In this document: positions 1 to 64,000 of the stretch, one piece after another
How positions within the stretch are numbered: position 1 is the first letter of the stretch
How the letters are laid out: every line of letters begins with the position of its first letter
NCBI GenBank assembly: GCA_027019265.1
Contig: JALUWX010000107.1
Coordinates: 49,881-113,880, forward strand
Reading direction: 5' to 3'
Length of the DNA: 64,000 bases
Origin: Phycisphaerales bacterium
GTDB lineage: Bacteria > Planctomycetota > Phycisphaerae > Phycisphaerales > UBA1924
Translations under genes and position numbers: made by a program
Notes under the pieces: generated by a model
Database searches by the model: none
Seen by the model: only the letters and a program-made list of their open reading frames with translations
What the model was told of the DNA's origin: nothing

Positions 1-387
1 ATCGTCCCCGATCGTGATCGGCGCGGGGTGCTGGGGCTTGGTCCGGTCGTGCTCGTCGTGCGCGACACAGCGGATCTCGCAGAACTGGGAGACGACGGAG
101 CGCGCCCCGATCGTGAGTGGCGCGGGGTTGTAGACGTGCGCGCCCTCCCCGATGGAGCTCTTGCGCCCGATCGTGAGGTTCCAGGGGTGGGAGATCCGGA
201 CACCCCCTCGGACCCGGGCTTGGGGGTCGAGGGATGCGCCGAAGGTGTTGAGGATCGCGCGGCGGAGCTTGTACATCGGGCTCGGGACCAGGGGCATGAC
301 CAATCGCTGGGTGAGTCCCCAGAGGAGAGCGCGGGGTCCGGGGCTTCCCGGGTCGCGCGGGGTCATGCTCGAGAGGAGGATGGTCAT
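1..387 (-). CDS. WcaF-like hexapeptide-repeat acetyltransferase, C-terminus cut by window edge
   Basis: The first 129 codons of a minus-strand gene that runs off the left edge. The translation carries left-handed beta-helix repeats (LTIGRKSSIGEGAHV, LTIGARSVVSQ, ITIGDD) and a HPWNLTIG segment typical of the putative colanic-acid acetyltransferase WcaF family, which O-acetylates exopolysaccharide sugars with acetyl-CoA. Its ATG (387-385) overlaps the TGA of the upstream gene as ATGA, so the two acetyltransferases are probably translated together. It is a close paralogue of that neighbour. The family is clear; the exact sugar acceptor cannot be told. The C-terminal part is not in the window. 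Confidence 0.85.
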   Translation of the reverse strand, partial: MTILLSSMTPRDPGSPGPRALLWGLTQRLVMPLVPSPMYKLRRAILNTFGASLDPQARVRGGVRISHPWNLTIGRKSSIGEGAHVYNPAPLTIGARSVVSQFCEIRCVAHDEHDRTKPQHPAPITIGDD

Positions 388-959
388 GCGCGTTCGGTCT
401 CGCACGGGACGGGCTTGGCCGGGTTCCCGATGTACTGGGTGTCGGGCTCGGTGTTCGCGTAGATGGCCGCTCTGGGGTGGGTGATGGTCCCGGGCGCGAG
501 CACGACGCGCGGGGCGATGAATGTCGCCGTCCCGAGGATACAGCGGGGTCCGATCGTGATCGGTTCCCTGAGGAGTGTGAACTTGGGGTCGGTGTAGTCG
601 TGGGTCCCCGCGCAGATGTGGGAGAGGGATCCGATCTCGGAATCCTGTCCGATGGAGATGGGTCCCAGCGCGTAGAGGATCGCTCGATCGTGGACGACGG
701 CGTTGTCGTGGATCGTGAGATTCCAGGGGATGATGACCTTGGCCGCCGGGTGGATCCGGACGTTTTTCCCGATCGAAGCGCCGAATCGGCGCAGGAGGAA
801 GCGTCTCCATCCGTGGAGTGGGGTGGGGGAGAACCGGAACAGGGGGACCCCCAAAACCCCCCAGAGGGCGCGGACGATCTGCGCACGTCTGGACCACGGG
901 GATTTCCGTGGTGGCTCGGGGATCTCGTCGGGTGTTGTCCGGGTGGGTGTGTTGGTCAT
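384..959 (-). CDS. WcaF-like exopolysaccharide O-acetyltransferase
   Basis: A 191-residue protein of the hexapeptide-repeat acyltransferase superfamily, a usual length for WcaF-type enzymes. Residues about 60-75 (RRFGASIGKNVRIHP) start the beta-helix, followed by IIPWNLTIHDNAVVHDRAIL, ISIGQDSEIG, ITIGPRCILG and a closing YIGNPAKPV loop typical of the family. It probably transfers acetyl groups from acetyl-CoA to a polysaccharide precursor in the cytoplasm. It heads a minus-strand pair: its TGA overlaps the ATG of a second acetyltransferase. About 195 nt separate it from the divergent pyruvyltransferase gene; a GATAGTGT stretch near 971-978 (minus strand) could be its -10 element, which is weakly supported. 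Confidence 0.87.
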   Translation of the reverse strand: MTNTPTRTTPDEIPEPPRKSPWSRRAQIVRALWGVLGVPLFRFSPTPLHGWRRFLLRRFGASIGKNVRIHPAAKVIIPWNLTIHDNAVVHDRAILYALGPISIGQDSEIGSLSHICAGTHDYTDPKFTLLREPITIGPRCILGTATFIAPRVVLAPGTITHPRAAIYANTEPDTQYIGNPAKPVPCETERA

Positions 960-1154
960 GGGTCCGTCTCAATGACACTATCGGTCGATCATGGATCGGG
1001 TTCATCATGATGTCGTGCTGAGCGCCCGGTTGTGGGGGATCGCGCTGTTTTCATCGAACATTCGAGCCGATCCCCGGCGTAGCGTGATCCTTGTTCTAGG
1101 ATTGCCGCTTTGAGACTCCATCGGATCGCGGAAACCACGCGCAGGAGACGGGTT

Positions 1155-2297
1155 ATGACGACGAGCACGGACCGTGCGGCACAGGACGCGCCTCGCCCTC
1201 GGATCGGGGTCCTGACGGGGTATTGGTCCACGAACATCGGGAACGCGTTTTTCCAGCTCGGCGCGGTCTATGCGCTCGAGCAAGCGTATCCCGGCGCCCA
1301 TGTGTTCCCGATCGGGGACCAGGCGGGCTACTGGTGCACCCACAAGGGGAACCCGGCGAACTCGCTCGACTACGTCAAGCACCTGGACCTCGACGCCGTT
1401 GTGATTCTCGGACCTTACGTCCGTCCCGAGATGACCACGATCGTGTCGGACATGATCCGGACCCAGCACGCCAAGGGCGCGAAGATCATCGTGATGGCGG
1501 CCGGGATGATGTCGTACGACAAGGGGACGATCGAGACGTCCCGTCAGCTGATGAAGGACTGTCCCCCCCATATCTTCACGACCCGTGATACGGAGACCTA
1601 CGAAGCTTTGGGGGACCTCGCGGAGCACGCGTTCGACGGGGTGGATGTCGCGACGTTCGTGTCGGATGTGTGCCCGAAGGTCCCGACGGATCTCGGGCCG
1701 TACGTCGCGCTGAACTTCGACCAGATCCCCGAGCCCGTGATCGCGCCCTCGAAGGACTTCTCGGGTCGGGTGGATCGTTCGTTCGAGTTCGAGGGTGAGA
1801 CCTGGAACGTCCGTCAGCCCAAGCGCCGGACGGAGCTGTGCTACAAGCACCGCGCGTACATCTTCCTGGATTCGCTGCTGGGTCTGAACGGGGCGCAGCA
1901 ATCGAAGATCAACGGGATGGACATCGTGCGCACGGACCACCGGTACAACCCGTTCCTGATGGCGAAGAACTACCGGGCTCCGAACATGTACACGGGTGAT
2001 GTTCCTCACTCGTACCTGAACATCTACGCGAACTCGTCGCTGACGATCTCGAACCGGGTCCATGCGTGTGTCGCGACGGTGTCCTACGGGAACCCGGCGA
2101 TGCTCTTCACCCGTTCCCCCCGCGCGTATCTCCTCAAGCGATTGGGGCTCGACGCGATCAAGGAACGCCCCCAGCGTGTGGATCTCGACTTCCTCCGGAA
2201 GGAGAAGAACGCGCTCATCGGGTGGCTCGGGGAACGATTGACCGAGACATTCGGTGAATCCTCGGTTGCTCGGACCGAAGCGGCGGCGCATCATTAA
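1155..2297 (+). CDS. Polysaccharide pyruvyl transferase family protein
   Basis: A 380-residue protein that matches the polysaccharide pyruvyl transferase (CsaB-like) family: an N-terminal GVLTGYWSTNIGNAFFQLGA segment corresponding to the family's glycine-rich start, and the late motif ISNRVHACVATVSYGNPAML, which corresponds to the conserved SxRxHxxxxAxxxGxP. Members transfer pyruvate from phosphoenolpyruvate to cell-wall or capsule sugars as a ketal. I chose ATG 1155 because AGGAG lies 8 nt before it; an in-frame TTG at 1110 has no such site. It heads a plus-strand run of four surface-polysaccharide genes, 33 nt before the glycosyltransferase. The acceptor sugar is unknown. Confidence 0.82.
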   Translation: MTTSTDRAAQDAPRPRIGVLTGYWSTNIGNAFFQLGAVYALEQAYPGAHVFPIGDQAGYWCTHKGNPANSLDYVKHLDLDAVVILGPYVRPEMTTIVSDMIRTQHAKGAKIIVMAAGMMSYDKGTIETSRQLMKDCPPHIFTTRDTETYEALGDLAEHAFDGVDVATFVSDVCPKVPTDLGPYVALNFDQIPEPVIAPSKDFSGRVDRSFEFEGETWNVRQPKRRTELCYKHRAYIFLDSLLGLNGAQQSKINGMDIVRTDHRYNPFLMAKNYRAPNMYTGDVPHSYLNIYANSSLTISNRVHACVATVSYGNPAMLFTRSPRAYLLKRLGLDAIKERPQRVDLDFLRKEKNALIGWLGERLTETFGESSVARTEAAAHH

Positions 2298-2330
2298 CCC
2301 GGGTCATCATCCCCATCGCACAGGACCACG

Positions 2331-3671
2331 ATGAGCGCCACGAAAGTCGTCATCCTAAACCAGTACTACGTGCCCGATGTCGCTTCGACGGGGCACCTGC
2401 TCCACGAGCTCGCTGTGGAGCTCGCTTCGCTCGGGTTCGAGGTCGAGGTGCTCACGGGTCGTCCGAGCTACGGGCCCCCGGATACGTGGCAGGACTGCCC
2501 GCTCAAAGAAGACAGCGAGGGGGTCAAGATCCGCCGTCTGCGCGTGGCGCGGTTCGACAAGAACAACCTTTTCGGGCGCGCGTTCAACTACCTCACGTTC
2601 GTGGTCCCGTTGGTGCTGAGCGTGCTCCTCCGCTCGCGCAAGGACACGGTGTACCTGTACACGACGAACCCGCCGTTCCTCGGGGTGATCGGATGGTTCG
2701 TGTCGCTCTTCCGTCGTCACCACTACGTGACCCTTCTCCATGATGCGCACCCACAGCTCGGGATCTGGGTCGGGACCTTCAAGAAGGGGTCCATGATCGA
2801 GCGCGTGTGGATGTACGTGAACAAGCTCAAGTACAAGCGCACGCGCGAAGCGATCGTGCTGTGCTCCGCGGCGAAGGAACTCGTCGCGAACACCTACCCG
2901 ATCGAGCGCGAGCACATCCACGTCGTCCCGAACTGGGCCGACGGCGATGACCTGCACCCGATCTCGAAGTCCGACTCCCGGATCGCGCAGGAGCACGGGC
3001 TGCTCGACGATTTCACACTGCTCTACTCGGGGAACATCGGGCTCTATTACGACTTCGACACGGTCCTCCAAGCGGCGGAGCTGCTCAAGGACGAGCCCTT
3101 CAAGCTCGTGCTCGCCGGGGGCGGAGGGAAGAAGGACCAGGTCGCGAAGATCGTCAAGGAACGCGGGCTCACCAACGTGCTCATGCTCCCCTACCAGCCC
3201 TTCGAGATGCTCAACGAGGCGCTCAACGCGTGTGATGCGTCGCTCGTCACGATCGCTGAGGGGATCGAGGGGATCAGCTTCCCGAGCAAGCTCTACACGT
3301 CGCTGGCCGTCGGGAAAGCGATCGTGGCGCTGTCGGAGGACTGGTCGGAGCTCCGCACGATCGTCGAGGACAACGACTGCGGGATCTGGTCGGCGCTGGG
3401 TGATGCGGAGACGTTGGCTTCGAAGCTGCGCGAACTGATCCATGATCGGGAGCGTGCCCGCGCGATGGGGGACCGGGCTCGTGGGGTCTTCGATCAGGGC
3501 TACACGCGCCAAGCGTGCGCGGCCAAGTACGCTGAAGTCCTCAAGCTCGCGGATCCTCAGTACACGAAAGAAGAGACACAAGCGCGGCGCGAGCGCCTTG
3601 CAGAGCTGCTCGCGAAGGGCGCGGCCGTGGTCTCGGACGAGCACCCCGAGCGCGAGGGAGCGATCTCATGA
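2331..3671 (+). CDS. Glycosyltransferase family 4 (WbuB-like)
   Basis: A 446-residue GT-B fold glycosyltransferase. The N-terminal half starts with VVILNQYYVPDVASTGHLLH, as in WbuB-like fucosaminyl/hexosaminyltransferases. The C-terminal half has the sugar-nucleotide binding features of family 4: LLYSGNIGLYYDFDTVL, VLAGGGGKKD, and EGIEGISFPSKLYTSLA, where Glu and the SKLY segment contact the nucleotide sugar. It should add a sugar to a lipid-linked repeat unit on the inner face of the cytoplasmic membrane. Its TGA overlaps the ATG of the next gene as ATGA (3668-3671), so it is coupled to the formyltransferase. Donor and acceptor cannot be read from sequence. Confidence 0.88.
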   Translation: MSATKVVILNQYYVPDVASTGHLLHELAVELASLGFEVEVLTGRPSYGPPDTWQDCPLKEDSEGVKIRRLRVARFDKNNLFGRAFNYLTFVVPLVLSVLLRSRKDTVYLYTTNPPFLGVIGWFVSLFRRHHYVTLLHDAHPQLGIWVGTFKKGSMIERVWMYVNKLKYKRTREAIVLCSAAKELVANTYPIEREHIHVVPNWADGDDLHPISKSDSRIAQEHGLLDDFTLLYSGNIGLYYDFDTVLQAAELLKDEPFKLVLAGGGGKKDQVAKIVKERGLTNVLMLPYQPFEMLNEALNACDASLVTIAEGIEGISFPSKLYTSLAVGKAIVALSEDWSELRTIVEDNDCGIWSALGDAETLASKLRELIHDRERARAMGDRARGVFDQGYTRQACAAKYAEVLKLADPQYTKEETQARRERLAELLAKGAAVVSDEHPEREGAIS

Positions 3672-4444
3672 GCGCGATCGACGATCGACCATTGCGTGTG
3701 CTGTTCGTGACGGAGGACGATCCGCTCTACGTGATCAAGTTCTTCGAGGTCTTCTTCGAGGAGTACCCAAAGGACAAGATCGAGATCGTGGGGGTGAGTG
3801 TCCAGGAAGCGTTCCACGAACCGAAGTGGAAGACGGCAAAGCGGATCTTCCGGTTCTACGGCGCGATCGATTTCTGCCGACTCCTCGCGCGGTACTTCAA
3901 GGTGAAGATGCGCGGGGACTCCATCGCGAAGCTCGCGCGGGAGAAGGGGCTCACCGTCGTCCCGTGCACCTCCGTCAACGACGAAACGTACATCGCGCAG
4001 GTCAAGAAAATCGATCCGGACGTGGTCGCGAGTGTCGCGGCGCCGGAGATCTTCAAGACGGGGATCCTGGGCGCGGCGCGTCTGGGGTGCATCAACATCC
4101 ACTCGGGCCGACTCCCGATCTACCGGGGGATGATGCCGAACTTCTGGCAGCTCCTCCACGGGGAGAAGACGGCCTGTGTGACGGTCCACGAGATGGTCGA
4201 GAAGCTCGACGCCGGGGGGATCCTCGGGACCCTCGAGTGGGAGCTCAAGGAACGCGATTCGCTCGACCGGGTCATCACGGGGACCAAGCGCGACGGGGCG
4301 CGGCTCATGATGGACGTCATGCTCAAGATGAAGCGCGGCGAAGCGGAAGCGACACCCCTCGACATGAGCAAGAAACAGTACTTCTCCTTCCCCCAGCCCA
4401 AGGACGTGAAAGCGTTCCGCAGGCGCGGGCACACGATGATCTGA
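3668..4444 (+). CDS. Formyltransferase-family protein acting on a sugar or amino-sugar
   Basis: A 258-residue protein of the methionyl-tRNA/phosphoribosylglycinamide formyltransferase fold. The segment CINIHSGRLPIYRGMMPNFW carries the family's Asn and His pair and the SGRLPxYRG loop, followed by CVTVHEMVEKLDAGGIL, which includes the conserved Asp. Such stand-alone enzymes N-formylate amino sugars for surface glycans using 10-formyl-tetrahydrofolate. It lacks the C-terminal tRNA-binding domain of Fmt, so a role in initiator tRNA formylation is unlikely. It overlaps the glycosyltransferase by 4 nt and lies 1 nt before the polysaccharide deacetylase. A sugar substrate is inferred from context. 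Confidence 0.8.
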   Translation: MSAIDDRPLRVLFVTEDDPLYVIKFFEVFFEEYPKDKIEIVGVSVQEAFHEPKWKTAKRIFRFYGAIDFCRLLARYFKVKMRGDSIAKLAREKGLTVVPCTSVNDETYIAQVKKIDPDVVASVAAPEIFKTGILGAARLGCINIHSGRLPIYRGMMPNFWQLLHGEKTACVTVHEMVEKLDAGGILGTLEWELKERDSLDRVITGTKRDGARLMMDVMLKMKRGEAEATPLDMSKKQYFSFPQPKDVKAFRRRGHTMI

Positions 4445-4445
4445 G

Positions 4446-5291
4446 ATGACGACGAAGCCCAAGGCCGCCATGTCGATCGATGTCGAGGACTGGTTCCAGG
4501 TCGAGAACCTGAAGTCCGTGGTCGCGCGTGATACGTGGGACGAGCGCGATCTGCGCGTCGAGCGGAACACGGACCGGATGCTCGAGCTGATGGCGAAGCA
4601 CAACGTGAAGTGCACGTGCTTCATCCTCGGGTGGGTCGCGGAGAAGTGCCCTTCGCTCATCAAGCGGATCGCGGATCAGGGGCACGAGATCGCGTCGCAC
4701 GGGTACGGGCACGACCTGATCTATTCGTTGTCGCACGACGAGTTCCGTGAGGACATGAAGCGCGGGATCGGGATCGTCGAAGACCTGACGGGCGCGAAGG
4801 TGCGCGGGTACCGGGCGCCGTCGTTCTCGATCACGGACTGGGCGATCGACATCCTCCAGGAGCTCGGGCTGACGTACGACTCGTCCGCGTTCCCCACGGT
4901 CGCGCACGATCGGTACGGGACGCTCGAGGGGATGGACTCGGGGAAACCCGTCGTGGAGATCCGGGATGGGTTCCACGAGGTGTGCGTGTCCGTGCTCAAG
5001 CTCGGGAAGAAGGGGATCCCGTGGGCCGGGGGCGGATACTTCCGTCTGTTCCCGTACCCGATCTTCAAGCGCGGGGTCAGGAAGATCCTGAGCACGGGGA
5101 ACCCGTACGTCTTCTACATCCATCCGTGGGAGATCGACCCGGGTCAGCCCAAGATGTCGGGTCTGAAGCGCTCCCACAAGTTCCGTCACTACAACAACCT
5201 CGACAAGTGCGATGCACGCTTCGATGACCTGCTCGGGTCGTTCGAGTGGGCTCCGGTCGGGGATGTTCTGGATGCGCACCTGAAGGGCTGA
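4446..5291 (+). CDS. Polysaccharide deacetylase of the XrtA/PEP-CTERM-locus type
   Basis: A 281-residue NodB-homology deacetylase. It opens with AMSIDVEDWFQVENL, the signature start of the deacetylase found in exosortase/PEP-CTERM exopolysaccharide loci; the DVED aspartates bind metal and act in catalysis. The following IASHGYGHDLIYSL supplies the HxxxH metal ligands, and RGYRAPSFSITDWA the conserved Arg. The C-terminal part (GGGYFRLFPYP, YFIHPWE-like YIHPWEIDPGQP) matches the DUF3473 extension of this subfamily. It probably N-deacetylates an exported amino-sugar polymer or its precursor. No signal peptide is evident. It is the last gene of the plus-strand run and meets the next minus-strand gene with no gap. 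Confidence 0.9.
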   Translation: MTTKPKAAMSIDVEDWFQVENLKSVVARDTWDERDLRVERNTDRMLELMAKHNVKCTCFILGWVAEKCPSLIKRIADQGHEIASHGYGHDLIYSLSHDEFREDMKRGIGIVEDLTGAKVRGYRAPSFSITDWAIDILQELGLTYDSSAFPTVAHDRYGTLEGMDSGKPVVEIRDGFHEVCVSVLKLGKKGIPWAGGGYFRLFPYPIFKRGVRKILSTGNPYVFYIHPWEIDPGQPKMSGLKRSHKFRHYNNLDKCDARFDDLLGSFEWAPVGDVLDAHLKG

Positions 5292-6530
5292 TCAGCTCTG
5301 TGGGCGCGATTGGGTGGGGAAGCACATCGCGTATTGTGAGCCGTAGATGGGGTAGTCGGAGACGACCCGGTATCCGCGCGTGCGCGATGCGTCGTACCCG
5401 AGGGTGTCGAAGACCTCGCTCAGGAGCTTGCGGGATCGGGGCACATGCGACGACGCGAACCGATCGAGCCCGCTCCCCAGATGCTCGACGTGTTCGAGCA
5501 GATCGAGCCGATCGATGTCGCGCTGCCGATCGTTGATGTCCGCTTGCCCATTGATCGCCGTGTCGTAGATCAGGAGCTCGGGATGCGCACCGGGGTAGAG
5601 GTCTTCGTGGACGAGGGCGTCGAACTGGAGACGACGGGAGGGGATGTTGATGTCCGAGGACGCCCACGCTTTGCGCGTTGTGTCCTCGATGTAGCGCGGG
5701 ATCTCCGCGCGGTTCACTTCGCACGTCACGAGGGTCGTGGAATGCGCGGACCCAAACTCGTCCCCCTCGAGGAGGTAGTGCATCATCTCCCCCGCGCGGA
5801 CGGGGGTCAGCTCGGGGGTGGGAGCGCTTGAATAGTCGGAGAGGGTCGCGTCGGTGGCGCGTTCGATCGGATCCCCCGAGAGCGAACGGGGGAGACGCGA
5901 ATCCCCGGACTCGACGGCACGGCGTGAGGTGAACTTGATCCGGACCCCGGGGCGCAGACGCTGGAGATTGACCAGGCACTTGATCCAGACGACATCGATG
6001 TGATCGTTGTCGGGGGAGGGCGCGAAGATCGCGGTCTCCGCGTAGACCTCAGCCTGGGCGCCCTTGAGCTGGGACATCGCGCGGAAGGCCGCTTGCTTGC
6101 GCCTGAGCTCGAACTCCCGGCGTGCTTCGGGGACCCAGGCGCTCAGGATCGCTTCGAGCGCGCTCCGATCCCCGATCTCGGAGCGGATGAGCTCCTCGAA
6201 GTTATCGACGGCTTGGGATGCCTGTGCGATCAGCTCCGGGTTCACCCCGTGCTTCGCGCTCGCTTTGAGGACCCGGCGCAAGGGTTCCGGTCCTGGCGCG
6301 CGATGAAGGACGGACATCGAGTCGGGAGAGCGGAGTGCTTTGAGGAGTCTGGATGCGAGGACTTTGTCCACCCCGAGTTCGCCGGCCAGCCGTTGAGGTC
6401 CCGAATCGGACCCGGGGACCTGTTCGATGACGCGCGTGAGTCCCTCGAGGAGCGATTCTCCAGCGCGCGAGAAACGGACCTCGATTGATTCGTTCGCGAC
6501 AGCGTTGGGTTGGGTCTCGGGGGTGGTCAC
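5292..6530 (-). CDS. Unrecognised protein with N-terminal helix-turn-helix-like segment
   Basis: A 412-residue protein I do not recognise. Residues about 35-70 (GLTRVIEQVPGSDSGPQRLA, then ELGVDKVLASRLLKAL) resemble an HTH in which the second helix follows a GVDK turn, so DNA binding is possible. The middle has charged helices (VPEARREFELRRKQAAFRAM), and the C-terminal half is a mixed alpha/beta region without familiar motifs. I chose GTG 6530 because AAGGA precedes it by 6 nt; an upstream in-frame GTG at 6599 has no good site. No signal peptide or membrane segment. It converges exactly with the deacetylase gene and diverges from a PEP-CTERM-like gene. Confidence 0.7.
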   Translation of the reverse strand: MTTPETQPNAVANESIEVRFSRAGESLLEGLTRVIEQVPGSDSGPQRLAGELGVDKVLASRLLKALRSPDSMSVLHRAPGPEPLRRVLKASAKHGVNPELIAQASQAVDNFEELIRSEIGDRSALEAILSAWVPEARREFELRRKQAAFRAMSQLKGAQAEVYAETAIFAPSPDNDHIDVVWIKCLVNLQRLRPGVRIKFTSRRAVESGDSRLPRSLSGDPIERATDATLSDYSSAPTPELTPVRAGEMMHYLLEGDEFGSAHSTTLVTCEVNRAEIPRYIEDTTRKAWASSDINIPSRRLQFDALVHEDLYPGAHPELLIYDTAINGQADINDRQRDIDRLDLLEHVEHLGSGLDRFASSHVPRSRKLLSEVFDTLGYDASRTRGYRVVSDYPIYGSQYAMCFPTQSRPQS

Positions 6531-6842
6531 ACGTGATCCTTGTGGGTAGATGAGCGATCGTTCTCCGAAATCGGGGGCTGAGAATACCCCCCCAACCACG
6601 ATCAGCCCTGATCCTACCAGAAGAATGAGGGTCGCACAAGATTTCCATAAAGTTTCCTAGAAACATCCTTGCAACCCATCCCCGGGAGCGGGTACAACTG
6701 GAGTTGGCACGGAACCCTTGCTCTGGATCGGGTTTGGAGCATGATGGGTTGGGTGCAAGGAACCGACGACCCGGGCCAACGCCGCTCGGGGATACGGGCA
6801 AGGTGCAACGCCCGACAACATGCTGAAGAAAGGGAGAACAGA

Positions 6843-7577
6843 ATGAACACCAAAGGAATGATCATGATCGCTCTGGGCTTGGGCACAACGAGCGCCATGG
6901 CCGGGATCGCCGGGACCACCGTGGTCGATTTCGAGGACGGGACCACCCAGGGCTGGGAAGGCCCTCAGGGTCCCGGGGGGAACTCGTTCATCGATAACAC
7001 GGCCGGGGTCGGTGGTGGTGCTGGGTACCGGACCCAGTTCAACAACTTCGGGATCACGTTCGCGAACTCGACCAATGCCGCGTTCACCGGGGACTTCTCC
7101 GGGTTCGATTCCGTGACGTTCGGGGTCGATGTGCGTGTCGATCAGATCGGGACGTTCCTCCCCGTGTCTCGGCCGTGGGTTGTTGAGCTCCGCTCGCACT
7201 CCCTCGCGCAGGGTGGGTTCCCTTGGACGAGCGTGTACTTCGTGCTCGACAACATCTCCCAGTCCAACAACGCGGATTACCAGTCGTACTCCGTGACGAT
7301 CGACCCGACCTCGGGGATGCTCCCGGCCGGGTGGGGTGGGTACGGCGCTGAGGATCCCATGACCTTCGAGCCCATCCTCCCCGATGGGGTCACGTTTGCT
7401 GATGTGCTCGCTGACGTGGACGAGATCGCGTTCACCACGCTCCAGCCCGGGTTCTTCTTCTCGTTCGATGACTACGACGTGACCCTGGACAACATCTCGG
7501 TCACGGCGACCCCCACCCCGGGCGCACTCGCGCTGCTGGGTCTGAGCGGGATCGCCGGGACGCGCCGTCGGCGCTGA
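6843..7577 (+). CDS. Secreted PEP-CTERM-like protein (first of a tandem pair)
   Basis: A 244-residue exported protein. It has a signal peptide at residues 1-22 (MIALGLGTTSAMA, cleavage after AMA) and a C-terminal sorting-like tail: TPTPGALALLGL, a short hydrophobic stretch, then RRRR. This is the phycisphaeral variant of the PEP-CTERM signal, normally handled by an exosortase. The body is rich in Gly, Asp, Asn and aromatic residues (VVDFEDGTTQGWEGPQGPG), a beta-sandwich-like surface or carbohydrate-binding composition. ATG 6843 follows AAAGGGAG by 6 nt; earlier in-frame starts would spoil the signal peptide. The next gene is a paralogue. Function unknown beyond surface location. Confidence 0.82.
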   Translation: MNTKGMIMIALGLGTTSAMAGIAGTTVVDFEDGTTQGWEGPQGPGGNSFIDNTAGVGGGAGYRTQFNNFGITFANSTNAAFTGDFSGFDSVTFGVDVRVDQIGTFLPVSRPWVVELRSHSLAQGGFPWTSVYFVLDNISQSNNADYQSYSVTIDPTSGMLPAGWGGYGAEDPMTFEPILPDGVTFADVLADVDEIAFTTLQPGFFFSFDDYDVTLDNISVTATPTPGALALLGLSGIAGTRRRR

Positions 7578-7588
7578 ACGTTGAGCTC

Positions 7589-7604
7589 CCGGGCGGAAGC
7601 CCGG
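7589..7604 (+). terminator. Hairpin downstream of first PEP-CTERM-like gene
   Basis: CCGGGC, loop GGAA, GCCCGG: a 6-bp GC-only stem with a GNRA-type loop, followed by AATATTT rather than a pure T-run. It starts 12 nt after the stop codon. It could be an attenuator between the two paralogues rather than a full terminator. Confidence 0.5.
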
Positions 7605-7704
7605 AATATTTAACCACTCCCGTGGTGTGTCATCGTCGATGCGCCGCGGCTTCGAAATGCGGGATAGCCCTGACCACGACACAGGGCGTTTGAACTGGAG
7701 ACCC

Positions 7705-8436
7705 ATGATGTATGTGAAGATGAAACGGAACGCGGCGCTGGCCGCGGGTGTGATCGGTGTGCTCGGATCGGTTTCGAGCGCGGCGGTGTCCGACACGGTG
7801 ACGTTCGACGGCGACTTCGGCGGATTCAATGTCAGCGGAGGTTTCCACGAGTTCGTCGATGACGGGATCGGGAACACCCACCTGCGCAGTGTCGCGGAGA
7901 CGTTCGGGATGGAGTGGTGGACGGATCGGAACGATTCGTTTCTCGGAGACTACACGGCGCATGACCAGATCACGCTGTCGATCGATCTGCGTGTGGACAC
8001 GCTCCAGTTCTTCGGACAGGACACCACCCGATCGGTCGTCGTCGAGCTGCGCAACTCGCGCTATCGGGAGAGCATCTTCCAGTACGCGAGCGTGTGGTTC
8101 GTGCTCGATCGGGAGTTCTCGACGGCGAACAACTCCGAATGGGAGACGTTCAGCGTGACGTTCGACCCCAACGCCGTCGCGCTCCCGGAGGGGTGGGGCG
8201 GGTACGGGGGGTCCGATGACGCGGACGGTCCCGTGCTCCCCGACGGGGTCGGGTTCAACGACATCCTGAGCAACGTCGATCAGCTCGTGTTCTCGACCCT
8301 CGTGCCTGTCGAGCGGTACCCGTTCACGAACTTCGATATCCATGCGGACAACATCTCGATCTCGACCATCCCCGCTCCGGGCGCGGCGGCGCTGCTCGGG
8401 CTCGGTGGTCTGGTCGGCGCGCGTCGTCAGCGCTGA
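7705..8436 (+). CDS. Secreted PEP-CTERM-like protein (second of a tandem pair)
   Basis: A 243-residue paralogue of the preceding protein: both share a VDxFxGDFxGF-like start, an ELR(N/S) strand, WGGYG, VLPDGVxFxDIL, a DNIS segment and the tail PGA(L/A)ALLGL followed by basic residues (here RRQR). The signal peptide ends near SSAAVS. The start at 7705 (or ATG 7708) is placed by CTGGAG just upstream. Expected location is the cell surface or extracellular matrix after removal of the C-terminal tail by an exosortase-like enzyme, which is not in this window. The pair suggests recent duplication. A strong terminator follows at 8463. Confidence 0.82.
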   Translation: MMYVKMKRNAALAAGVIGVLGSVSSAAVSDTVTFDGDFGGFNVSGGFHEFVDDGIGNTHLRSVAETFGMEWWTDRNDSFLGDYTAHDQITLSIDLRVDTLQFFGQDTTRSVVVELRNSRYRESIFQYASVWFVLDREFSTANNSEWETFSVTFDPNAVALPEGWGGYGGSDDADGPVLPDGVGFNDILSNVDQLVFSTLVPVERYPFTNFDIHADNISISTIPAPGAAALLGLGGLVGARRQR

Positions 8437-8462
8437 TCGCGGAATCACGATTTCTCTCGTCC

Positions 8463-8496
8463 GGCACGCGCGGTGGACTCATCGCGCGTGCCTTTT
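8463..8496 (+). terminator. Rho-independent terminator after the PEP-CTERM-like pair
   Basis: GGCACGCGCG (8463-8472), a 10-nt loop, CGCGCGTGCC (8483-8492), then TTTT. A perfect 10-bp stem with a short T-run, 26 nt after the stop codon and between this gene and the convergent epimerase gene. Confidence 0.85.
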
Positions 8497-8514
8497 CATT
8501 TCTGATGCGGGTGG

Positions 8515-9588
8515 TCAGACCCCGGCGGGTTCGGCGGCCGGCTTGTCCACGAACACGGTCTGCGCGGGGGGTTGGTGCCATTCCGCGTTCTCGTGTTTCC
8601 CGGATTCCTGGTACCACTTAACCATGCGCCGGATCCCTTCCTTGAGCGGGACCTTGGGGGTGTACCCGGTCGAGAGGATTTTGTCCGCTTCGAACTTGGT
8701 CTGGGTCTTGAAGAGCTTTTTGATCCGGGCCGTCGAGATCGGGAGGTTCTTCCCCGTGAGCTTGATGACGACGTCGAAGGGGAGCCCCATCATCATCCCG
8801 ACCCAGTAGGGCACACCCGGCGCGGGTTTTTTCCCGAGACACTCGGACACGGTGTCCGAGATCTGGGTGCTCGTGAGGTCGGGCTTGTCGATGAAGTTGA
8901 AGACCTCGTAGGGCTCGATCTCCCGGTTGGGCTTTTTGGGGTTGAGCCCGAGGAGGAAGAGGGTCGCATCGACGATGTTCTCGACGTACGACAGGGACTT
9001 GATGTTGGTGCCTTCGCCGAAGCGGAAGTACTTCCCGGAGTCGATCTGACGGATGAGGGAGTACATGTTCGCGAAGTTGTGGACCCCGAAGGTGACGGTG
9101 GGTCGGATGATGAGTGCGCGTCGTCCGTCACCCTTCTTGGTCCATGCTTCGAAGACGTCTTCGCCCTTGCGTTTGGATCCGCCGTAGGGGGTGTTGGGGA
9201 TGGTTTCGGAGTGTTCGAAGTGGGGTGGGGGCGCGTCGCCGTAGGTCGCGACGGTGGAGTAGAAGACGACGGACTTCACACCCGCGCGGTCGAGCGCATC
9301 GCACAGGACCTGGGAGCCCCGTTCGTTGACGTCGTAGTAGGTGTCGTGCTCGATCCCGAAGTCGTGGTGCGCGGCGGCGAGGTGGACGACGAGATCGACC
9401 CCCACGAGCGCTCGGTCGAGCGCATCGGGGTCACGGATATCCCCCTTGATGTACGAGGATTCGGAGGCCGGGGTCCCGGGGGTGGGATCGACGAGGTCGA
9501 GGGTGAGGCGCTCGTGTCCCAGAGCACCGAGATCTCGGTGGAAGTATTCGGCGATAAAGCCGGAGCCACCGGTGATCAGGATCTTCAT
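8515..9588 (-). CDS. NAD-dependent epimerase/dehydratase (extended SDR)
   Basis: A 357-residue extended short-chain dehydrogenase. It has the Rossmann motif ILITGGSGFIA (GxxGxxA) at residues 3-13, the acidic residue for NAD ribose after the second strand (LTLDLVD), the HLAAAHHD strand, the catalytic-type Ser in VFYSTVATYG, and the YxxxK pair as YGGSK. Such enzymes epimerise or dehydrate nucleotide sugars, or oxidise sterol-like alcohols (3-beta-HSD branch). The C-terminal half has a segment with MKWYQESG-like residues common in this superfamily. It stands alone on the minus strand with 123 nt to the SLC13 permease gene. The substrate is not readable; a sugar nucleotide is likely given the flanking glycan genes. 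Confidence 0.8.
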   Translation of the reverse strand: MKILITGGSGFIAEYFHRDLGALGHERLTLDLVDPTPGTPASESSYIKGDIRDPDALDRALVGVDLVVHLAAAHHDFGIEHDTYYDVNERGSQVLCDALDRAGVKSVVFYSTVATYGDAPPPHFEHSETIPNTPYGGSKRKGEDVFEAWTKKGDGRRALIIRPTVTFGVHNFANMYSLIRQIDSGKYFRFGEGTNIKSLSYVENIVDATLFLLGLNPKKPNREIEPYEVFNFIDKPDLTSTQISDTVSECLGKKPAPGVPYWVGMMMGLPFDVVIKLTGKNLPISTARIKKLFKTQTKFEADKILSTGYTPKVPLKEGIRRMVKWYQESGKHENAEWHQPPAQTVFVDKPAAEPAGV

Positions 9589-9711
9589 CTCGAGCCCTTT
9601 CGTCGTCCCAAACGGGGATCCGCGTCAGTGGTACGCGGATCCGTGTCCATAGTTCATTGTTGTCATGAAGATCGGCGATCGTGGGGGATCGGTGTGATGT
9701 TTGAAGGGGAT

Positions 9712-11541
9712 TCAGGAGGAGAATCCGCCGTAGAGGAGGGGTGCGAGCGCGACACAGAGGATCCCGCAGATCAGGGTCAGGGGCCCCCCGAAGCGTGTGT
9801 AGTCGAGCCACTTGTACCCACCCGGACCCATGACCATCAGGTTCGTCTGATAACCGATCGGGGTCGAGAACTCGCACGAAGCGGCGACGGTGATCGCGAT
9901 GATGAAGGGGAGGGGGTTCAGGGACTGCTCGGCGGCGACGGCGACGGCGATGGGGAACATCAGCACGGCGGCGGCGTTGTTGGTCATCGTGGCCGTGAAG
10001 ATCGAGGTCAGCGCGTAGACGGCCGCGAGCAGCCCCCAGGGTCCGAGGGCTTGCGCCGAGGTGACGATGCTGTGCGCGATGGTTTCCGCGAGCCCGGTTT
10101 TGGTCATCGCGGCCCCAATCCCGAAGGACGCGCCGATGACGACGAGGATCTGGAAATCGACCCCCCGGCGCGCCTGGGGTCCGGTGCAGCATCGCGCCAC
10201 GACCATGAGCCCGGCGGCGAGCATGGCGGCGACCATGGGCTCGAGGATCCCGAAGCTGAGGATCAGGACGAGGATCGCGAGCACGGAGAGCGCGATCCAG
10301 GCGCGATCGTGGCGCAGGGCGGCCGGGGTGATGCGCTCGTTGACGAGGTAGAAGTCACCCACAGCGCCGAACCGGTCCGCGAACCCGGGGGGCGCTTCGA
10401 GGAGGAGGGTGTCGCCGGGGCGCAGACTGATCTCGCCCAGCTTCCCGGGGAGGTCCTGACCCTGACGACGGACGGCGACGACGACCGCTCCGTACCTGGT
10501 TCGGATCCCGGACTGACGGATCGTGAGCCCGACCAACGTGGAGTTGTTCGCGACGACGGCTTCCGTCAAGCGCAGGTTGGGTCGGTAGTGGGGGTCCGGG
10601 TCCTCATCGATGGACTCGTCCGGACCCGGGAGGGACGCTGGGACGAGCCCTTTGATCGATTGGAGATCGACGACGGACTCGAGATTCCCCACGAAAACAA
10701 GCACATCGCTGGCGCTGATGACTTTGTCGGGAGTGGCGACGAGTGTTTCGTGCTCGCGCTCGATGCGCGCAAGGAACAGACCCGGGAGATTCCGGAGCCC
10801 GGCGGATTCGATGGTCTTCCCGACGATGGGGGAGTTGGGCTCGACCCGGAGGGCGGCGTGGTACCCGGACCCGTCCGCGCGCTCGAGCTGGTCGAACAGA
10901 TCGTCCCGGTCCGGGAGGAGGGTTCGCCCCATGAGGATGATGTACGTGAGCCCGACGAGCGCGATGGGGATCCCCACGAGCGCGATCGTGAACATCCCGA
11001 ACTCGATGGTGGAGCCGTCGGGGGTGAGGAGTTGTTCATCCGAGACGAGCTTCGCGACGACGACGTTGGTCGAGGTCCCGATGAGGGTGCAGACCCCCCC
11101 GAGGATCGAAGCGAACGAGAGCGGCATGTAGAGGCGCGAGGGAGAGAGGTTCGATCGACGCGCGATCGCGGCGAGGGTGGGGAGGAACATCGCGACGATC
11201 GGGGTGTTGTTGATGAAGGCGCTCATCCCCAGCACGGGCGCGGCCATCCGGATCTGGGCGCCCCGTTCGGTCTTGGGCCGCCCGAGGAGGATCGCGGTGA
11301 TGCGCGCCATCGCGCCCGTCTCCTTCATCCCGGCGGCGACGATGTAGAGCATCGCGACGGTCATGACGGCTTGGTTCGCGAACCCCGAGATCGCTTCCTC
11401 GGGTTCGAGCACCCCCGTGATGAGCAAGACGAGAAGGACCCCCATCATGATGATGTCTGCGCCGAATCGGCCCAGCGCCATCGTCCCGATCATCAGGACG
11501 ATCAGCGATCCGGTCAGGATGGGTTCCCAGGACTCGATCAT
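9712..11541 (-). CDS. SLC13-family anion permease with two TrkA-C domains, likely sulfate uptake
   Basis: A 609-residue inner-membrane permease. N-terminal and C-terminal helical bundles flank a soluble centre (about residues 225-400) with two RCK-C/TrkA-C domains (PIVGKTIESAGLRN and STLVGLTIRQSGIR). The membrane part carries the SNTTP-like motif of this family as FINNTPIVAMFLP and a second MTNNAAAVLMFP, which bind Na+ and the dianion. Members move sulfate, phosphate or dicarboxylates. Its ATG lies 3 nt after the stop of the PAP-phosphatase gene, in an operon with cysC, so sulfate is the likely substrate. This is inferred from context. Confidence 0.85.
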   Translation of the reverse strand: MIESWEPILTGSLIVLMIGTMALGRFGADIIMMGVLLVLLITGVLEPEEAISGFANQAVMTVAMLYIVAAGMKETGAMARITAILLGRPKTERGAQIRMAAPVLGMSAFINNTPIVAMFLPTLAAIARRSNLSPSRLYMPLSFASILGGVCTLIGTSTNVVVAKLVSDEQLLTPDGSTIEFGMFTIALVGIPIALVGLTYIILMGRTLLPDRDDLFDQLERADGSGYHAALRVEPNSPIVGKTIESAGLRNLPGLFLARIEREHETLVATPDKVISASDVLVFVGNLESVVDLQSIKGLVPASLPGPDESIDEDPDPHYRPNLRLTEAVVANNSTLVGLTIRQSGIRTRYGAVVVAVRRQGQDLPGKLGEISLRPGDTLLLEAPPGFADRFGAVGDFYLVNERITPAALRHDRAWIALSVLAILVLILSFGILEPMVAAMLAAGLMVVARCCTGPQARRGVDFQILVVIGASFGIGAAMTKTGLAETIAHSIVTSAQALGPWGLLAAVYALTSIFTATMTNNAAAVLMFPIAVAVAAEQSLNPLPFIIAITVAASCEFSTPIGYQTNLMVMGPGGYKWLDYTRFGGPLTLICGILCVALAPLLYGGFSS

Positions 11542-11544
11542 GTA

Positions 11545-12579
11545 TTACACATCATCGGCACCGATCCCAAGCTCCTTGATCGCGCGGAGCACGAGCCCGT
11601 GGACTCTGGGGGGGGCGCAGATCACGCCCTTGTTGTTCGCGAGCCCGCGCCCCTGGGAGAAGTCGAGGTTGCGCCCGTGGATGTCCGTCACGAACGCGCC
11701 GGACTCGGAGGCGATGCACGCGCCGGCGGCGTGGTCCCAGATGCGCTCGACGTAGTCCTTGCGCGTTGGGAGACGGAGGTACGCGTCCGCTTGTCCTCGC
11801 GCGACGACGGCGTATTTGCATTGGGAATCGAGACGGACGGGATCCCCGGCCGACCCGTGACCCTCGGACTCGATCCACTCCAGGATCCGATCCGTGTCAG
11901 AGACGTTCGAGTGCGCCGCTTCGACGGAGCCGCAGACACTGATCTCGTCCTCCTCGAAGTGATCGAGACGGGTGATCCGGATGGTGTCTGCGTGGATGTC
12001 GTCGCAGCGGGTTTCGTAGACCCCGTCCCCCTGGATCGCCATGTACAGACACCCGTGCTCGTCTCGTTCGTCGAGGGGCGCGGACATGTCGATCGGGAGG
12101 TTCGGGCACCCCATGACCCCGATGGTCGGGGTCCCGTTCTCGATGTATCCGAGCGCGACGGCGTATTGCTGGTTCCGGAGGAAGCCCTTGGTGCCGTCGA
12201 TCGGGTCGAGGGTCCAGAAGTGATCGTGGTGGGTGTCGGACGCGCCGAGATCGATCGCTTCGAGGATCTTCGTGTCGGTCGCGTCTTCCCAGACGGTTTT
12301 CGCCGCGGCGACGGTCGCGTCGAGGATCGCGGCGTTGTCTTCATCGCGCAGGAACTCGGAGTGCTCCTCCGCGACAAGCTTGAGATCCGACCCGAGCTTC
12401 TGGCGCAGGACCATCGCGACGACGGCTTGGGATGCATAGTCGGCGATCGTCACGGGGGATTTGTCGTCCTTCGTGATCTTCCGGATCGAGTCGAGGTTGT
12501 CCTGGACTTCCTTGCACACGATCGAAGCGGCGGTGACAGCTTCACGCGCAGCGGTGGCAAAGCGGGCGTAGTCGGTCAT
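11545..12579 (-). CDS. cysQ: 3'(2'),5'-bisphosphate nucleotidase, Hal2 type
   Basis: A 344-residue Mg2+-dependent, Li+-sensitive phosphatase of the inositol monophosphatase superfamily. The motifs are VAEEHSE (Glu pair at residues 71-72), DPIDGTKGF (125-133) and WDHAAG in the last quarter. The [15 protein letters not shown] run and GCPNLP match the eukaryote-like Hal2/Met22 branch rather than the shorter E. coli CysQ. It hydrolyses PAP, the by-product of sulfotransferases, to AMP. The ATG overlaps the cysC stop (ATGA, 12576-12579). The pairing with cysC and with sulfotransferases 7 kb away indicates that PAP removal is needed here. Confidence 0.9.
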
Positions 12580-13211
12580 GATCGGGGTTCCTTCGGGATG
12601 AGGTCGCGCGCGATGAGCTCTTCGATGAGGCGCTGCGCGGCGTGTTCGATGGAGTATTGGGTTGTGTCGATCTCGATCTCGGGGTCCTCGGGGGTCTCGT
12701 AGGGGTCGTCGATCCCTGTGAAACCCTTGATCTCTCCTGCGCGGGCTTTCTTGTACAGACCCTTGGGGTCGCGCGATTCGCAGACCTCGAGGGGGGTGTT
12801 CACGAAGACCTCGAGGAAGGGGATGCCGTCCTTGGTGTGGGTGTCCCGGACGAGCTTCCGATCCGCGCGGTAGGGGGAGATGAAGGAGGAGAGGGTGAGG
12901 ACCCCGGAGTCGCTGAAGAGCTTCGCGACTTCCCCGACCCTCCGGATGTTCTCGGTCCGGTCCTCGGCGGAGAACCCGAGGTTCGCGTTGAGCCCGTGCC
13001 GGACGTTGTCGCCGTCGAGCCGGTAGCACAGGCAGTTCCGCTGGATGAGGGCGTGCTCGAGGGCGACGGCGATGGTCGATTTCCCCGAGCCCGAGAGCCC
13101 GGTGAACCACAGGGTCGCGCCCCGATGCCCGAGGACTCTGGCACGGTCATCCCGGCCGATCTCGCCGTCGTGCCAGACGATGTTGGAGGATTTGGGCTCG
13201 GGTTGGCTCAC
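12576..13211 (-). CDS. cysC: Adenylylsulfate kinase (APS kinase)
   Basis: A 211-residue kinase that phosphorylates APS to PAPS, close to the usual length of about 200. It has the P-loop GLSGSGKST (residues 38-46), the APS-site segments [12 protein letters not shown] and [22 protein letters not shown], and the [10 protein letters not shown] loop, all diagnostic of CysC. I chose GTG 13211 because GAGGA precedes it by 6 nt; the open frame continues upstream but without conservation to the family. It heads a minus-strand operon cysC-cysQ-SLC13 and is divergent from cysDN, so PAPS synthesis is split across two transcripts from one intergenic region. Confidence 0.94.
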
Positions 13212-13473
13212 AACGGGTCCTCGAATCAATGGACGGTGCTCGATCGACGATATGGCCGGACACGTCGCCGGTCCGAGAACCGGGCTGAGCAAACCATGGC
13301 GCTGTCTATACTTCGGTCCTCGGTCTGTCACGGGTCGGCGAATCTGCCTTGAGGGGCTGGAATCGTGGTCCGATGAGGTCCGAGACGCGGAACGCATGCG
13401 CACCCCGCGGATTCCTGAGGATCATGCGCGCCCTTCTCGGGACGCGAGCGACGACGACCCGGAGCGATCACGG
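13212..13473. promoter_or_regulatory. Divergent control region between cysC and cysD
   Basis: A 262-nt gap that must carry promoters for both the cysC-cysQ-permease and the cysD-cysN transcripts. A TATACTT stretch lies near 13307-13313 on the plus strand and could be a -10 element for cysD. I see no clear inverted repeat that would mark an operator. The assignment rests mainly on gene orientation. Confidence 0.4.
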
Positions 13474-14400
13474 ATGGCCCAATCGGCGGAACACACGCAG
13501 TACAAGCTGACCCACCTGAAAGCGCTGGAAGCGGAAGCGATCCACATCATGCGCGAGGTCGCCGCTCAGTTCGAGCGCCCGGCGCTGATGTTCTCGGGGG
13601 GGAAGGACTCGATCGTCATGGTCCGTCTCGCCGAGAAGGCGTTCCGGCCGGCGAAGTTCCCGTTCCCACTCCTCCATGTTGACACGGGACATAACTTCCC
13701 CGAAGCGCTGGAGTTCCGCGATGCGCTCGTGGATCGTTTGGGTGAGCGGCTCATCGTCCACAAGGTCCAGGACATGATCGACAAGGGGCTCGCAACGGAG
13801 GACCCGGGGCCGTTCCCGTCGAGGAACCGAGCGCAGATCCCGACCCTCCTGGACGCGATCGAGACCTACCGGTTCGATGCGCTCTTCGGGGGTGCACGCC
13901 GGGACGAAGAGAAAGCCCGCGCGAAGGAGCGGATCTTCTCGTTCCGGGACGAGTTCGGACAGTGGGACCCCAAGAACCAGCGCCCCGAGCTCTGGAACCT
14001 CTACAACGGACGTCACCAGATGGGCGAGAACATCCGGGTGTTCCCGATCTCCAACTGGACGGAGATGGATGTCTGGCAGTACATCATGCTCGAGGACATC
14101 GAGATCCCGAGCCTGTACTTCTCCCATCAGCGCGAGGTCGTGACGCGCATGGGTCAGCTCGTCCCTGTCGGGGACGACCCGTTCGGTCCCCGTGAGAACG
14201 AGACCCCCGTGACGAAGACGGTCCGGTTCCGGACAGTGGGGGACATGTCGTGCACGGCCGCGACTGAATCGCCGGCGGCGACCCTCGCGGACATCGTCGC
14301 GGAAGTCGCCGCGGCGCGCGCGAGCGAACGCGGGGCGCGTATGGACGACAAGAACAGCGAAGCGGCGATGGAAGACCGGAAGAAGGAAGGGTACTTCTAA
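13474..14400 (+). CDS. cysD: Sulfate adenylyltransferase subunit 2
   Basis: A 308-residue PP-loop ATP pyrophosphatase, the catalytic subunit of ATP sulfurylase, which adenylates sulfate to APS. It has LTHLKALEAEAIHIMREVAA at the start, the PP-loop SGGKDS (residues 41-46), PLLHVDTGHNFPE, and the C-terminal RFRTVGDMSCTAA, as in CysD. Length matches E. coli CysD (302). The ATG at 13474 follows GGAG (13461-13464) by 9 nt and begins right where family similarity begins; the frame is open upstream. Only 3 nt separate it from cysN, its GTPase partner. Confidence 0.95.
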   Translation: MAQSAEHTQYKLTHLKALEAEAIHIMREVAAQFERPALMFSGGKDSIVMVRLAEKAFRPAKFPFPLLHVDTGHNFPEALEFRDALVDRLGERLIVHKVQDMIDKGLATEDPGPFPSRNRAQIPTLLDAIETYRFDALFGGARRDEEKARAKERIFSFRDEFGQWDPKNQRPELWNLYNGRHQMGENIRVFPISNWTEMDVWQYIMLEDIEIPSLYFSHQREVVTRMGQLVPVGDDPFGPRENETPVTKTVRFRTVGDMSCTAATESPAATLADIVAEVAAARASERGARMDDKNSEAAMEDRKKEGYF

Positions 14401-14403
14401 GCG

Positions 14404-15735
14404 ATGACGACGAATACCGCCAATCAGCCCGAGCCCAGCGCGGCCGACGGTCAGGACTTCTCCTCCGACGCCTATCTGGGGATGGACCTGCTCCGGTTCC
14501 TGACCTGCGGGTCCGTGGACGACGGGAAATCGACCCTCATCGGTCGTCTCCTCTACGACTCCAAGTCCATCTTCGAGGACCAGCTCGAAGCGGCGGAGAG
14601 CGCCTCGCTCTCGCGCGGGGACGAGCGCATGAACCTCGCGCTCCTCACGGACGGGCTCCGCGCGGAGCGCGAGCAGGGGATCACGATCGACGTTGCGTAC
14701 CGCTATTTCGCGACCCCGAAGCGGAAGTTCATCATCGCGGACTGCCCGGGTCACGTGCAGTACACCCGCAACATGGTGACGGGCGCTTCGACGGCGAACC
14801 TCGCGCTGATCCTCATCGACGCGCGTCACGGGGTGATCGAGCAGACCCGTCGTCACTCGTTCATCACGAGCTTGCTGCGCATCCCCCACCTGGTGGTGTG
14901 TGTGAACAAGATGGACCTGGTGGACTGGGACCAAGCGACGTACGAGAAGATCCGGGACGACTTCGAGGAGTTCGCGGCGCGGTTCGAGATCAACGACATC
15001 ACGTTCATCCCGATGAGCGCGCTCCAGGGGGATAACGTCGTCACCCGTTCGGAGAACATGGACTGGTACCAGGGACCCTCGCTGCTCCATCACCTGGAGA
15101 ACGTGCACATCGCCGGGGACCGGGACATGATCGACCCGAGGTTCCCCGTCCAGTGGGTGGTCCGTCCCCAGAGCGACGAGTTCCACGATTACCGGGGGTA
15201 CGGGGGCCAGGTCGCTTCGGGGGTGTTCAAGCCCGGGGACGACATCATGGCGCTCCCGAGCGGGATGACCTCGAAGATCAAATCGATCGACATCGGGGGT
15301 GATTCGATCGATGCGGCGAGCCCGCCTCAGAGCGTGTCGATCCAGCTCGAGGACGACATCGATATCTCGCGCGGCGACATGCTGTGCCGACCCAACAACA
15401 CCCCCATGTCCGTCCAGGACATCGATGCGATGGTCGTCTGGATGACGGACCAGCCCATGGTGATCGGGAAGAAGTACACGATCCGGCACACCTCGAACGA
15501 GGCGCGCTGCATCGTCAAGGGGCTGAACTACCGGATCGATATCGAGACCCTCCATCGGGACGAGAGCGCGGAGAACCTCGGGCTCAACGAGATCGGGCGC
15601 GTCTCGATCCGGACGACCAAGCCCCTCCTGTGCGACCCGTACCGTCAGTGCCGCGCCACGGGGAGTTTCATCATCGTGGACGAGCAGACCAACAACACGG
15701 TCGGCGCGGCGATGATCATCGGCGAAACCAAGTAA
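14404..15735 (+). CDS. cysN: Sulfate adenylyltransferase subunit 1 (GTPase)
   Basis: A 443-residue translation-factor-like GTPase that couples GTP hydrolysis to sulfate activation by CysD. G motifs are G1 GSVDDGKST (residues 36-44), G2 with the QGITIDVAYRYF switch, G3 DCPGH and G4 NKMD, followed by EF-Tu-like beta-barrel domains. It lacks the C-terminal APS kinase domain found in fused CysNC proteins, consistent with the separate cysC across the intergenic region. It follows cysD by 3 nt and ends the transcript head; the next gene has its own promoter-like element 20 nt downstream. Confidence 0.95.
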   Translation: MTTNTANQPEPSAADGQDFSSDAYLGMDLLRFLTCGSVDDGKSTLIGRLLYDSKSIFEDQLEAAESASLSRGDERMNLALLTDGLRAEREQGITIDVAYRYFATPKRKFIIADCPGHVQYTRNMVTGASTANLALILIDARHGVIEQTRRHSFITSLLRIPHLVVCVNKMDLVDWDQATYEKIRDDFEEFAARFEINDITFIPMSALQGDNVVTRSENMDWYQGPSLLHHLENVHIAGDRDMIDPRFPVQWVVRPQSDEFHDYRGYGGQVASGVFKPGDDIMALPSGMTSKIKSIDIGGDSIDAASPPQSVSIQLEDDIDISRGDMLCRPNNTPMSVQDIDAMVVWMTDQPMVIGKKYTIRHTSNEARCIVKGLNYRIDIETLHRDESAENLGLNEIGRVSIRTTKPLLCDPYRQCRATGSFIIVDEQTNNTVGAAMIIGETK

Positions 15736-15754
15736 GTCCCTCCCCCATCGGGTC

Positions 15755-15760
15755 TATCCT
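15755..15760 (+). promoter_or_regulatory. TATCCT -10-like element, leaderless-type start
   Basis: TATCCT ends exactly 6 nt before ATG 15767. There is no normally spaced ribosome binding site. The geometry places the RNA start at or next to the start codon, as at several other genes in this window. Confidence 0.5.
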
Positions 15761-15766
15761 CGGAGC

Positions 15767-16486
15767 ATGGATATCCGTGTGCTCTCGATCGGGACCCTCA
15801 GCGCGCATCCCCTGTGGAACGAACGGACATCCGTGCGCACGGGTCACGCGACGACGACCCTCATCCGGACGGGGGATGCGACGATCCTCGTGGACCCGGG
15901 GCTCCCGGACCAGGTGATCGCCGCGCGTCTGAACGAGCGCGCGGGGATCGGTCCCGACAAGGTGACCCACGTGTTCCTGACGAGCTTCAACCCCGAGTGC
16001 CGGAGGGGGCTCGGGCTGTTCGACCACGCGCCGTGGTTGATCTCCGAAGCGGAGCGCGAGTCGATCGGGGTCCCGCTGGTCCAGTCCCTCGCGCGGATCG
16101 CGCAGAGCATCGAGGAAGCGAAGGCGGCCGGGGAGGAGGCGCACGAGGATCAGACGGCGATGCTGGAGATGCTCCAGCGCGACATCCAGGTGCTCCAACG
16201 AACCACGGCCGCTCCGGACTCAATCGCGCCGGGGGTCGATCTCTTCCCACTCCCCGGGGTGAGCGCGGGGATGTGCGGGCTCCTGATCTCCGAAGCGACC
16301 CGCACGACCCTGATCAGCGGCGATGCGGTCCCGACGCGCGAGCACATGGATAAAGCGCAGGTCCTCGGGGGCGCGCACGATCGTGAACAAGCGATGGCGA
16401 GTCTGAGCGAGGCGCTCGAGATCGCGGATGTGCTGATCCCGGGGCGCGACAACACGCTCCTCGTCCCGAGCAAACAACGCTTCTGA
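15767..16486 (+). CDS. Metallo-beta-lactamase-fold protein lacking the metal-binding motif
   Basis: A 239-residue protein with the layout of an MBL-fold hydrolase: two N-terminal strands ending in TILVDPGLP, then VTHVFLTSFNPECRRGL at the place where active members have THxHxDHxxG, later LISGDAVPT where an Asp ligand occurs, and ADVLIPGRDNTL near the C-terminal His ligand. Here the HxHxDH residues read S73, N75, E77 and C78, so at least three ligands are missing and a normal di-zinc site is unlikely. It may be a binding or regulatory derivative, or use a different metal site. It has no membrane segment. The next gene is secreted and unrelated. Confidence 0.7.
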   Translation: MDIRVLSIGTLSAHPLWNERTSVRTGHATTTLIRTGDATILVDPGLPDQVIAARLNERAGIGPDKVTHVFLTSFNPECRRGLGLFDHAPWLISEAERESIGVPLVQSLARIAQSIEEAKAAGEEAHEDQTAMLEMLQRDIQVLQRTTAAPDSIAPGVDLFPLPGVSAGMCGLLISEATRTTLISGDAVPTREHMDKAQVLGGAHDREQAMASLSEALEIADVLIPGRDNTLLVPSKQRF

Positions 16487-16520
16487 TCTCTGAACCAATG
16501 GAGCAACCAAGGATGTCGCG

Positions 16521-17231
16521 ATGAACAGAACACACACCACGATCGCGATGAGCGCGCTGCTCCTCACGGGTCTCGTTTGTGCTGAACCCTTCGTGTCCGA
16601 AGATCCCCCGTTCACCTTCGAGATCCCGGAGGGGTGGACGAAGGTTCCCGAGGCCGAGCTCCAGTCGCTGAAAGACACGGTGTACGGGATGGTCGATGAT
16701 CGGTCCTTCGAGTACATCGATGCGTACGCGCACGACGGGTCGTTCCTGTCCGGTGTGTACCTGATCGTCCAGACCTCGGATCATCAGCTCAACGGGAAGA
16801 TGACCTGGGCGCAGTACGAATCCGCGCTGCGGATCGGGTTCGGGGATGTCCCCGAGATCATCGAAGGGCTCAACGAGCGATCCGGGGGGGTGCTGGGTTC
16901 GGAGTTCTCCGGGTACACGTTCGAGGAAGACGAGCAACGCACGATCCTGCGCTTCACCCAGAACGACCCGGTCCTGGGTGTGACCTACGGGGTGTCGTAC
17001 ATGTTCCCGGGGTCGGAAACCCAGGTCCAGATCAACTACTACCTCCCGGACGGCGCACCCGAGCTGCTCGAAATCATCGAGAAGAGCGCGGACACCTTCG
17101 AGATGGGCGCTCCGAACACGTGGACCCCGGGATCGCACAAACCCTGGGCGAAGTACACCCCGATCATCATCGGCGCGGTCGTCGGCGGGTTGTTCGGGAC
17201 CCTCTCGGTCCTCCGGAAGAGCAAGAAGTAG
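16521..17231 (+). CDS. Exported, C-terminally membrane-anchored protein of unknown function
   Basis: A 236-residue protein. Residues 1-21 form a signal peptide (MSALLLTGLVCA). The body holds PFTFEIPEGWTKVPEAEL, a pattern seen in many secreted proteins of the PsbP/DUF1795-like type, then beta-rich sequence, and the C-terminus has one membrane helix (IIIGAVVGGLFGTLSVL) followed by RKSKK, which would leave the tail in the cytoplasm. The ATG at 16521 follows AAGGA by 7 nt. It lies 39 nt before the AlgI-like gene and could be part of that surface-acetylation operon. No catalytic motif is visible. Confidence 0.75.
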   Translation: MNRTHTTIAMSALLLTGLVCAEPFVSEDPPFTFEIPEGWTKVPEAELQSLKDTVYGMVDDRSFEYIDAYAHDGSFLSGVYLIVQTSDHQLNGKMTWAQYESALRIGFGDVPEIIEGLNERSGGVLGSEFSGYTFEEDEQRTILRFTQNDPVLGVTYGVSYMFPGSETQVQINYYLPDGAPELLEIIEKSADTFEMGAPNTWTPGSHKPWAKYTPIIIGAVVGGLFGTLSVLRKSKK

Positions 17232-17270
17232 GACACACAGGGAAGCACGGAGCGAGGTTGAACCCGGGGC

Positions 17271-18721
17271 ATGGTCTTCTCGTCGCAGACATTCCTGTTC
17301 GTGTTCCTCCCCGTGCTTGTGGTGCTGTACGCGCTCACCCCGCGCAGACTCAAGAACTCGTTGCTGCTGGTCGCGAGTCTGCTCTTCTATGTCTGGGGCG
17401 GGGGGTGGTTCATCGCCTGGCTCCTCGCTTCCGTGATGGGGAACTGGGTCCTCGGGCTCCTGACCCATCGCGCCCGGCTCGCTGAACAGCGATCCGCGAT
17501 GCGAGGGTGGGTCGCGCTGACCGTTGTGCTCAACATCGGGCTCCTCGGGTGGTTCAAATACGCGAACTTCCTCGTCGATCAGGTGTCGTGGTTCGTCGAG
17601 CTCTTCGGGCGCGACCCGATCACCTGGACCCCGATCCTCCTCCCGATCGGGATCTCGTTCTTCACGTTCCAGGCATCGAGCTACGTGTTCGACCTGAGCA
17701 AGGGGGAGGGGGAGCCCCTCAAGAACCCGCTCGACTTCGCGCTCTTCGTGTGTCTGTTCCCACAGCTCATCGCCGGGCCGATCGTTCGGTACCGTCAGAT
17801 CGCGCGGGAGCTCGTGGATCGTGAGTTTACCTACGAGAACCTGTGCGCCGGCGCGGTCCGTTTCGCGCACGGGCTCACAAAGAAGGTGGTGATCGCCGAT
17901 AGCGTCGCGCCCATCGCGGACGCGGCCTTCATGCCCGGCGCGGACCTGACCACGACGGATGCGTGGATCGGCGCGATCGCGTACACCATCCAGATCTACT
18001 TCGACTTCTCCGGGTACTCGGACATGGCGATCGGGCTCGGGCGCATGTTCGGGTTCACCTTCCCCGAGAACTTCAAGCACCCGTACTCGTCCGCTTCTAT
18101 GACCGAGTTCTGGAGACGCTGGCACGTCACGCTCTCCGAATGGTTCCGGGACTACGTCTACATCCCGATCGGGGGATCCCACGGGTCGAAGTGGCTGACG
18201 TATCGGAACTTAATCTTCGTGTTCCTCGTCACGGGGTTCTGGCACGGCGCGAACTGGACCTTCGTCGTCTGGGGCGCATACCACGGGCTCTGGCTCATCA
18301 TCGATCGGCTCCAGGGGCGCCCCGAGCGCCCCCGGGATGGAAGCTCGCGCTCAAACGCGCGTGGGTCCTGCTGCTCGTCATGATCGGGTGGATCGTGTTC
18401 CGCGCCGAATCGATCGGGGACGCGCTGACGTACTGGTCGATCTTCCTATTCGGGAACACGGGTCCCGTGAGCGTGCCCATCGCGAAGGAGCTGACCCTCC
18501 AGGGGATGCTCGGGCTCGTGATCGGCGCGTCGTCGTTTGTGGTCCCGAGGCGCTGGATCGTGGGGGCCGCGATCGATGGGCTCCACGAGGACGTCGTTGA
18601 CACGCGTTTCGTAAGGTTCGCCCCGATTCTCCGGACCGTCATCGTGTGCGTTGGGCTCCCCATCGCGATCGTGCTCATCCTCGGCGGGACGTTCTCGCCG
18701 TTCCTGTATTTCCAGTTCTGA
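17271..18721 (+). pseudogene. AlgI-like membrane-bound O-acyltransferase (MBOAT), interrupted by a frameshift
   Basis: The first frame gives 370 residues of an AlgI/MBOAT protein: multiple membrane helices, PIGISFFTFQASSYVFDL, FDFSGYSDMAIGLGRMFGF, EFWRRWHVTLSEWFRDYVYI and the active-site FWHGANWTFVVWGAYHG. It then goes out of frame near 18333 and stops at 18383. The missing C-terminus (KRAWVLLLVMIGWIVFRAES onward to 18721) continues in another frame. One extra C in the run CCCCC at 18329-18333 would restore a protein of about 480 residues, the normal length. The enzyme moves acetyl groups across the membrane to the AlgJ-like protein encoded next. A sequencing error is at least as likely as a true mutation. 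Confidence 0.8.
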
Positions 18722-18724
18722 TCC

Positions 18725-19948
18725 ATGACCAAACGACCCGATTCATCCACGCTTGTCCTCGGAACCATCGCGATGGTGCTCATCGCGATCCCCGGCGCGA
18801 TGAGTCTGGTCTCGTCGGAGTCAACACGAGTATTCATCGAGCAGATCGAGAGCCGACCCGTCCGGGATGCGCCGGAGCTCGACTCCGTGTCCGATCTGAT
18901 CGACAGCGCGTTCTGGGCGCAGGTCTCCGGATCGATCGAGGATCGGATGGCGCTCCGTTCGAACGCGGCGCGGATCCGTCCGATCCTGAGGCGCGACGTG
19001 TTCAATCCGGAATGGCTCGGGGTCTCGCGCAACAAGGACGTCCTCGCCGGCGCAGACAACTGGCTCTTCTACACCCCGTCGCTGGGAAGCGGGTACACGA
19101 CGATCGAGGAAACCGAATCCACGCTCGCGCAGATCGATATGTGGTTCGAGACACACAGCGACGATCGTGAAGTTGTGCTCTTTGTCGTCCCGGACAAAGC
19201 AACGATCTACCCAGAGCTGCTGGGCGAAGCGGCCCGCGAACTGTACGAATCGAAACTCGATCAGCGCGAGCTCATTCACCGGTGGGTCGCGCGGGAGGGG
19301 GATCCGATCCCCGACGTGATCACCCCGATGCGCACGTCGGCCGACTCGAGCCCCGACCCGATCTACGAACCGGCCGGCTCCCACTTCAACGGGCTCGGCG
19401 CGATGGTGCTCACGGAGATGATGGTCGAATGGGCGCAACCCGGCGCGTGGGACCCATCGTTCGTCACCCGGACATGGGAAGAGACCCGGGTCCCCGAGCT
19501 CGCGCGTCTTGCATGGATCTGGGATCGTCAGGATAACTTCTACGGTGTCGAGGTCGTGCGCCCCGGGATCACACGCACCCTGACCCACGTGGCCGGCGAA
19601 ACAATCGATGGCGAACAAACGCGCGACGCGATGGCCAAGACCCAGGGACAGCCCGCGCGATTCGTGAGCAAAGGAGACGGGCTCATCGGAGGACGGACTC
19701 TGGTCATCCACGACTCATTCGTTGGTCTCTACATGAGACCGAGCCTGTCGAGGTATTTCGAGGATGTGAGCTTCGTCCATATCGATCGGATCACCCCCGA
19801 AGGGCTCGTCGGGGCACTGGATGTGTACGATCGGGTGATCATCGAGTGTGTTGAGCGCCTCTTTCTGGGGCGTGCGCGTCGGTTGTTCGTGGAGAACGCG
19901 CCCCCCGATCTGGAGCAGATCCCGGATCTGGTCGATCGAGGGGAGTAG
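18725..19948 (+). CDS. AlgJ/AlgX-like SGNH acetyltransferase partner of the MBOAT
   Basis: A 407-residue protein with an N-terminal signal anchor (residues 9-29), so it faces the periplasm. It matches the ALGX/ALGJ SGNH-like domain: GVSRNKDVLAGADNWLFY, VVPDKATIYPE, SHFNGLGA and IHDSFVGLYMRP, where the Ser in DSF is the nucleophile. In AlgJ/AlgX the catalytic Asp sits two residues before His (DxH); here the site reads GSH, so Asp is replaced by Gly. It starts 3 nt after the AlgI-like frame ends, as in alginate-type O-acetylation operons. It probably acetylates an exported polysaccharide, with some doubt because of the Asp change. Confidence 0.78.
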   Translation: MTKRPDSSTLVLGTIAMVLIAIPGAMSLVSSESTRVFIEQIESRPVRDAPELDSVSDLIDSAFWAQVSGSIEDRMALRSNAARIRPILRRDVFNPEWLGVSRNKDVLAGADNWLFYTPSLGSGYTTIEETESTLAQIDMWFETHSDDREVVLFVVPDKATIYPELLGEAARELYESKLDQRELIHRWVAREGDPIPDVITPMRTSADSSPDPIYEPAGSHFNGLGAMVLTEMMVEWAQPGAWDPSFVTRTWEETRVPELARLAWIWDRQDNFYGVEVVRPGITRTLTHVAGETIDGEQTRDAMAKTQGQPARFVSKGDGLIGGRTLVIHDSFVGLYMRPSLSRYFEDVSFVHIDRITPEGLVGALDVYDRVIIECVERLFLGRARRLFVENAPPDLEQIPDLVDRGE

Positions 19949-19999
19949 GACGCACGATACACTCGATCGTGCGCCTGAGCCCGGAGCGAGACCGAACGA

Positions 20000-21583
20000 A
20001 TGAAGAAACGACCCATCCAAGCGAGACCCGGGACCCCCAAAGGGGCGCGCCCCGGCGGCCCAGGTCGAGGGCCGGCGAAGAACGCGAAGAGCGCCGATGC
20101 CGCGATGTACGAGAAGCGCCTCGCGAAACTCAACGAGCTCGTGGACAAGGGGGACGGGGTCCGTGCCCTGACCCCGCTCGCGGAACTGACGGTCCGGTTC
20201 CCCAAGGACCCGCGCGGGTTCTATCTCCTCGCGCGGACCCAGTCCTCTCTCGGCCGTCACAACGAAGCGATCGAAGCGGGGAAGCGCTGTGTGGAACTGC
20301 TCCCCGACGACCCCGCGATGCGCACCCGATACGGGCACGTCCTTCAGAACGGGGGGCAATACGAGCAGGCGCTGTTGGAATACGAACGCGCGTTGTTCCG
20401 TCTCCCCGGGAACCTGTACCTCCTCCGCTCGATCGTGAGTGTCCACGTGGATATGGGGGACCACGAGAAGGCGCTCGCACGCCTCCGTGAGCTCGAGGAC
20501 GCAATCAAGAACGCGAACCCGAGCAACAACGACCGGGTCGATGTCGCGCTGCTCAAGTCGAGACTCGCGCCCAAGTCGATCCCCGCGCAGGAAGTCATCG
20601 ACGAGATGACCCCCCTGCTCGAGCTCGAAGGGGTGCGCGATTCGCGCCGTACTTCCGGGTACACCCTGCTCGGGAAACTCCACGAGGGGCTCGGGAACGA
20701 CGACGACGCGTTCGAGAGCTGGAACAAGATGGCCGCCATCAAGCGGAAGTCCGAGCCCTGGGATCCCGATGTCTACAGCAGGTACATGGATGAACTCATC
20801 AAGTGCTGGTCGCGCTTCGATGACATCCCTGTTTCGACCAAGCACACGGGGGAGAACCTGATCTTCATTGTCGGGATGATGCGCTCGGGGACGTCGCTGA
20901 CGGAGCAGATGATCGCGCAGCTCGAAGGGGTCGTCCCGGGAGGGGAGATGAACGCGATCTCCCGTGCGGGCGCGAAGTTCGAACCGAGACAGCACCCCCT
21001 CAAACAGCGCCCCCTCCCCATCACGTTCCGGACCTACACCCAGCGCGTGATCAACGCGATGAGCGCGCAAGCGATGGAGATGTACAGGGAGGTTTCCCAG
21101 CACAGCGCCGTCACGGACAAGCAGCCCACAAACTTCCTCTACATCCCGATGATCAACCGGATCTTCCCCAAAGCGAAGATCATCCATCTCGTGCGCGATC
21201 CGATGGACAACTGTCTCTCGAACTACCAGCACGTTTACGCGCGTCCCCACCCGTACACCTACGACCTCTACGCGCTGGGGCGGTACCACAAGGACTACCA
21301 GCGCGTCATGCAAGCGTGGCGCGAACTCGAGAATGTCGAGTTCATGGACCTCGAATACGAGACCCTCGTCGCTGAACCCGAAGCCCAGACCAAGCGGATC
21401 TGCGAACACATCGGCCGTCCCTGGAGCGAAGCGATGCTGAGCTTCCACGAATCCTCACGTTCGGTGAACACCGCGTCGCGCGACCAGGTGCGCAAGCCGC
21501 TCTACAAGTCGTCCGTGAAGAAATACGAGCGCTACGAGAAACACCTGGGCGAGCTCAAACGCGGGCTCGGGATCGAGGAATGA
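20000..21583 (+). CDS. TPR-repeat sulfotransferase (first of two)
   Basis: A 527-residue fusion. Residues about 35-250 hold tetratricopeptide-type helices (GFYLLARTQSSLGRHNEAIE, RTRYGHVLQNGGQYEQALLE). Residues about 290-500 form a sulfotransferase: the PAPS 5'-phosphosulfate loop IVGMMRSGTSLTEQM and the 3'-phosphate site HLVRDPMDNCLSNY. It would transfer sulfate from PAPS to a glycan or protein. The N-terminus is basic and Gly/Pro-rich (about 30 residues). The ATG has a weakly spaced GGAG upstream. Its stop overlaps the ATG of a paralogue (ATGA, 21580-21583). PAPS supply and PAP removal genes lie 5-8 kb upstream. Confidence 0.88.
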   Translation: MKKRPIQARPGTPKGARPGGPGRGPAKNAKSADAAMYEKRLAKLNELVDKGDGVRALTPLAELTVRFPKDPRGFYLLARTQSSLGRHNEAIEAGKRCVELLPDDPAMRTRYGHVLQNGGQYEQALLEYERALFRLPGNLYLLRSIVSVHVDMGDHEKALARLRELEDAIKNANPSNNDRVDVALLKSRLAPKSIPAQEVIDEMTPLLELEGVRDSRRTSGYTLLGKLHEGLGNDDDAFESWNKMAAIKRKSEPWDPDVYSRYMDELIKCWSRFDDIPVSTKHTGENLIFIVGMMRSGTSLTEQMIAQLEGVVPGGEMNAISRAGAKFEPRQHPLKQRPLPITFRTYTQRVINAMSAQAMEMYREVSQHSAVTDKQPTNFLYIPMINRIFPKAKIIHLVRDPMDNCLSNYQHVYARPHPYTYDLYALGRYHKDYQRVMQAWRELENVEFMDLEYETLVAEPEAQTKRICEHIGRPWSEAMLSFHESSRSVNTASRDQVRKPLYKSSVKKYERYEKHLGELKRGLGIEE

Positions 21584-23100
21584 GCACGAAGGGCGCGGGT
21601 CATCGCGATCATCCGGAAGTGACGGCCGCGCTCGGGGGGTTGTCCGCGCGTCTCAGATCCGGGGACGCGCGTGGGGTGGCCGTCGATTCCGTGAAGCTCG
21701 CACGAGCGCACGACGACGACGCCCGGATCCACGACATCGCTTCGACGGCCCTCGCGATGATCGCGTCGCGCGATCGCGCTCACGAGCACGCGCTCCGCGC
21801 CATCGAGCTCCTCCCCACGGACCCGGGCTTGGTCGCGCGCTGCGTGAGCGTGCTCCAACGCGCTGGGGACCCGGGCACCGCGCTCTCCGCCGTCGAACGC
21901 GCGATGTACGCGCACAAGAACGACCCCCGGCTCCACAAACTCAAGGTCGCGCTGCTCACGGACCTGGGCAAAGGGCGCGACGCTGTCCGCGCGATCAAGG
22001 CGATGCTCAAAGCGGTGGGAGAGCCCAAGGACCCGGGGGATGTCGCCTCGTTGACGCTCATGCGCGCCCGGCTCGCGCCGGAGCACTCGGACGCGCGCGA
22101 ATCGATCGAAGCTCTCCGTGGGTTGATCGGGTCGGAGACCATCCAGCCCGGGTTCCGCCGCGCTGGCGCGTTCCAGCTCGGGCGCTTGCTCGAATCCGTC
22201 GAGAACTACGAAGGCGCGTGGAGCGCGTACACCACGGGGAATGAGCTCCTCGGCGCATCGTGGGACCCGGACGCGCACTCCGCTCGGATCGATGCGCTCA
22301 TCCAAGCGTGGCCCTCGCTCGACGTCGTCCCGGAATCAACCGTCCGTCCCGGACCCGACGACGCGCGCCCCGTTTTCGTGCTCGGGATGATGCGCTCCGG
22401 ATCGTCGCTCCTCGAGCAGATGCTCGCGCAGCTCGACGGGCTCGTCGGCGGGGACGAGCAGAGCGTGATCCTCGAACAGATCGCACGGCTCGAGCACCAC
22501 ACAGACCTCGACACGCGCCCCCTCCCGATCTCGATCGATCGCTACACCCAGGACGAGATCGATGCGATCACCCGCGCCGGGCTCGCGAAGTACACGGAGA
22601 TCATGCATGCCGCCGGCGCGTCCGGATCGCTCGTGAGCGATAAGCAGACCGAGCACTTCCTCTGCGCCGGGCTCCTGGCTCGCCTCTTCCCCGACTCGCT
22701 CATCATCCACACCACGCGCAACCCGATCGACACCTGTGTGTCCAACTACGTGCAGAGCTTCGCGCAGGGTCATCCGCACACCACCAAGCTCGACTGGATC
22801 GGCCGCTACCACACGGACTCCGAGCGCCTCATGGCGCACTGGCGCTCGATCGGGGTCGAGATGATCGAAGTCAACTACGCGCAGCTTGTCTCCGATCCCG
22901 AGTCCGTCACCCGGAACATCGCGCAGGCGCTCGGGCTCGAATGGTCGGGCTCGGTCCTCGACTTCCACAAGTCCAAACGCACGGTATCCACCGCCTCGCG
23001 CGACCAGGTCCGCCAACCGATCCACACCCGGTCCGTCGGACGCGCGGAGCGCTTCTCCGCACACCTGGACGAACTCCGGGCCGCGCTCACGCAAACCTGA
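21580..23100 (+). CDS. TPR-repeat sulfotransferase (second of two)
   Basis: A 506-residue paralogue of the preceding protein with the same order: helical repeats in the first half, then a sulfotransferase domain with VLGMMRSGSSLLEQM for the 5'-phosphosulfate loop and IHTTRNPIDTCVSNY for the 3'-phosphate site. Both share the late segment RTVSTASRDQVRQP/RSVNTASRDQVRKP, which occurs in TPR-sulfotransferases. The overlap with the first gene suggests equimolar synthesis and perhaps a heteromeric enzyme or two sequential sulfations. It is the last gene of the pair; surE starts 34 nt downstream from its own promoter-like element. Confidence 0.87.
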   Translation: MSTKGAGHRDHPEVTAALGGLSARLRSGDARGVAVDSVKLARAHDDDARIHDIASTALAMIASRDRAHEHALRAIELLPTDPGLVARCVSVLQRAGDPGTALSAVERAMYAHKNDPRLHKLKVALLTDLGKGRDAVRAIKAMLKAVGEPKDPGDVASLTLMRARLAPEHSDARESIEALRGLIGSETIQPGFRRAGAFQLGRLLESVENYEGAWSAYTTGNELLGASWDPDAHSARIDALIQAWPSLDVVPESTVRPGPDDARPVFVLGMMRSGSSLLEQMLAQLDGLVGGDEQSVILEQIARLEHHTDLDTRPLPISIDRYTQDEIDAITRAGLAKYTEIMHAAGASGSLVSDKQTEHFLCAGLLARLFPDSLIIHTTRNPIDTCVSNYVQSFAQGHPHTTKLDWIGRYHTDSERLMAHWRSIGVEMIEVNYAQLVSDPESVTRNIAQALGLEWSGSVLDFHKSKRTVSTASRDQVRQPIHTRSVGRAERFSAHLDELRAALTQT

Positions 23101-23123
23101 TATCCCAGGACACCCGATCGACC

Positions 23124-23129
23124 TACGCT
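23124..23129 (+). promoter_or_regulatory. TACGCT -10-like element before surE, leaderless-type
   Basis: TACGCT ends 5 nt before GTG 23135 of surE. The intervening bases are CGGGG, so a short Shine-Dalgarno-like reading cannot be excluded. Confidence 0.4.
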
Positions 23130-23134
23130 CGGGG

Positions 23135-23950
23135 GTGAAAATTCTCCTGACCAATGACGACGGGATCCGCGCCCCCGGGATCCGAGCCCTCCACGCTTCC
23201 CTGACCGATCGGGACCACCCCGACGGCCCTCTCGGGGACGTGTTCACGGTCGCGCCGGCCAGCTCTCAGAGCGCAACCTCCCACGGGATCACCTACCACA
23301 TGCCCCTCATGGTCGAGGACGCAACCATCAACGACCAGCCCGCGCTGGCCGTCGATGGACGACCCGCCGACTGCTCCAAACTCGCGCTCACGAACCTCTA
23401 CCCCGAACGCTTCGGGGACGGTGCGCAGCCCGATCTCGTTATCTCGGGGATGAACGCCGGCGCGAACTGCGGGATCAATGTGCTCTACTCCGGGACCGTC
23501 GCCGCCGCGATCGAAGCGGGGTTCCTCGGGGTCCCCGCGATCGCCGTCTCGCTCCACATCGACAACCGGTCCCCGGACTTCGAGAAGGGCGCGCGAGCCG
23601 CGCGTCGCGCGATCGATCTGATCCTGCGCGGATCGCTCCCGGAGCGGCACGAAGTCCTCTCGATCAACATCCCGGCCAGCGAATACCTGAGCGATGACAC
23701 CGAGATCGTCGTCTGCCCCATGAACACCCACGCACTCGTCGATCAATATGAACGGCGCGAGACCCCCAAGGGCACACCCTACTACTGGTCCACGGCCCAC
23801 GGGCTCGACTTCCGGGGAACCGACGACGGGACCGATGTCCACGAGCTCTTCGAGCGCAAAATCACCATCACCCCGCTCCGATACGACCTGACATCCCACG
23901 AGCGCATGGCGCATTGGAAAGGGCGCGTCGCTGGAGCGACACGCCCTTGA
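23135..23950 (+). CDS. surE: 5'/3'-nucleotidase SurE
   Basis: A 271-residue survival protein E, a metal-dependent nucleoside monophosphate phosphatase. It begins VKILLTNDDGIRAPGI, with the metal-binding DD pair, then VAPASSQSATSHGITY, VDGRPADCSKLAL, and LVISGMNAGANCGINVLYSG, which carry the remaining Asn ligand and the family glycines. GTG 23135 is the start because similarity begins exactly there; the frame is open upstream into the sulfotransferase gene. The last codons contain one arm of a hairpin that may serve as terminator. It converges with the HDOD gene, 24 nt away. Confidence 0.93.
   Translation: MKILLTNDDGIRAPGIRALHASLTDRDHPDGPLGDVFTVAPASSQSATSHGITYHMPLMVEDATINDQPALAVDGRPADCSKLALTNLYPERFGDGAQPDLVISGMNAGANCGINVLYSGTVAAAIEAGFLGVPAIAVSLHIDNRSPDFEKGARAARRAIDLILRGSLPERHEVLSINIPASEYLSDDTEIVVCPMNTHALVDQYERRETPKGTPYYWSTAHGLDFRGTDDGTDVHELFERKITITPLRYDLTSHERMAHWKGRVAGATRP
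23919..23948. terminator. Hairpin overlapping the surE 3' end, possibly bidirectional
   Basis: AAGGGCG-C-GTCGC, loop TGGA, GCGAC-A-CGCCCTT: a 13-position stem with one mismatch. The right arm ends at the surE stop codon. It lies between two convergent genes, so it may end both transcripts. It is not followed by a long T-run. Confidence 0.5.
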
Positions 23951-23974
23951 GTTGATCGTTCGTCCCGGATCGGG

Positions 23975-24865
23975 TCAGGCCGCGTCGGCCTGCTCGTTGT
24001 GCTCCTCGATCGCTTCGACGAGGCGCTCCTGGAGGTCCTCGATGATCTCGTTGGTGAGCCCGAGCATCTCCATGACTTCCTTCTGGATCTGCGCGTTCGG
24101 GAGATCGAGCTTGAACCCGTACTCGATCCGCGAAGCCATGATGTCCGCGACGTGCACGACCCCGACGATCTTCTGGGATTCCTGCGCCGCTTCCATCGGA
24201 CGATGGTGGTAACCCGCGGCCGCGCCGAAGTGGTGGGGGAACTTCCACTTCTTGCAGAGCCCGAGCCCGAAGTCCATATGGTTCGCGCCGAAGACTTCTT
24301 CTTCCGTCTCGATCAGGTTCCGCTTGGGAACCCCGTCGATGTTGGGCTCGCAGCGATCGATCGCATCGATCAGGTCGGTCCGGTCGTACTGCATCTCGAC
24401 CATGATCCCGATGTCGTGGATCAGACCCGCGAGGTACGCTTCGTCAGCGAGACCCATCCCGAGCTTGTCGGAGATCAGCTTGCAAGCGATCGCCGTCGCA
24501 TTGGAGTGCTCCCACAGGTCCTTCGCGCTGAAGAACGGAGTGAGCTCACCACCACGGAACAGCTTGGCGAGCGACGCCGCGATCGCGATGTTCTTGACGG
24601 CGTTGAGCCCGAGCATCACGATCGCACGGTTGATCGAAGCGATCTGACCCGGGAGCCCGTAGAACGAAGAGTTCACGACCTTGAGAATGCGCGTCGAGAG
24701 CGCGGGGTCGTTCGAGATCACCTCGTGCAGGTCCTGAGCCGTGGACGAGGGATCCTCGACGAGCTCGATGATGCGCAGCGTCACTTCGGGGAGTGTCGCG
24801 ATGTGCGAGATTTCCTTGAGGGCATTCTCGACCGCTGATTCACGCTGCTGATCTGTCGCCGACAT
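23975..24865 (-). CDS. HDOD domain signalling protein
   Basis: A 296-residue stand-alone HDOD protein, a catalytically inactive relative of the HD phosphohydrolases that takes part in signalling and cell-cycle or motility control. Typical segments are IATLPEVTLRIIELVEDPSS, VISNDPALSTRILKVVNSSF, INRAIVMLGLNAVKNIAI, AYLAGLIHDIGIMVEMQY and FPHHFGAAAGYHHRP. The His-Asp pair at LIHDIG remains but the rest of a functional HD metal site is reduced, as usual for HDOD. The ATG follows GGAGCACCACCC. It is a single-gene unit; no linked sensor or GGDEF gene is seen. Confidence 0.9.
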   Translation of the reverse strand: MSATDQQRESAVENALKEISHIATLPEVTLRIIELVEDPSSTAQDLHEVISNDPALSTRILKVVNSSFYGLPGQIASINRAIVMLGLNAVKNIAIAASLAKLFRGGELTPFFSAKDLWEHSNATAIACKLISDKLGMGLADEAYLAGLIHDIGIMVEMQYDRTDLIDAIDRCEPNIDGVPKRNLIETEEEVFGANHMDFGLGLCKKWKFPHHFGAAAGYHHRPMEAAQESQKIVGVVHVADIMASRIEYGFKLDLPNAQIQKEVMEMLGLTNEIIEDLQERLVEAIEEHNEQADAA

Positions 24866-24993
24866 GGGTGGTGCTCCGGATGCAAATGGTTTGGTTCAAC
24901 CTCACCATCGGCACGGTCGCGGCGGGACTTTCGCTCGGGTCCGCGCACAACGCATGAAACCCACCCCCCGGATCAACAGTCCGAGAACATCTC

Positions 24994-26184
24994 TCAATAC
25001 GCGTTCAGTTTGCGCAGCACACCCGGATCATGGGGATCCAGACGCGCGAGCAGTTCGGCGCTCCGCACACCCGCGCGTCCGTCCCCGTATGGATGATCGC
25101 TCGATCGGTCCGTGCGCGTGGTGATCGCATCGAGCGCTCGCGCGATCCCGTCGGGGTCGCATTCCGAGTGGATCGTCCAGAGCTCCGCACGCTCCCGTCC
25201 CCGTTGACGATCCCCGATATCCACGCTCGGACACTGGCACGCGCTCGCTTCGATCAGCCCGGCCGACGAGTTCCCGATCAATGCCCCCCCATTCGCCCCG
25301 ATCCGCTTGAGGAGCCCGACGAACCGATCGCGCGGGAGATGGTCTACGACTTTGATGTTGGACGGCGCGCTCATCAAGGCCCGCATGATCCCATCCCGAC
25401 CCGGGTCGAGGTTCGGGTGCAGCACGATCGCCGACGCATCCCCGATCGAGCGGAGGACGATCGACGCATCGTGCTCCTCGTGCTCGTCCGCGCGTCCTGT
25501 CGGGTGGATCAGGACCACATGCTTCGGGGAACCGAGCTCTTCGTAGGGCGCATCGCCCAGGGGCTCGATCGACCCGAGCGAATCGATCGCCGGGGACCCG
25601 ACGACGTGCACGCGCGACTCGTCCTCGCCCATCCGGATGATCCGATCCGCGCTCGATCGGGTCGCCGCAAGGTGCAGGTGCGCGAGCTTGGTGATCGCGT
25701 GGCGCATCGCGTCATCCGCGACCCCCTCCGCGCGATCCCCCCCGTGCATGTGCGCGAGCGCGAATCCCCCGACACTCGCCGCGATCGCCGCACCAAGCGC
25801 CTCGATCCGGTCCCCGAGCACGACGAGCCAGTCCGGGCGGAGCCGATCGAACGATCGCCCGAACCGCGCGATCCCCTTCCCGAGCGCTTCGACATCGTGG
25901 AGCCGACCGACCTTGCCCACGGTCTGCATGGGGATCGAGTCCGCGACCTCGAACTTGGCTTTGACTTCACGGAACGTCAGCGCGGGCTGGACCAGGTGCG
26001 ACCCGGCCGCGATGACGAGCAGACGGCAGTCCGAGCGGTCCTGGATCGCGCGCATCACGGGGGTCAGCAGCCCGAACTCCGCGCGCGTCCCTGTCACGAC
26101 CGCGATCGTGCGCGGGTGGTCCTTGTCCGGACGCGCATCGCGCCGGCGCATCTCGGATTCGTCCGTCCAGTGGTCCCCGATCAT
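24994..26184 (-). CDS. neuC: UDP-N-acetylglucosamine 2-epimerase (hydrolysing)
   Basis: A 396-residue GT-B fold enzyme that converts UDP-GlcNAc or a derivative to the 2-epimer and releases UDP, the first step in nonulosonic acid synthesis. It has IAVVTGTRAEFGLLTPVMRA (residues 27-46), VVLGDRIEALGAAIAA, ALAHMHGGDRAEGVADDAMR and GNSSAGLIEASACQCPSVDI, all typical of NeuC/NnaA/LegG. The ATG overlaps the neuB stop (ATGA, 26181-26184). It is the last gene of the operon. Whether the product leads to N-acetylneuraminate, legionaminate or a relative cannot be decided from these motifs. Confidence 0.92.
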   Translation of the reverse strand: MIGDHWTDESEMRRRDARPDKDHPRTIAVVTGTRAEFGLLTPVMRAIQDRSDCRLLVIAAGSHLVQPALTFREVKAKFEVADSIPMQTVGKVGRLHDVEALGKGIARFGRSFDRLRPDWLVVLGDRIEALGAAIAASVGGFALAHMHGGDRAEGVADDAMRHAITKLAHLHLAATRSSADRIIRMGEDESRVHVVGSPAIDSLGSIEPLGDAPYEELGSPKHVVLIHPTGRADEHEEHDASIVLRSIGDASAIVLHPNLDPGRDGIMRALMSAPSNIKVVDHLPRDRFVGLLKRIGANGGALIGNSSAGLIEASACQCPSVDIGDRQRGRERAELWTIHSECDPDGIARALDAITTRTDRSSDHPYGDGRAGVRSAELLARLDPHDPGVLRKLNAY

Positions 26185-27365
26185 GCGCGCTCCAGTGCCG
26201 CGATGTCGTCCTCGACGATCGGGACATCCCCGTCGATGTCGCGCTGCGCGATCGTCCCGACCACGTCTTCTATCCGGTAGGCAAGAATCCCCGTCCCCGG
26301 GCGCTTGATGGTCAGCATGTCGCGCGTGATCGTGGTGCCCTCAAGGATGGGCTGGGCCGCGACGACGGATTGGCGGGAGACTTCGCGGACATCGCGCTCG
26401 CAATCGAGGACTTCCTTGCGTATCGGCTCTGAAATTGCGACTTCATAGCCAATGAGATTGTCCAGTGCATGGAGTTGATCGAACAAATCGTCCGGTAGAT
26501 CGCCAAGATCTTCTATTTCCTCTGGTCCAGCTGCGCAGTACGGCGTATTGATCATGATCTCGAAAGATTTCCGTCCATCTGAAACCGCAAACCGAGCCCC
26601 ATCGCAATACGTTCTCAACTGAGAGTAGTGAAGCGAAGCTTTATGGTCTGGACCCTGACGCTTGCAGTCGTCGGTGAAGTGTTTTTCGAGGATTGACGCT
26701 CCGATACTCACAGCAGCAGCACCAGTCCCCATCTCCCGGGTGTGGTCGCTGTAACCCACAGGTATGCTCAAAGCATCCACCAGCACCTTAATCCCGCCAA
26801 GTGCATCCTCGGGCGCAGGATACGAACTCACACACTGCAACATCGCAAGACGATCTCGCGCCCCTTCGAGCCACCCCGCGGCCCGCACCACCTCGTCGAG
26901 TGTGCTCGCGCCCGTGCTCACGATCAGCGGCTTCCCCGTCCCCGCGATCGCATCGAGCAAAGGCTTGTTCACGATGTCCGGGCTCGCGCTCTTGTACGCA
27001 TCCCACCCGAGCGTCTCCGCGCGTTCCACCAGCTCCACACTGAACACCGTCACGATCGCATGGATCCCGCACTCGTGTGCACGATCCACAACCTTCGCCA
27101 TCTCGTCGAGGGTCAGCTCGAGCCGGCGCAGCATCTCGATCGGATCCGTCTCCCCGGCCGCCTTCTGGTACGCGGCCAGCTTCGCCGCCTTGCTCATCAA
27201 TCGGTCCGTCTCGAAGTACTGGAGCTTCACCGCGTCCGCGCCCGCATCCGCGGCCGCGTCGGTCAGCTCGAGCGCGCGCCCGACCTCCCCGTCGTGGTTC
27301 ACCCCGATCTCCGCGATCACATATGGCGGATGCTCGAGCCCGATCTCCGTGTCACCGATGCGCAT
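26181..27365 (-). CDS. neuB: N-acetylneuraminate/nonulosonate synthase with SAF domain
   Basis: A 394-residue synthase that condenses a 6-carbon amino sugar with phosphoenolpyruvate. The TIM barrel includes YVIAEIGVNHDG (residues 15-26), VKLQYFETDRL, YKSASPDI, LIVSTGAST and VGYSDHTREMG; the C-terminal antifreeze-like SAF domain begins near QPILEGTTITRDMLTI. ATG 27365 follows AAGGAGAG by 8 nt and lies inside the 3' end of neuA (14-nt overlap). Between about 26416 and 26850 the DNA has more A/T and a different codon choice than the flanks although the protein remains normal for NeuB (see findings). It works with neuA and neuC. Confidence 0.93.
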   Translation of the reverse strand: MRIGDTEIGLEHPPYVIAEIGVNHDGEVGRALELTDAAADAGADAVKLQYFETDRLMSKAAKLAAYQKAAGETDPIEMLRRLELTLDEMAKVVDRAHECGIHAIVTVFSVELVERAETLGWDAYKSASPDIVNKPLLDAIAGTGKPLIVSTGASTLDEVVRAAGWLEGARDRLAMLQCVSSYPAPEDALGGIKVLVDALSIPVGYSDHTREMGTGAAAVSIGASILEKHFTDDCKRQGPDHKASLHYSQLRTYCDGARFAVSDGRKSFEIMINTPYCAAGPEEIEDLGDLPDDLFDQLHALDNLIGYEVAISEPIRKEVLDCERDVREVSRQSVVAAQPILEGTTITRDMLTIKRPGTGILAYRIEDVVGTIAQRDIDGDVPIVEDDIAALERA

Positions 27366-28086
27366 GAACGAATCTCTCCTTGAGCAGCGTATCCGCGACA
27401 ACCAGATCGATCGGCGAATCGATGTCGATCACGTCCCCCTCGTTCGTCACGATCGCGCGACGATCATTCCCCAAAAACGCATGAGGCCCATCCGGCGCAC
27501 CGAGCGTGCACATCAGCGCCCCCGAGGTGACGGCCATCACCCCCCCGTCCGGGATCAGCGCGTCGGGCAGATCCTGACGACGGAAACAGTTGTGGAACAA
27601 CGGCGCCCCGTCCTCGAACGCACGGAGTGAGCCCCGCTCGTCGACCCGGCATGTCCACCATGGATGGTGCTTCCCGACTTTCGCGAACGATTGCACACTG
27701 TCGCACCCCGTGTCCTCGAGCATCGCGAGCGCGTCGTCGATCAGCGGCTCAGGACGGATGGGCACATTCGCATAGAGGATCACGATGGGCACATCGGGAG
27801 ACCCGATCGATCCGTACGCATGACGCGCGGCGCTGTCGATCGTCGCCGTGTCGTGCGCGAGCACGTCCGGGCGCTCGATGACCGTGCACCCCATATCCCG
27901 TGCGATCTCCGCGCATGGGGCATCGTCCGTCGACACGATCACGTGGTCCACCCGCGCCGAGCGCTGCGCCTGCTCGATCGTGTGCACAATGCAGGGTTTG
28001 CCGCCGACAATCGCGTGGTTCTTCCCGGGGACTCCCTTGGAGCCCGCGCGCGCCAGGATGATCGCGATCGCGCTGGGTTGGATCAC
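27352..28086 (-). CDS. neuA: Acylneuraminate cytidylyltransferase
   Basis: A 244-residue enzyme that activates a nonulosonic acid with CTP to the CMP-sugar used by a transferase. It has the nucleotide-binding start IAIILARAGSKGVPGKN (residues 7-23), VDHVIVSTDD, VIERPDVLAHDTATID and IDIDSPIDLVVAD, as in NeuA/PseF. It begins with GTG 28086, which overlaps the stop codon of the large upstream gene (GTGA, 28083-28086), and its end overlaps neuB by 14 nt. The tight packing argues for one transcript of four genes. The exact acid is not known. Confidence 0.93.
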   Translation of the reverse strand: MIQPSAIAIILARAGSKGVPGKNHAIVGGKPCIVHTIEQAQRSARVDHVIVSTDDAPCAEIARDMGCTVIERPDVLAHDTATIDSAARHAYGSIGSPDVPIVILYANVPIRPEPLIDDALAMLEDTGCDSVQSFAKVGKHHPWWTCRVDERGSLRAFEDGAPLFHNCFRRQDLPDALIPDGGVMAVTSGALMCTLGAPDGPHAFLGNDRRAIVTNEGDVIDIDSPIDLVVADTLLKERFVHAHR

Positions 28087-31000
28087 GCCGCCGCTCCGTC
28101 GTTCCCCGCGCCGACGAGCACCGATTCGCCCTTGAGCTCGACCAGCATCTCAGCACGATGATCACGCAGTGCGCGATGGGCCGCTTCGACCCCGTGCTCG
28201 AAGACGTTGACCGCATCGATCTCGATCCCACGATGATCGATCACCCCGCCGTCCGCGCGGACCCGGAGCACGTCCGCTTCCAGGATCTCCGCGCGTTTCC
28301 GCGGGATCGGGAGCGGCGAGATCCGCTCGCCTTCGACCACCCCCGGGAGCGGATCGATCGACGCGCACCCGCACACACTCAGCCAACGGTCGTAGAAGTC
28401 CCGGAGCTCGTGCACATTGATCGAGCACTTCGTCAGTCTCGGGAGGATCCACGGCGTCGGGAACGACCCGCTCACACGCTCCCGCGCGTTGAAGAGCGAC
28501 TGCATCCGGTCGAGCAGCTGCTCGTACCGGTCCGTCCCCGTCATCTGCTCGTACACGGCGCGCGAATCCGCGAGCACGTCCACACTCAGCACCCCAACCC
28601 CCGACTCGAGAATCGTCTGCGCGTCGTGGTGCTCCGAGAGCAGGTCCGTGCGGAGTTCGACACACGGCGCGCCCAGCTCATCCGCGAGCGCGACGAAGTC
28701 CAGCGCATCGGGGCGCATCAGCGGATCCCCGACCCCGGAGAACAGCACCGTGCAGTCCTCGCGCAGCTCGAGCGCTTCCTTCATCACATCCCGCGCCGAG
28801 GCGATCGTGATGTTCGGACGCTCATCGAGCTCCATCGCGCGATGGTGCACGCGCCCCCAGAACCCAGAGCTCAAACGCCCCGTGCACAGCTCGAGCACCA
28901 ATCGACCAGGGCCATGGCGCTGCGCCCGCGCGATCGCGCGTTCGTACTCGTCCACGATCTCGACCGCGCTCGTGCCGTGGACACGCTCACCGAGCGATTC
29001 GTACACCTCCGCGAACGCCCGTCTCCGAGCACCCGAATCCGCGATCATCCGCGCCGATCCATCACGAACCCTCGGATCCACCCCCACACACAGCGGCGAA
29101 GCGATCGGGTCGTTCTGCGGCCCCCTGGGCACATACGAGAGCAACGCGCCGATCGAACCGAACACGCTCGAACTCGCGCAGGCTTGCGCGAGCGTCACGA
29201 CCACATCTCGCGAGAGCACCACACACCCGAGCCCGGGGATCGCTTGCGAGAACGTGATCCGGCACTTCTCGGGCTCGCGCCGATGGAGCGACACGATCTC
29301 ATCCACGAGCGCCGGATCCACGAGCCCCCAGTCCGCGCCGACGATCGCGCCCGCATCGATCCCGTGCTCCTCCATCACCCGCGCCAGCTCGATCGGATCC
29401 AGCGACTCGTCGTAGCACCCCAACGAACCGATCGAACCACGCCACGTATCCGACGACGCGCTCCGCGCGATCCCGATCGCGCGTGTCCTCGACCGTGTCC
29501 GATCCGAATCGATGCTCACGATCCGAACACCCCCGCCGTGCTCCCCGAGAATCCGCGTGATCGCGTTGGCGTCCGGCGTGAGGATCGTGATCCCGTCGAT
29601 CTGCTCGCACCGCTTGAGCCGATCGATCGTGAGCACCAACGCGTTCATCCCCCGCGCCACGGGCTCGGACAGATCCCGGCGCTGACCGAGCCCACCAAGG
29701 ATCGGGTCCGCAACGACGACCGCGTCGATCCGACGACGCGCCTCGACCCGGACATCCGAACCCAGGAGCGCGTTCTCGTCCGCGAACTCGTCCCGCGTGA
29801 CTTTCACCGATCGATCGTCCATGACATCGATGAACCGTTCGACCAACGAGCGGACCGTGTCCGCGGCGTTCCGGATCCCCTCCACGTTCACCCCGTCGCG
29901 CTCCAGCTGACGGCGCTGCCGCTCGTACCGATCCAGGTCCGCCGCGAGCGCGATCCGCCGATCCGCGCGGAACCGCAGCATCGCGCCGCGCTGGTTCAGG
30001 AAGTGCACGAACGTCAGCGCGGGCTCCAGCTTCAACACCCGCTCCCTGATCGAATGGATCTTCGCGATGATCCTGTCCACCCGATCCGGATCCCCCGAAG
30101 CTTTGATCGCGCGTCCGATGAGTTCGTTCGTCGCTTTCGAGTGCTCCGCGACCTTGCGGAGATCCCCGACGATCTCGACAATCCGATCACGCACCCGATC
30201 CAGGTGCGCCGTGTCCTCGCGCCGTTCTCCGACCGTCTCGGGGATCCTCACGGAACCCATGCTCCCGAACTGTCCGATCGCTCCAGCGAGCGTCATGACC
30301 TCCGTGTGCTCGATCCGCGCGCCCCCCTCGCTCGCATCGATGATCCTCACCCCGTAGCGCGTGTCCTTCGCGAAGTCCGACTCGAACTGCGCAATGTACG
30401 CGCTCATCTGCTCGTCCGCATACATCTCGCGCCCGTGCACATCCGTGCGCGGTCTCAGGTGCGCCTTCATCCGGAGCACCCGCTCGAGTTCCATCATCTC
30501 CAGGGTCCGATGCTCCGAGAGCTCCCCGGACCATACGTTATGGATCGCCGCTCCCTCCCCGTAGTAGAGCCCATCGGAGAACCCGAGGTCCTGACCGATC
30601 ATGATGATCGTTCTGCACCCCAGGAACCGCGCGAGGTAGTAGTTCAGGTGCGCCACCGTCGAACCGGCCGGGAGCTTGGGCTTCTCACCCCCCAGCTCCG
30701 GACCCAGCAGCTTATCGAGCAAGGGCTCACCCACACACACGATCTCACCCGGGAACGCATCGAGGATCGCCGCGTTCGCTTTGGGTTCAGCGACGAGGCG
30801 CACCCCCTCGACGTCCTCCGGCGTCAGCCCCTCGTAGAACCGCTTCGAGATCTCGTGGTGATCGAGCGATGTCACAAAGTGAGGCCGGATCCCACGCTCG
30901 AGCAAGGGCTTGAGCATCGTCTGCACCGCGATAATCACGAACCGCTCGCGCACCGTGGGATCCTCGAGCAGCGCGAGGTTGTTCCGGAGCGAAGGCCCCG

Positions 31001-31724
31001 CCGCGATCAGGATCGCGGGCTTCCCTTTGCACGACCCCTCCAGCACCCCGAGCCCCGCGCTCATCGCGTAATGATCCGCGTTCATGATCACGTTGCGCAG
31101 CGTCACCCCCGAATGCGCGAGAACCGTGACCAGATGGGTGCGCGTGATCTTCACCGCGTCCAGAAACGTCTCCCCGAACACCTTCCCCGGCGCATCCAGA
31201 CGCGCCCGGCTCGGGGGATGGATCACCAGCTCCACCCCCGTCGCGAGGAGCACCTCGAGCTTCTCGAACCCGTCCGTGATCGTCCCCCGATCGCGCGGGT
31301 CCGTCACCAACGTGAACTTGCCCTTGCTGATCCACCCCGAATGATCCACCCGTTCGAGCACGGCCCGGAGCATCCCGACATCGGGCTCGAAACACACCAC
31401 CGCGCTCTGCTCGAGGTGCGCCTCCTGGAGCTCACGGATGTGGTACCCGAGCCCGAACCCCACCACCCCGTACATCCCCGCGTTGTTGGGATCGAGCGAC
31501 GAAACCCACGATCGCGCCTCGTCGATCGGCCGACGTTTCGAACACAGCGCCCGCCCCTGGAACACCGCGCTCGGGAACCCCTCGTCCTGGGTCTCGACGA
31601 ACTCGATCGACATCGAAGCAACCGCGTTCCGGATCGCTTCCGCGCTCCTCGGAGCCCGCTTCGCGATCGCGCGCAGGTTCCGCTCCAGGATGGAATCGTC
31701 GCGCATCGTCGTCGTTGTGCTCAT
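28083..31724 (-). CDS. Maf-type flagellin-glycosyltransferase-like protein fused to a nucleotidyltransferase-like and a degenerate radical SAM-like domain
   Basis: A 1213-residue protein. Residues about 225-490 match the motility-associated factor (Maf, MAF_flag10/DUF115) domain: KGKPAILIAAGPSLRNNLAL, LKPLLERGIRPHFVTSLD and GCRTIIMIGQDLGFSDGLYY. Maf proteins of other bacteria attach pseudaminic or legionaminic acid to flagellin. Residues about 665-870 resemble an SpsF-like nucleotidyltransferase. Residues about 935-1165 resemble a radical SAM/SPASM protein (VLFSGVGDPLMRPD; PWILPRLTKC) but the CxxxCxxC cluster motif is absent. ATG 31724 follows AGGAG by 5 nt. It heads the operon with neuA, neuB and neuC. 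The Maf call is firm; the other two domains are tentative. Confidence 0.8.
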   Translation of the reverse strand: MSTTTTMRDDSILERNLRAIAKRAPRSAEAIRNAVASMSIEFVETQDEGFPSAVFQGRALCSKRRPIDEARSWVSSLDPNNAGMYGVVGFGLGYHIRELQEAHLEQSAVVCFEPDVGMLRAVLERVDHSGWISKGKFTLVTDPRDRGTITDGFEKLEVLLATGVELVIHPPSRARLDAPGKVFGETFLDAVKITRTHLVTVLAHSGVTLRNVIMNADHYAMSAGLGVLEGSCKGKPAILIAAGPSLRNNLALLEDPTVRERFVIIAVQTMLKPLLERGIRPHFVTSLDHHEISKRFYEGLTPEDVEGVRLVAEPKANAAILDAFPGEIVCVGEPLLDKLLGPELGGEKPKLPAGSTVAHLNYYLARFLGCRTIIMIGQDLGFSDGLYYGEGAAIHNVWSGELSEHRTLEMMELERVLRMKAHLRPRTDVHGREMYADEQMSAYIAQFESDFAKDTRYGVRIIDASEGGARIEHTEVMTLAGAIGQFGSMGSVRIPETVGERREDTAHLDRVRDRIVEIVGDLRKVAEHSKATNELIGRAIKASGDPDRVDRIIAKIHSIRERVLKLEPALTFVHFLNQRGAMLRFRADRRIALAADLDRYERQRRQLERDGVNVEGIRNAADTVRSLVERFIDVMDDRSVKVTRDEFADENALLGSDVRVEARRRIDAVVVADPILGGLGQRRDLSEPVARGMNALVLTIDRLKRCEQIDGITILTPDANAITRILGEHGGGVRIVSIDSDRTRSRTRAIGIARSASSDTWRGSIGSLGCYDESLDPIELARVMEEHGIDAGAIVGADWGLVDPALVDEIVSLHRREPEKCRITFSQAIPGLGCVVLSRDVVVTLAQACASSSVFGSIGALLSYVPRGPQNDPIASPLCVGVDPRVRDGSARMIADSGARRRAFAEVYESLGERVHGTSAVEIVDEYERAIARAQRHGPGRLVLELCTGRLSSGFWGRVHHRAMELDERPNITIASARDVMKEALELREDCTVLFSGVGDPLMRPDALDFVALADELGAPCVELRTDLLSEHHDAQTILESGVGVLSVDVLADSRAVYEQMTGTDRYEQLLDRMQSLFNARERVSGSFPTPWILPRLTKCSINVHELRDFYDRWLSVCGCASIDPLPGVVEGERISPLPIPRKRAEILEADVLRVRADGGVIDHRGIEIDAVNVFEHGVEAAHRALRDHRAEMLVELKGESVLVGAGNDGAAA

Positions 31725-31851
31725 GGAGTCTCCTATCGCATAGTCCATCGTGTGTTATCGACCGGATCCTCGACGTTTCTCCATTCACAGCACCCCCGGG
31801 ATCCGAGCCCCACACGGAGCCGAACATGCTCCCAGACAAGGGACACCGATC

Positions 31852-32472
31852 ATGCAGAACGCCATCTTCGAACCATCGAACCTTCCCACACTCGACCCCC
31901 CGAACCCCATCACCCACGCGCTCCTCGAATCCCCCACGATCCCGGCCATCGGCGCGATCGTCCTCGGGACCGTCCTCCTCCTCGCGCTCCGCTCCCGAGG
32001 ACAGACCAAACCAGCCGTCGCCGTCTTCCTCGGGGGATTGCTCCTCGGGATCGGGGTGTTCACCAGCGCCGCGCTCGTCACGACGGATCGGGAACACCTC
32101 ACCGAATCGACAGCCCAACTCGTCAACGCCGCCGCCGCCGGGGACTCGACAACCCTCACCACCCTCCTCCACCCCGATGTCCGGGTCCGAGCGCGCTTCG
32201 CCTCCCCGAGCTCGCGCGACGACATCATCGCGCTGTGCCAGACCCGAGCGGCGCGGATCGTCGAAGAGATCATCGTCCGAGAGACCCAAGCCCAGGTCAT
32301 GGGAGAACGGACCGCCCGGACGATGGTCAAAGTCCGGGTCCACACGGGGATGGGTCAGAACATCAGCTGGTGGATGATCGACTGGGAACGCGCCACCCCG
32401 GACTCGGACGAATGGCGCGCCACGCGCATCGAGCCAGTCTGGATCCAGGGCTACGACAACCCCGCCGGCTGA
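31852..32472 (+). CDS. Membrane-anchored protein with SnoaL/NTF2-like domain
   Basis: A 206-residue protein of unknown function. Two membrane helices lie at about residues 28-46 (IPAIGAIVLGTVLLLAL) and 54-74 (AVAVFLGGLLLGIGVFTSAA). The rest resembles a small NTF2/SnoaL-like cone: ESTAQLVNAAAAGDSTTLTT and LLHPDVRVRARF are typical of the start of such domains, and WWMIDWER of a later strand. ATG 31852 follows AAGGGAC by 8 nt. It diverges from the Maf-type gene, with 127 nt between, and converges with a lipoprotein gene. No catalytic residues can be named. Confidence 0.72.
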   Translation: MQNAIFEPSNLPTLDPPNPITHALLESPTIPAIGAIVLGTVLLLALRSRGQTKPAVAVFLGGLLLGIGVFTSAALVTTDREHLTESTAQLVNAAAAGDSTTLTTLLHPDVRVRARFASPSSRDDIIALCQTRAARIVEEIIVRETQAQVMGERTARTMVKVRVHTGMGQNISWWMIDWERATPDSDEWRATRIEPVWIQGYDNPAG

Positions 32473-32493
32473 TCACAAACCGTTGTTCGATCA

Positions 32494-33321
32494 TCACTTC
32501 GGGATCGCGACCAGGTTGCTGGGCTGGAGGCGCGTCACGCGCTGACCCGCGCTGTTCGTGATCGTTTCCCGGATCCCCTTCCCGTTGAGCAGGTTGTTCG
32601 GGAACTTCCGCCGGGTATCGCGCAAGCGCTGGGACTCGATCGGAGGGGTCGTGGTCGCATCGAAGTCGGACTCCCCGAACACACCCACCGTCACCATCGA
32701 TCGGTACGGCGCGTGGTAATAGAACGCTTGGTCTCCCTCGGCGCGCAGCTCACGGACGGCCGCCTCCGCAGCACGCCGGAACTCACGGAGCTGAGGGTCC
32801 CCCGGGACCGACCCATCGTCCGTCCCGTACACCCCGGCCTGCAACGTATAGACCGCCCAGTCTCCCACGCGCGATTTCACCGTGCGCAGGTCGTATTCGT
32901 CGTTCGTCCCGGACAACGCCGCACCGCTCGGGGGCGCAAGATATGCGCCGAGATACGGGCGGGACCCGTCCACCACCGTCTCCTTGATCCGATCCAGATC
33001 CAGAAGCGCCGCTTTGTCGTCGGGCCCGTCGTACCCCCCGTACGCGATCACAAAGTGACCCGCGCGCGTCGTCGCGTACGCGCCCTCCAACCCCGGCGTG
33101 GTCCGGACCCGCTGGAGGATCGGGTTCACAAGCTCCTCCCGATCCCTGGGCAACGTCGTCAGGATGATCGACCACCCGTCCTTGTTCCCCGGCGCAAGCC
33201 CATCGTCATCGAACACCCCCTCCGATTGGAGCGGGGCGCTCTCCTTGGGTTCATCCTTCGATTGTCCCCACCCACATCCGGGGAGAACAAGCGCCCCCAA
33301 CACGAGGAGGAGCAGACCCAT
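32494..33321 (-). CDS. Lipoprotein of unknown function
   Basis: A 275-residue exported lipoprotein if translation starts at ATG 33321: a hydrophobic stretch LLLLVLGALVLPGC with a lipobox (LPGC) at residues 13-16. A start at ATG 33414, preceded by AAGGGG, would add 31 residues including the basic segment that signal peptides need, so that start is a real alternative. The mature part has SIILTTLPRDREELVNPIL, HFVIAYGGYDGPDDKAALLD and GVYGTDDG, and appears as a repeated mixed alpha/beta (SPOR-like) arrangement, without a named family. Convergent with the preceding gene, 21 nt apart; divergent from flgM. Confidence 0.72.
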   Translation of the reverse strand: MGLLLLVLGALVLPGCGWGQSKDEPKESAPLQSEGVFDDDGLAPGNKDGWSIILTTLPRDREELVNPILQRVRTTPGLEGAYATTRAGHFVIAYGGYDGPDDKAALLDLDRIKETVVDGSRPYLGAYLAPPSGAALSGTNDEYDLRTVKSRVGDWAVYTLQAGVYGTDDGSVPGDPQLREFRRAAEAAVRELRAEGDQAFYYHAPYRSMVTVGVFGESDFDATTTPPIESQRLRDTRRKFPNNLLNGKGIRETITNSAGQRVTRLQPSNLVAIPK

Positions 33322-33627
33322 CCGACCCCCCCGAGCGGGGGCGCAACAACCGAACAAATGAAAAACCCGCTTGGGGTGGGCAGTTCTGGCGTGATTTTGG
33401 AATCGGGTCAACATTTTTCGTTCGTCCCCTTCAGGGTTATACTCTGTAAGTCTTTGATTTGGCGGATGTTCGCACACTTCAGCCAAATTCATTCATTTGT
33501 GTTGAGCCGTTCTGATCGGCGACGATACACACACACCGGGATGGTGGAATAGGAACCGGATACTACAACATGTCGTAGTGCCCCCAGTGGTGGAACAAAG
33601 GTGGGCACAAGAAGGAGGCCATCCAGC
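33322..33627. promoter_or_regulatory. Divergent region between lipoprotein gene and flgM
   Basis: A 306-nt stretch without a supported gene, richer in A/T than its surroundings. TATACT at 33438-33443 could be a plus-strand -10 element; on the opposite strand the same place reads TATAAC. No convincing -35 sequence accompanies either. AAGGAGG just before 33618 is the flgM ribosome binding site. I see no clear sigma-28 or sigma-54 promoter. Confidence 0.35.
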
Positions 33628-33936
33628 ATGCAACACTTTTCCCCGATCGACGCACCGCGCACCACTCGTCCAGGACGGATCCGTCCTGTCGAAGTCGCGC
33701 CGAGCGAAGCGCCCCAAGAGGCGTCCCGTGGCGCCGTCAGCAGCCGTGGATCCGATCGAGTCGAACTCTCCAGCGTCGCTCGTTTCCTCAACGAGCTCAA
33801 GAGCGGCGGCGCTGAGCGCACCGACCTGATCAACAAGGTCCGCGCCGAAATCGAAGCCGGCACGTACGACACGGACGCCAAGTTCGACGCCGCCATCGAC
33901 GCCATCAAGGAAGACCTTGAACTCGAACTCGACTGA
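33628..33936 (+). CDS. flgM: FlgM-like anti-sigma-28 factor
   Basis: A 102-residue protein with a disordered, Arg/Pro-rich N-terminal half and a C-terminal half that matches FlgM: DRVELSSVARFLNELKSG, then DLINKVRAEIEAGTYDTDAK, FDAAIDAIKEDLELEL. FlgM holds the flagellar sigma factor FliA until the hook-basal body is complete and is then exported. ATG 33628 follows AAGGAGG by 9 nt. It is a single-gene transcript with its own strong terminator. No other flagellar structural gene is in the window, but the Maf-neuABC operon 2 kb away may glycosylate flagellin. Confidence 0.82.
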   Translation: MQHFSPIDAPRTTRPGRIRPVEVAPSEAPQEASRGAVSSRGSDRVELSSVARFLNELKSGGAERTDLINKVRAEIEAGTYDTDAKFDAAIDAIKEDLELELD

Positions 33937-33961
33937 GCTTCGTGACATCTTGGAACTCACT

Positions 33962-33995
33962 CGGACGGGTCTGGCAGGGCCCGTCCGTTCTTTTT
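33962..33995 (+). terminator. Rho-independent terminator of flgM
   Basis: CGGACGGG (33962-33969), a 10-nt loop, CCCGTCCG (33980-33987), then TTCTTTTT. A perfect 8-bp stem and T-rich tail 26 nt after the flgM stop codon, before the convergent ispE gene. Confidence 0.9.
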
Positions 33996-34036
33996 CCCTA
34001 CGTCCCGATCCCGGAACCGATCCAACGAACCCGAGA

Positions 34037-34912
34037 TCAGCACAGGTTCGTCCGATGAACCGCGCACCCCGGCGCAAGCTCCTCGATCCCCGGCGATGAA
34101 CCCGGGACCACGATCGTCGATCCGGACCCCGTCACCATCGCTTCCGGGTGGACTTCCCGAATCGTGTCCAGGAGCTCGCGTAATCGGGGTTCGACCACAC
34201 ACGCCGGCGCTTCAAGATCGTTCGTCCACCCCTCCGGATCCGTGCGTCCCGCGTGATCCCGGACATCCCGCTCATCGATCGGCGAATGCTCCAGCGCATC
34301 GAACGCGCGGTACACCTCCCCCGTCGCGCACCCGAACGGGGGCGCGATCAGGGTGATCTCCGAGTCGATCGGGTCGATCCTCCCGATCCGCTCCCCGAAC
34401 CCGGACACGATCGCCGCCCGAGGGGCGCGTCCATCCAGAACCCCTTCGGGATCGATGAAGTAGGGGATGTCGGACCCGAGCGAAGCCCCGATCCGCGCGA
34501 GCTCGGGGGTGTCGAGCCCGAGCCCGTGGATCTCGTTGAGCGCGATCAGGGCGCAAGCCGCGTCGGAGGACCCGCCCCCGAGCCCTCCCCCCGAGGGGAT
34601 CGACTTCACACACACGATCGAGCTCGGGAGCGCCCGACCCATATGCGCTTCGAGCGCTCGGTGCGCCCGGACCACCAGGTCCGTCCCGATGTCCCAGGAC
34701 ACGGGTTCCCCATCGTCCCACATGACGACATGCGCGGATTCGGAAGCTTGGGAAACGACGAGCACGTCGTGGATCCCGACACTGTGGAACCACGAGCAGA
34801 TCGGGTGGAAGCCCGCGCGATCTCCCGATCCCACGGGGCTTCCAACGCGCAGGATCAGGTTGACTTTCGCGAAGGCGCGGAGCGTGATCGATCGTGGTTC
34901 GCCAACGGGCAT
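34037..34912 (-). CDS. ispE: 4-diphosphocytidyl-2-C-methyl-D-erythritol kinase
   Basis: A 291-residue GHMP kinase of the non-mevalonate isoprenoid pathway; it phosphorylates CDP-methylerythritol at the 2-hydroxyl using ATP. It has ITLRAFAKVNLILRVG with the catalytic Lys, the ATP loop IPSGGGLGGGSSDAA, DIPYFI with the conserved Asp, and a late VTGSGSTIVV where the family has GSGS. Length fits IspE (about 285). The ATG has no ribosome binding site, but TACCCT lies 6 nt before it, so it may be read from a leaderless RNA. It is a single-gene unit, divergent from the Nif3-family gene. Confidence 0.93.
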   Translation of the reverse strand: MPVGEPRSITLRAFAKVNLILRVGSPVGSGDRAGFHPICSWFHSVGIHDVLVVSQASESAHVVMWDDGEPVSWDIGTDLVVRAHRALEAHMGRALPSSIVCVKSIPSGGGLGGGSSDAACALIALNEIHGLGLDTPELARIGASLGSDIPYFIDPEGVLDGRAPRAAIVSGFGERIGRIDPIDSEITLIAPPFGCATGEVYRAFDALEHSPIDERDVRDHAGRTDPEGWTNDLEAPACVVEPRLRELLDTIREVHPEAMVTGSGSTIVVPGSSPGIEELAPGCAVHRTNLC

Positions 34913-34918
34913 CGCACG

Positions 34919-34924
34919 AGGGTA
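34919..34924 (-). promoter_or_regulatory. TACCCT -10-like element before ispE, leaderless-type
   Basis: On the minus strand TACCCT ends 6 nt before ATG 34912. About 5 nt further upstream, TAGGAT reads outward on the plus strand toward the Nif3-family gene, so two back-to-back promoters may overlap here. Confidence 0.5.
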
Positions 34925-34978
34925 GCGCTAGGATCGTGGTGCGCCCCGATCCGGGAGCGCAGATCGGAGGGTGCTCGG

Positions 34979-36133
34979 ATGATCGTGCAAGACCTGATGA
35001 ACGCGATGGAGACCATCGCCCCTCTCAAACACGCCGAATCCTGGGACCGGGTCGGGCTCCAGCTCGGGGTTCCGGAGCGTGCGCTCGGTGGGCCGATCAT
35101 GCTCACCATCGACCTGACAGAAGAAGTCCTCGACGAAGCGATCCGTGCGCGCTGCGGCGCTGTCATCGCATACCACCCCGTGATCTGGAATCCCCTCAAG
35201 ACCCTCACCGATTCGACCCACACGGAGCGCATCATCCGGGGGGCGGCCGAGTCCGGGCTCGCGATCTTCACCCCCCACACCGCGCTCGACGCCGCGCCCG
35301 GCGGGGTCACGGACTGGCTCTGCGAAGGGATCTCCGCGAAACGGGGTGAGGCGCGCGAAGGGGTCATCGCCGGCGATTGCCGCGCCCTCTCCGCCGGGAC
35401 GGGTGGGGATCCGTCGCGCGAAGTCAAAGTCGTCACGTTCGTCCCCGAGGACGAACTCGATCAGGTCCGCAACGCGCTCGCGAGCGCCGGCGCCGGGGGG
35501 ATCGGGAACTACCGGGTCTGCTCGTTCACGAGCCCGGGCGAAGGAACCTTCCTCCCCCAAGAAGGCGCGGACCCCGCCATCGGCGAAATCGGATCCCTCG
35601 CGCGGGTCCAGGAATCACGCCTCGAGATGGTCTGCGCCAAGCGTGCGCTCCCCCTCGTCATCGAAACCCTCAAACGATTCCACCCATACGAAGAGCCCGC
35701 GTTTGATATCTACGAGCTCGTCCCCGAACCCCTCCGCACCTCGGGACCCGGCCGCCGTCTCATGCTCGATCAGCCCGCAACCGTGGGGGACCTGGTCGCG
35801 CGTCTCAAAATGCACCTGGACCGCACACGCATCCGCTACGCGCTCGTCGGCGACGACGTCCCCGTGCGCACCATCGGGGTTGTCCCAGGATCGGGTGGTT
35901 CCATGGTGGACCTCGCGCGTTCCGAGGGATGCGATGTCTTCATCACGGGTGAGATGACGCACCACGAGATCAGCGCTGCGCGCCAAGCCGGGATCTCGAT
36001 CCTCCTCGCCGGGCACACCAACACCGAGCGCGGCTACCTCCCGAGACTCAAAGCGAAGCTCGAGCAAACGCTCCCCAAGTCGAACGAGATCCTCATCTCG
36101 AAGGAAGACCGGGACCGGATCACCGTCGGGTGA
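34979..36133 (+). CDS. Nif3-family (YqfO/DUF34) metal-binding protein
   Basis: A 384-residue member of the Nif3-like family, of the longer YqfO type (B. subtilis YqfO about 370) with an internal domain between the halves. Metal-site residues are in AVIAYHPVIWNPLK, where most relatives have HHP (here the first His is Tyr), and in LLAGHTNTERGYLP, with the conserved His and Glu. The insert around residues 135-240 (VKVVTFVPEDELDQVRNAL; FHPYEEPAFDIYEL) is the CutA1/PII-like domain. ATG 34979 follows GGAGG by 8 nt. The cellular role of this family is unsettled; the old GTP cyclohydrolase name is not well supported. Confidence 0.88.
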   Translation: MIVQDLMNAMETIAPLKHAESWDRVGLQLGVPERALGGPIMLTIDLTEEVLDEAIRARCGAVIAYHPVIWNPLKTLTDSTHTERIIRGAAESGLAIFTPHTALDAAPGGVTDWLCEGISAKRGEAREGVIAGDCRALSAGTGGDPSREVKVVTFVPEDELDQVRNALASAGAGGIGNYRVCSFTSPGEGTFLPQEGADPAIGEIGSLARVQESRLEMVCAKRALPLVIETLKRFHPYEEPAFDIYELVPEPLRTSGPGRRLMLDQPATVGDLVARLKMHLDRTRIRYALVGDDVPVRTIGVVPGSGGSMVDLARSEGCDVFITGEMTHHEISAARQAGISILLAGHTNTERGYLPRLKAKLEQTLPKSNEILISKEDRDRITVG

Positions 36134-36135
36134 TG

Positions 36136-36151
36136 ACCCAAGTGGTTGGGT
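36136..36151. terminator. Short hairpin between convergent genes
   Basis: ACCCAA, loop GTGG, TTGGGT: 6-bp stem in the 21-nt gap between the Nif3-family gene and the convergent lipoprotein gene. There is no T-run, so its role as a terminator is only suggestive. Confidence 0.3.
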
Positions 36152-36154
36152 TGC

Positions 36155-36622
36155 TCACTCCGACACAGCGCTCGTGTCGAGCGAGCCGTCGAACCGGAAC
36201 TCCACCGTCGGAACATGCACGCGCGATCGGTACAGCTCCGAAGCGAAGCGTCCCGGAGGCTTGTAGATCAGCTCCCCCGTGAACGTGTATCCGATCGTCC
36301 CACCCGAGAGACGCGAACGATCGAGCACACACGGGACCTCGAACGTGCGCGTCGTGTACGTATCGAGGGTCAGCTCGGGAGAGCGCACCGCTGCGAACAC
36401 CTGCTCGTCCCCGATGAACACCCGGTACTTGATCTGGGTGAGAGGGAGCTGCTCCTCGTTCGGGTTCGTCGCTTCCAGTTCGAGCGCGATGACCGCTCTG
36501 TCCTGATCGAGCTCCACGGTCCGAGCACCGATGTGCCTGACCTTGGGGTGCGCGACGTTGGAGCACGCGCCGAGGAGCGAGCCCAGAACAAGCAGAATCG
36601 TGATCGGGAGTGTGCGGGTCAC
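36155..36622 (-). CDS. LEA14-like lipoprotein
   Basis: A 155-residue lipoprotein: VTRTLPITILLVLGSLLGAC is a signal peptide with lipobox LGAC at about residue 20. The mature part has the late-embryogenesis-abundant type 2 (LEA14/WHy-like) pattern ALELEATNPNEEQLPLTQIK, where the NPN motif begins a beta-sandwich. I chose GTG 36622, not ATG 36649, because TACGCT lies 5 nt before it and it gives a standard signal peptide; the longer start adds 9 basic residues. Located in the membrane facing the periplasm. Function unknown; convergent with the Nif3-family gene. Confidence 0.77.
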   Translation of the reverse strand: MTRTLPITILLVLGSLLGACSNVAHPKVRHIGARTVELDQDRAVIALELEATNPNEEQLPLTQIKYRVFIGDEQVFAAVRSPELTLDTYTTRTFEVPCVLDRSRLSGGTIGYTFTGELIYKPPGRFASELYRSRVHVPTVEFRFDGSLDTSAVSE

Positions 36623-36627
36623 GCACG

Positions 36628-36633
36628 AGCGTA
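36628..36633 (-). promoter_or_regulatory. TACGCT -10-like element before LEA14-like gene, leaderless-type
   Basis: On the minus strand TACGCT ends 5 nt before GTG 36622, with no ribosome binding site between. This geometry supports the GTG start over the upstream ATG at 36649. Confidence 0.4.
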
Positions 36634-36656
36634 TGCGCGTCGCGCGCATCGGACGA

Positions 36657-37130
36657 TCAGGGGATCGCCGAACGCGCCGGGCTCGTCAGGACCGTCGGGT
36701 GACCCAGGTGGACCCAGGTCGGGTCGCCCATCGCCTCCACGGTGACGGCCTCTGTCGTGATCCGCTGGTACTCCTCGATGTAGTGGAGCCAGTGGTTCAT
36801 GAGCATCCCGAGGACAGCGCACGCGACCCACGCGCCGACCTCGGCGCTGCGCTTGTGACGGATGAAGCTCAAGATCCCCACCCCGAGGGTGACCGTCGCG
36901 ACCTTCCACAACCCGAGAAGCGCGGGGGATTTGTACTCCATCATCGCGCGAGCGAGGGGATTGATCTCGTTCATCCCCGTGTGGGTGATATAGAGGATCG
37001 TCAGATACAGATCGACCACGCTCATGATCGCGACGAGCGCGAGCAGCACGATGACCCGTGAGGATCGATCGGCGAAAGGTCGGATCGCGGCTCCGGCGAG
37101 GGCCGCGCCCTGGGTCGGGAGCGGGTTCAT
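36657..37130 (-). CDS. DUF5658-like membrane protein
   Basis: A 157-residue inner-membrane protein with about four helices. The segment VVDLYLTILYITHTGMNEIN followed by PLARAMM matches DUF5658, in which a D-x-x-x-T helix precedes a (N/E)xNP motif. A C-terminal soluble tail of about 35 residues follows. No enzyme motif is visible. It lies 7 nt upstream of the longer reading of the LEA14-like gene on the same strand, so the two may be cotranscribed, and 152 nt downstream of rpiB. Confidence 0.75.
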   Translation of the reverse strand: MNPLPTQGAALAGAAIRPFADRSSRVIVLLALVAIMSVVDLYLTILYITHTGMNEINPLARAMMEYKSPALLGLWKVATVTLGVGILSFIRHKRSAEVGAWVACAVLGMLMNHWLHYIEEYQRITTEAVTVEAMGDPTWVHLGHPTVLTSPARSAIP

Positions 37131-37282
37131 GGATCCGGATATCGACCCGCGAACCCCGCCTCAGGAGCGTTCACTCCCCGCGCACCGACAGAAGCGCGTT
37201 CTCGGTCCTGCGCGTCCCGCGCTCACACCCAGGGATATCCATCAGCACCGAAGTTCTCGGATGAACCAAAGCCCATCCGGAC

Positions 37283-37771
37283 TCACCCAGCATTCGCCGG
37301 GCACTTGGAAGGGTCCTCCCCGTTCTCGATCGCTTTGATCTTGTTGATCCGTCGCTCGTGACGACCCCCCTCGAACGGGGTCGTGGTCCAGACCTTGATG
37401 ATCTTCTCGATCAATCGCGACCCGAGCAGATCCGCCGACAGACAGAGCACGTTCGCGTCGTTGTGGGAGCGCGAGAGCTGGGCTGTCAACTCGTCGTGCA
37501 CCAGGGCCGCGCGCAGACCCTTAATCTTATTGGCGGCGATACACATCCCGATCCCCGTGCCGCAGATCAGCACACCACGGTCCGCGTTCCCCGACGTGAT
37601 CTCATGACCCACCATGTACGCTTTCTCGGGGTAGTCGCATGGCTGGTCATCACACCCACCCAGGATGCGCGCGTCGTGACCCATCTCGTTGAGGGTGTCG
37701 CGCACAAGTTCCGCCGCCTGGGTCCCACGATGGTCCGCGCCGATGACGAATCGGAGGTTGGTGTCGCTCAT
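37283..37771 (-). CDS. rpiB: Ribose-5-phosphate isomerase B
   Basis: A 162-residue RpiB/LacAB-family isomerase that interconverts ribose 5-phosphate and ribulose 5-phosphate in the pentose phosphate pathway. It has FVIGADHRGTQAAEL at the start, GVLICGTGIGMCIAANKIKG with the catalytic Cys, and SRSHNDANVLCLSADLLG near the phosphate site. Its ATG overlaps the stop of the Sua5-phosphatase gene (ATGA, 37768-37771), so it is coupled to that gene. In Bacillus the same three functions (ywlC, ywlE, ywlF) are neighbours, which supports the grouping. Confidence 0.95.
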   Translation of the reverse strand: MSDTNLRFVIGADHRGTQAAELVRDTLNEMGHDARILGGCDDQPCDYPEKAYMVGHEITSGNADRGVLICGTGIGMCIAANKIKGLRAALVHDELTAQLSRSHNDANVLCLSADLLGSRLIEKIIKVWTTTPFEGGRHERRINKIKAIENGEDPSKCPANAG

Positions 37772-38868
37772 ATCCGGATCTCCTGGAGTCGTTGTTCGAT
37801 CAGGTCGCGTAATCGCCGGGCCGTCTCACGGTACACCTCGATCCCCTGACCGATCGGGTCGGGGATCGCTTCCCGCTCGTCGAGGACGAACACCTTGTGC
37901 ACACTGTTCGGCGCCACAGTCATGACGGCCTGCGCGTGGGAGGGGGTCATGGTGTAGATGATCTCCGCGTTGTCGATCATCTCGATCGTCAGCGCGCGGG
38001 ATCGGTGCGGCCCGGGTTCGATGTGCATCTCCTCGAGCACCTCGCGCGCATCGTCGGCCATCGGCGCGCCGTCCACGGCGCTGACCCCCGCGCTCCCCAC
38101 ATTCGTCGTGATCCCCGTGCGCTCCCCCTTCGAGATCAGATCCCGCGCGATCGCTTCCGCCATCGGGCTCCGGCACGTGTTCCCCGTGCACACAAACAGG
38201 ATCGTGCGCTCGAGCTTCGAGAGCACCTCGCGCTCCGTGAGCGCACCGGACCGATCCACCCGGATCGACCCGCTCATCCCGATGCGCACCGTCGTCGAGC
38301 CCGTCTTGTGGAGGGTCGGACCGTCGTCGATCACACACGAGGGCGCAGGATCCGGGTTGTCCGGGATCGAGCTCAGATCCGCGCTCGTTTCCTTCTCACT
38401 CGCCCAGACGGCCGCCCCCAACCGACGCGCCACGCACGCAACCCCCGAATCACGGAGCACACGCCGCGCGATCGGGTGATCCGGGATCCGGATCGCGATG
38501 CTGGTCCCGTCGTCGATCACCCCGCGTTCGATGTCCAGCGCTTCGCACAGGTCCTCGATCGCGCCCTCGGGCTGCTCGATCACCAACCGGGCCGCCCCCG
38601 GAAGGAGCTGATCGAACAACCGACGCGCGACGGCGGACTCGAGCCGGAGATAGGGCTCGATCTCCGATGGATCCGCGCTGTGGAGCGTCATCATCGGACC
38701 GTTCGTCTGGTCCGTGTGTCCCGTGAGCTCATCCAGGACGCGCGGCCCGTCCTTCGTTGCGCGGACAAACAAGCCGTAGACCGTGTCCGTGGGGAGCACG
38801 ACCACACGACCCTCTCTGAGCGCACCCGAAGCGCTCGAGAGCGCCGAATCGCGCTCGTCCGGGCTCAT
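37768..38868 (-). CDS. Sua5/YrdC threonylcarbamoyl-AMP synthase fused to a low-molecular-weight phosphatase
   Basis: A 366-residue two-domain protein. Residues 1-190 are a Sua5/YrdC/TsaC domain (REGRVVVLPTDTVYGLF; SIAIRIPDHPIARRVL), which makes threonylcarbamoyl-AMP for tRNA t6A. Residues about 215-366 are a low-molecular-weight protein tyrosine/arginine phosphatase with the P-loop FVCTGNTCRSPMAEA (CX5R) and the acid loop VFVLDEREAIPDPIGQ. I chose ATG 38868 after GAGGA (8-nt spacing); ATG 38898 in the same frame has TATTCT 5 nt upstream and is a good alternative. The order and overlap with rpiB resemble Bacillus ywlC-ywlE-ywlF, here with the first two fused. Confidence 0.9.
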   Translation of the reverse strand: MSPDERDSALSSASGALREGRVVVLPTDTVYGLFVRATKDGPRVLDELTGHTDQTNGPMMTLHSADPSEIEPYLRLESAVARRLFDQLLPGAARLVIEQPEGAIEDLCEALDIERGVIDDGTSIAIRIPDHPIARRVLRDSGVACVARRLGAAVWASEKETSADLSSIPDNPDPAPSCVIDDGPTLHKTGSTTVRIGMSGSIRVDRSGALTEREVLSKLERTILFVCTGNTCRSPMAEAIARDLISKGERTGITTNVGSAGVSAVDGAPMADDAREVLEEMHIEPGPHRSRALTIEMIDNAEIIYTMTPSHAQAVMTVAPNSVHKVFVLDEREAIPDPIGQGIEVYRETARRLRDLIEQRLQEIRI

Positions 38869-38986
38869 ATTCATGATCCTCGCGCCGAGTCCGTGCATGA
38901 CGAAGAATAGGGGAGCGCAACGCGAAGAACGACCGAGCGGAACAGGGGGAATTGTCCGAATCGGGATCGCACAGAGCGCAATTGTA

Positions 38987-39016
38987 TTGACACGGCGCGT
39001 GAGGCGCATGTACGCT
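38987..39016 (+). promoter_or_regulatory. dnaA promoter
   Basis: TTGACA (38987-38992), an 18-nt spacer, TACGCT (39011-39016): close to the sigma-70 consensus and reading toward dnaA. The expected RNA start near 39023 rules out the more upstream in-frame ATG at 39008 as the dnaA start. Confidence 0.65.
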
Positions 39017-39076
39017 GCGAAGCTTCATGTCGATCTTTCGCACACGATCGACTACAGGACAACCAACACGGATCAC

Positions 39077-40540
39077 ATGACGTCCCCTCCCGGGACGACA
39101 TTTTTCAACGGCGGCGCACAGGGCATGGACCTCGACGATCACACAACGCTCGAACGCGTGCTCGACACGATCCGACGAGATCATCCGCAGACGGCCCGCA
39201 AATGGTTCGACGAACTCGACGCGCTGGGCGTTGTTTCGGGCGCATTCGGGGTCCGGGCGCACTCGGACATCCATCGGGACTACCTCCGGCGAGAATGCCT
39301 CGACGGCTTCAACGACGCGCTCCGTGAACACACGGGTCAACTCCTCGCCGTCCGCTTCCTCGGACCCAACGACCCCTGGGACAGTGCACCCACCCAATCC
39401 AAACCACAAGATCATGGGTCCAGCACCCCGGGTTCGGATCCGGTTCGGACCCGACCCACGATCCACGCAAGCTCCGAGCTCGTGCGCCTCGAAAGCGAGC
39501 ACGCGCTCCCGATCAACCCGGATTACGGGTTCGATGACTTCGTGATCGGCCCGAACAATCGGCTCGCGCACGCGGCCAGTGTCGCTGTCTCCGAAAACCC
39601 GGGATTCGCCTACAACCCGCTCTTCATCCACGGCGGGGTCGGGCTGGGCAAAACCCACCTCCTCCACGCGATCTGCTTGAAGATCCTCCAAGCCCAACCC
39701 GACGTGAAGGTCCACTATGTGTCCTGCGACGGGTTCATGACCCAGTTCATGAACGCCGTCCAATCCGGGACCATGTCCGAGTTCCGTCACACCTTCCGGG
39801 ATGTGGACCTCCTCGTCATCGACGACATCCACTTCCTCGCGAAGCGCGATCGGACCCAGGAAGAGTTCTTCCACACCTTCAACTCCCTCTACCAAGCCAA
39901 CAAACAGATCGTCCTCTCCTCGGACGCGGCCCCCGAGGAGATCCCCGATCTCGAAGAGCGCCTCGTCTCGCGCTTCATGTGGGGTCTCGTCGCGAAAGTC
40001 GAGAAACCCGGATTCGAGACGCGCGTGGAAATCCTGAAACGCAAAGCGGATGCGCGCGGGGTCACCCTCCCCGAACCCGTCGCGATCGAGATCGCGCACC
40101 ACCTGGACACGAACATCCGTGAGCTCGAAGGCGCGATCACCAAGCTCCAGATCGTGTCGAGGGTCGAGAACCGGAAGATCGACCTGGACCTCGCGCGGGA
40201 CGCGCTGGGGGAAGAGTTCGCCGCCGCGCTCAGCGCTCAAGGCAACGGCCCCACGATCGAACGGATCATCTCCGAGATCTCGACCTACTACTCGATCAAA
40301 CGGACCGAGATCCTCGGGAAACGCCGACACAAATCCGTGGCGCTCCCCAGACAGGTCGGGATGTACCTCGCGCGTCATTCGACCCGTCACTCGCTTGAGG
40401 AGATCGGGGCGCACTTCGGGGGGCGTGACCACACCACCGTCATGCACGCCGTCAAAACCGTGTCGCGCAAGTCGAACGAGGACGAGTCCCTCCACAACGA
40501 CATCCTCGCGATCGAGTCCCGACTGCGCCAAGGCCTCTGA
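39077..40540 (+). CDS. dnaA: Chromosomal replication initiator DnaA
   Basis: A 487-residue DnaA. Domain I is divergent (residues about 20-95), followed by a short Pro/Ser-rich linker. The AAA+ domain has GGVGLGKT (186-193, Walker A) and LLVIDDIHFL (Walker B, Asp 249-250). The C-terminal DNA-binding domain carries SLEEIGAHFGGRDHTTVMHA, the DnaA signature that contacts the 9-mer box. The start at ATG 39077 lies just downstream of the expected RNA start; ATG 39125 is an alternative and neither has a strong ribosome binding site. DnaA opens oriC; candidate boxes lie directly downstream (40650-40981). Confidence 0.96.
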   Translation: MTSPPGTTFFNGGAQGMDLDDHTTLERVLDTIRRDHPQTARKWFDELDALGVVSGAFGVRAHSDIHRDYLRRECLDGFNDALREHTGQLLAVRFLGPNDPWDSAPTQSKPQDHGSSTPGSDPVRTRPTIHASSELVRLESEHALPINPDYGFDDFVIGPNNRLAHAASVAVSENPGFAYNPLFIHGGVGLGKTHLLHAICLKILQAQPDVKVHYVSCDGFMTQFMNAVQSGTMSEFRHTFRDVDLLVIDDIHFLAKRDRTQEEFFHTFNSLYQANKQIVLSSDAAPEEIPDLEERLVSRFMWGLVAKVEKPGFETRVEILKRKADARGVTLPEPVAIEIAHHLDTNIRELEGAITKLQIVSRVENRKIDLDLARDALGEEFAAALSAQGNGPTIERIISEISTYYSIKRTEILGKRRHKSVALPRQVGMYLARHSTRHSLEEIGAHFGGRDHTTVMHAVKTVSRKSNEDESLHNDILAIESRLRQGL

Positions 40541-41017
40541 GCGCCCTCCCGACCCAACCCCTGAAACTGTTACTATTTCGGATCTTGCGCGATGGTTCTC
40601 GCTCCACCCCGACCCCTGATTTTGGAATGCGCTCGGGTGTCGATTTCCCTGTGGATCGGGTGTGGACAAGCGCTCGATCGCGCTCGCTTGCGCCAGCGCC
40701 GTTCAACCGATCCGATCCCGCGCCAAAAGCGATCTCCCCGACTCAGCGCGCGCACCCGAGCGCAATCGACAGAGAACCGACAGCTTGATCCCGGGGGGAC
40801 GATTGCCCCAACCTCATACTGGTGAATGGTTTACGGATCTGCTCGTGTGTTTATCCCCCAACCGAGCGCTTCAATTCCCACCACCACCAACAGAATTACT
40901 TCTATCAGGGGGAAGAGAAGAGACACTCGGGTTCAGGGATCTATGAAGAACAGAACAAGCTCGGATCGGGTGTGTGGATACCTATGGGAGCAGTGATCCC
41001 CAGGACCCAGAACCGGA
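40541..41017. other. Candidate replication origin (oriC), DnaA-box cluster downstream of dnaA
   Basis: A 477-nt stretch without a supported gene, much richer in A/T than its flanks, especially 40800-40960. It holds sequences close to the DnaA box TTATCCACA: TGTGGATCG (40650-40658), TGTGGACAA (40661-40669, the reverse of TTGTCCACA, a full match to TTNTCCACA), TTATCCCCC (40851-40859) and TGTGGATAC (40973-40981). The pair at 40650 and 40661 is separated by 2 nt. An A/T-rich segment at 40865-40905 could be the unwinding element. Position next to dnaA supports the call; GC skew was not computed. Confidence 0.55.
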
Positions 41018-41503
41018 TCATCGGGTCCGGAGCTTCGCGAAGAAGCTCTTGAGGAGCTCCGAGGACTCCTCTGCGAGCACTCCGGGGATGATCTGAGCTC
41101 GATGGTTGAACCGATCGTCATCGCAGAGCGTGTGGAGGGAGCGGACACACCCCGCTTTGGGGTCGTCTGTGCCGTAGACGAGCCGACCGACCCGGGCATT
41201 CACGATCAGTCCCGCGCACATGGGACAGGGCTCGAGCGTGACGGCCAGGGAGCAGTGGTTCAGTCTCCAGTCCCCGATCCGCCGGCACGCGCTCTCGATC
41301 GCGTTGTGCTCAGCGTGTCCTGTGGGGTCTTTGTCTGTCTCGCGCGTGTTCGCGCCTTCGCCGAGGATCGTCCCCGACTCGGTCTCGTACACCACAGCGC
41401 CCACGGGAACCTCCCCGATCTCGGCCGCCTCCTGCGCGAGCTCCAGCGCCCGGCGCATCATCCGGAGATCGAGTTCCGTGGGTTGGGGTGTGGAGTCGCT
41501 CAC
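41018..41503 (-). CDS. tadA: tRNA-specific adenosine deaminase
   Basis: A 161-residue zinc deaminase that converts A34 to inosine in tRNA-Arg(ACG). It has GHAEHNAIES (His and catalytic Glu) and VTLEPCPMCAGLI (PCxxC zinc ligands), then YGTDDPKAGCVRSLHTL, as in TadA, and a C-terminal SSELLKSFFAKLR helix common to the family. It starts with GTG 41503, overlapping the tatC stop (GTGA, 41500-41503), so it is the second gene of that operon. A general cytidine/guanine deaminase is less likely given the C-terminal helix. Confidence 0.9.
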   Translation of the reverse strand: MSDSTPQPTELDLRMMRRALELAQEAAEIGEVPVGAVVYETESGTILGEGANTRETDKDPTGHAEHNAIESACRRIGDWRLNHCSLAVTLEPCPMCAGLIVNARVGRLVYGTDDPKAGCVRSLHTLCDDDRFNHRAQIIPGVLAEESSELLKSFFAKLRTR

Positions 41504-42537
41504 GGACCGGCCTCGTGATGGTCGTCCGTCGTCGCTGACGGGTCCTGCTCCACGTTCAGGTCCCCGATGACCCTGGAGAGGGGGAAGACTCTCAGAACGA
41601 AGAGACCGAGCTCGTAGAGCAGATAGAGGGGAACGGCCAGGAGGATCATGGACAGCGGGTCCGCCGGGGTCAGGAGCGCACCGGCGATGGAGCACGCGGC
41701 GATCGCGTGTCTCCGGTACTTGGTCATGGTCCCCGGATCCAGGATCCCGACCCACCCGAGCATGATGACAACCACGGGGGTCTGGAACGCGATCGCGAAC
41801 GCGAGCCCCATGTTGAGCACGGTCCGGATGTACTCGGAGATCTTGTACTGCTGAACGATCCCCTGATCCGTCGTGAGCTGGACGGATCGGATCAGCGGGG
41901 TCCCATCGTCCTTCAGACCAACGCAGTAGCGTTGCTGCATGAGGGTGTCGTTGATCCAGGTCATCCCGGGTTCCATCGGGTCCGGGTCCGCGCTGAGCAC
42001 GGGGACCATGGGGATCACGATCCCCTCGGGGACGGGCGCGGTCTGCTGATCGAGGGACCCGGCGACATTCGCGCCGAACCCGATGAAGAACGCGAGGATC
42101 ACGGGGAGGATCACGAAGTACAGGAACAACATGCTCAGGATCGTCAGGACCCCCGAGAACGGGATCAGGAGGCGCACGACCCGTCGTTCATGCGCGTAGA
42201 GCCCGGGGGAGATGAACTTCCAGAGCTGGTAGAGGATCCAAGGCGCGCCCACGAGCACCGTGACGACGACGGCCAAATGAACGACGGTCCCGAACGTCTC
42301 GAAGGGGGCCGTCGCGAGGAGGGTCGTCGCTTGTCCCCCCTGCTTGAGCTGACGACGCGCGGGGTCGATCAGGAGCTTGAGGAGGGGTTGTCCCATCGCG
42401 AAGGCCACGATGAAGATCGGGATGATCCCGAGGAGCGCGAGGATGATCCGTCTCCGGAGGTCCTCGAGGTGGTCCCCGAGCGACATGATCGCGTGGTGGT
42501 TGGGCTCGACTCGGCCGGGGATCTGGGAGGGGGTCAT
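41500..42537 (-). CDS. tatC: Sec-independent translocase TatC with enlarged periplasmic loop
   Basis: A 345-residue TatC, against about 258 in E. coli. It has LGDHLEDLRRRIILALLGII at the first helix, FGTVVHLAVVVTVLVGAPW and YQLWKFISPGLYAHERR, and six predicted membrane helices, the core receptor of twin-arginine export. Residues about 155-230 form an extra, Pro/Asp-rich soluble stretch between helices 3 and 4 (the second periplasmic loop), absent from E. coli TatC. ATG 42537 follows AAAGAAGA. tatA is not nearby. The sigma factor gene is divergent, 193 nt away. Confidence 0.92.
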   Translation of the reverse strand: MTPSQIPGRVEPNHHAIMSLGDHLEDLRRRIILALLGIIPIFIVAFAMGQPLLKLLIDPARRQLKQGGQATTLLATAPFETFGTVVHLAVVVTVLVGAPWILYQLWKFISPGLYAHERRVVRLLIPFSGVLTILSMLFLYFVILPVILAFFIGFGANVAGSLDQQTAPVPEGIVIPMVPVLSADPDPMEPGMTWINDTLMQQRYCVGLKDDGTPLIRSVQLTTDQGIVQQYKISEYIRTVLNMGLAFAIAFQTPVVVIMLGWVGILDPGTMTKYRRHAIAACSIAGALLTPADPLSMILLAVPLYLLYELGLFVLRVFPLSRVIGDLNVEQDPSATTDDHHEAGP

Positions 42538-42730
42538 TCTTCTTTGTCCGGTCTTTGTTTTGGTCTTGGGTCCGGATGCAAGCGTAGGAGCCCGTGTCCC
42601 AACAGTTTGTGTGGAACCAAACGATCCGTGTTCGAGGATCGTATTGAGAAAACCGTGACTGGATGCATGGGTTGGCGCATCCGTGGGATAGAAGCCGGGC
42701 TCGGAGCCCGGTGCGCAGGGGAACGTCGGC

Positions 42731-43354
42731 GTGAGTGATCGCTGGGAAGACACACTCCCGATCGAGCGCGCGATCCACGGGGATCGCGAAGCGATGTCGC
42801 GCGTCTGGGAAGGGACCCGGCGTTGGGTGGCCGCCGTGCTCCTGGCGCACAAGTCCAGGACGACGGACCTGGAGGACCTCTTGCAACAGGTGGCGCTCAA
42901 GGTGTGCACAAAGATCCATGAGGTGCGCGACCCCAGCGCCTTCAAGCCCTGGCTTCGCACCGTTGCGATCAACACGGCCCGCGCGGACGGGCGCAAGACC
43001 ACCCGGAGACGATTCGGGATGCTCCGCCTCGCCGGGTCCACGCGCCCCGAGCGTGAGCCCGAGCACCTGCGCGGGATGACCCTGTCGGACGATGCGAAGC
43101 GCGTCCTCGACGCGGCCGTCGCGCTCCCGGAGCACTACCGGGAACCCGTGCTCATGCGCTGTCTTCATGCGATGAGCACGAAACAGATCGCGGATGTGCT
43201 CGGGCTCCCCGAAACGACAGTCGAGACGCGCGTCGCGCGGGGCCGGCGCATGTTGCGCGAGACTCTGGAGCACGCGCAGAACACGAAGGAATCAACCACC
43301 CTTGAGACCAAGGGCGGATCGAGCGCCGTGATCGGCGCGGGAGGTGCGCGATGA
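42731..43354 (+). CDS. ECF-type RNA polymerase sigma factor
   Basis: A 207-residue extracytoplasmic-function sigma factor. Region 2 is at residues about 20-90 (TTDLEDLLQQVALKVCTKI; FKPWLRTVAINTARADGR) and region 4 at about 115-175 (LPEHYREPVLMRCLHAMSTK then QIADVLGLPETTVETRVARG, the HTH for the -35 element). It starts with GTG 42731 without a strong ribosome binding site. Its stop overlaps the ATG of the anti-sigma-like gene (ATGA, 43351-43354), typical of a sigma/anti-sigma pair. The target regulon is unknown; envelope stress is likely. Confidence 0.88.
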   Translation: MSDRWEDTLPIERAIHGDREAMSRVWEGTRRWVAAVLLAHKSRTTDLEDLLQQVALKVCTKIHEVRDPSAFKPWLRTVAINTARADGRKTTRRRFGMLRLAGSTRPEREPEHLRGMTLSDDAKRVLDAAVALPEHYREPVLMRCLHAMSTKQIADVLGLPETTVETRVARGRRMLRETLEHAQNTKESTTLETKGGSSAVIGAGGAR

Positions 43355-44028
43355 CGCACGACGAGACAAACAACAACCCGGACACGAACCTCGATGCTTC
43401 CGCGCGGGATCTGCTGATCTCCCGCGTGATCGACGGGAGCGCGGACCCCGAGGATTGGTCCAGCTTCCGCGCGCTGGCCGCGCAGGACCCGGCGATCTGG
43501 AGCGAGCTCTCCTCGGCGCAGCGCGACCACGAGGCGCTGCGCGAATCGATCCATGCGCTCGAAGCGATCGCGCAGCGTGTCGATCTCCCCGGAGGGTCGG
43601 GATCCCCGCACGTGATCGAGCGCCGCTTCGATCTCGTCGCGCGCTGGGGCGGATGGGCGGCGGCCGCCGTCATCCTCATCGGATGGTTCACGGGTCTCGG
43701 GCCCGTCGGGGGAGCCCATCAACCCACGGGCAACGGACCCATGACGGGGAGCATGGTCCCATCGCTCAAGGGCGCGACCCCGGAGCAGGCGTTCGACCAA
43801 TACATCGAATCCGGGCGCGAGGACGGGCGCGTCGTCGCCGAGCTCCCCGACCAGCTCGTCGTCGAGACCCGACCCTTGGAAGACGGAACGATCGAGGTCA
43901 TCTATCTGCGCCAGATCATCGAGCGGAAAGTGCTCGACAAGGCGTATCGCGAAGTGACGGACGAGTTCGGGAACCGCTACACCATCCCGGTCCGGGTGGA
44001 CTCCGTTGTCCGGGATTCTTCTTTCTGA
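43351..44028 (+). CDS. Membrane-bound anti-sigma-like protein
   Basis: A 225-residue protein with a cytoplasmic N-terminal part (about residues 1-100), one membrane helix (about 108-125, WAAAAVILIGWFTGLGP) and a periplasmic C-terminal part. The N-terminal RDLLISRVIDGSADPEDWSS resembles the start of planctomycete anti-sigma factors that bind the preceding sigma factor; no zinc-binding HxxxCxxC motif is present. Overlap with the sigma gene is the main support for the role. The next gene encodes an exported PDZ protein, which may take part in signal sensing. Confidence 0.72.
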   Translation: MTHDETNNNPDTNLDASARDLLISRVIDGSADPEDWSSFRALAAQDPAIWSELSSAQRDHEALRESIHALEAIAQRVDLPGGSGSPHVIERRFDLVARWGGWAAAAVILIGWFTGLGPVGGAHQPTGNGPMTGSMVPSLKGATPEQAFDQYIESGREDGRVVAELPDQLVVETRPLEDGTIEVIYLRQIIERKVLDKAYREVTDEFGNRYTIPVRVDSVVRDSSF

Positions 44029-44154
44029 GCAACTTCGTCCCGAATTGTTCGGGATTGACGACAGGACCCGCCGGGGAGCGCATCCGAATAGGCGGGTCTG
44101 AGCACCATGAATGACACCCCGCGCACGATCGGGGGACGGACGGAGGCACTGCAC

Positions 44155-45699
44155 ATGAAACGCTCGAAACTGACAGCCGCGATGATCCTCAGCGCACTCG
44201 CGACGACCGGCTCGCTCGCGCACGCGAGCTCCGTGAACACCGATGAGAAGCCCAAGGGTTTCGTGATCCAGTCCGTCGGTTCCGACAACGGGCGCACGGT
44301 TTCGCGGAGCGAATCCAGCTTCGACAAACGCACGTGGAACTCCCAGGTCAACGACGGCGAGCACGTGTACGAGCTGCGCATGGAGGACGGGACGATCGTT
44401 CACGCGCGGATCGATGGCAAAGACCTGAGTAAAGATCGAATCACGAAGCGCGGCAGTGTCGTCGTGTTCCTCGATGAGAACGGGAAGACGCTCTATGAGT
44501 TCCGGACCGCGCCGGAGTCCCGCACATGGTTCGTCCGGGGACCCGAGGAGATCGAGATCGAAACCCCGATCACGGTTTCCGGGGATCAGATCCAGGTCTC
44601 CGCCGTCGTGTCCCGACCGAAAACCATGCTCGGGATCTTCCAGACCGAAGTCCCCGAAGCCGTCTCCGAGCATCTCGGGATCGAGGGCAACGCGATCATG
44701 ATCGAATCCGTGATCGAGGGGCTCCCGGCCGCGAAGTCCGGGCTCCGTGCGAAGGACATCATCATCTCGATCGACGGCTCCAACGGTGTGACGGGCTCCG
44801 AACTCACCGAGATCCTCAGCGCCCACGAACCCGGGGACGAGATCACCCTCAAGGTCATCCGCAAGGGTGACAAGAAAACGATCGAAGTCGAGCTCGAGTC
44901 GTACGACTCCGGAGCGCTCGGGATCACCCAGAGTATCGGTGTGATCGAAGCGCCCGAAGCTCCCCAAGCGCCGGGGCTGCCCATCACAGGAATGTGGATC
45001 GGGGAGCAAGGACGGGCGCTGCGCGAACGCGCGCTCGTCGAGATCGAACGATCCCTCCACGAGAGCGGATTGAGCGATGAGCAGGTGATCCGTGTCGAGA
45101 GCGCCGTCCGTGAATCGCTCAAGGAACTCGAGGAATCGGTCCGGGAAGCGTTCGAAGCCGGGGGGAACTCCACACGGCGGATCGGGGTCATCGGGAGGGA
45201 TCTCCGTTCCGAGGTCCGCGATGAGATCATGGACAAACTCCGCAGTGCGGGGCTCGCCGAGGACGAAGCGGATGACGTGGATCGGGTCGTCCGGGAGTCC
45301 ATCCAGGTCCTGGAGGAGTCGGTCCGTGAAGCTTCCCGAGCGATGGAAGAGCGGCTCGCGCGGTTCCCGCAACGAGAGAGCGACGAGCAGCGTGTCCTGA
45401 TCGAGGAGATGAAGCGGAAAGCGGAAGCAGCGATGCGCCAAGCGGAACGTCAGATCATCGAGTTCCGGGATGGGCGACTGACCCTCCGGAATCAGGCCGA
45501 GGACATCGAACGCGAATTCTTCGAGCTCGCAAAGCAACTCGAAGGCCGGAGCGCCGGTATGACCCAAGAGCTCGATTCGCGCTTGGATGCGCTCGAGGAT
45601 CGTCTGGACGAACTGGATGATCGGCTCGATCGGATCCTCGACATGTTCGAGGGGTTCGCGGATCGGATCGCGGAGCGTTTGGAGGACGATGACGACTGA
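44155..45699 (+). CDS. Exported PDZ-domain coiled-coil protein
   Basis: A 514-residue exported protein. The signal peptide is MKRSKLTAAMILSALA and ends near AHA. A PDZ domain lies at about residues 170-255 (GNAIMIESVIEGLPAAKSGL; GVTGSELTEILSAHEPGDEI). After it come long charged helices (about 280-514) with heptad-like repeats ending ERLEDDDD, a likely coiled coil. No protease catalytic domain is fused. ATG 44155 follows GGAGG by 8 nt; ATG 44107 in frame would place 16 polar residues before the signal. It is third in the sigma/anti-sigma operon and may sense envelope damage. A strong terminator follows at 45821. Confidence 0.82.
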   Translation: MKRSKLTAAMILSALATTGSLAHASSVNTDEKPKGFVIQSVGSDNGRTVSRSESSFDKRTWNSQVNDGEHVYELRMEDGTIVHARIDGKDLSKDRITKRGSVVVFLDENGKTLYEFRTAPESRTWFVRGPEEIEIETPITVSGDQIQVSAVVSRPKTMLGIFQTEVPEAVSEHLGIEGNAIMIESVIEGLPAAKSGLRAKDIIISIDGSNGVTGSELTEILSAHEPGDEITLKVIRKGDKKTIEVELESYDSGALGITQSIGVIEAPEAPQAPGLPITGMWIGEQGRALRERALVEIERSLHESGLSDEQVIRVESAVRESLKELEESVREAFEAGGNSTRRIGVIGRDLRSEVRDEIMDKLRSAGLAEDEADDVDRVVRESIQVLEESVREASRAMEERLARFPQRESDEQRVLIEEMKRKAEAAMRQAERQIIEFRDGRLTLRNQAEDIEREFFELAKQLEGRSAGMTQELDSRLDALEDRLDELDDRLDRILDMFEGFADRIAERLEDDDD

Positions 45700-45820
45700 G
45701 TTTCGGATCCCATGATCCCGGGTGAAAGCGGATCGGCGTTGCTCCCAATCAGGATGACCTGACGGAGATCAATGCACAGGACAACCACGACGCCGGTTCT
45801 GCTTGTCAGGACCGTTCCCC

Positions 45821-45862
45821 GGCGGCTGCGTGACGAGACCCCACGCAGCCGCCACTTTTTTT
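45821..45862 (+). terminator. Strong Rho-independent terminator after the PDZ gene
   Basis: GGCGGCTGCGTG (45821-45832), a 9-nt loop, CACGCAGCCGCC (45842-45853), then AC and seven T. A perfect 12-bp stem. It lies 121 nt after the stop codon of the PDZ gene. The 352-nt gap 45700-46051 otherwise holds only the Rrf2 promoter; I see no gene in it. Confidence 0.93.
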
Positions 45863-45996
45863 GGATCCCGATGACCCCGTTCAATCCGAGTGATTCGGTT
45901 CTGCTCTGCCTGAATCCCCGACTCCGGATCTCGGGGTGACGTATTGTGCTTCGAGCGATCGGTTTCGTTCGTACTGCGAATGTTCATCCGACGGGC

Positions 45997-46025
45997 TTGC
46001 TGGGGGTGTGGGACTCCGGTATTCT
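45997..46025 (+). promoter_or_regulatory. Promoter of the Rrf2 regulator gene
   Basis: TTGCTG (45997-46002), a 17-nt spacer, TATTCT (46020-46025). Good match in sequence and spacing to a sigma-70 promoter; it would give a short leader carrying the GGAGG at 46041-46045. No obvious Rrf2 operator dyad overlaps it. Confidence 0.6.
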
Positions 46026-46051
46026 TGTCTAACGGGATATGGAGGTCGTAT

Positions 46052-46516
46052 TTGCTTTCACAGACGACGGAATACGCATTACGCGCGATGAGCTGTCTGG
46101 CGTACAGCCCGGATCAACTCGTCTCGACCTCGGATCTTGCCGAAGTCTCGAAGGTCCCCATGAACTACCTCGCGAAGGTGCTCCAACTCCTCGCGCGGGC
46201 CGATCTGGTGAACGGGCGCCGCGGGGTCGGTGGGGGGTACAAACTCGCGCGGGGCGCGTCGTCGATCACCCTGCTCGACATCATCAACGCGATCGATCCG
46301 ATCCGGAGGATCGAGATGTGCCCGCTCGGGCTCGAGAACCACGGGGCGCTCTGTCCGTTGCACCGGCGGCTCGATCAGGCCTCCCAGATGCTCATCGGCC
46401 TTTTCTCCGACACCACCCTCGAGGACATCCTGACCGAGTCGGGCGCGAATCGCCCGCTCTGCGATGAGTCGATGACGGCGAAAGTCGAACTGACCCTCGG
46501 GCGATCGGGCTCCTAA
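46052..46516 (+). CDS. Rrf2-family transcriptional regulator, possible Fe-S sensor
   Basis: A 154-residue winged-helix regulator. It begins LLSQTTEYALRAMSCLAY, then LVSTSDLAEVSKVPMNYLAK, and VGGGYKLARGASSITLLDII, the wing and dimer helix of Rrf2 proteins. MCPLGLENHGALCPLHRRLD contains two Cys plus His residues in the place where IscR/NsrR-type members bind an Fe-S cluster; the usual third Cys is not obvious in the same window. I chose TTG 46052 because GGAGG lies 6 nt upstream and similarity starts there. It stands alone between the sigma operon and lysS. Targets unknown. Confidence 0.87.
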   Translation: MLSQTTEYALRAMSCLAYSPDQLVSTSDLAEVSKVPMNYLAKVLQLLARADLVNGRRGVGGGYKLARGASSITLLDIINAIDPIRRIEMCPLGLENHGALCPLHRRLDQASQMLIGLFSDTTLEDILTESGANRPLCDESMTAKVELTLGRSGS

Positions 46517-46531
46517 GCGCCGCGCGGCGAA

Positions 46532-46537
46532 TACGAT
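46532..46537 (+). promoter_or_regulatory. TACGAT -10-like element before lysS, leaderless-type
   Basis: TACGAT ends exactly 6 nt before ATG 46544. The six intervening bases (CGCTCG) hold no ribosome binding site. Confidence 0.5.
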
Positions 46538-46543
46538 CGCTCG

Positions 46544-48190
46544 ATGAGCGAGAACACGATCACCGAAACAACAAACGGGCACGACGAGGCGCACACCCCG
46601 TCGAGCGAGGATCTCCACAAGCTCGAGCTCCAGCGCCGGACCAACCGGGACGCGGTTTCCGACCTGGGTTTGCGTCCCTACGGGTCGCGCACCCCGGGTC
46701 TGATGGACCTGATCGAGGCGCACAACGCCTACGACGAGAGCTCGGACAAAGCGAACAAAGAGTCCGTGGCCGCGCGGAAAGCGTTCAAGAAAGACAACCC
46801 GGACGCGTCCGAGGACCAGCAGCCCGCGCTCGTGGACGATCGTCCGATCGTGAAGGTCGCCGGACGCGTTGTTCTTGCGCGCGACAACGGGAAGCTGGTC
46901 TGGCTCAACCTGCGCGACCACTCCTCCGAAGCGTTTCAGATCGCCGTGTCCAAGCGCGACTGCGACGAGCAGGGCTTCGCGCTCGCGAAGGTCCTCGACA
47001 TGGGGGACATCGTCATCGCGGAAGGGCCGCTGACGAAGACCAACACGGGAGAGGTGACGTGCTGGGCGTCGTCGCTCCGTCCCGGGAGCAAGTGTTTGGT
47101 CCCCCCACCCGAGAAGCACGCCGGGCTCCAGGACCCCGAGACACGCGCGCGGAAGCGATACATCGACATGTGGGCGAACCCCGAGACGACGCGCACCCTC
47201 ATGCTCCGCTCGAGGATTGTCAGCGCCATCCGACGTCTTCTGGGTGAGCGCGGGTTCGTCGAGGTCGAGACCCCCATGCTCCAGACCCAGGCCGGGGGCG
47301 CGGCCGCCCGTCCGTTCCTGACCCACCTAAACGCGCTCGATATCCCGCTCTCCCTCCGGATCGCGCCCGAGCTGTACCTCAAACGACTCCTCGTCGGCGG
47401 GATGCCCAGGGTCTACGAGATCAATCGGAACTTTCGCAACGAGGGTGTGGACAAGCGCCACAACCCGGAGTTCACCGCGATCGAGCTGTACGAAGCGTTC
47501 GGGGATGTCGAGTCCGTGATGGACGTGACCGAAGCGATCGTGCGCGAAGCATCGCGCGTCGCGCGCGCCGAGCGCGGGATCGAGGGGACCACACTCTCCT
47601 ACGGCGATCTCGAGATCGACTACGAGCAGCCCTTCCTGCGCGTGACCTACGCGGAGCTCTTCGAGAAGGCGCTCGGGTTCCCGATGAGCGATGTCGGGAA
47701 AGCACGAGCCGAGGCGCAGAAGCGCGGGTACAAGACCAAGAACGAGAAGGGTGTCGAGTTCGACGATCTGTGGGTCGTCAACGAGCTCTTCGAGGGTTTC
47801 GCGGAGAAGCTGATCGATCCCGCGCGTCCGACCTGGGTCATGAAGTACCCGGCCGCCCTGTCGCCGCTGACCCGTCCGAACGAGGAGGACCCGTCCTTCG
47901 CGGATCGTTCGGACCTGTTCATCGCCGGGATGGAGATCGGTCCCCACTACACGGAGCTCAACGACCCGGATGTCCAGGAAGCAAAGTTCCGTGAGCAGCT
48001 CTCGGGGATCGACGACGAGGAGTCCACGTTCCGGACATTCGACGAGGACTTCATCGAAGCGCTCAAGGTCGGGATGCCCCCGGCCGGGGGGATGGGGCTC
48101 GGGATCGACCGTCTCGTGATGCTCATGAGCGGGAAAGAAACGATCCGAGAGGTGATCCCGTTCCCGTTTGTCCGTCCGAAGCAGTCCTGA
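46544..48190 (+). CDS. lysS: Lysyl-tRNA synthetase, class II
   Basis: A 548-residue class IIb synthetase that charges tRNA-Lys. The N-terminal OB-fold anticodon domain includes VKVAGRVVLARDNGKLVWLN and is preceded by a Lys/Asp-rich insertion of about 40 residues (about 65-105), which makes it longer than E. coli LysS (505). Motif 1 is in GFVEVETPML, motif 2 in YEINRNFRNEGVDKRHNPEF, motif 3 in GGMGLGIDRLVMLMS. It is a single gene between an Rrf2 regulator and a strong hairpin at 48221. The start has no ribosome binding site but an upstream -10-like element. Confidence 0.95.
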   Translation: MSENTITETTNGHDEAHTPSSEDLHKLELQRRTNRDAVSDLGLRPYGSRTPGLMDLIEAHNAYDESSDKANKESVAARKAFKKDNPDASEDQQPALVDDRPIVKVAGRVVLARDNGKLVWLNLRDHSSEAFQIAVSKRDCDEQGFALAKVLDMGDIVIAEGPLTKTNTGEVTCWASSLRPGSKCLVPPPEKHAGLQDPETRARKRYIDMWANPETTRTLMLRSRIVSAIRRLLGERGFVEVETPMLQTQAGGAAARPFLTHLNALDIPLSLRIAPELYLKRLLVGGMPRVYEINRNFRNEGVDKRHNPEFTAIELYEAFGDVESVMDVTEAIVREASRVARAERGIEGTTLSYGDLEIDYEQPFLRVTYAELFEKALGFPMSDVGKARAEAQKRGYKTKNEKGVEFDDLWVVNELFEGFAEKLIDPARPTWVMKYPAALSPLTRPNEEDPSFADRSDLFIAGMEIGPHYTELNDPDVQEAKFREQLSGIDDEESTFRTFDEDFIEALKVGMPPAGGMGLGIDRLVMLMSGKETIREVIPFPFVRPKQS

Positions 48191-48220
48191 ACGGCGCATC
48201 GGATCATCGGTTCAAAATGA

Positions 48221-48250
48221 AAGGGACCCGCGCCCCGGCGCGGGTCCCTT
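48221..48250. terminator. Bidirectional terminator between lysS and the convergent gene
   Basis: AAGGGACCCGCGCC (48221-48234), loop CC, GGCGCGGGTCCCTT (48237-48250): a perfect inverted repeat of 14 bp, flanked by A-rich sequence on the left (AAAATGA) and CTTGT on the right, so it can act on both strands. Confidence 0.85.
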
Positions 48251-48274
48251 CTTGTATCCAGATCCGGAGCGAGA

Positions 48275-49423
48275 TCAGTCGTCGCCCTTGGGCTCGTTGT
48301 TCTGCTTGTTCGCTTCGCGCTGCTTGCGGAGCTCTTCCTCGTACTCCGCTTTCTTCTTCGCCTGGTTTTCCTGGGCGCGCTCCCGGGCTTCCTTCGTCGA
48401 GATAACTTTCCCGTCCTTGGTGGTGATGTGCCCCTCGAACGCTTCGGAACCCGTCACATCGACTTTCCCGCGACGAGAGACATCGATGCGCCGGACCATC
48501 GGGGAGAGATCGGGGACCTCACGGAGGGAACGCATCGCCTGGAAGAACGCGATCCCGTCGTCGATGCTGAGCTCACGGAACGCTTGGTCGAACCGATCAC
48601 GCTGCGCCTGCTGCGCGGCGGGGTCTTCATCGAGGGTGGCTTGCATCGAAGCGAGCTTCTTCGCGGCCGGGGAGATCAGCCCCGCTTTCTCGACGATCGC
48701 TTTCGCGTTGGTGGAACCCTCAGCGATCATCGCGTTGTACGCGAGCGTCGCTTCGTGGATCGAGTCCTGGAGCACGAAGCGCATCACTTCGCTCATCGGA
48801 TCCTCGGCGTTGAACTGGATCTCCGTCGTGATCGCTTGCTTGTACTCGTTGACGATGTACGAGTTCATCTCCGCTTGGGTGCGCGACAGGATCCCGCGGT
48901 TCTGGAGCTCCTGGGAGAGCGTGGACTTCCCGACGAGGGGCTTGATGAGCTCCGCGAGCTGCGCGAGCTCGTTGATGTCGCTCAGACTCACCTCCTCGAG
49001 ACGGCCATCGCTCGCGAGCCAGTACAGGTCGAGGTTCTGCATGACCAGGTGCTCGAACCGGGCGCGTCGGCCGTAGATGACGGGCATGATCCGATCGACG
49101 GCTGACTCCCCGACGTTCGGGTTCGCCTTGAGCGCCACGATCCCGGGGAGCTCAGCGAGACGGATGATCTTCCCGTTCTCGTCCTTCGACGCGAGCTTGG
49201 GGTAGGGGACCGAGGTATTGATGCGCTGCACATTCGTCGAACGGGACGTGACCCGCTTGGGCTGGGCTTGGGGCTCGGCGGCCGATTCAGCGGCGGGTTC
49301 CGAGGCCGGTTGTGCTTCTTTCGCGGGTTCCTTCTCGCTCGGGGGGGGCGCAACCTGCGCGAGGGCGCTGGTGCTCATCAGGAGCCCCGCAAGGGCGGCG
49401 ATGGTCTTGGTGTCGAGTCTCAT
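48275..49423 (-). CDS. Secreted protein of unknown function
   Basis: A 382-residue exported protein with a signal peptide (AALAGLLMSTSALA, cleavage after ALA at about residue 22). A Pro/Glu/Ala-rich linker (about 24-55) follows, then an alpha-helical body (INELAQLAELIKPLVGKSTL; QDSIHEATLAYNAMIAEGS) and a very charged Lys/Glu tail (about 350-382). No family recognised. The ATG follows GGAGG by 10 nt. It is a single gene with a terminator at its end, convergent with lysS and divergent from pyrE. Confidence 0.75.
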   Translation of the reverse strand: MRLDTKTIAALAGLLMSTSALAQVAPPPSEKEPAKEAQPASEPAAESAAEPQAQPKRVTSRSTNVQRINTSVPYPKLASKDENGKIIRLAELPGIVALKANPNVGESAVDRIMPVIYGRRARFEHLVMQNLDLYWLASDGRLEEVSLSDINELAQLAELIKPLVGKSTLSQELQNRGILSRTQAEMNSYIVNEYKQAITTEIQFNAEDPMSEVMRFVLQDSIHEATLAYNAMIAEGSTNAKAIVEKAGLISPAAKKLASMQATLDEDPAAQQAQRDRFDQAFRELSIDDGIAFFQAMRSLREVPDLSPMVRRIDVSRRGKVDVTGSEAFEGHITTKDGKVISTKEARERAQENQAKKKAEYEEELRKQREANKQNNEPKGDD

Positions 49424-49645
49424 GGGTAGATTTCCTCCCGGTTTCCTTCGTCGTGGTTGTCATACTCGTGGCGCGCAGCGCATGTGCTCATCGCACTCAT
49501 CGGCGAGCACACGGGTATGCTTCATCCGCGCCACGAGGGGTCGTTGAGCCCAACGTGCGCGGGTGTCAATTATGACGCGCCCACGACCAAAATCCGTGTG
49601 AACACGGAATTTCGGAAGCAGAGAGCGATCTTCTGGGACCACCAC

Positions 49646-50221
49646 ATGAGCACGAGCCACCCGACTATGACCCAAACACCAGAGCACCACGCCCTCGCGC
49701 AGAAGATCGCTGAAGCCTCCCTCCTCCGAGGGGAGTTCACCCTCCGCTCCGGGCGCACCAGCTCCTACTACCTCGATAAGTACAAGTTCTCCACCAAACC
49801 CGAGGTCCTCAAAGAGCTCGGACCCATGTTCGCGCGGGTCATCGGGGAGATCGAGTCCGCGTTCGGACCCGTCGATCGTCTCGCCGGCGCGGAACTGGGC
49901 GGGATCCCCCTCGTCACCGTCGCCGCGATGGAAACCGGGAAGCCCGCGATCTTCGTGCGCAACGCGAAGAAGGAATACGGCACCGCCAAGCAGGTCGAAG
50001 GGGACGTGCTTGAGGGGGAACGGGTTGTGTTCGTCGAAGACGTCGCGACGACGGGGGGTCAGGCGCTGGAGGCCGTCGATGTGCTCAAGGGTCTGGGGGC
50101 GCAGGTCCCGGCCATCGTGTCCGTGATCGATCGTGAAGAGGGCGCGCGCGAGAACATCGAGGGCGCGGGGGTCCGCTTCCACGCGCTGTTCACCAAGCGT
50201 GACCTCGGGGTTGATGAATAA
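49646..50221 (+). CDS. pyrE: Orotate phosphoribosyltransferase
   Basis: A 191-residue type I phosphoribosyltransferase that makes OMP from orotate and PRPP in pyrimidine synthesis. It has LLRGEFTLRSGRTSSYYLDK near the start, RLAGAELGGIPLVTVAAM, FVRNAKKEYGTAKQVEGD and the PRPP loop VVFVEDVATTGGQALEAVD. ATG 49646 is the family-consistent start; ATG 49667 in the same frame is an alternative. Upstream 49424-49645 is a divergent promoter region with no gene. The stop is 9 nt from the convergent RNase Z-like gene. Confidence 0.93.
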   Translation: MSTSHPTMTQTPEHHALAQKIAEASLLRGEFTLRSGRTSSYYLDKYKFSTKPEVLKELGPMFARVIGEIESAFGPVDRLAGAELGGIPLVTVAAMETGKPAIFVRNAKKEYGTAKQVEGDVLEGERVVFVEDVATTGGQALEAVDVLKGLGAQVPAIVSVIDREEGARENIEGAGVRFHALFTKRDLGVDE

Positions 50222-50230
50222 GGATCGGGA

Positions 50231-51163
50231 TCAGTCCCGAGCGGCGAGCTCGCGCTCCCGTTGCTCCGCTTCCTGCGCTTGGACCTCGTAGCGTTCCTTG
50301 TTCGCGCGATGATCCATCAGGAAATGGACCTTCTGTCCGAGCTCCGGACCCACCATGTCCATCAGCGCCTTCCGCGCTTGTCCGAGGTGGGTGCGCCGGG
50401 AGATGTGGCAGATGACCATGGCTTCGCACTGCGCGACCTTGATCCACTCCGCGATATCCGACACGTGCATGTGCATCCCCACCTTGGCGCGATCCTTGTG
50501 GTCGCGCTCGAAGAAGGTGCACTCGGAGATGATGATCTGCGCGTTCATCACGTCCTCGCGCAGCAGGTGCGGCCCCGGGAGCGTGTCCCCCGTGTACGCG
50601 ACCAGCGGCACATTCAGGTGATTCACGATCTCCTCACCCCGGTCCTTGAGCTCGCGCAGCTTCTCCTGGGGGAGCCCCATCAGCTCGGGCTTGAGCTTCG
50701 TGCGCTTCTCGACGAGCGTGTACCCCACGCTCGGGCACGTGTGCTCCGTCCGGAACGGGCGCAGGACGATGTTGTTCTTGATCTCGAGTTCATCCCCCTC
50801 GTCGAGCGCGACGACCTCGTACGGGGTCTTCTGCCGCTCGAGCGCCTGGAACCCGTCCATCATCCCGCGGATGTCGTTCTCGATGCGCGCATCGCACACG
50901 ATCGTCCCGGGGCCCATCCCCTGGAAGTTCCGCTGGGAGCACCAGTACGCGAGCCCCCCGATGTGGTCCATGTGCCCGTGGGTGATGACGGCGTACTTCG
51001 GCGCGAGGTGCGCGCGGGGCGCTTTGCCCATGTCGAAGCAGATGTCCATCTCGGGGATCGCGATCGAGGTCGCTTCGCCGGCCACGCTGAACCCCTGCAC
51101 CCGGAACGGCGGGAGGTAGAGGAAACCGAGCGAGCCTTCACGGGGTGGGGGACGAGGGATCAT
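50231..51163 (-). CDS. RNase Z-like MBL-fold hydrolase
   Basis: A 310-residue metallo-beta-lactamase-fold protein with an intact site: AVITHGHMDHIGGLAYW (HxHxDH), ECTFFERDHKDRAKVGMHMH and VAYTGDT, with a further His in VICHISRRTH. These and the SECTFFE segment resemble tRNase Z, which trims tRNA 3' ends; a plain MBL-fold phosphodiesterase is possible. It is clearly different from the ligand-less MBL protein at 15767. ATG 51163 follows GGAGG by 10 nt. It lies 84 nt downstream of a membrane-protein gene on the same strand and converges with pyrE. Confidence 0.85.
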   Translation of the reverse strand: MIPRPPPREGSLGFLYLPPFRVQGFSVAGEATSIAIPEMDICFDMGKAPRAHLAPKYAVITHGHMDHIGGLAYWCSQRNFQGMGPGTIVCDARIENDIRGMMDGFQALERQKTPYEVVALDEGDELEIKNNIVLRPFRTEHTCPSVGYTLVEKRTKLKPELMGLPQEKLRELKDRGEEIVNHLNVPLVAYTGDTLPGPHLLREDVMNAQIIISECTFFERDHKDRAKVGMHMHVSDIAEWIKVAQCEAMVICHISRRTHLGQARKALMDMVGPELGQKVHFLMDHRANKERYEVQAQEAEQRERELAARD

Positions 51164-51247
51164 GTCGTCGAATCCTCCGGAGCACGGCGCTTTCACGCCG
51201 GCGGAAACAGTTGGGTGTCCGGGGCTTTCCGGACGGGACGAGGGAGT

Positions 51248-51793
51248 TTAGGCGGGGTCCGATCGCCGCTTCACAAGCCACGAATGGAGTGTATCGACAA
51301 TGAGCAGAATCATGGTGGCGCAGGACGCAATCACGAAGAGCCTGACCAATGTGAGGACAGTGCGTCCGAACGAGAAGCGTGTCTCCGGGGGTTCGCCGGG
51401 GGACATATCCCAGAGCGATCGGTCGAACCGGGCGTAGTTGATCGCCGCTTCGGTGATCTGCTGGCGCTGGGCATCACTGAGTGATTCGAGACCAATCGGA
51501 TACATGATCGGGTCGTCGAGGATCGAACGGCGCACGAAGAACTCCAGCACCCCATTGATCGGTACCCCCACACGTTTCGGCTCGTAGAAGACGAAAGCAT
51601 CGGGGCGGAAGCCGGGTTCATCCCCAATCCGGATTCGTGCTTGCGTGTCATTCAGGACAGTGACCGAATCCGCGTCGAGCAGCATGTTCAGCTTCGGAAC
51701 ATCTGAAGACGACGGGTGTGCATATGCAAAGCAGAGCATCCCGATCAGGAAGCACGAAGCGAGCCAGATTGTCAGACGAACATCGGAACGCAT
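51248..51793 (-). CDS. Membrane-anchored protein of unknown function, atypical codon use
   Basis: A 181-residue protein with an N-terminal hydrophobic segment (about residues 6-25, LTIWLASCFLIGMLCFAYA), likely a signal peptide or anchor, and a second membrane helix near the C-terminus (about 148-170, LFVIASCATMILLIVDTLHS) followed by KRRSDP. The middle is soluble and probably periplasmic. No family recognised. Its codons end in A or T more often than its neighbours, which may mean recent acquisition or low expression. It shares strand with the RNase Z-like gene and is divergent from the first VTT gene. Confidence 0.68.
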   Translation of the reverse strand: MRSDVRLTIWLASCFLIGMLCFAYAHPSSSDVPKLNMLLDADSVTVLNDTQARIRIGDEPGFRPDAFVFYEPKRVGVPINGVLEFFVRRSILDDPIMYPIGLESLSDAQRQQITEAAINYARFDRSLWDMSPGEPPETRFSFGRTVLTLVRLFVIASCATMILLIVDTLHSWLVKRRSDPA

Positions 51794-51857
51794 GAAGTGA
51801 GATTCGCCGCATATCCGGATCGGTTCAGTCTGAACTGCTCCGAGCGGATTGGTGTGT

Positions 51858-51863
51858 TACCAT
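51858..51863 (+). promoter_or_regulatory. TACCAT -10-like element before VTT gene, leaderless-type
   Basis: TACCAT ends exactly 6 nt before ATG 51870; the six bases are CGCCGG. There is no ribosome binding site. Confidence 0.5.
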
Positions 51864-51869
51864 CGCCGG

Positions 51870-52676
51870 ATGAGCGATCCAGAACCCACAAACCCGACTC
51901 AAGAATCCCAGGATAAATCCATCGGAGCCATCCTCGGTCGGCTCGGACCCGCGGCCTGGCTCGGGATCGCTTGGGCCGTCATGCCCGGGGTCATGGGGAT
52001 CGTGCTCCTTGCGAACATGGGCCGCGCTTCGGACTTCCTCCGGGCGCGCACGGACCACGGGGGGTCCGAGTTCCTCACCGGGGTCGCGATGTACGTCGGG
52101 ATCTTCATCCTGACGGCCGGGATCGGGATGCTCCCGACCTACTCCCAAGCCATCTTGGCCGGGTACGCCTTCGGGCTCGTCTGGGGTTTCCCGGCCGCCC
52201 TGATCGGGTTCACCGGCGCGTCGATCATCGGGTACTTCATCGCCGCCACGATCGCGCGGGACCGGGTGGAGAACGAGATCCATCACCACCCCAAAGCGGA
52301 GATCGTGCGCGATGCGTTCGTGAAGCACGGGTTCTGGAGGGCGCTCGGGATCCTGATCCTCATCCGGATCCCCCCGACCTCGCCGTTCTCGCTGATGAAC
52401 GGGATCATGAGTGTCTCGGGGGTCCGCTTGATCCCGTACGTGATCGCAACAGCGATCGGGATGGCGCCGCGCACCTTCGCGGCCGTCTGGATCGGGTCTG
52501 GTGTCCAGGACTGGAGCGAGCAGAGCAAACCCAAGTGGATGATCATCTCGGGGATCGTGCTCACCGTGATCGTCGTGATCGTGCTGGGTCAGTTCGCGAA
52601 CAAAGCGATCGCGAAAGCGACCGGCGGGTCGGGCTCAGTCTCGGATGATCCCGAACCGAATCCGAACGAAGGTTGA
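51870..52676 (+). CDS. VTT-domain (TVP38/DedA-like) membrane protein
   Basis: A 268-residue inner-membrane protein of the VTT/SNARE-associated (TVP38/TMEM64/DedA) family, now linked to lipid flipping and envelope homeostasis. It has about five helices and the family segments GIGMLPTYSQAILAGYAFG, GASIIGYFIAATIA, HHHPKAEIVRDAF and LIRIPPTSPFSLMNGIMS. The next gene is a paralogue with an N-terminal extension; the two were probably produced by duplication. ATG 51870 sits 6 nt behind a -10-like element with no ribosome binding site. The transported substrate is not known. Confidence 0.85.
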   Translation: MSDPEPTNPTQESQDKSIGAILGRLGPAAWLGIAWAVMPGVMGIVLLANMGRASDFLRARTDHGGSEFLTGVAMYVGIFILTAGIGMLPTYSQAILAGYAFGLVWGFPAALIGFTGASIIGYFIAATIARDRVENEIHHHPKAEIVRDAFVKHGFWRALGILILIRIPPTSPFSLMNGIMSVSGVRLIPYVIATAIGMAPRTFAAVWIGSGVQDWSEQSKPKWMIISGIVLTVIVVIVLGQFANKAIAKATGGSGSVSDDPEPNPNEG

Positions 52677-52721
52677 TCCGGATTGACAGCCCGGAGCACT
52701 GGCGAACCGGAACCCGACGGC

Positions 52722-52727
52722 TACACT
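52722..52727 (+). promoter_or_regulatory. TACACT -10-like element before second VTT gene, leaderless-type
   Basis: TACACT ends exactly 6 nt before ATG 52734; the six bases are CCCCCG. No ribosome binding site, and the element is out of the preceding gene. Confidence 0.5.
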
Positions 52728-52733
52728 CCCCCG

Positions 52734-53915
52734 ATGCGCGCTGTTGCGACCGAGTCTCAATTGCACACCGACACCACCCCTCCGATCTCGAGGACGGTGG
52801 CGCTCGACCTGTACGACACGGACTCGGACTCCCAGTGTCAGGGTCCTGATGCGGACTGCGCCTGCGCGGAGTGCTGTCACTCGACCTCGATCTTCGGAGC
52901 GGCGGCCTGTGTGATGGTCGATGCATCGACCCGCGCCAAACCCCGGACCCGGGCGCAGCGCCTGGGCGCACAATCAATGCACTGGGGGGTGCTCTTCGTC
53001 GCGCTCGCATGGTCGCTCCCCATGCTCGTCAATGTCATGGGTGAAGGGCTGCGCGAGTGGACCCGGGTCTTCGTCCTGAACACATGGGTGGGGCCGACGT
53101 TTGTCCTCGGCGCTTCGACGATGTTCGCGATCGGGTTCCTGAGCAAGCTCGGGATCGAGCGCGTCGTCGGCGGGTGCGCGATGATCCGTCGGTTGGGTCC
53201 AGCAGCGATCCTCGGGGTTGCGTGGTCCACTCTCCCGAGCTTCGCCGGGGTCTTGCTCGTCCTGAACATGGAACCGATCCGACTCGCGCTCGTGGGGGAC
53301 GGGGGTTCAACGATCCAACTCATGATGGGTGTGGGGATCTACATCGCCGCCTTCGTCGTGCTCGCCGGGCTCGGGTGTCTCCCGACCGTCTCCCAAGCGA
53401 TCTTGGCTGGGTACGCCTTCGGGCTCCCCCTCGGATTCGCGGCCGCGCTGCTCGGGTTCGGGGGCGCTTCCCTTGTCGGCTACGAACTCGTCCAGCGCGT
53501 CGCGCGCAAGCGCGTCGAGCACGAGCTCCACCACTCCCCCAAAGCGATGATGATCCGGGACGCGCTCCTCAACGCATCGACGGGGCGAGCGCTCCTGATC
53601 GTGTCGTTGCTCCGTTCGTCACCCACCGCGCCGTTCGCGCTGACGAACCTGCTCCTCGGGTGTCTGGGTGTGAACCGCTGGGTCTTCTTCTTCGGGACCC
53701 TGATCGGGATGACCCCGAGAACCCTCGCGGCCGTCCTCATCGGGCTGACCTTCACGGGATGGAACGGGGGGTTCGACAAGCCCTGGTGGGTCGTGGCGCT
53801 CGGGATCGCATCGCTCGTCGTGCTCCTGATCGTCATCGCGCGGGTCAGCTCGAAAGCGCTGGAGCGCGTCTCGCGCGAGCGCGACGGAGCGCCCAAGGGC
53901 GCGGCCATCGCCTGA
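52734..53915 (+). CDS. VTT-domain membrane protein with Cys-rich N-terminal extension
   Basis: A 393-residue paralogue of the preceding protein. The VTT core (about residues 165-360) has GLGCLPTVSQAILAGYAFGL, GASLVGYELVQRVA, HHSPKAMMIRDAL and LLRSSPTAPFALTNLL. Before it, about 120 extra residues include a cytoplasmic segment with Cys at positions 35, 42, 44, 47, 48 and 59 (CQGPDADCACAECC) and two added membrane helices. The Cys cluster could bind a metal or Fe-S centre, or form disulfides. ATG 52734 is 6 nt behind a -10-like element. An upstream TTG at 52683 in frame lacks support. Confidence 0.82.
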   Translation: MRAVATESQLHTDTTPPISRTVALDLYDTDSDSQCQGPDADCACAECCHSTSIFGAAACVMVDASTRAKPRTRAQRLGAQSMHWGVLFVALAWSLPMLVNVMGEGLREWTRVFVLNTWVGPTFVLGASTMFAIGFLSKLGIERVVGGCAMIRRLGPAAILGVAWSTLPSFAGVLLVLNMEPIRLALVGDGGSTIQLMMGVGIYIAAFVVLAGLGCLPTVSQAILAGYAFGLPLGFAAALLGFGGASLVGYELVQRVARKRVEHELHHSPKAMMIRDALLNASTGRALLIVSLLRSSPTAPFALTNLLLGCLGVNRWVFFFGTLIGMTPRTLAAVLIGLTFTGWNGGFDKPWWVVALGIASLVVLLIVIARVSSKALERVSRERDGAPKGAAIA

Positions 53916-53916
53916 A

Positions 53917-55464
53917 TCAGATCGGGTCTTTGAGCAGCAGCACGAGCGTGACCAGCGTCGTCACGAGCGTGAAGTTGTGGATGAAGTGCATCGTCATCGG
54001 CGCGATGATCGACCCGCGCCACTCCCGAACGAACGAGAACACGAACCCGAGCGTGATCAGCGGCGCGACGAGCAGCGGCCCGTACGAGTGCATAAACGCG
54101 AACAGGATCGCGCTCACCAACCCCGTGACCACCCAATGGAACCGCGCGCGCAGGTGACGATGGAGCGCCCCACGGAAGATCAACTCCTCCGTGATCGGCG
54201 CCCAGATCGTCGCGAGCGAGTACAGCAGGACGATCGTGAACAGATCCCCCGACGAAACAAGATCGAAGATCGGGTTGTTCGGGGTCGTCTCCATCGTCGT
54301 CTGGTTCTTCAAACTCGACACGATGATGATGATCACGAACGTGATCGCAACAGCGACCATGTAGATCGGGACACACGCAAGGTACGACAGGAACCCGATC
54401 CCGATCTCCTTGAACACCCCGGACCCGGAGTGGAGCCCGATCGCGCGTCTCCACTCGGACGAGCGCATCCCCCGGACCAACGGCCACAGCGGAGTCAGCA
54501 TGAGCCCCCATTGCATGGGCATGGAGATCAGCGCCCAAGCGGGATCGACGAGGACCGCGAGCGCGGTTGCGCCCACACTCATCACCCCGAAACACAGCAC
54601 AAAGAGCGCGTAGGACTCGAGGAACACGGATCCGCCCGGCGATGGGGGGTCGAACTTCAGGACGCGCGTGCGCGAAGTCCCGAGCTTGATGATCCCGATC
54701 GCCAGGATCGCCATCCCGGCGAGGGGCGCGAGGATGATGACACCCATGACGAGCAGAAGGAAAATGGTGATCCCGACGAACCCCGTGACCACGGGTTGGC
54801 GCTGGGGATCGGAATCGGGGAGCCCGTGGGTGATCGCCGCGCGTCCGAGCGGCCCGTACCGGGTCTCGAGCTGGGCTTTCATCTCCATCGAGATCGAATC
54901 GCGCCCGTTCCGATAGATGGATTCGAGCGCGTTGAGTTCGTTCCGGACGAGGGTGTGTTCGTTCTCGTAGGGTCCCCCCCCGGGGTCCCGATCGATCTCG
55001 GTCTCGTTCAGCAGATCTCGCGCGTCCCGGATGTACTCGATCGCTCGGTCTTCCCCTCTGAACTCCCCGATCATGATCGCCGCCCGAACCTTGTCCTCGG
55101 CGGCGAAGGCGGCGGCGTTCATGTTGTCCTCGACGGCGTCCCGGATCGGATCCCCGGCCGCCCCCTGGGAGTCCGTGTACTCGCGCATCCGGAGGAAGAT
55201 CCGCGCGACAAGGTCCGTCTGCCCGAATCGGCCCGGCGCGGGTGTGTCGGGGGTCGGCGCGATGATCTCGGGTGGTGGGGCTCCGAAGGCCGCGTACTGC
55301 TGGGCTTCCGAGAGGTTCTGCCACCCGATGACGAGCCCGGCCCCGAGGACGGCGATCAGGAGGGTCAGGGCTCGGGAGAACCCGGACCCGGGATCCGGAT
55401 TCCGGGTCTGAGGAGTCAGATCGCTGCTGGAAGGGTCGGGATCGTGGTGCATCGGGGTTGTCAT
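53917..55464 (-). CDS. CPBP-family intramembrane metalloprotease
   Basis: A 515-residue membrane protein with a CPBP (CAAX/Abi) domain in the C-terminal third: PITEELIFRGALHRHL (EExxxR), LFAFMHSYGP and MHFIHNFT provide the Glu and His residues of the zinc site. Such proteases act on prenylated or membrane-bound peptides and can serve in self-immunity or envelope control. The N-terminal half has one helix (about 30-48), a soluble periplasmic or cytoplasmic region of about 170 residues with Asp/Glu-rich helices, and further helices. It is longer than typical members (about 250). Convergent with the VTT gene, divergent from rplM. Confidence 0.85.
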   Translation of the reverse strand: MTTPMHHDPDPSSSDLTPQTRNPDPGSGFSRALTLLIAVLGAGLVIGWQNLSEAQQYAAFGAPPPEIIAPTPDTPAPGRFGQTDLVARIFLRMREYTDSQGAAGDPIRDAVEDNMNAAAFAAEDKVRAAIMIGEFRGEDRAIEYIRDARDLLNETEIDRDPGGGPYENEHTLVRNELNALESIYRNGRDSISMEMKAQLETRYGPLGRAAITHGLPDSDPQRQPVVTGFVGITIFLLLVMGVIILAPLAGMAILAIGIIKLGTSRTRVLKFDPPSPGGSVFLESYALFVLCFGVMSVGATALAVLVDPAWALISMPMQWGLMLTPLWPLVRGMRSSEWRRAIGLHSGSGVFKEIGIGFLSYLACVPIYMVAVAITFVIIIIVSSLKNQTTMETTPNNPIFDLVSSGDLFTIVLLYSLATIWAPITEELIFRGALHRHLRARFHWVVTGLVSAILFAFMHSYGPLLVAPLITLGFVFSFVREWRGSIIAPMTMHFIHNFTLVTTLVTLVLLLKDPI

Positions 55465-55541
55465 CGGGTGATTGTTCGGGATTCAACGAGGATTCTGAGG
55501 ATCGGGGACGGGATTCGTGCGCCCGGGACGGGTTCCAGGGC

Positions 55542-55570
55542 TTGACCGGGGTGGGGGAGGTGTCTAATTT
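55542..55570 (+). promoter_or_regulatory. Promoter of the rplM-rpsI operon
   Basis: TTGACC (55542-55547), a 17-nt spacer, TAATTT (55565-55570): a near-consensus sigma-70 promoter. It gives a leader of about 165 nt before rplM, long enough for regulation by a ribosomal protein; I did not identify a defined L13-leader fold in it. Confidence 0.7.
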
Positions 55571-55743
55571 CCTTCTCCGCTTGGCTTTGGCTCAGCGGCA
55601 CGAGTTTACAAATCTGTCGGCTTCGGGGTTTCCCGAGATCGACCCGCCCTGCCCGGTAGGCAGCGTGTGAAGCGTCCATGGAAGGTCGCGAGTCGGCGTC
55701 GCGTGACGTTGATGAGCGGATTCAAGGACGCCTGGAGCGGATC

Positions 55744-56196
55744 ATGTCGAGCAATACCCGTCATCATCTCCGTCGTCAGACGTTCATGGCCAAGAAGGGC
55801 GAAGTCGCCAAGCAGTGGCGCCACGTCGATGCGACCGACGTCCCCCTCGGCCGTCTCGCCTCGGATATCGCTGTCGTCCTCATGGGCAAGCACCGTCCCG
55901 AGTACACCCCCCACGTTGACTGCGGCGATTTCGTCATCGTCACCAACGCGAGCAAGGTCGGGCTCACCGGCAACAAGGCCGAGCAGAAGCTCAAGCTGAA
56001 GTACACCGGGTTCCCGGGTGGGCAGAAGGCCGAGAAGTACGGCGATGTCCGTGAGCGTCGTCCCGACATCCTCATCTCCGATGCGGTTCGTCGCATGCTC
56101 CCCAAGAACCGCTTGGGTCGTCAGATGCTCAAGAAGCTCAAGGTCTACGAAGGCGCGGATCACCCCCACGCCGGCATCGAGACGATCGCGCTTTAA
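55744..56196 (+). CDS. rplM: 50S ribosomal protein L13
   Basis: A 150-residue L13 (E. coli 142). It has WRHVDATDVPLGRLASDIAV near the start, LMGKHRPEYTPHVDCGDFVI and DAVRRMLPKNRLGRQMLKKL, the conserved core that binds 23S rRNA early in 50S assembly. ATG 55744 follows TGGAG by about 7 nt; the frame is open upstream but without similarity. It is the first gene of the usual rplM-rpsI operon, 84 nt before rpsI. Confidence 0.96.
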   Translation: MSSNTRHHLRRQTFMAKKGEVAKQWRHVDATDVPLGRLASDIAVVLMGKHRPEYTPHVDCGDFVIVTNASKVGLTGNKAEQKLKLKYTGFPGGQKAEKYGDVRERRPDILISDAVRRMLPKNRLGRQMLKKLKVYEGADHPHAGIETIAL

Positions 56197-56280
56197 CCAA
56201 ACCACCCCATCGTCCAAAGCGACCCGGCGCGTGCTCGGGGACGTGGATGCGGACGATCGATACGAAGGATTTGACCACAC

Positions 56281-56811
56281 ATGGCTGGATACGAGACCAC
56301 GATCACGAACCCTGATCTTGTCGGCGAGAGCGTTGCCGATGCGGCGCCCGAAGCAGCGGCGGAGCGCGTGCTCCCCGACCCCAAACCCGCCGACAAGCAC
56401 GGCTGGTGGTGGGGCACGGGTCGTCGCAAGACCGCCGTCGCCCGTGTGCGCATCCGTCCCGCGAAGGACGCCGACAAGGGGAGCGTGCAGATCCAGATCT
56501 CGAAGAAGAAGTTCAAGAACATCGAGGAGTACTTCTCCGAGATGCGCGATCGCGCTGATGCTGTCGCCCCCCTCAAGCTCACCGACACCAACGGGAAGCT
56601 CGACGTCTTCGTCCGCGCCCACGGCGGCGGGTACATGGGCCAAGCCCAAGCGATCCGTCTCGGGATCTCCCGCGCCCTCGTCGGGTACGACCCCAACTTC
56701 GAACCCGCCCTCCGTGAAGCGGGCTACCTGACCCGCGACGCGCGGAAGGTCGAACGCAAGAAGTACGGCCAGCCCGGTGCTCGCCGCCGCTTCCAGTTCT
56801 CGAAGCGCTGA
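56281..56811 (+). CDS. rpsI: 30S ribosomal protein S9
   Basis: A 176-residue S9, longer than E. coli (130) by an N-terminal extension of about 45 Ala/Glu/Pro-rich residues. The core starts at [18 protein letters not shown] and includes [20 protein letters not shown]; the protein ends [18 protein letters not shown], the basic tail that reaches the P-site tRNA. The extension is a modest lineage feature. It follows rplM by 84 nt and ends with a strong terminator. Confidence 0.96.
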
Positions 56812-56869
56812 TTCCGATCTCTCCTTTGGGCTGTGGAACGCACTCCAGACGTTCCGCATGTTCAAACCC

Positions 56870-56902
56870 AACGGCTCCGGGCTTTGGTCCGGAGCCGTTT
56901 TT
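56870..56902 (+). terminator. Rho-independent terminator of rplM-rpsI
   Basis: AACGGCTCCGG (56870-56880), an 8-nt loop, CCGGAGCCGTT (56889-56899), then TTTTC. A perfect 11-bp stem 58 nt after the rpsI stop codon. Confidence 0.92.
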
Positions 56903-56919
56903 TCTTGCGCGCACCGTGA

Positions 56920-56925
56920 TATCGT
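56920..56925 (+). promoter_or_regulatory. TATCGT -10-like element, leaderless-type
   Basis: TATCGT ends exactly 6 nt before ATG 56932; the six bases are GTCCCC. No ribosome binding site. It sits just beyond the rpsI terminator, so the next gene needs its own promoter. Confidence 0.5.
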
Positions 56926-56931
56926 GTCCCC

Positions 56932-57615
56932 ATGGCGCGTCGCACGAAGCCACGAACACGATCCGGGGGGACGGGAAGATCGCTCGATCGGTTCACGATC
57001 GTGTGTCTCTGCGCGATCGCGCTCGTGTGTGTTTCGACGATCGTGGTGCTTTTCATGCTCAGCGGCCTTCGCCGCGCCCCCTCCTGGTGGGCCGAAGCGA
57101 TCATCGTCCATGCCGATGCACCGGAAAGCGCGATCCAACTCGAGAACCGGGTCACGAGCGCGCTCACGCGCGTCCGTGAGGAACCCGACTGGAACGTCGC
57201 GATCGAGCAGGAGAACCTCAACGCGTGGCTCGCGCATCGGCTCGAGCCGACGATCCGGACCCACTTCGGGGACGAAGCATGGGACGGGTCCCTGCGCGAG
57301 GTGCGCATCCGACTCCGTGACGACGAGATCACCTGCGGCGCACGGATCCCCGACGGACACGGATCCAGCGTGGTGTGGGTCCGGATGGCGCTGCTCATCG
57401 ACAAGGACCAACGATTCGTCGCGCGTCCCGTGGAAGCGGCGATCGGTCGGACCCGGATCCCCGTGTCGTGGGTCGAAGGGTACCTCGGGGAAGAGAACCT
57501 CGGGAAAGCGCGGCTGGACCTGGGGGACGGGCGCGAGGTCCTGATCCGCGCTATCCGCGCTCGGGACGGAAGACTCGAGTTCGCGCTGCGCACCCAGCTC
57601 GTCGAGTCGTTCTAA
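56932..57615 (+). CDS. Single-pass membrane protein of unknown function
   Basis: A 227-residue protein. The first 20 residues are basic and cytoplasmic (MARRTKPRTRSGGTGRS), followed by one helix (about 22-45, FTIVCLCAIALVCVSTIVVL), so the rest faces the periplasm. The body is a mixed alpha/beta region (LNAWLAHRLEPTIRTHFGD; VRIRLRDDEITCGARI) that resembles lipid-binding or LEA-like sheets but has no named family. ATG 56932 is placed by the -10-like element 6 nt upstream. Convergent with a lipoprotein gene, 9 nt away. Confidence 0.72.
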   Translation: MARRTKPRTRSGGTGRSLDRFTIVCLCAIALVCVSTIVVLFMLSGLRRAPSWWAEAIIVHADAPESAIQLENRVTSALTRVREEPDWNVAIEQENLNAWLAHRLEPTIRTHFGDEAWDGSLREVRIRLRDDEITCGARIPDGHGSSVVWVRMALLIDKDQRFVARPVEAAIGRTRIPVSWVEGYLGEENLGKARLDLGDGREVLIRAIRARDGRLEFALRTQLVESF

Positions 57616-57624
57616 CTCATCCGA

Positions 57625-58188
57625 TCATCTCGAGGTCCATTGGTTCACAAGCTTCCTTGCATGGGGTGTCTGGATCGTCCGGATCGTGTTCGCGTTGGAC
57701 TCGATTGCGCTGCGCATCACGGGGTCGGTGCGCATCGCGAGATCGATGGACTCAACGATGGATCGCGCGCTCTTCTTGAGCGCCCCCGATCGGGTGAGTG
57801 TTGCGATCAGCGCCGCACCCAGCACGAGCGGCGCTTGGATCGGCGCGGGGACCCAGGGGGAGATCGAGTCCACAGCGATCGTCAGCGCATCGCTCGGATT
57901 CTGCGCTTCATCCATCGTCTGCTGTGCTTGGAGGATCGCGCTATCGAGGATTGAGATCTGCGCCCGGAGCTGCGCGATATCGCTGTCGATGGGACCCGAT
58001 TCCGAGTCCGGGATCGACTCGCGCAGGAGCTCGAGCTCGTCCAGTTTCGATCGGGACGAATCGCGCGTCGTCTGCGCGCTCTGGGTCATGGATTCGATCC
58101 GCGCGATCGATTCGTCGAGCGAAGCGCACCCTGATTGGGTGAGCACAACGACGGCGATCGTGAGAATTGTAATGATGGTCCGTTTCAT
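57625..58188 (-). CDS. Lipoprotein with helical body
   Basis: A 187-residue lipoprotein: MKRTIITILTIAVVVLTQSG with lipobox SGC at about residue 21. The mature part begins with a helical, coiled-coil-like region (about 25-95, Asp/Glu/Ser/Arg/Gln-rich), then a hydrophobic stretch (about 110-135, IQAPLVLGAALIATLTRSGA) and a final basic segment. No family recognised. ATG 58188 follows AGGAG by 9 nt. Downstream of lpxC on the same strand with 162 nt between, so probably its own transcript. Confidence 0.72.
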   Translation of the reverse strand: MKRTIITILTIAVVVLTQSGCASLDESIARIESMTQSAQTTRDSSRSKLDELELLRESIPDSESGPIDSDIAQLRAQISILDSAILQAQQTMDEAQNPSDALTIAVDSISPWVPAPIQAPLVLGAALIATLTRSGALKKSARSIVESIDLAMRTDPVMRSAIESNANTIRTIQTPHARKLVNQWTSR

Positions 58189-58350
58189 GATGTCTGACTC
58201 CTGTCGCCGCGCTGTGTCGAAATCCGGGCGCGGCGGAGCCCAGGAGATCGCGCGGGGCGTGGTCATCAGGGGGAACGAATTGTAATCACGAGAGCGGGAG
58301 GGATGGGGAGAAACCGATGGAACCGGGTGAAGATGCGCGCACGGATCCGG

Positions 58351-59205
58351 TCACTGCTGATCGATGATCGCGCGAGCGGCGCTGTGCGCGAGCGCATGTC
58401 CCGATTTGTGCGCGCGCACCCGCGCGATCAACGGCGACCCGACGAGCCGGAGATCCCCGATCAGATCGAGGAGCTTGTGGAGCGCGCACTCGTGCTCGTG
58501 GTTGAGCGCGTTGTCGATCGGTCCGGAGTCGCTGAGCACGAGGAGGTCGCGCGGTGTGAAGTGGTCGAAGAGCCCGAGCCCGCGCATCGCGCTGACCTCG
58601 TGTTCGAGACTGAACGTCCGCGCCGGCGCAACCCGCGCGAGGTAGTCCTCGGGATCGGATCCCCAGCTCACCGTCGCCGGAGTGACCGGAGAGTCCGGGC
58701 CGTAGTCGATCGTGTAGCTGTAGCTCGGGGTGTCCGAGGGTTCGATCTCGATCCACGAATCCCCGTCCTCGACCCGGATGGGTTGGGTGACTGTGATGGG
58801 AGCGGCCGGTTCATCGAGCTCAACGATCCCGGATTCGATAATCGCGCGAGCGAAGGGGAGCGCGGACCCGTCGAAGATCGGGAGCTCGTTCGCGCTCAGG
58901 GTGATGTGCGCGTTGTCGATCCCGAGCCCGGTCAGCGCGCTGAGGATGTGCTCGACGGTGAACACTGGCGCGTCCCCGACCCGGATCGTCGTGCAGCGCG
59001 GCTTCATGGACGTAAAGGCGGGGTGCGCGGGTTCGTTGCTCAGGGTGTCGATGTGCGCGATCGCGCGTTCCCCGTCGAACTCGATCGTGATCCCCGATCC
59101 GGCCGGAGCCGGAGCGATGGTGCAGTCGCTGTGCTGATCCGTGAAAAGTGTGCGCGACCCGATCGTGATGGGGCATCCGATCGTGGTCTGTGTCGCGCGG
59201 CGCAT
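58351..59205 (-). CDS. lpxC: UDP-3-O-acyl-N-acetylglucosamine deacetylase
   Basis: A 284-residue zinc deacetylase, the committed step of lipid A synthesis. It has FTVEHILSALTGLGIDNAHI (first His ligand in VEH), ARTFSLEHEVSAMRGLGLF, and HKLLDLIGDLRLVGSPLIAR with the His and Asp ligands and the DLIGDL motif, then KSGHALAHS with the catalytic His. It is slightly shorter than E. coli LpxC (305). It lies 14 nt after lpxD in the envelope operon. Its presence implies that the organism makes lipid A and has an outer membrane. Confidence 0.93.
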   Translation of the reverse strand: MRRATQTTIGCPITIGSRTLFTDQHSDCTIAPAPAGSGITIEFDGERAIAHIDTLSNEPAHPAFTSMKPRCTTIRVGDAPVFTVEHILSALTGLGIDNAHITLSANELPIFDGSALPFARAIIESGIVELDEPAAPITVTQPIRVEDGDSWIEIEPSDTPSYSYTIDYGPDSPVTPATVSWGSDPEDYLARVAPARTFSLEHEVSAMRGLGLFDHFTPRDLLVLSDSGPIDNALNHEHECALHKLLDLIGDLRLVGSPLIARVRAHKSGHALAHSAARAIIDQQ

Positions 59206-59219
59206 CAGCTACGGACCCG

Positions 59220-60344
59220 TTAGGACTCTCGGTCCTTCTCGAGTTTCTTGAGCCGACGCTCGGTCGATCGGACGAACGACCCGATCTCACGGAGCGCGCC
59301 GTGGTTCGAGAGCGCCTGACGCGCGGGGAGCGCGGGGATCCCGGCGTAGGTCTCGTTCTCGGGGACCCGTTCGAGGACGATCGTCCCCCCGGCGATCTTC
59401 GCGTTGGGTCCGACGGTGGAGTGGTCGTTGAGGACGACCGCGCCCCCGATGAGCGCACCGGCACCGATGGTGACCGAACCCCCGAGGGTGGATCGGCCGC
59501 AGATGATGGAATCCTCGCCGATGATCGAGTTGTGTCCGACATGGACCTGGTTGTCGATCTTGACCCGGTCCCCGATCGTCGTGGACCCGAGCTTGGCGCG
59601 ATCGACGGTGACACACGCGCCGAACTCGACATCGTCGCCGATGACGACATTCCCGATCTGTGGGACCTTGATCGCGCGTCGATCTCCCTTGGGGGGGACG
59701 AACCCGAACCCGTCAGCGCCGATCACGGAGTTGGAAGCGATCAGGCAACGCGCCCCGACCGTGCATCGGTCCTCGATGACGACCCCGGGTTCGAGCACGG
59801 TCCCCGCGCCGAGCGCGGTATCCGCGCCGATGACACAGTTGGGCATGAGGACACAGTGATCGGCGACCTTCGCGCCCGGACCGACCACGCAGTTGGGGCC
59901 GATCGCCGCGCTGGGCGCGACGAGCGCATCCGGATGGATCACCGCGCTCGGGTGGATCCCGGGCGCGGGACGCGTCCGTCCCGGGTCGGCCGCTTGGAGG
60001 ATCGTGACGAACGCGAGGTCCGCATTCTCGACGATGATGATCGCGCGCGAGTCATCGGTGTGATCGAGTTCGACATCATCGGAGACGAGCGCCGCGCCGC
60101 ATCGGGAATCAGCCCATTGCTTCGCGTAGGTCGAGGAGCGGATGAACGTGATCGTGGACGAGGTCCCCGAATCGATCGCGCCCGGGTGATCGAGCATCAC
60201 ATCCGGGTTCCCGACGAGTGTCCCGCCCAGCGCGTCCGCGAGGTCCCCCGCGCGCACGGGGAGCGTGATCGCGCTGGGGTTCGTGCTCGGGATGATCCGG
60301 GGGTCGCTCACGCTGGTCGGCGCCGTGCTCTGGAGGTCGCTCAC
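59220..60344 (-). CDS. lpxD: UDP-3-O-acylglucosamine N-acyltransferase
   Basis: A 374-residue acyltransferase, third step of lipid A synthesis. The N-terminal uridine-binding domain (about residues 25-125) precedes a left-handed beta-helix of hexapeptide repeats (IHPSAVIHPDALVAPSAAIG onward). NQVHVGHNSIIGE carries the catalytic His, and ADGFGFVPPKGDRRAIKVPQ the acyl-chain pocket region. The extreme C-terminus is a helical, charged tail. Its start overlaps the skp stop (60341-60344). It is followed by lpxC after 14 nt. Confidence 0.94.
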   Translation of the reverse strand: MSDLQSTAPTSVSDPRIIPSTNPSAITLPVRAGDLADALGGTLVGNPDVMLDHPGAIDSGTSSTITFIRSSTYAKQWADSRCGAALVSDDVELDHTDDSRAIIIVENADLAFVTILQAADPGRTRPAPGIHPSAVIHPDALVAPSAAIGPNCVVGPGAKVADHCVLMPNCVIGADTALGAGTVLEPGVVIEDRCTVGARCLIASNSVIGADGFGFVPPKGDRRAIKVPQIGNVVIGDDVEFGACVTVDRAKLGSTTIGDRVKIDNQVHVGHNSIIGEDSIICGRSTLGGSVTIGAGALIGGAVVLNDHSTVGPNAKIAGGTIVLERVPENETYAGIPALPARQALSNHGALREIGSFVRSTERRLKKLEKDRES

Positions 60345-60952
60345 GGCGCGGTGAACTCGTTATTCATCAGGGTGATGACCTGGTCCGTCACATCGACGGA
60401 GTCGTGGCGCCAGATCACACCCTTGGTGACGATCGCGCGGTACACGTCCGAGTCGGGCGCGTTCTCGGGGAGAGGGAACGTCGAGTCGTCCATCAGGACC
60501 ACGTCGTACCCCTCACGCTCGGAGATCCGAGCGATCGCGTCTTCGATCTTCCCGTAGAGCCCGCGCATGACGTTCCCCAGATCGATCGAGGTGATGCGCG
60601 AGAGCGCGTTCAGCCGCGCGTCGGCGGCCGCTTTCCGCTCCATGTACTGCGCGAGCTTGTCGCGCTGCTCGTCCGTCCCGGGCTCGAGCATCTTGATGTC
60701 CGCTTCGAGGATCTCGAGCTCCTTCGCGACAGCTTCGAGCTGACCCTTCCGGGTCTCACGACGCGCGTTGAGCTGGTCCTCGAGGACCTTGCGCTCCTCG
60801 AGCCCGTTGATGATGGCGGCGATATCGACCGTCGCGACGGCCGTCGGCTGGGCCGGGGGACGCATCGACGTCGCTTTCGCGCTGATCGCGAAGATCGCGG
60901 CGAGGGCGATCGTGGTGATCGCGGCAAAGGTGGTCTTGGACATATGGCGCAT
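60341..60952 (-). CDS. skp: OmpH/Skp-like periplasmic chaperone
   Basis: A 203-residue exported protein of the OmpH/Skp family that holds unfolded outer-membrane proteins on their way to BamA. A signal peptide (about residues 5-27, ITTIALAAIFAISAKA) is followed by VATVDIAAIINGLEERKVLE, as in Skp, and then long charged tentacle helices (about 65-130). ATG 60952 follows GGGAG by 6 nt. Located between bamA and lpxD as in many Gram-negative envelope operons. Confidence 0.86.
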   Translation of the reverse strand: MRHMSKTTFAAITTIALAAIFAISAKATSMRPPAQPTAVATVDIAAIINGLEERKVLEDQLNARRETRKGQLEAVAKELEILEADIKMLEPGTDEQRDKLAQYMERKAAADARLNALSRITSIDLGNVMRGLYGKIEDAIARISEREGYDVVLMDDSTFPLPENAPDSDVYRAIVTKGVIWRHDSVDVTDQVITLMNNEFTAP

Positions 60953-61048
60953 GGATTGCTCCCTTTGAGTTCTATCGGTGTTTCATCATATACAGACGCG
61001 CGGCGAAAGGGCTGCGGGCACCGATCCGCGCGGAAGAGCTGACTTTGC

Positions 61049-63592
61049 TCAGTTGAGGGGAAGATCGACGGAGAACGTGAACACCCGGTTCTCGTCCGTG
61101 TCCTGTTTCGTGATCGGGAACCCGAAATCGAACGCGAGCGGGGCCGGCGAAAGCGTCGGGATCCGGAGACGGAACCCGAAACCGGCCGTCACCCGGTAAT
61201 CCTCGAACCCGGGATCGAAGGTCACCGTCCCCGAATCGATGAACAGGACCCCCGAAAGGATGTCCTCGTACAGGGGTTGGGTGATCTGCGCCCCCAGATA
61301 GAAGAGCCATGTCCCCCCGATCGGATCGGGAGAAGGAGCGCCCGTGTCGTTCCGGACCCCGCGCGGGGAGACGGTCCGGAAGTCCAGACCCCGGAAGTTC
61401 TGACCACCAAGGTAGTAACGCTCGTAGGTCGGGGTGTCGGATCGTCCCTGAGGGATGTACCCGACCCTGGAGGAGAGATTGAGCACCGTCGAGCGACCCA
61501 GGTAGTCGTCCCGGAGGGGGACGAAGATCTGGTGCCGGAGGTTGATGGGTGTGTACGTGAAGTCGCCGGCGACCTGCTCGATGGAGATCGCCGTGGAGGA
61601 ACCCCGGGTCGGGGTGATCCGAGAATCGAGGTTGGTGCGCGAGAGCGAAGCGGACACCCCGAAGAGCTGGGTGGGCTGCGCAACCGCGAAGAAATCCGTC
61701 GGCCGGAACGGGTCGAGATCCCCGATGTCGATGTCGTTATAGCGGAAGTTCACCGAGCCCTGCCAACGGGTCCCGAACCGCCGTCCGACCCCGAGGGAGA
61801 ACCCCGCGCGCGATTCGTCGAACTCATCGAAGTCTCGCTTGGAGAAGAAGATCGAAGCGGACCCGGAGTAGCTCGATTCGAACAGGTACGGATCCGACAG
61901 GGAGATGGAGTAGGACTGGACTTCGTTGCCGGGCTGGAGCTCGATCTGGAACGTCTGCCCAGCGCCCCGGAACGCGCGACCGGCGAAAAACTCCCCGAGC
62001 GAGTCCGGGGTGTCCGTCACATCGAAGTTCCGCTGGGTGATCGCGATCCGACCGATCAGACCCGAGTCGGAGGAGACGGCGCCACCGATATCGAACGACC
62101 CCGTGTTGGTCTCTTCGACCTCGACGAGCACATCCCGGTACATCGTCCCGTCCGGGGGGGTGAGGGTCAGGGTGATGGGGTCGTCGTTGTTGGTCCCGTC
62201 GTCGTCACGCTGAGCCGTGGGCCGGAACTCGTCGTCCCAGACCTGCGCGAAGAACTCGACCCCGGATTCCTGGGGTGTCAATCGTCCTTCCCGACGATCG
62301 TTGAAGAGCCGGAGGAGCCGGAGCTTGTCCTTGGATCGCTCGAGCGCATTGGTGTCGAGGGGACGGGTGGGACGGACCTCGATCTGTCGCCGGATCACTT
62401 CCTGGCGCGTGAGGTCGTTGCCCTGGATGATGATCTCGCCGACGAGGGCGCGCGGGCCTTCGTTGATCGTGATCGCGATGTCGACGACGGGTCGATCCTC
62501 GTCCCGGAGCTCGGCGCGGGTGACCACGACATCCGCGTAGCCCATCTGCCCGTACGCGTTCCGGATGACCTGGAGCGCGTCCTCGACCTGCGCGATGGCG
62601 TAGACATCGCCGGAGCTGAGCCCGATCAGCGCCTCGATCTGCTCGTTGGTCATGACCGGGGGTTCGTCGGGATCGTTCGGGTTGATAAAGGTCTGCACAT
62701 CCCGGAGGGTGTAGATCGGACCCTCTTCCACGAGGTAGGTGATGATCGCTTCGCGCGAGTTGGGCGACGGCTGGACCAAACGGTCCGCGCGCACATCCAG
62801 ATACCCACGGTTCTGGTAAAACTCCGTCAGTTTCCGGATGTCCTCATCGAGGAGCTGGTCGTCGAGCTGTCCCCGGACGAAGATGTTCGCCGTCCGGGTC
62901 TCCAGTTCCCGGCGCAGCTTCTTGTTCGAGAACGCCGTGTTCCCCTGGAACCGGATCGAGCTCACCTTGAGCCGATCACCCTCGAGGACCCGGAAAATCA
63001 CGAGCCCGGTCTCTTCGAGCTCGCGCTCGTCGATGTTCACCCGGACGTAGTAGTACCCCCGGGATCGGTAGAGCTCCTCGATGCGCCGCGCGGACCGATC
63101 GATCTGGAACCGATCGATCGGCGCGCCGGAAACCACGTCGATGACCTCGAGGATCTGGTTGTCCCCGAGCTGGGTGTTCCCCGTCACCTGGACATCCGCA
63201 ACGAGGAGCCGCTCGAGCAGATCGAACGAGAGCTCGACCTCGCCGCCGTCCGTGAGTCCGGCGAAAATCTCGACGCGCTGGAAGAGCCCGAGCCGATTGA
63301 GCCGCCGGATGTCATCCCGAACGCGCTGCGCGTCGAAGATCGTCCCCTCCTGGGAGGTGATGATGTTGAGCGCCTGGTTGTACGCGCGGTCCGTCAGGAC
63401 CGTCCGGTTTCCCTGATCGTCGATCGAACCCCGGACGATCAGACGCGCGATCGGCCGGTTCTCATACACACCCGTGTCCGTGGGGGAAACCTGGGGCGCG
63501 TTCTGCGCGAAAGCAGCGCAGGGTGTGCCGCAGAGGACCATCGCGACTGTCGCGGTCGTCACATATCCCAAGATCGAGTGTCCCAGAGCCAT
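61049..63592 (-). CDS. bamA: Outer membrane assembly protein BamA
   Basis: An 847-residue BamA. After a signal peptide (about residues 1-30, ending near AFA) come POTRA domains (about 40-440; GNTQLGDNQI, GNTAFSNKKLRRELETR, YQNRGYLDVRADRLV, YADVVVTRAEL) and a C-terminal 16-strand barrel with YYLGGQNFRGLDFRTVSP, the family VRGF/Y-type loop 6 motif (here FRGLDF). It inserts beta-barrel proteins into the outer membrane. The final residue is Asn, not the usual aromatic of the beta-signal. ATG 63592 or GTG 63613 may be the start; neither has a strong ribosome binding site. Head gene of the bamA-skp-lpxD-lpxC run. Confidence 0.93.
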   Translation of the reverse strand: MALGHSILGYVTTATVAMVLCGTPCAAFAQNAPQVSPTDTGVYENRPIARLIVRGSIDDQGNRTVLTDRAYNQALNIITSQEGTIFDAQRVRDDIRRLNRLGLFQRVEIFAGLTDGGEVELSFDLLERLLVADVQVTGNTQLGDNQILEVIDVVSGAPIDRFQIDRSARRIEELYRSRGYYYVRVNIDERELEETGLVIFRVLEGDRLKVSSIRFQGNTAFSNKKLRRELETRTANIFVRGQLDDQLLDEDIRKLTEFYQNRGYLDVRADRLVQPSPNSREAIITYLVEEGPIYTLRDVQTFINPNDPDEPPVMTNEQIEALIGLSSGDVYAIAQVEDALQVIRNAYGQMGYADVVVTRAELRDEDRPVVDIAITINEGPRALVGEIIIQGNDLTRQEVIRRQIEVRPTRPLDTNALERSKDKLRLLRLFNDRREGRLTPQESGVEFFAQVWDDEFRPTAQRDDDGTNNDDPITLTLTPPDGTMYRDVLVEVEETNTGSFDIGGAVSSDSGLIGRIAITQRNFDVTDTPDSLGEFFAGRAFRGAGQTFQIELQPGNEVQSYSISLSDPYLFESSYSGSASIFFSKRDFDEFDESRAGFSLGVGRRFGTRWQGSVNFRYNDIDIGDLDPFRPTDFFAVAQPTQLFGVSASLSRTNLDSRITPTRGSSTAISIEQVAGDFTYTPINLRHQIFVPLRDDYLGRSTVLNLSSRVGYIPQGRSDTPTYERYYLGGQNFRGLDFRTVSPRGVRNDTGAPSPDPIGGTWLFYLGAQITQPLYEDILSGVLFIDSGTVTFDPGFEDYRVTAGFGFRLRIPTLSPAPLAFDFGFPITKQDTDENRVFTFSVDLPLN

Positions 63593-63748
63593 CGTGAGGA
63601 GGACGATACACACCCCCGGGGACGGCTACCACACGCGGAGACGACATTGTGCGATTGTCTGGTCGGGGTCTGGTCGTCACCAACTTCCCCTGATAAGGTG
63701 TCCTCTCGATCGGGGTGTGTACACGACGGAATCGCAGGGAGGCGACAG

Positions 63749-64000
63749 GTGGGGACAGACGGACAGGTCACTCGGAAATCGGGACGCCGTGAGGGGTGGT
63801 GGATCCTGCTCGCTTCGATCGGATCAATCGGCGCGGCGCTGACCGCGTTGATGTCGATCGTGGATCGCGGTCTGCTCGGCGCGGTGCCCACCGGGGCGCT
63901 GCTGTGTGTGCTGGCGCTGTTCGTGCTCCCCGTGCCCACGCTCGTGCTCGCGCGTCGGGCTCGCCGGATCGAAGCGCGACGGGTGGTCCTCAACGATGAC
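63749..64000 (+). CDS. Membrane protein, C-terminus cut by window edge
   Basis: The first 84 codons of a plus-strand gene that continues past the window. GTG 63749 follows GGGAGG by 7 nt. The translation begins VGTDGQVTRKSGRREGWW and has two membrane helices (about residues 19-38, ILLASIGSIGAALTALM; and 49-68, ALLCVLALFVLPVPTLVLA), then a basic cytoplasmic stretch (RRARRIEARR). It diverges from bamA with 156 nt between. No family can be named from this part. Confidence 0.7.
   Translation, partial: MGTDGQVTRKSGRREGWWILLASIGSIGAALTALMSIVDRGLLGAVPTGALLCVLALFVLPVPTLVLARRARRIEARRVVLNDD

Follow-up and report, generated by a model that had tools for sequence, protein, structure and literature searches.

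A Maf variant of Phycisphaerales whose fused or adjoining partner is formally neither a radical SAM enzyme nor a spiro-SPASM member

Background

Known Maf proteins place nonulosonic acids on flagellin, and the sections of PMC11339370 drawn on here know of no sequon for them. The sole publicly solved Maf has, as those sections describe it, a sialyltransferase-like core and outer domains whose roles are unclear (PMC11339370). Flagellin glycosylation by Maf precedes export, according to the title of PMC4065374. The auxiliary cluster of the radical SAM enzyme BtrN is bound by four cysteines, as stated in the cited parts of PMC6231123 and PMC9012708. In the open-licence literature no paper was found on the architecture described below or on the named family spiro-SPASM.

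The fused gene and its neighbors

"The window" denotes the whole stretch of DNA that was analysed, 64,000 nucleotides of contig JALUWX010000107.1 from a Phycisphaerales bacterium (assembly GCA_027019265.1). A sequence-only reading had placed an open reading frame at 28083..31724, without naming a strand; the frame was confirmed on the minus strand and encodes 1213 amino acids. It begins with ATG at 31724, and a ribosome-binding-like GGAG lies 5-8 bases 5' of the start. A plus-strand frame (28158-32561) that runs opposite to it is presumably a shadow of the GC-rich coding sequence. The features of the locus are as follows.

28083..31724, minus: fused gene, Maf + cytidylyltransferase-like + radical-SAM-like, 1213 residues plus stop (ORF and translation)
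29787..31724, minus: Maf part, residues 1-646, with all three Maf domains
29745..29786, minus: linker, predicted to be flexible (pLDDT <50), residues 647-660
28929..29738, minus: cytidylyltransferase-like part, residues 663-932
28275..28928, minus: radical-SAM-like barrel, residues 933-1150
28851..28889, minus: loop at the place expected for CxxxCxxC, residues 946-958, one Cys remaining (alignment, including the BtrN and PqqE loop)
28125..28274, minus: remnant of the twitch (auxiliary-cluster) region, residues 1151-1200, without the four-Cys pattern
27352..28086, minus: neuA-like CMP-sugar synthetase gene (PF02348, E 6e-19)
26181..27365, minus: neuB with SAF domain, its ATG at 27365 inside the neuA end (PF03102, E 3e-62)
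24994..26184, minus: neuC, UDP-GlcNAc 2-epimerase, the frame overlapping the neuB end (TIGR03568, PF02350)
about 33601..33936, plus: FlgM-like anti-sigma-28 factor, 1.9 kb from the fused gene (PF04316, E 4e-7)

The TGA of the fused gene and the GTG of neuA overlap in the bases GTGA, and neuB and neuC follow, so that the coupling and gene order claimed earlier were borne out by the sequence and by Pfam and NCBIfam matches; the flgM gene that had been placed 2 kb away was likewise found, on the plus strand. NeuC passes TIGR03568 (276.2 bits, cut-off 235.9). NeuB stays below the NeuB model TIGR03569 (292 versus 399.65 bits), and the PseF model TIGR03584 is below its cut-off (82 versus 205.7 bits); the broader models PF03102 and PF02348 are passed. 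Matches in the same genome to TIGR04181, which we take to be the model of LegC-type aminotransferases, all fall under its cut-off. About 2 kb past neuC, two adjacent genes encode proteins that carry TPR and sulfotransferase domains (PF13469; 20000-23097, plus strand).

Domains of the fused protein

The Maf core matches PF01973 at residues 211-384 (E 5.6e-33; 114.6 bits, cut-off 34.6), which secures the Maf/DUF115 assignment of the sequence-only reading, and the predicted structure of the fused protein contains the three-domain Maf fold. The Maf N-terminal domain PF20157 is under its cut-off in the window protein (15.5 versus 23.5 bits) and is labeled on only five of about 109 homologues (P0009, P0013, P0015, P0017, P0079). 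Formal membership in PseD (NF050051) was ruled out by the score cut-off (52.2 versus 670 bits). The Maf part is likely to be an active enzyme that transfers nonulosonic acid to flagellin.

The partner proved to have more to it than the earlier reading had described: it also occurs as a separate gene (the "split partner" below), this form shares four auxiliary-cluster cysteines, and it is related to BtrN and to spiro-SPASM. Structure predictions, built once with 65 of the 109 homologues plus others and once with 92 of the 109, were combined with a fold search. Residues ~663-942 (28899-29738, minus strand), which had been called an SpsF-like nucleotidyltransferase-like region, are predicted to fold like a cytidylyltransferase, and the match to the CMP-sugar synthetase fold spans most of the domain. 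From residue ~933 onward the prediction is a radical-SAM/twitch-enzyme fold. By these predictions the region past residue ~650 is neither a single unrelated domain nor without a radical SAM fold at its C-terminal end, the two outcomes that would have refuted the sequence-only reading. Among the fold matches listed, the best was 6oew, a cytidylyltransferase from Leptospira whose alignment extends beyond that of ordinary CMP-sugar synthetases; 6oew may belong to a relative of this partner in spirochaetes. Over the first domain, the split-partner profile matches IspD (E 6e-4).

The neighboring NeuA family conserves R13, G15, S16, G18 and K22 in its P-loop. In a profile alignment with the split partners (probability 91%), an acidic residue stands opposite the Arg, the Gly-Ser is altered, the Gly is kept, and the Lys is Lys or Arg; this comparison used the split-partner profile, and the window's own stretch was judged by eye. 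Among 93 fused rows, with domain limits that we set, conservation of at least 90% was found at 147/627 Maf positions, 37/253 cytidylyltransferase positions (including D798, W799 and D803), 29/221 barrel positions and 2/51 twitch positions. The Asp-Trp and Asp-Pro of the fused form presumably resemble the cytidylyltransferase metal site; in the alignment, the Asp of the DW motif is missing in many class members too. The conserved barrel residues (GxGDPL, R1025, D1049, W1092, R1096, D1124) sit within predicted strands or at their tips and look like a ligand pocket under selection.

The C-terminal half of the window protein shows radical SAM features and no CxxxCxxC, just as had been noticed at the outset. 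The motif is absent at the radical-SAM site from all 294 homologues checked, and an active radical SAM enzyme was rejected on this ground. These comprise 109 found with the window protein and two sets of split partners (120 and 65). Of the 109, 107 carry the PF01973 label, the shorter P0007 and P0025 lacking it; the 120 are those listed of 199 matches. P0296, an ordinary radical-SAM enzyme, was left out of the count. Four regular-expression matches to CxxxCxxC all lie in the C-terminal twitch, within the last ~15 residues. The barrel loop aligns with the BtrN and PqqE loops, minus their cysteines.

Four cysteines are invariant in 20 diverse split partners (504, 522, 567 and 570 in the numbering of the first row). 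The profile of these 20 rows matches BtrN (4m7t, E 3e-13), the four-Cys block aligning gap-free, and matches PqqE over the barrel (E 5e-5). The C-terminal four-Cys pattern was found in 96/120 and 64/65 split proteins versus 0/109 of the fused-set matches. From these alignments, the split partner likely keeps one BtrN-type auxiliary iron-sulfur cluster, the cysteines for which are gone from the fused lineage. Split L035 and L037 also align without the four-Cys pattern, so the loss would have occurred more than once if the phylogeny described below holds. Since CxxxCxxC is absent from fused and split forms alike, its loss most simply predates the fusion.

Split partners and the spiro-SPASM relation

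Five split partners were tested, and all match spiro-SPASM (TIGR04321) with E-values from 4e-12 to 1e-38; three of them score above cut-off for SPASM (PF13186) and one for PF04055. The window protein reaches 31.5 bits against the TIGR04321 cut-off of 250 bits, and no genome of the 120 sampled from the class exceeds it, which rules out formal membership in spiro-SPASM. The architecture is thus a Maf variant whose partner is formally neither a radical SAM enzyme nor a spiro-SPASM member. Forty-four class genomes with spiro-SPASM matches, hand-picked for E-values of ~1e-14 or better and frames of ~450 residues or more, all have Maf as well; G095, G114, G125 and G152, with similar E-values and shorter frames, were left out of this set. 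No spirochaete member was recognised among the matches of the protein searches or the genome scan. A plasmid search matched records that include Brachyspira, with no match spanning 80% of the query; the ten rows listed cover 44-50%, corresponding to the radical-SAM half, and the annotated ones are mostly named radical SAM proteins. The one split partner searched against PHROGs gave no match.

When six diverse partners were used to scan named genome contigs, 86 loci came up, of which 80 were retained. Their titles are planctomycete except for L125 (Alphaproteobacteria), L145 (Terriglobia) and L150 (bacterium). Maf lies directly upstream of the separate partner on the same strand in 74/80, its match ending anywhere from 96 bases within the partner match to 417 bases short of it. 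The misses are L074, L119, L135, L145, L147 and L148, with L135 scored as a miss for want of upstream sequence. A tRNA synthetase lies upstream in L148 and a transposase in L145, and nothing was recognised there in L119 and L147. L074 (4909-7650, plus strand) holds a partner without Maf, and its upstream frame is a radical SAM protein above the Pfam cut-off. In a sample from the class, some of whose genomes also contribute to the 80 named loci, Maf was upstream in 19/20 loci. Outside the class it was adjacent or fused in only 8 of 13 loci that hold most of the partner. These 13 are from 15 hand-chosen from the 53 genomes with a match; L185 and L186 were excluded, as they match the barrel half only and carry CxxxCxxC. 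Because the separate partner gene usually adjoins the Maf gene, the two halves likely work as one machine. Two further loci were seen in these scans. L125 (JANQQE010000011.1) holds a Maf-partner pair in a record whose title, Alphaproteobacteria, is probably wrong, and in L179 (2816-7922, minus strand; G196) the partner gene is flanked by two Maf frames.

Among the fused loci listed, neuA is immediately downstream of the fused gene in 19/21; a NeuB cluster, identified by eye, accompanies 34/120 loci inspected, and few of the 80 named loci have neuA right behind the separate partner. The window's neu operon is therefore one arrangement among several.

Spread and history of the fusion

Matches to the fused protein were found in 57/61 genomes of the order, its own included, and the architecture is therefore not a matter of chance. 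By ORF layout, 47 of the 57 carry one fused ORF and 10 (from two families) carry two separate ORFs. Within the 47, G003, G007 and G011 are cut by contig ends, seven were called from frame lengths alone, and G042 and G054 have a reduced Maf. In 9 of the 10 split genomes Maf directly precedes the partner, the exception being G041, where the two are on different contigs. G025, G048, G050 and G058 gave no match to the fused protein; flagellin is present in G025 but in none of the other three.

A quick phylogeny of 70 partner halves places 40 fused and 30 split forms on either side of one branch (SH-aLRT 98), a topology consistent with a single fusion in this lineage, the root and direction being unproven. 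A fusion also exists in another class: L173 (4604-8125, minus strand; G339) joins Maf to a partner with its twitch cysteines intact, and G339 also carries a split pair, L174.

Co-occurrence with flagellin and NeuB

Among the 120 class genomes, PF01973 was found in 59, flagellin in 87 and both in 58 (Fisher p 4e-11, kinship ignored); flagellin is thus present in 58/59 genomes with Maf versus 29/61 without. Strong NeuB matches, defined by a best E-value <1e-25, occur in 58/59 Maf genomes versus 13/61 others (p 3e-20, kinship ignored), and the weaker matches are presumably DAHP-type synthases. Flagellin open frames are longer in the presence of Maf, with medians of 499 (57 genomes) and 404 (26 genomes), one frame being measured per genome in 57/58 genomes with Maf and 26/29 without. 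The genome of the window has five flagellin matches.

The co-occurrence across 120 genomes favors flagellin as the target, as the sequence-only reading had argued from flgM, and G042, G054 and G025 are exceptions to it. In G042 and G054 the fusion is shortened and its Maf core has diverged (L039, 5086-8298, plus strand, and L040, 5038-7542, minus strand, respectively). Neither genome has a flagellin match, and the two loci revealed no neu gene; G042 also lacks a NeuB match. These fusions are either on the way out or directed at another target.

Discussion

We propose that the fused protein is a Maf fold carrying a non-catalytic loading module, the C-terminal half, that brings CMP-sugar and flagellin to the Maf site, a model to which we give an even chance. 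It joins what was observed in the sequences (the missing CxxxCxxC, the neighborhood, the fusion in a second class and the neu operon) to folds that are predicted. NeuC, NeuB and NeuA would make the CMP-sugar donor, and Maf would move the nonulosonic acid, a sialic-acid-like sugar, from it to flagellin. The cytidylyltransferase fold would handle the donor, a role assigned to it because a synthetase fold suits CMP-sugar. The barrel would handle the acceptor chain of flagellin, since several twitch-type relatives (SuiB, PqqE, SkfB, anSME) act on peptides. The C-terminal half would in this way serve binding rather than catalysis.

The C-terminal half might instead have remained catalytic: as a diverged cytidylyltransferase it would produce or complete a CMP-sugar beside Maf, with the barrel as scaffold. 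The breadth of the synthetase fold match, the 37/253 conserved positions with the metal-site-like D798, W799 and D803, and the Lys or Arg at the place of the NeuA P-loop Lys agree with such an activity; but the P-loop Arg faces an acidic residue, the Gly-Ser is changed, the Asp of the DW motif is also gone in many class members, and an ordinary NeuA-like gene comes directly after, so that we hold this unlikely. Catalysis by the barrel is extremely improbable: CxxxCxxC is missing at the site in 294/294 and the loop aligned with BtrN and PqqE has no cysteines, even though the fold and the GxGDP loop are retained and the split partners probably still carry one auxiliary cluster. At the other extreme, the C-terminal half could be a decaying passenger and the fusion functionally meaningless. 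The weakly conserved twitch remnant would fit decay, as would the last part being missing or unmatched in several fused members (for example L043, 1108 residues). Retention of the neighborhood in 74/80 loci, the fusion in a second class, the conserved barrel positions and a confident joint structure model nonetheless make this highly unlikely.

A different question is whether flagellin is the target, or the only one, rather than some other surface or exported protein. G042 and G054 keep shortened fusions without a flagellin match, 29/61 genomes without Maf nevertheless have flagellin, and the conserved neighbors of the split pair, judged by eye, are non-flagellar. Against this stand the presence of flagellin in 58/59 Maf genomes, with longer frames than in genomes without Maf, FlgM at 1.9 kb, and the action of known Mafs on flagellin as given in the cited sections of PMC11339370. 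We consider another target distinctly improbable.

Extended beyond the window, the loading-module model would have the Maf systems of many Phycisphaerae and some other planctomycete classes using a constant double-pseudoenzyme subunit, in which loss of the SAM cluster preceded that of the auxiliary cluster, and whose dead barrel holds flagellin; we advance this tentatively, at somewhat less than an even chance. If it is true, a radical-SAM barrel was retained after its chemistry was lost, with the steps of loss visible in living relatives. How Maf recognizes flagellin is described as unresolved in those sections of PMC11339370, and a Maf-adjacent partner that is fused in two classes is a candidate for donor or acceptor handling. 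The relation also provides a functional lead for the named family spiro-SPASM; if spirochaete spiro-SPASM proteins adjoin Maf as well, periplasmic flagella would depend on this kind of machine too.

Comparison with described systems

The window protein shares, by predicted fold, the three domains of Maf flagellin glycosyltransferases (PF01973; Magnetospirillum Maf 5mu5; Campylobacter, Aeromonas, Clostridium), and like them has nonulosonate genes alongside and flagellin in the genome; it differs in an additional second half of ~550 residues, or a separate neighboring gene for it. The first domain of that half is alike in predicted fold, over most of its length, to CMP-sugar synthetases (KdsB, NeuA, PseF) and 6oew, but the P-loop Arg and Gly-Ser are replaced and an ordinary NeuA-like gene adjoins. 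With twitch/SPASM radical-SAM enzymes (BtrN, MoaA, PqqE, SuiB, anSME) the partner has the predicted barrel and twitch fold in common, and its split form also the four auxiliary-cluster cysteines, whereas CxxxCxxC is absent here and the fused form lacks the auxiliary-cluster pattern too. In profile, split partners resemble spiro-SPASM (TIGR04321) over barrel and twitch with E-values down to 2e-46, and some homologues carry its name in their source records, while the window protein and 120/120 class genomes score below the family cut-off.
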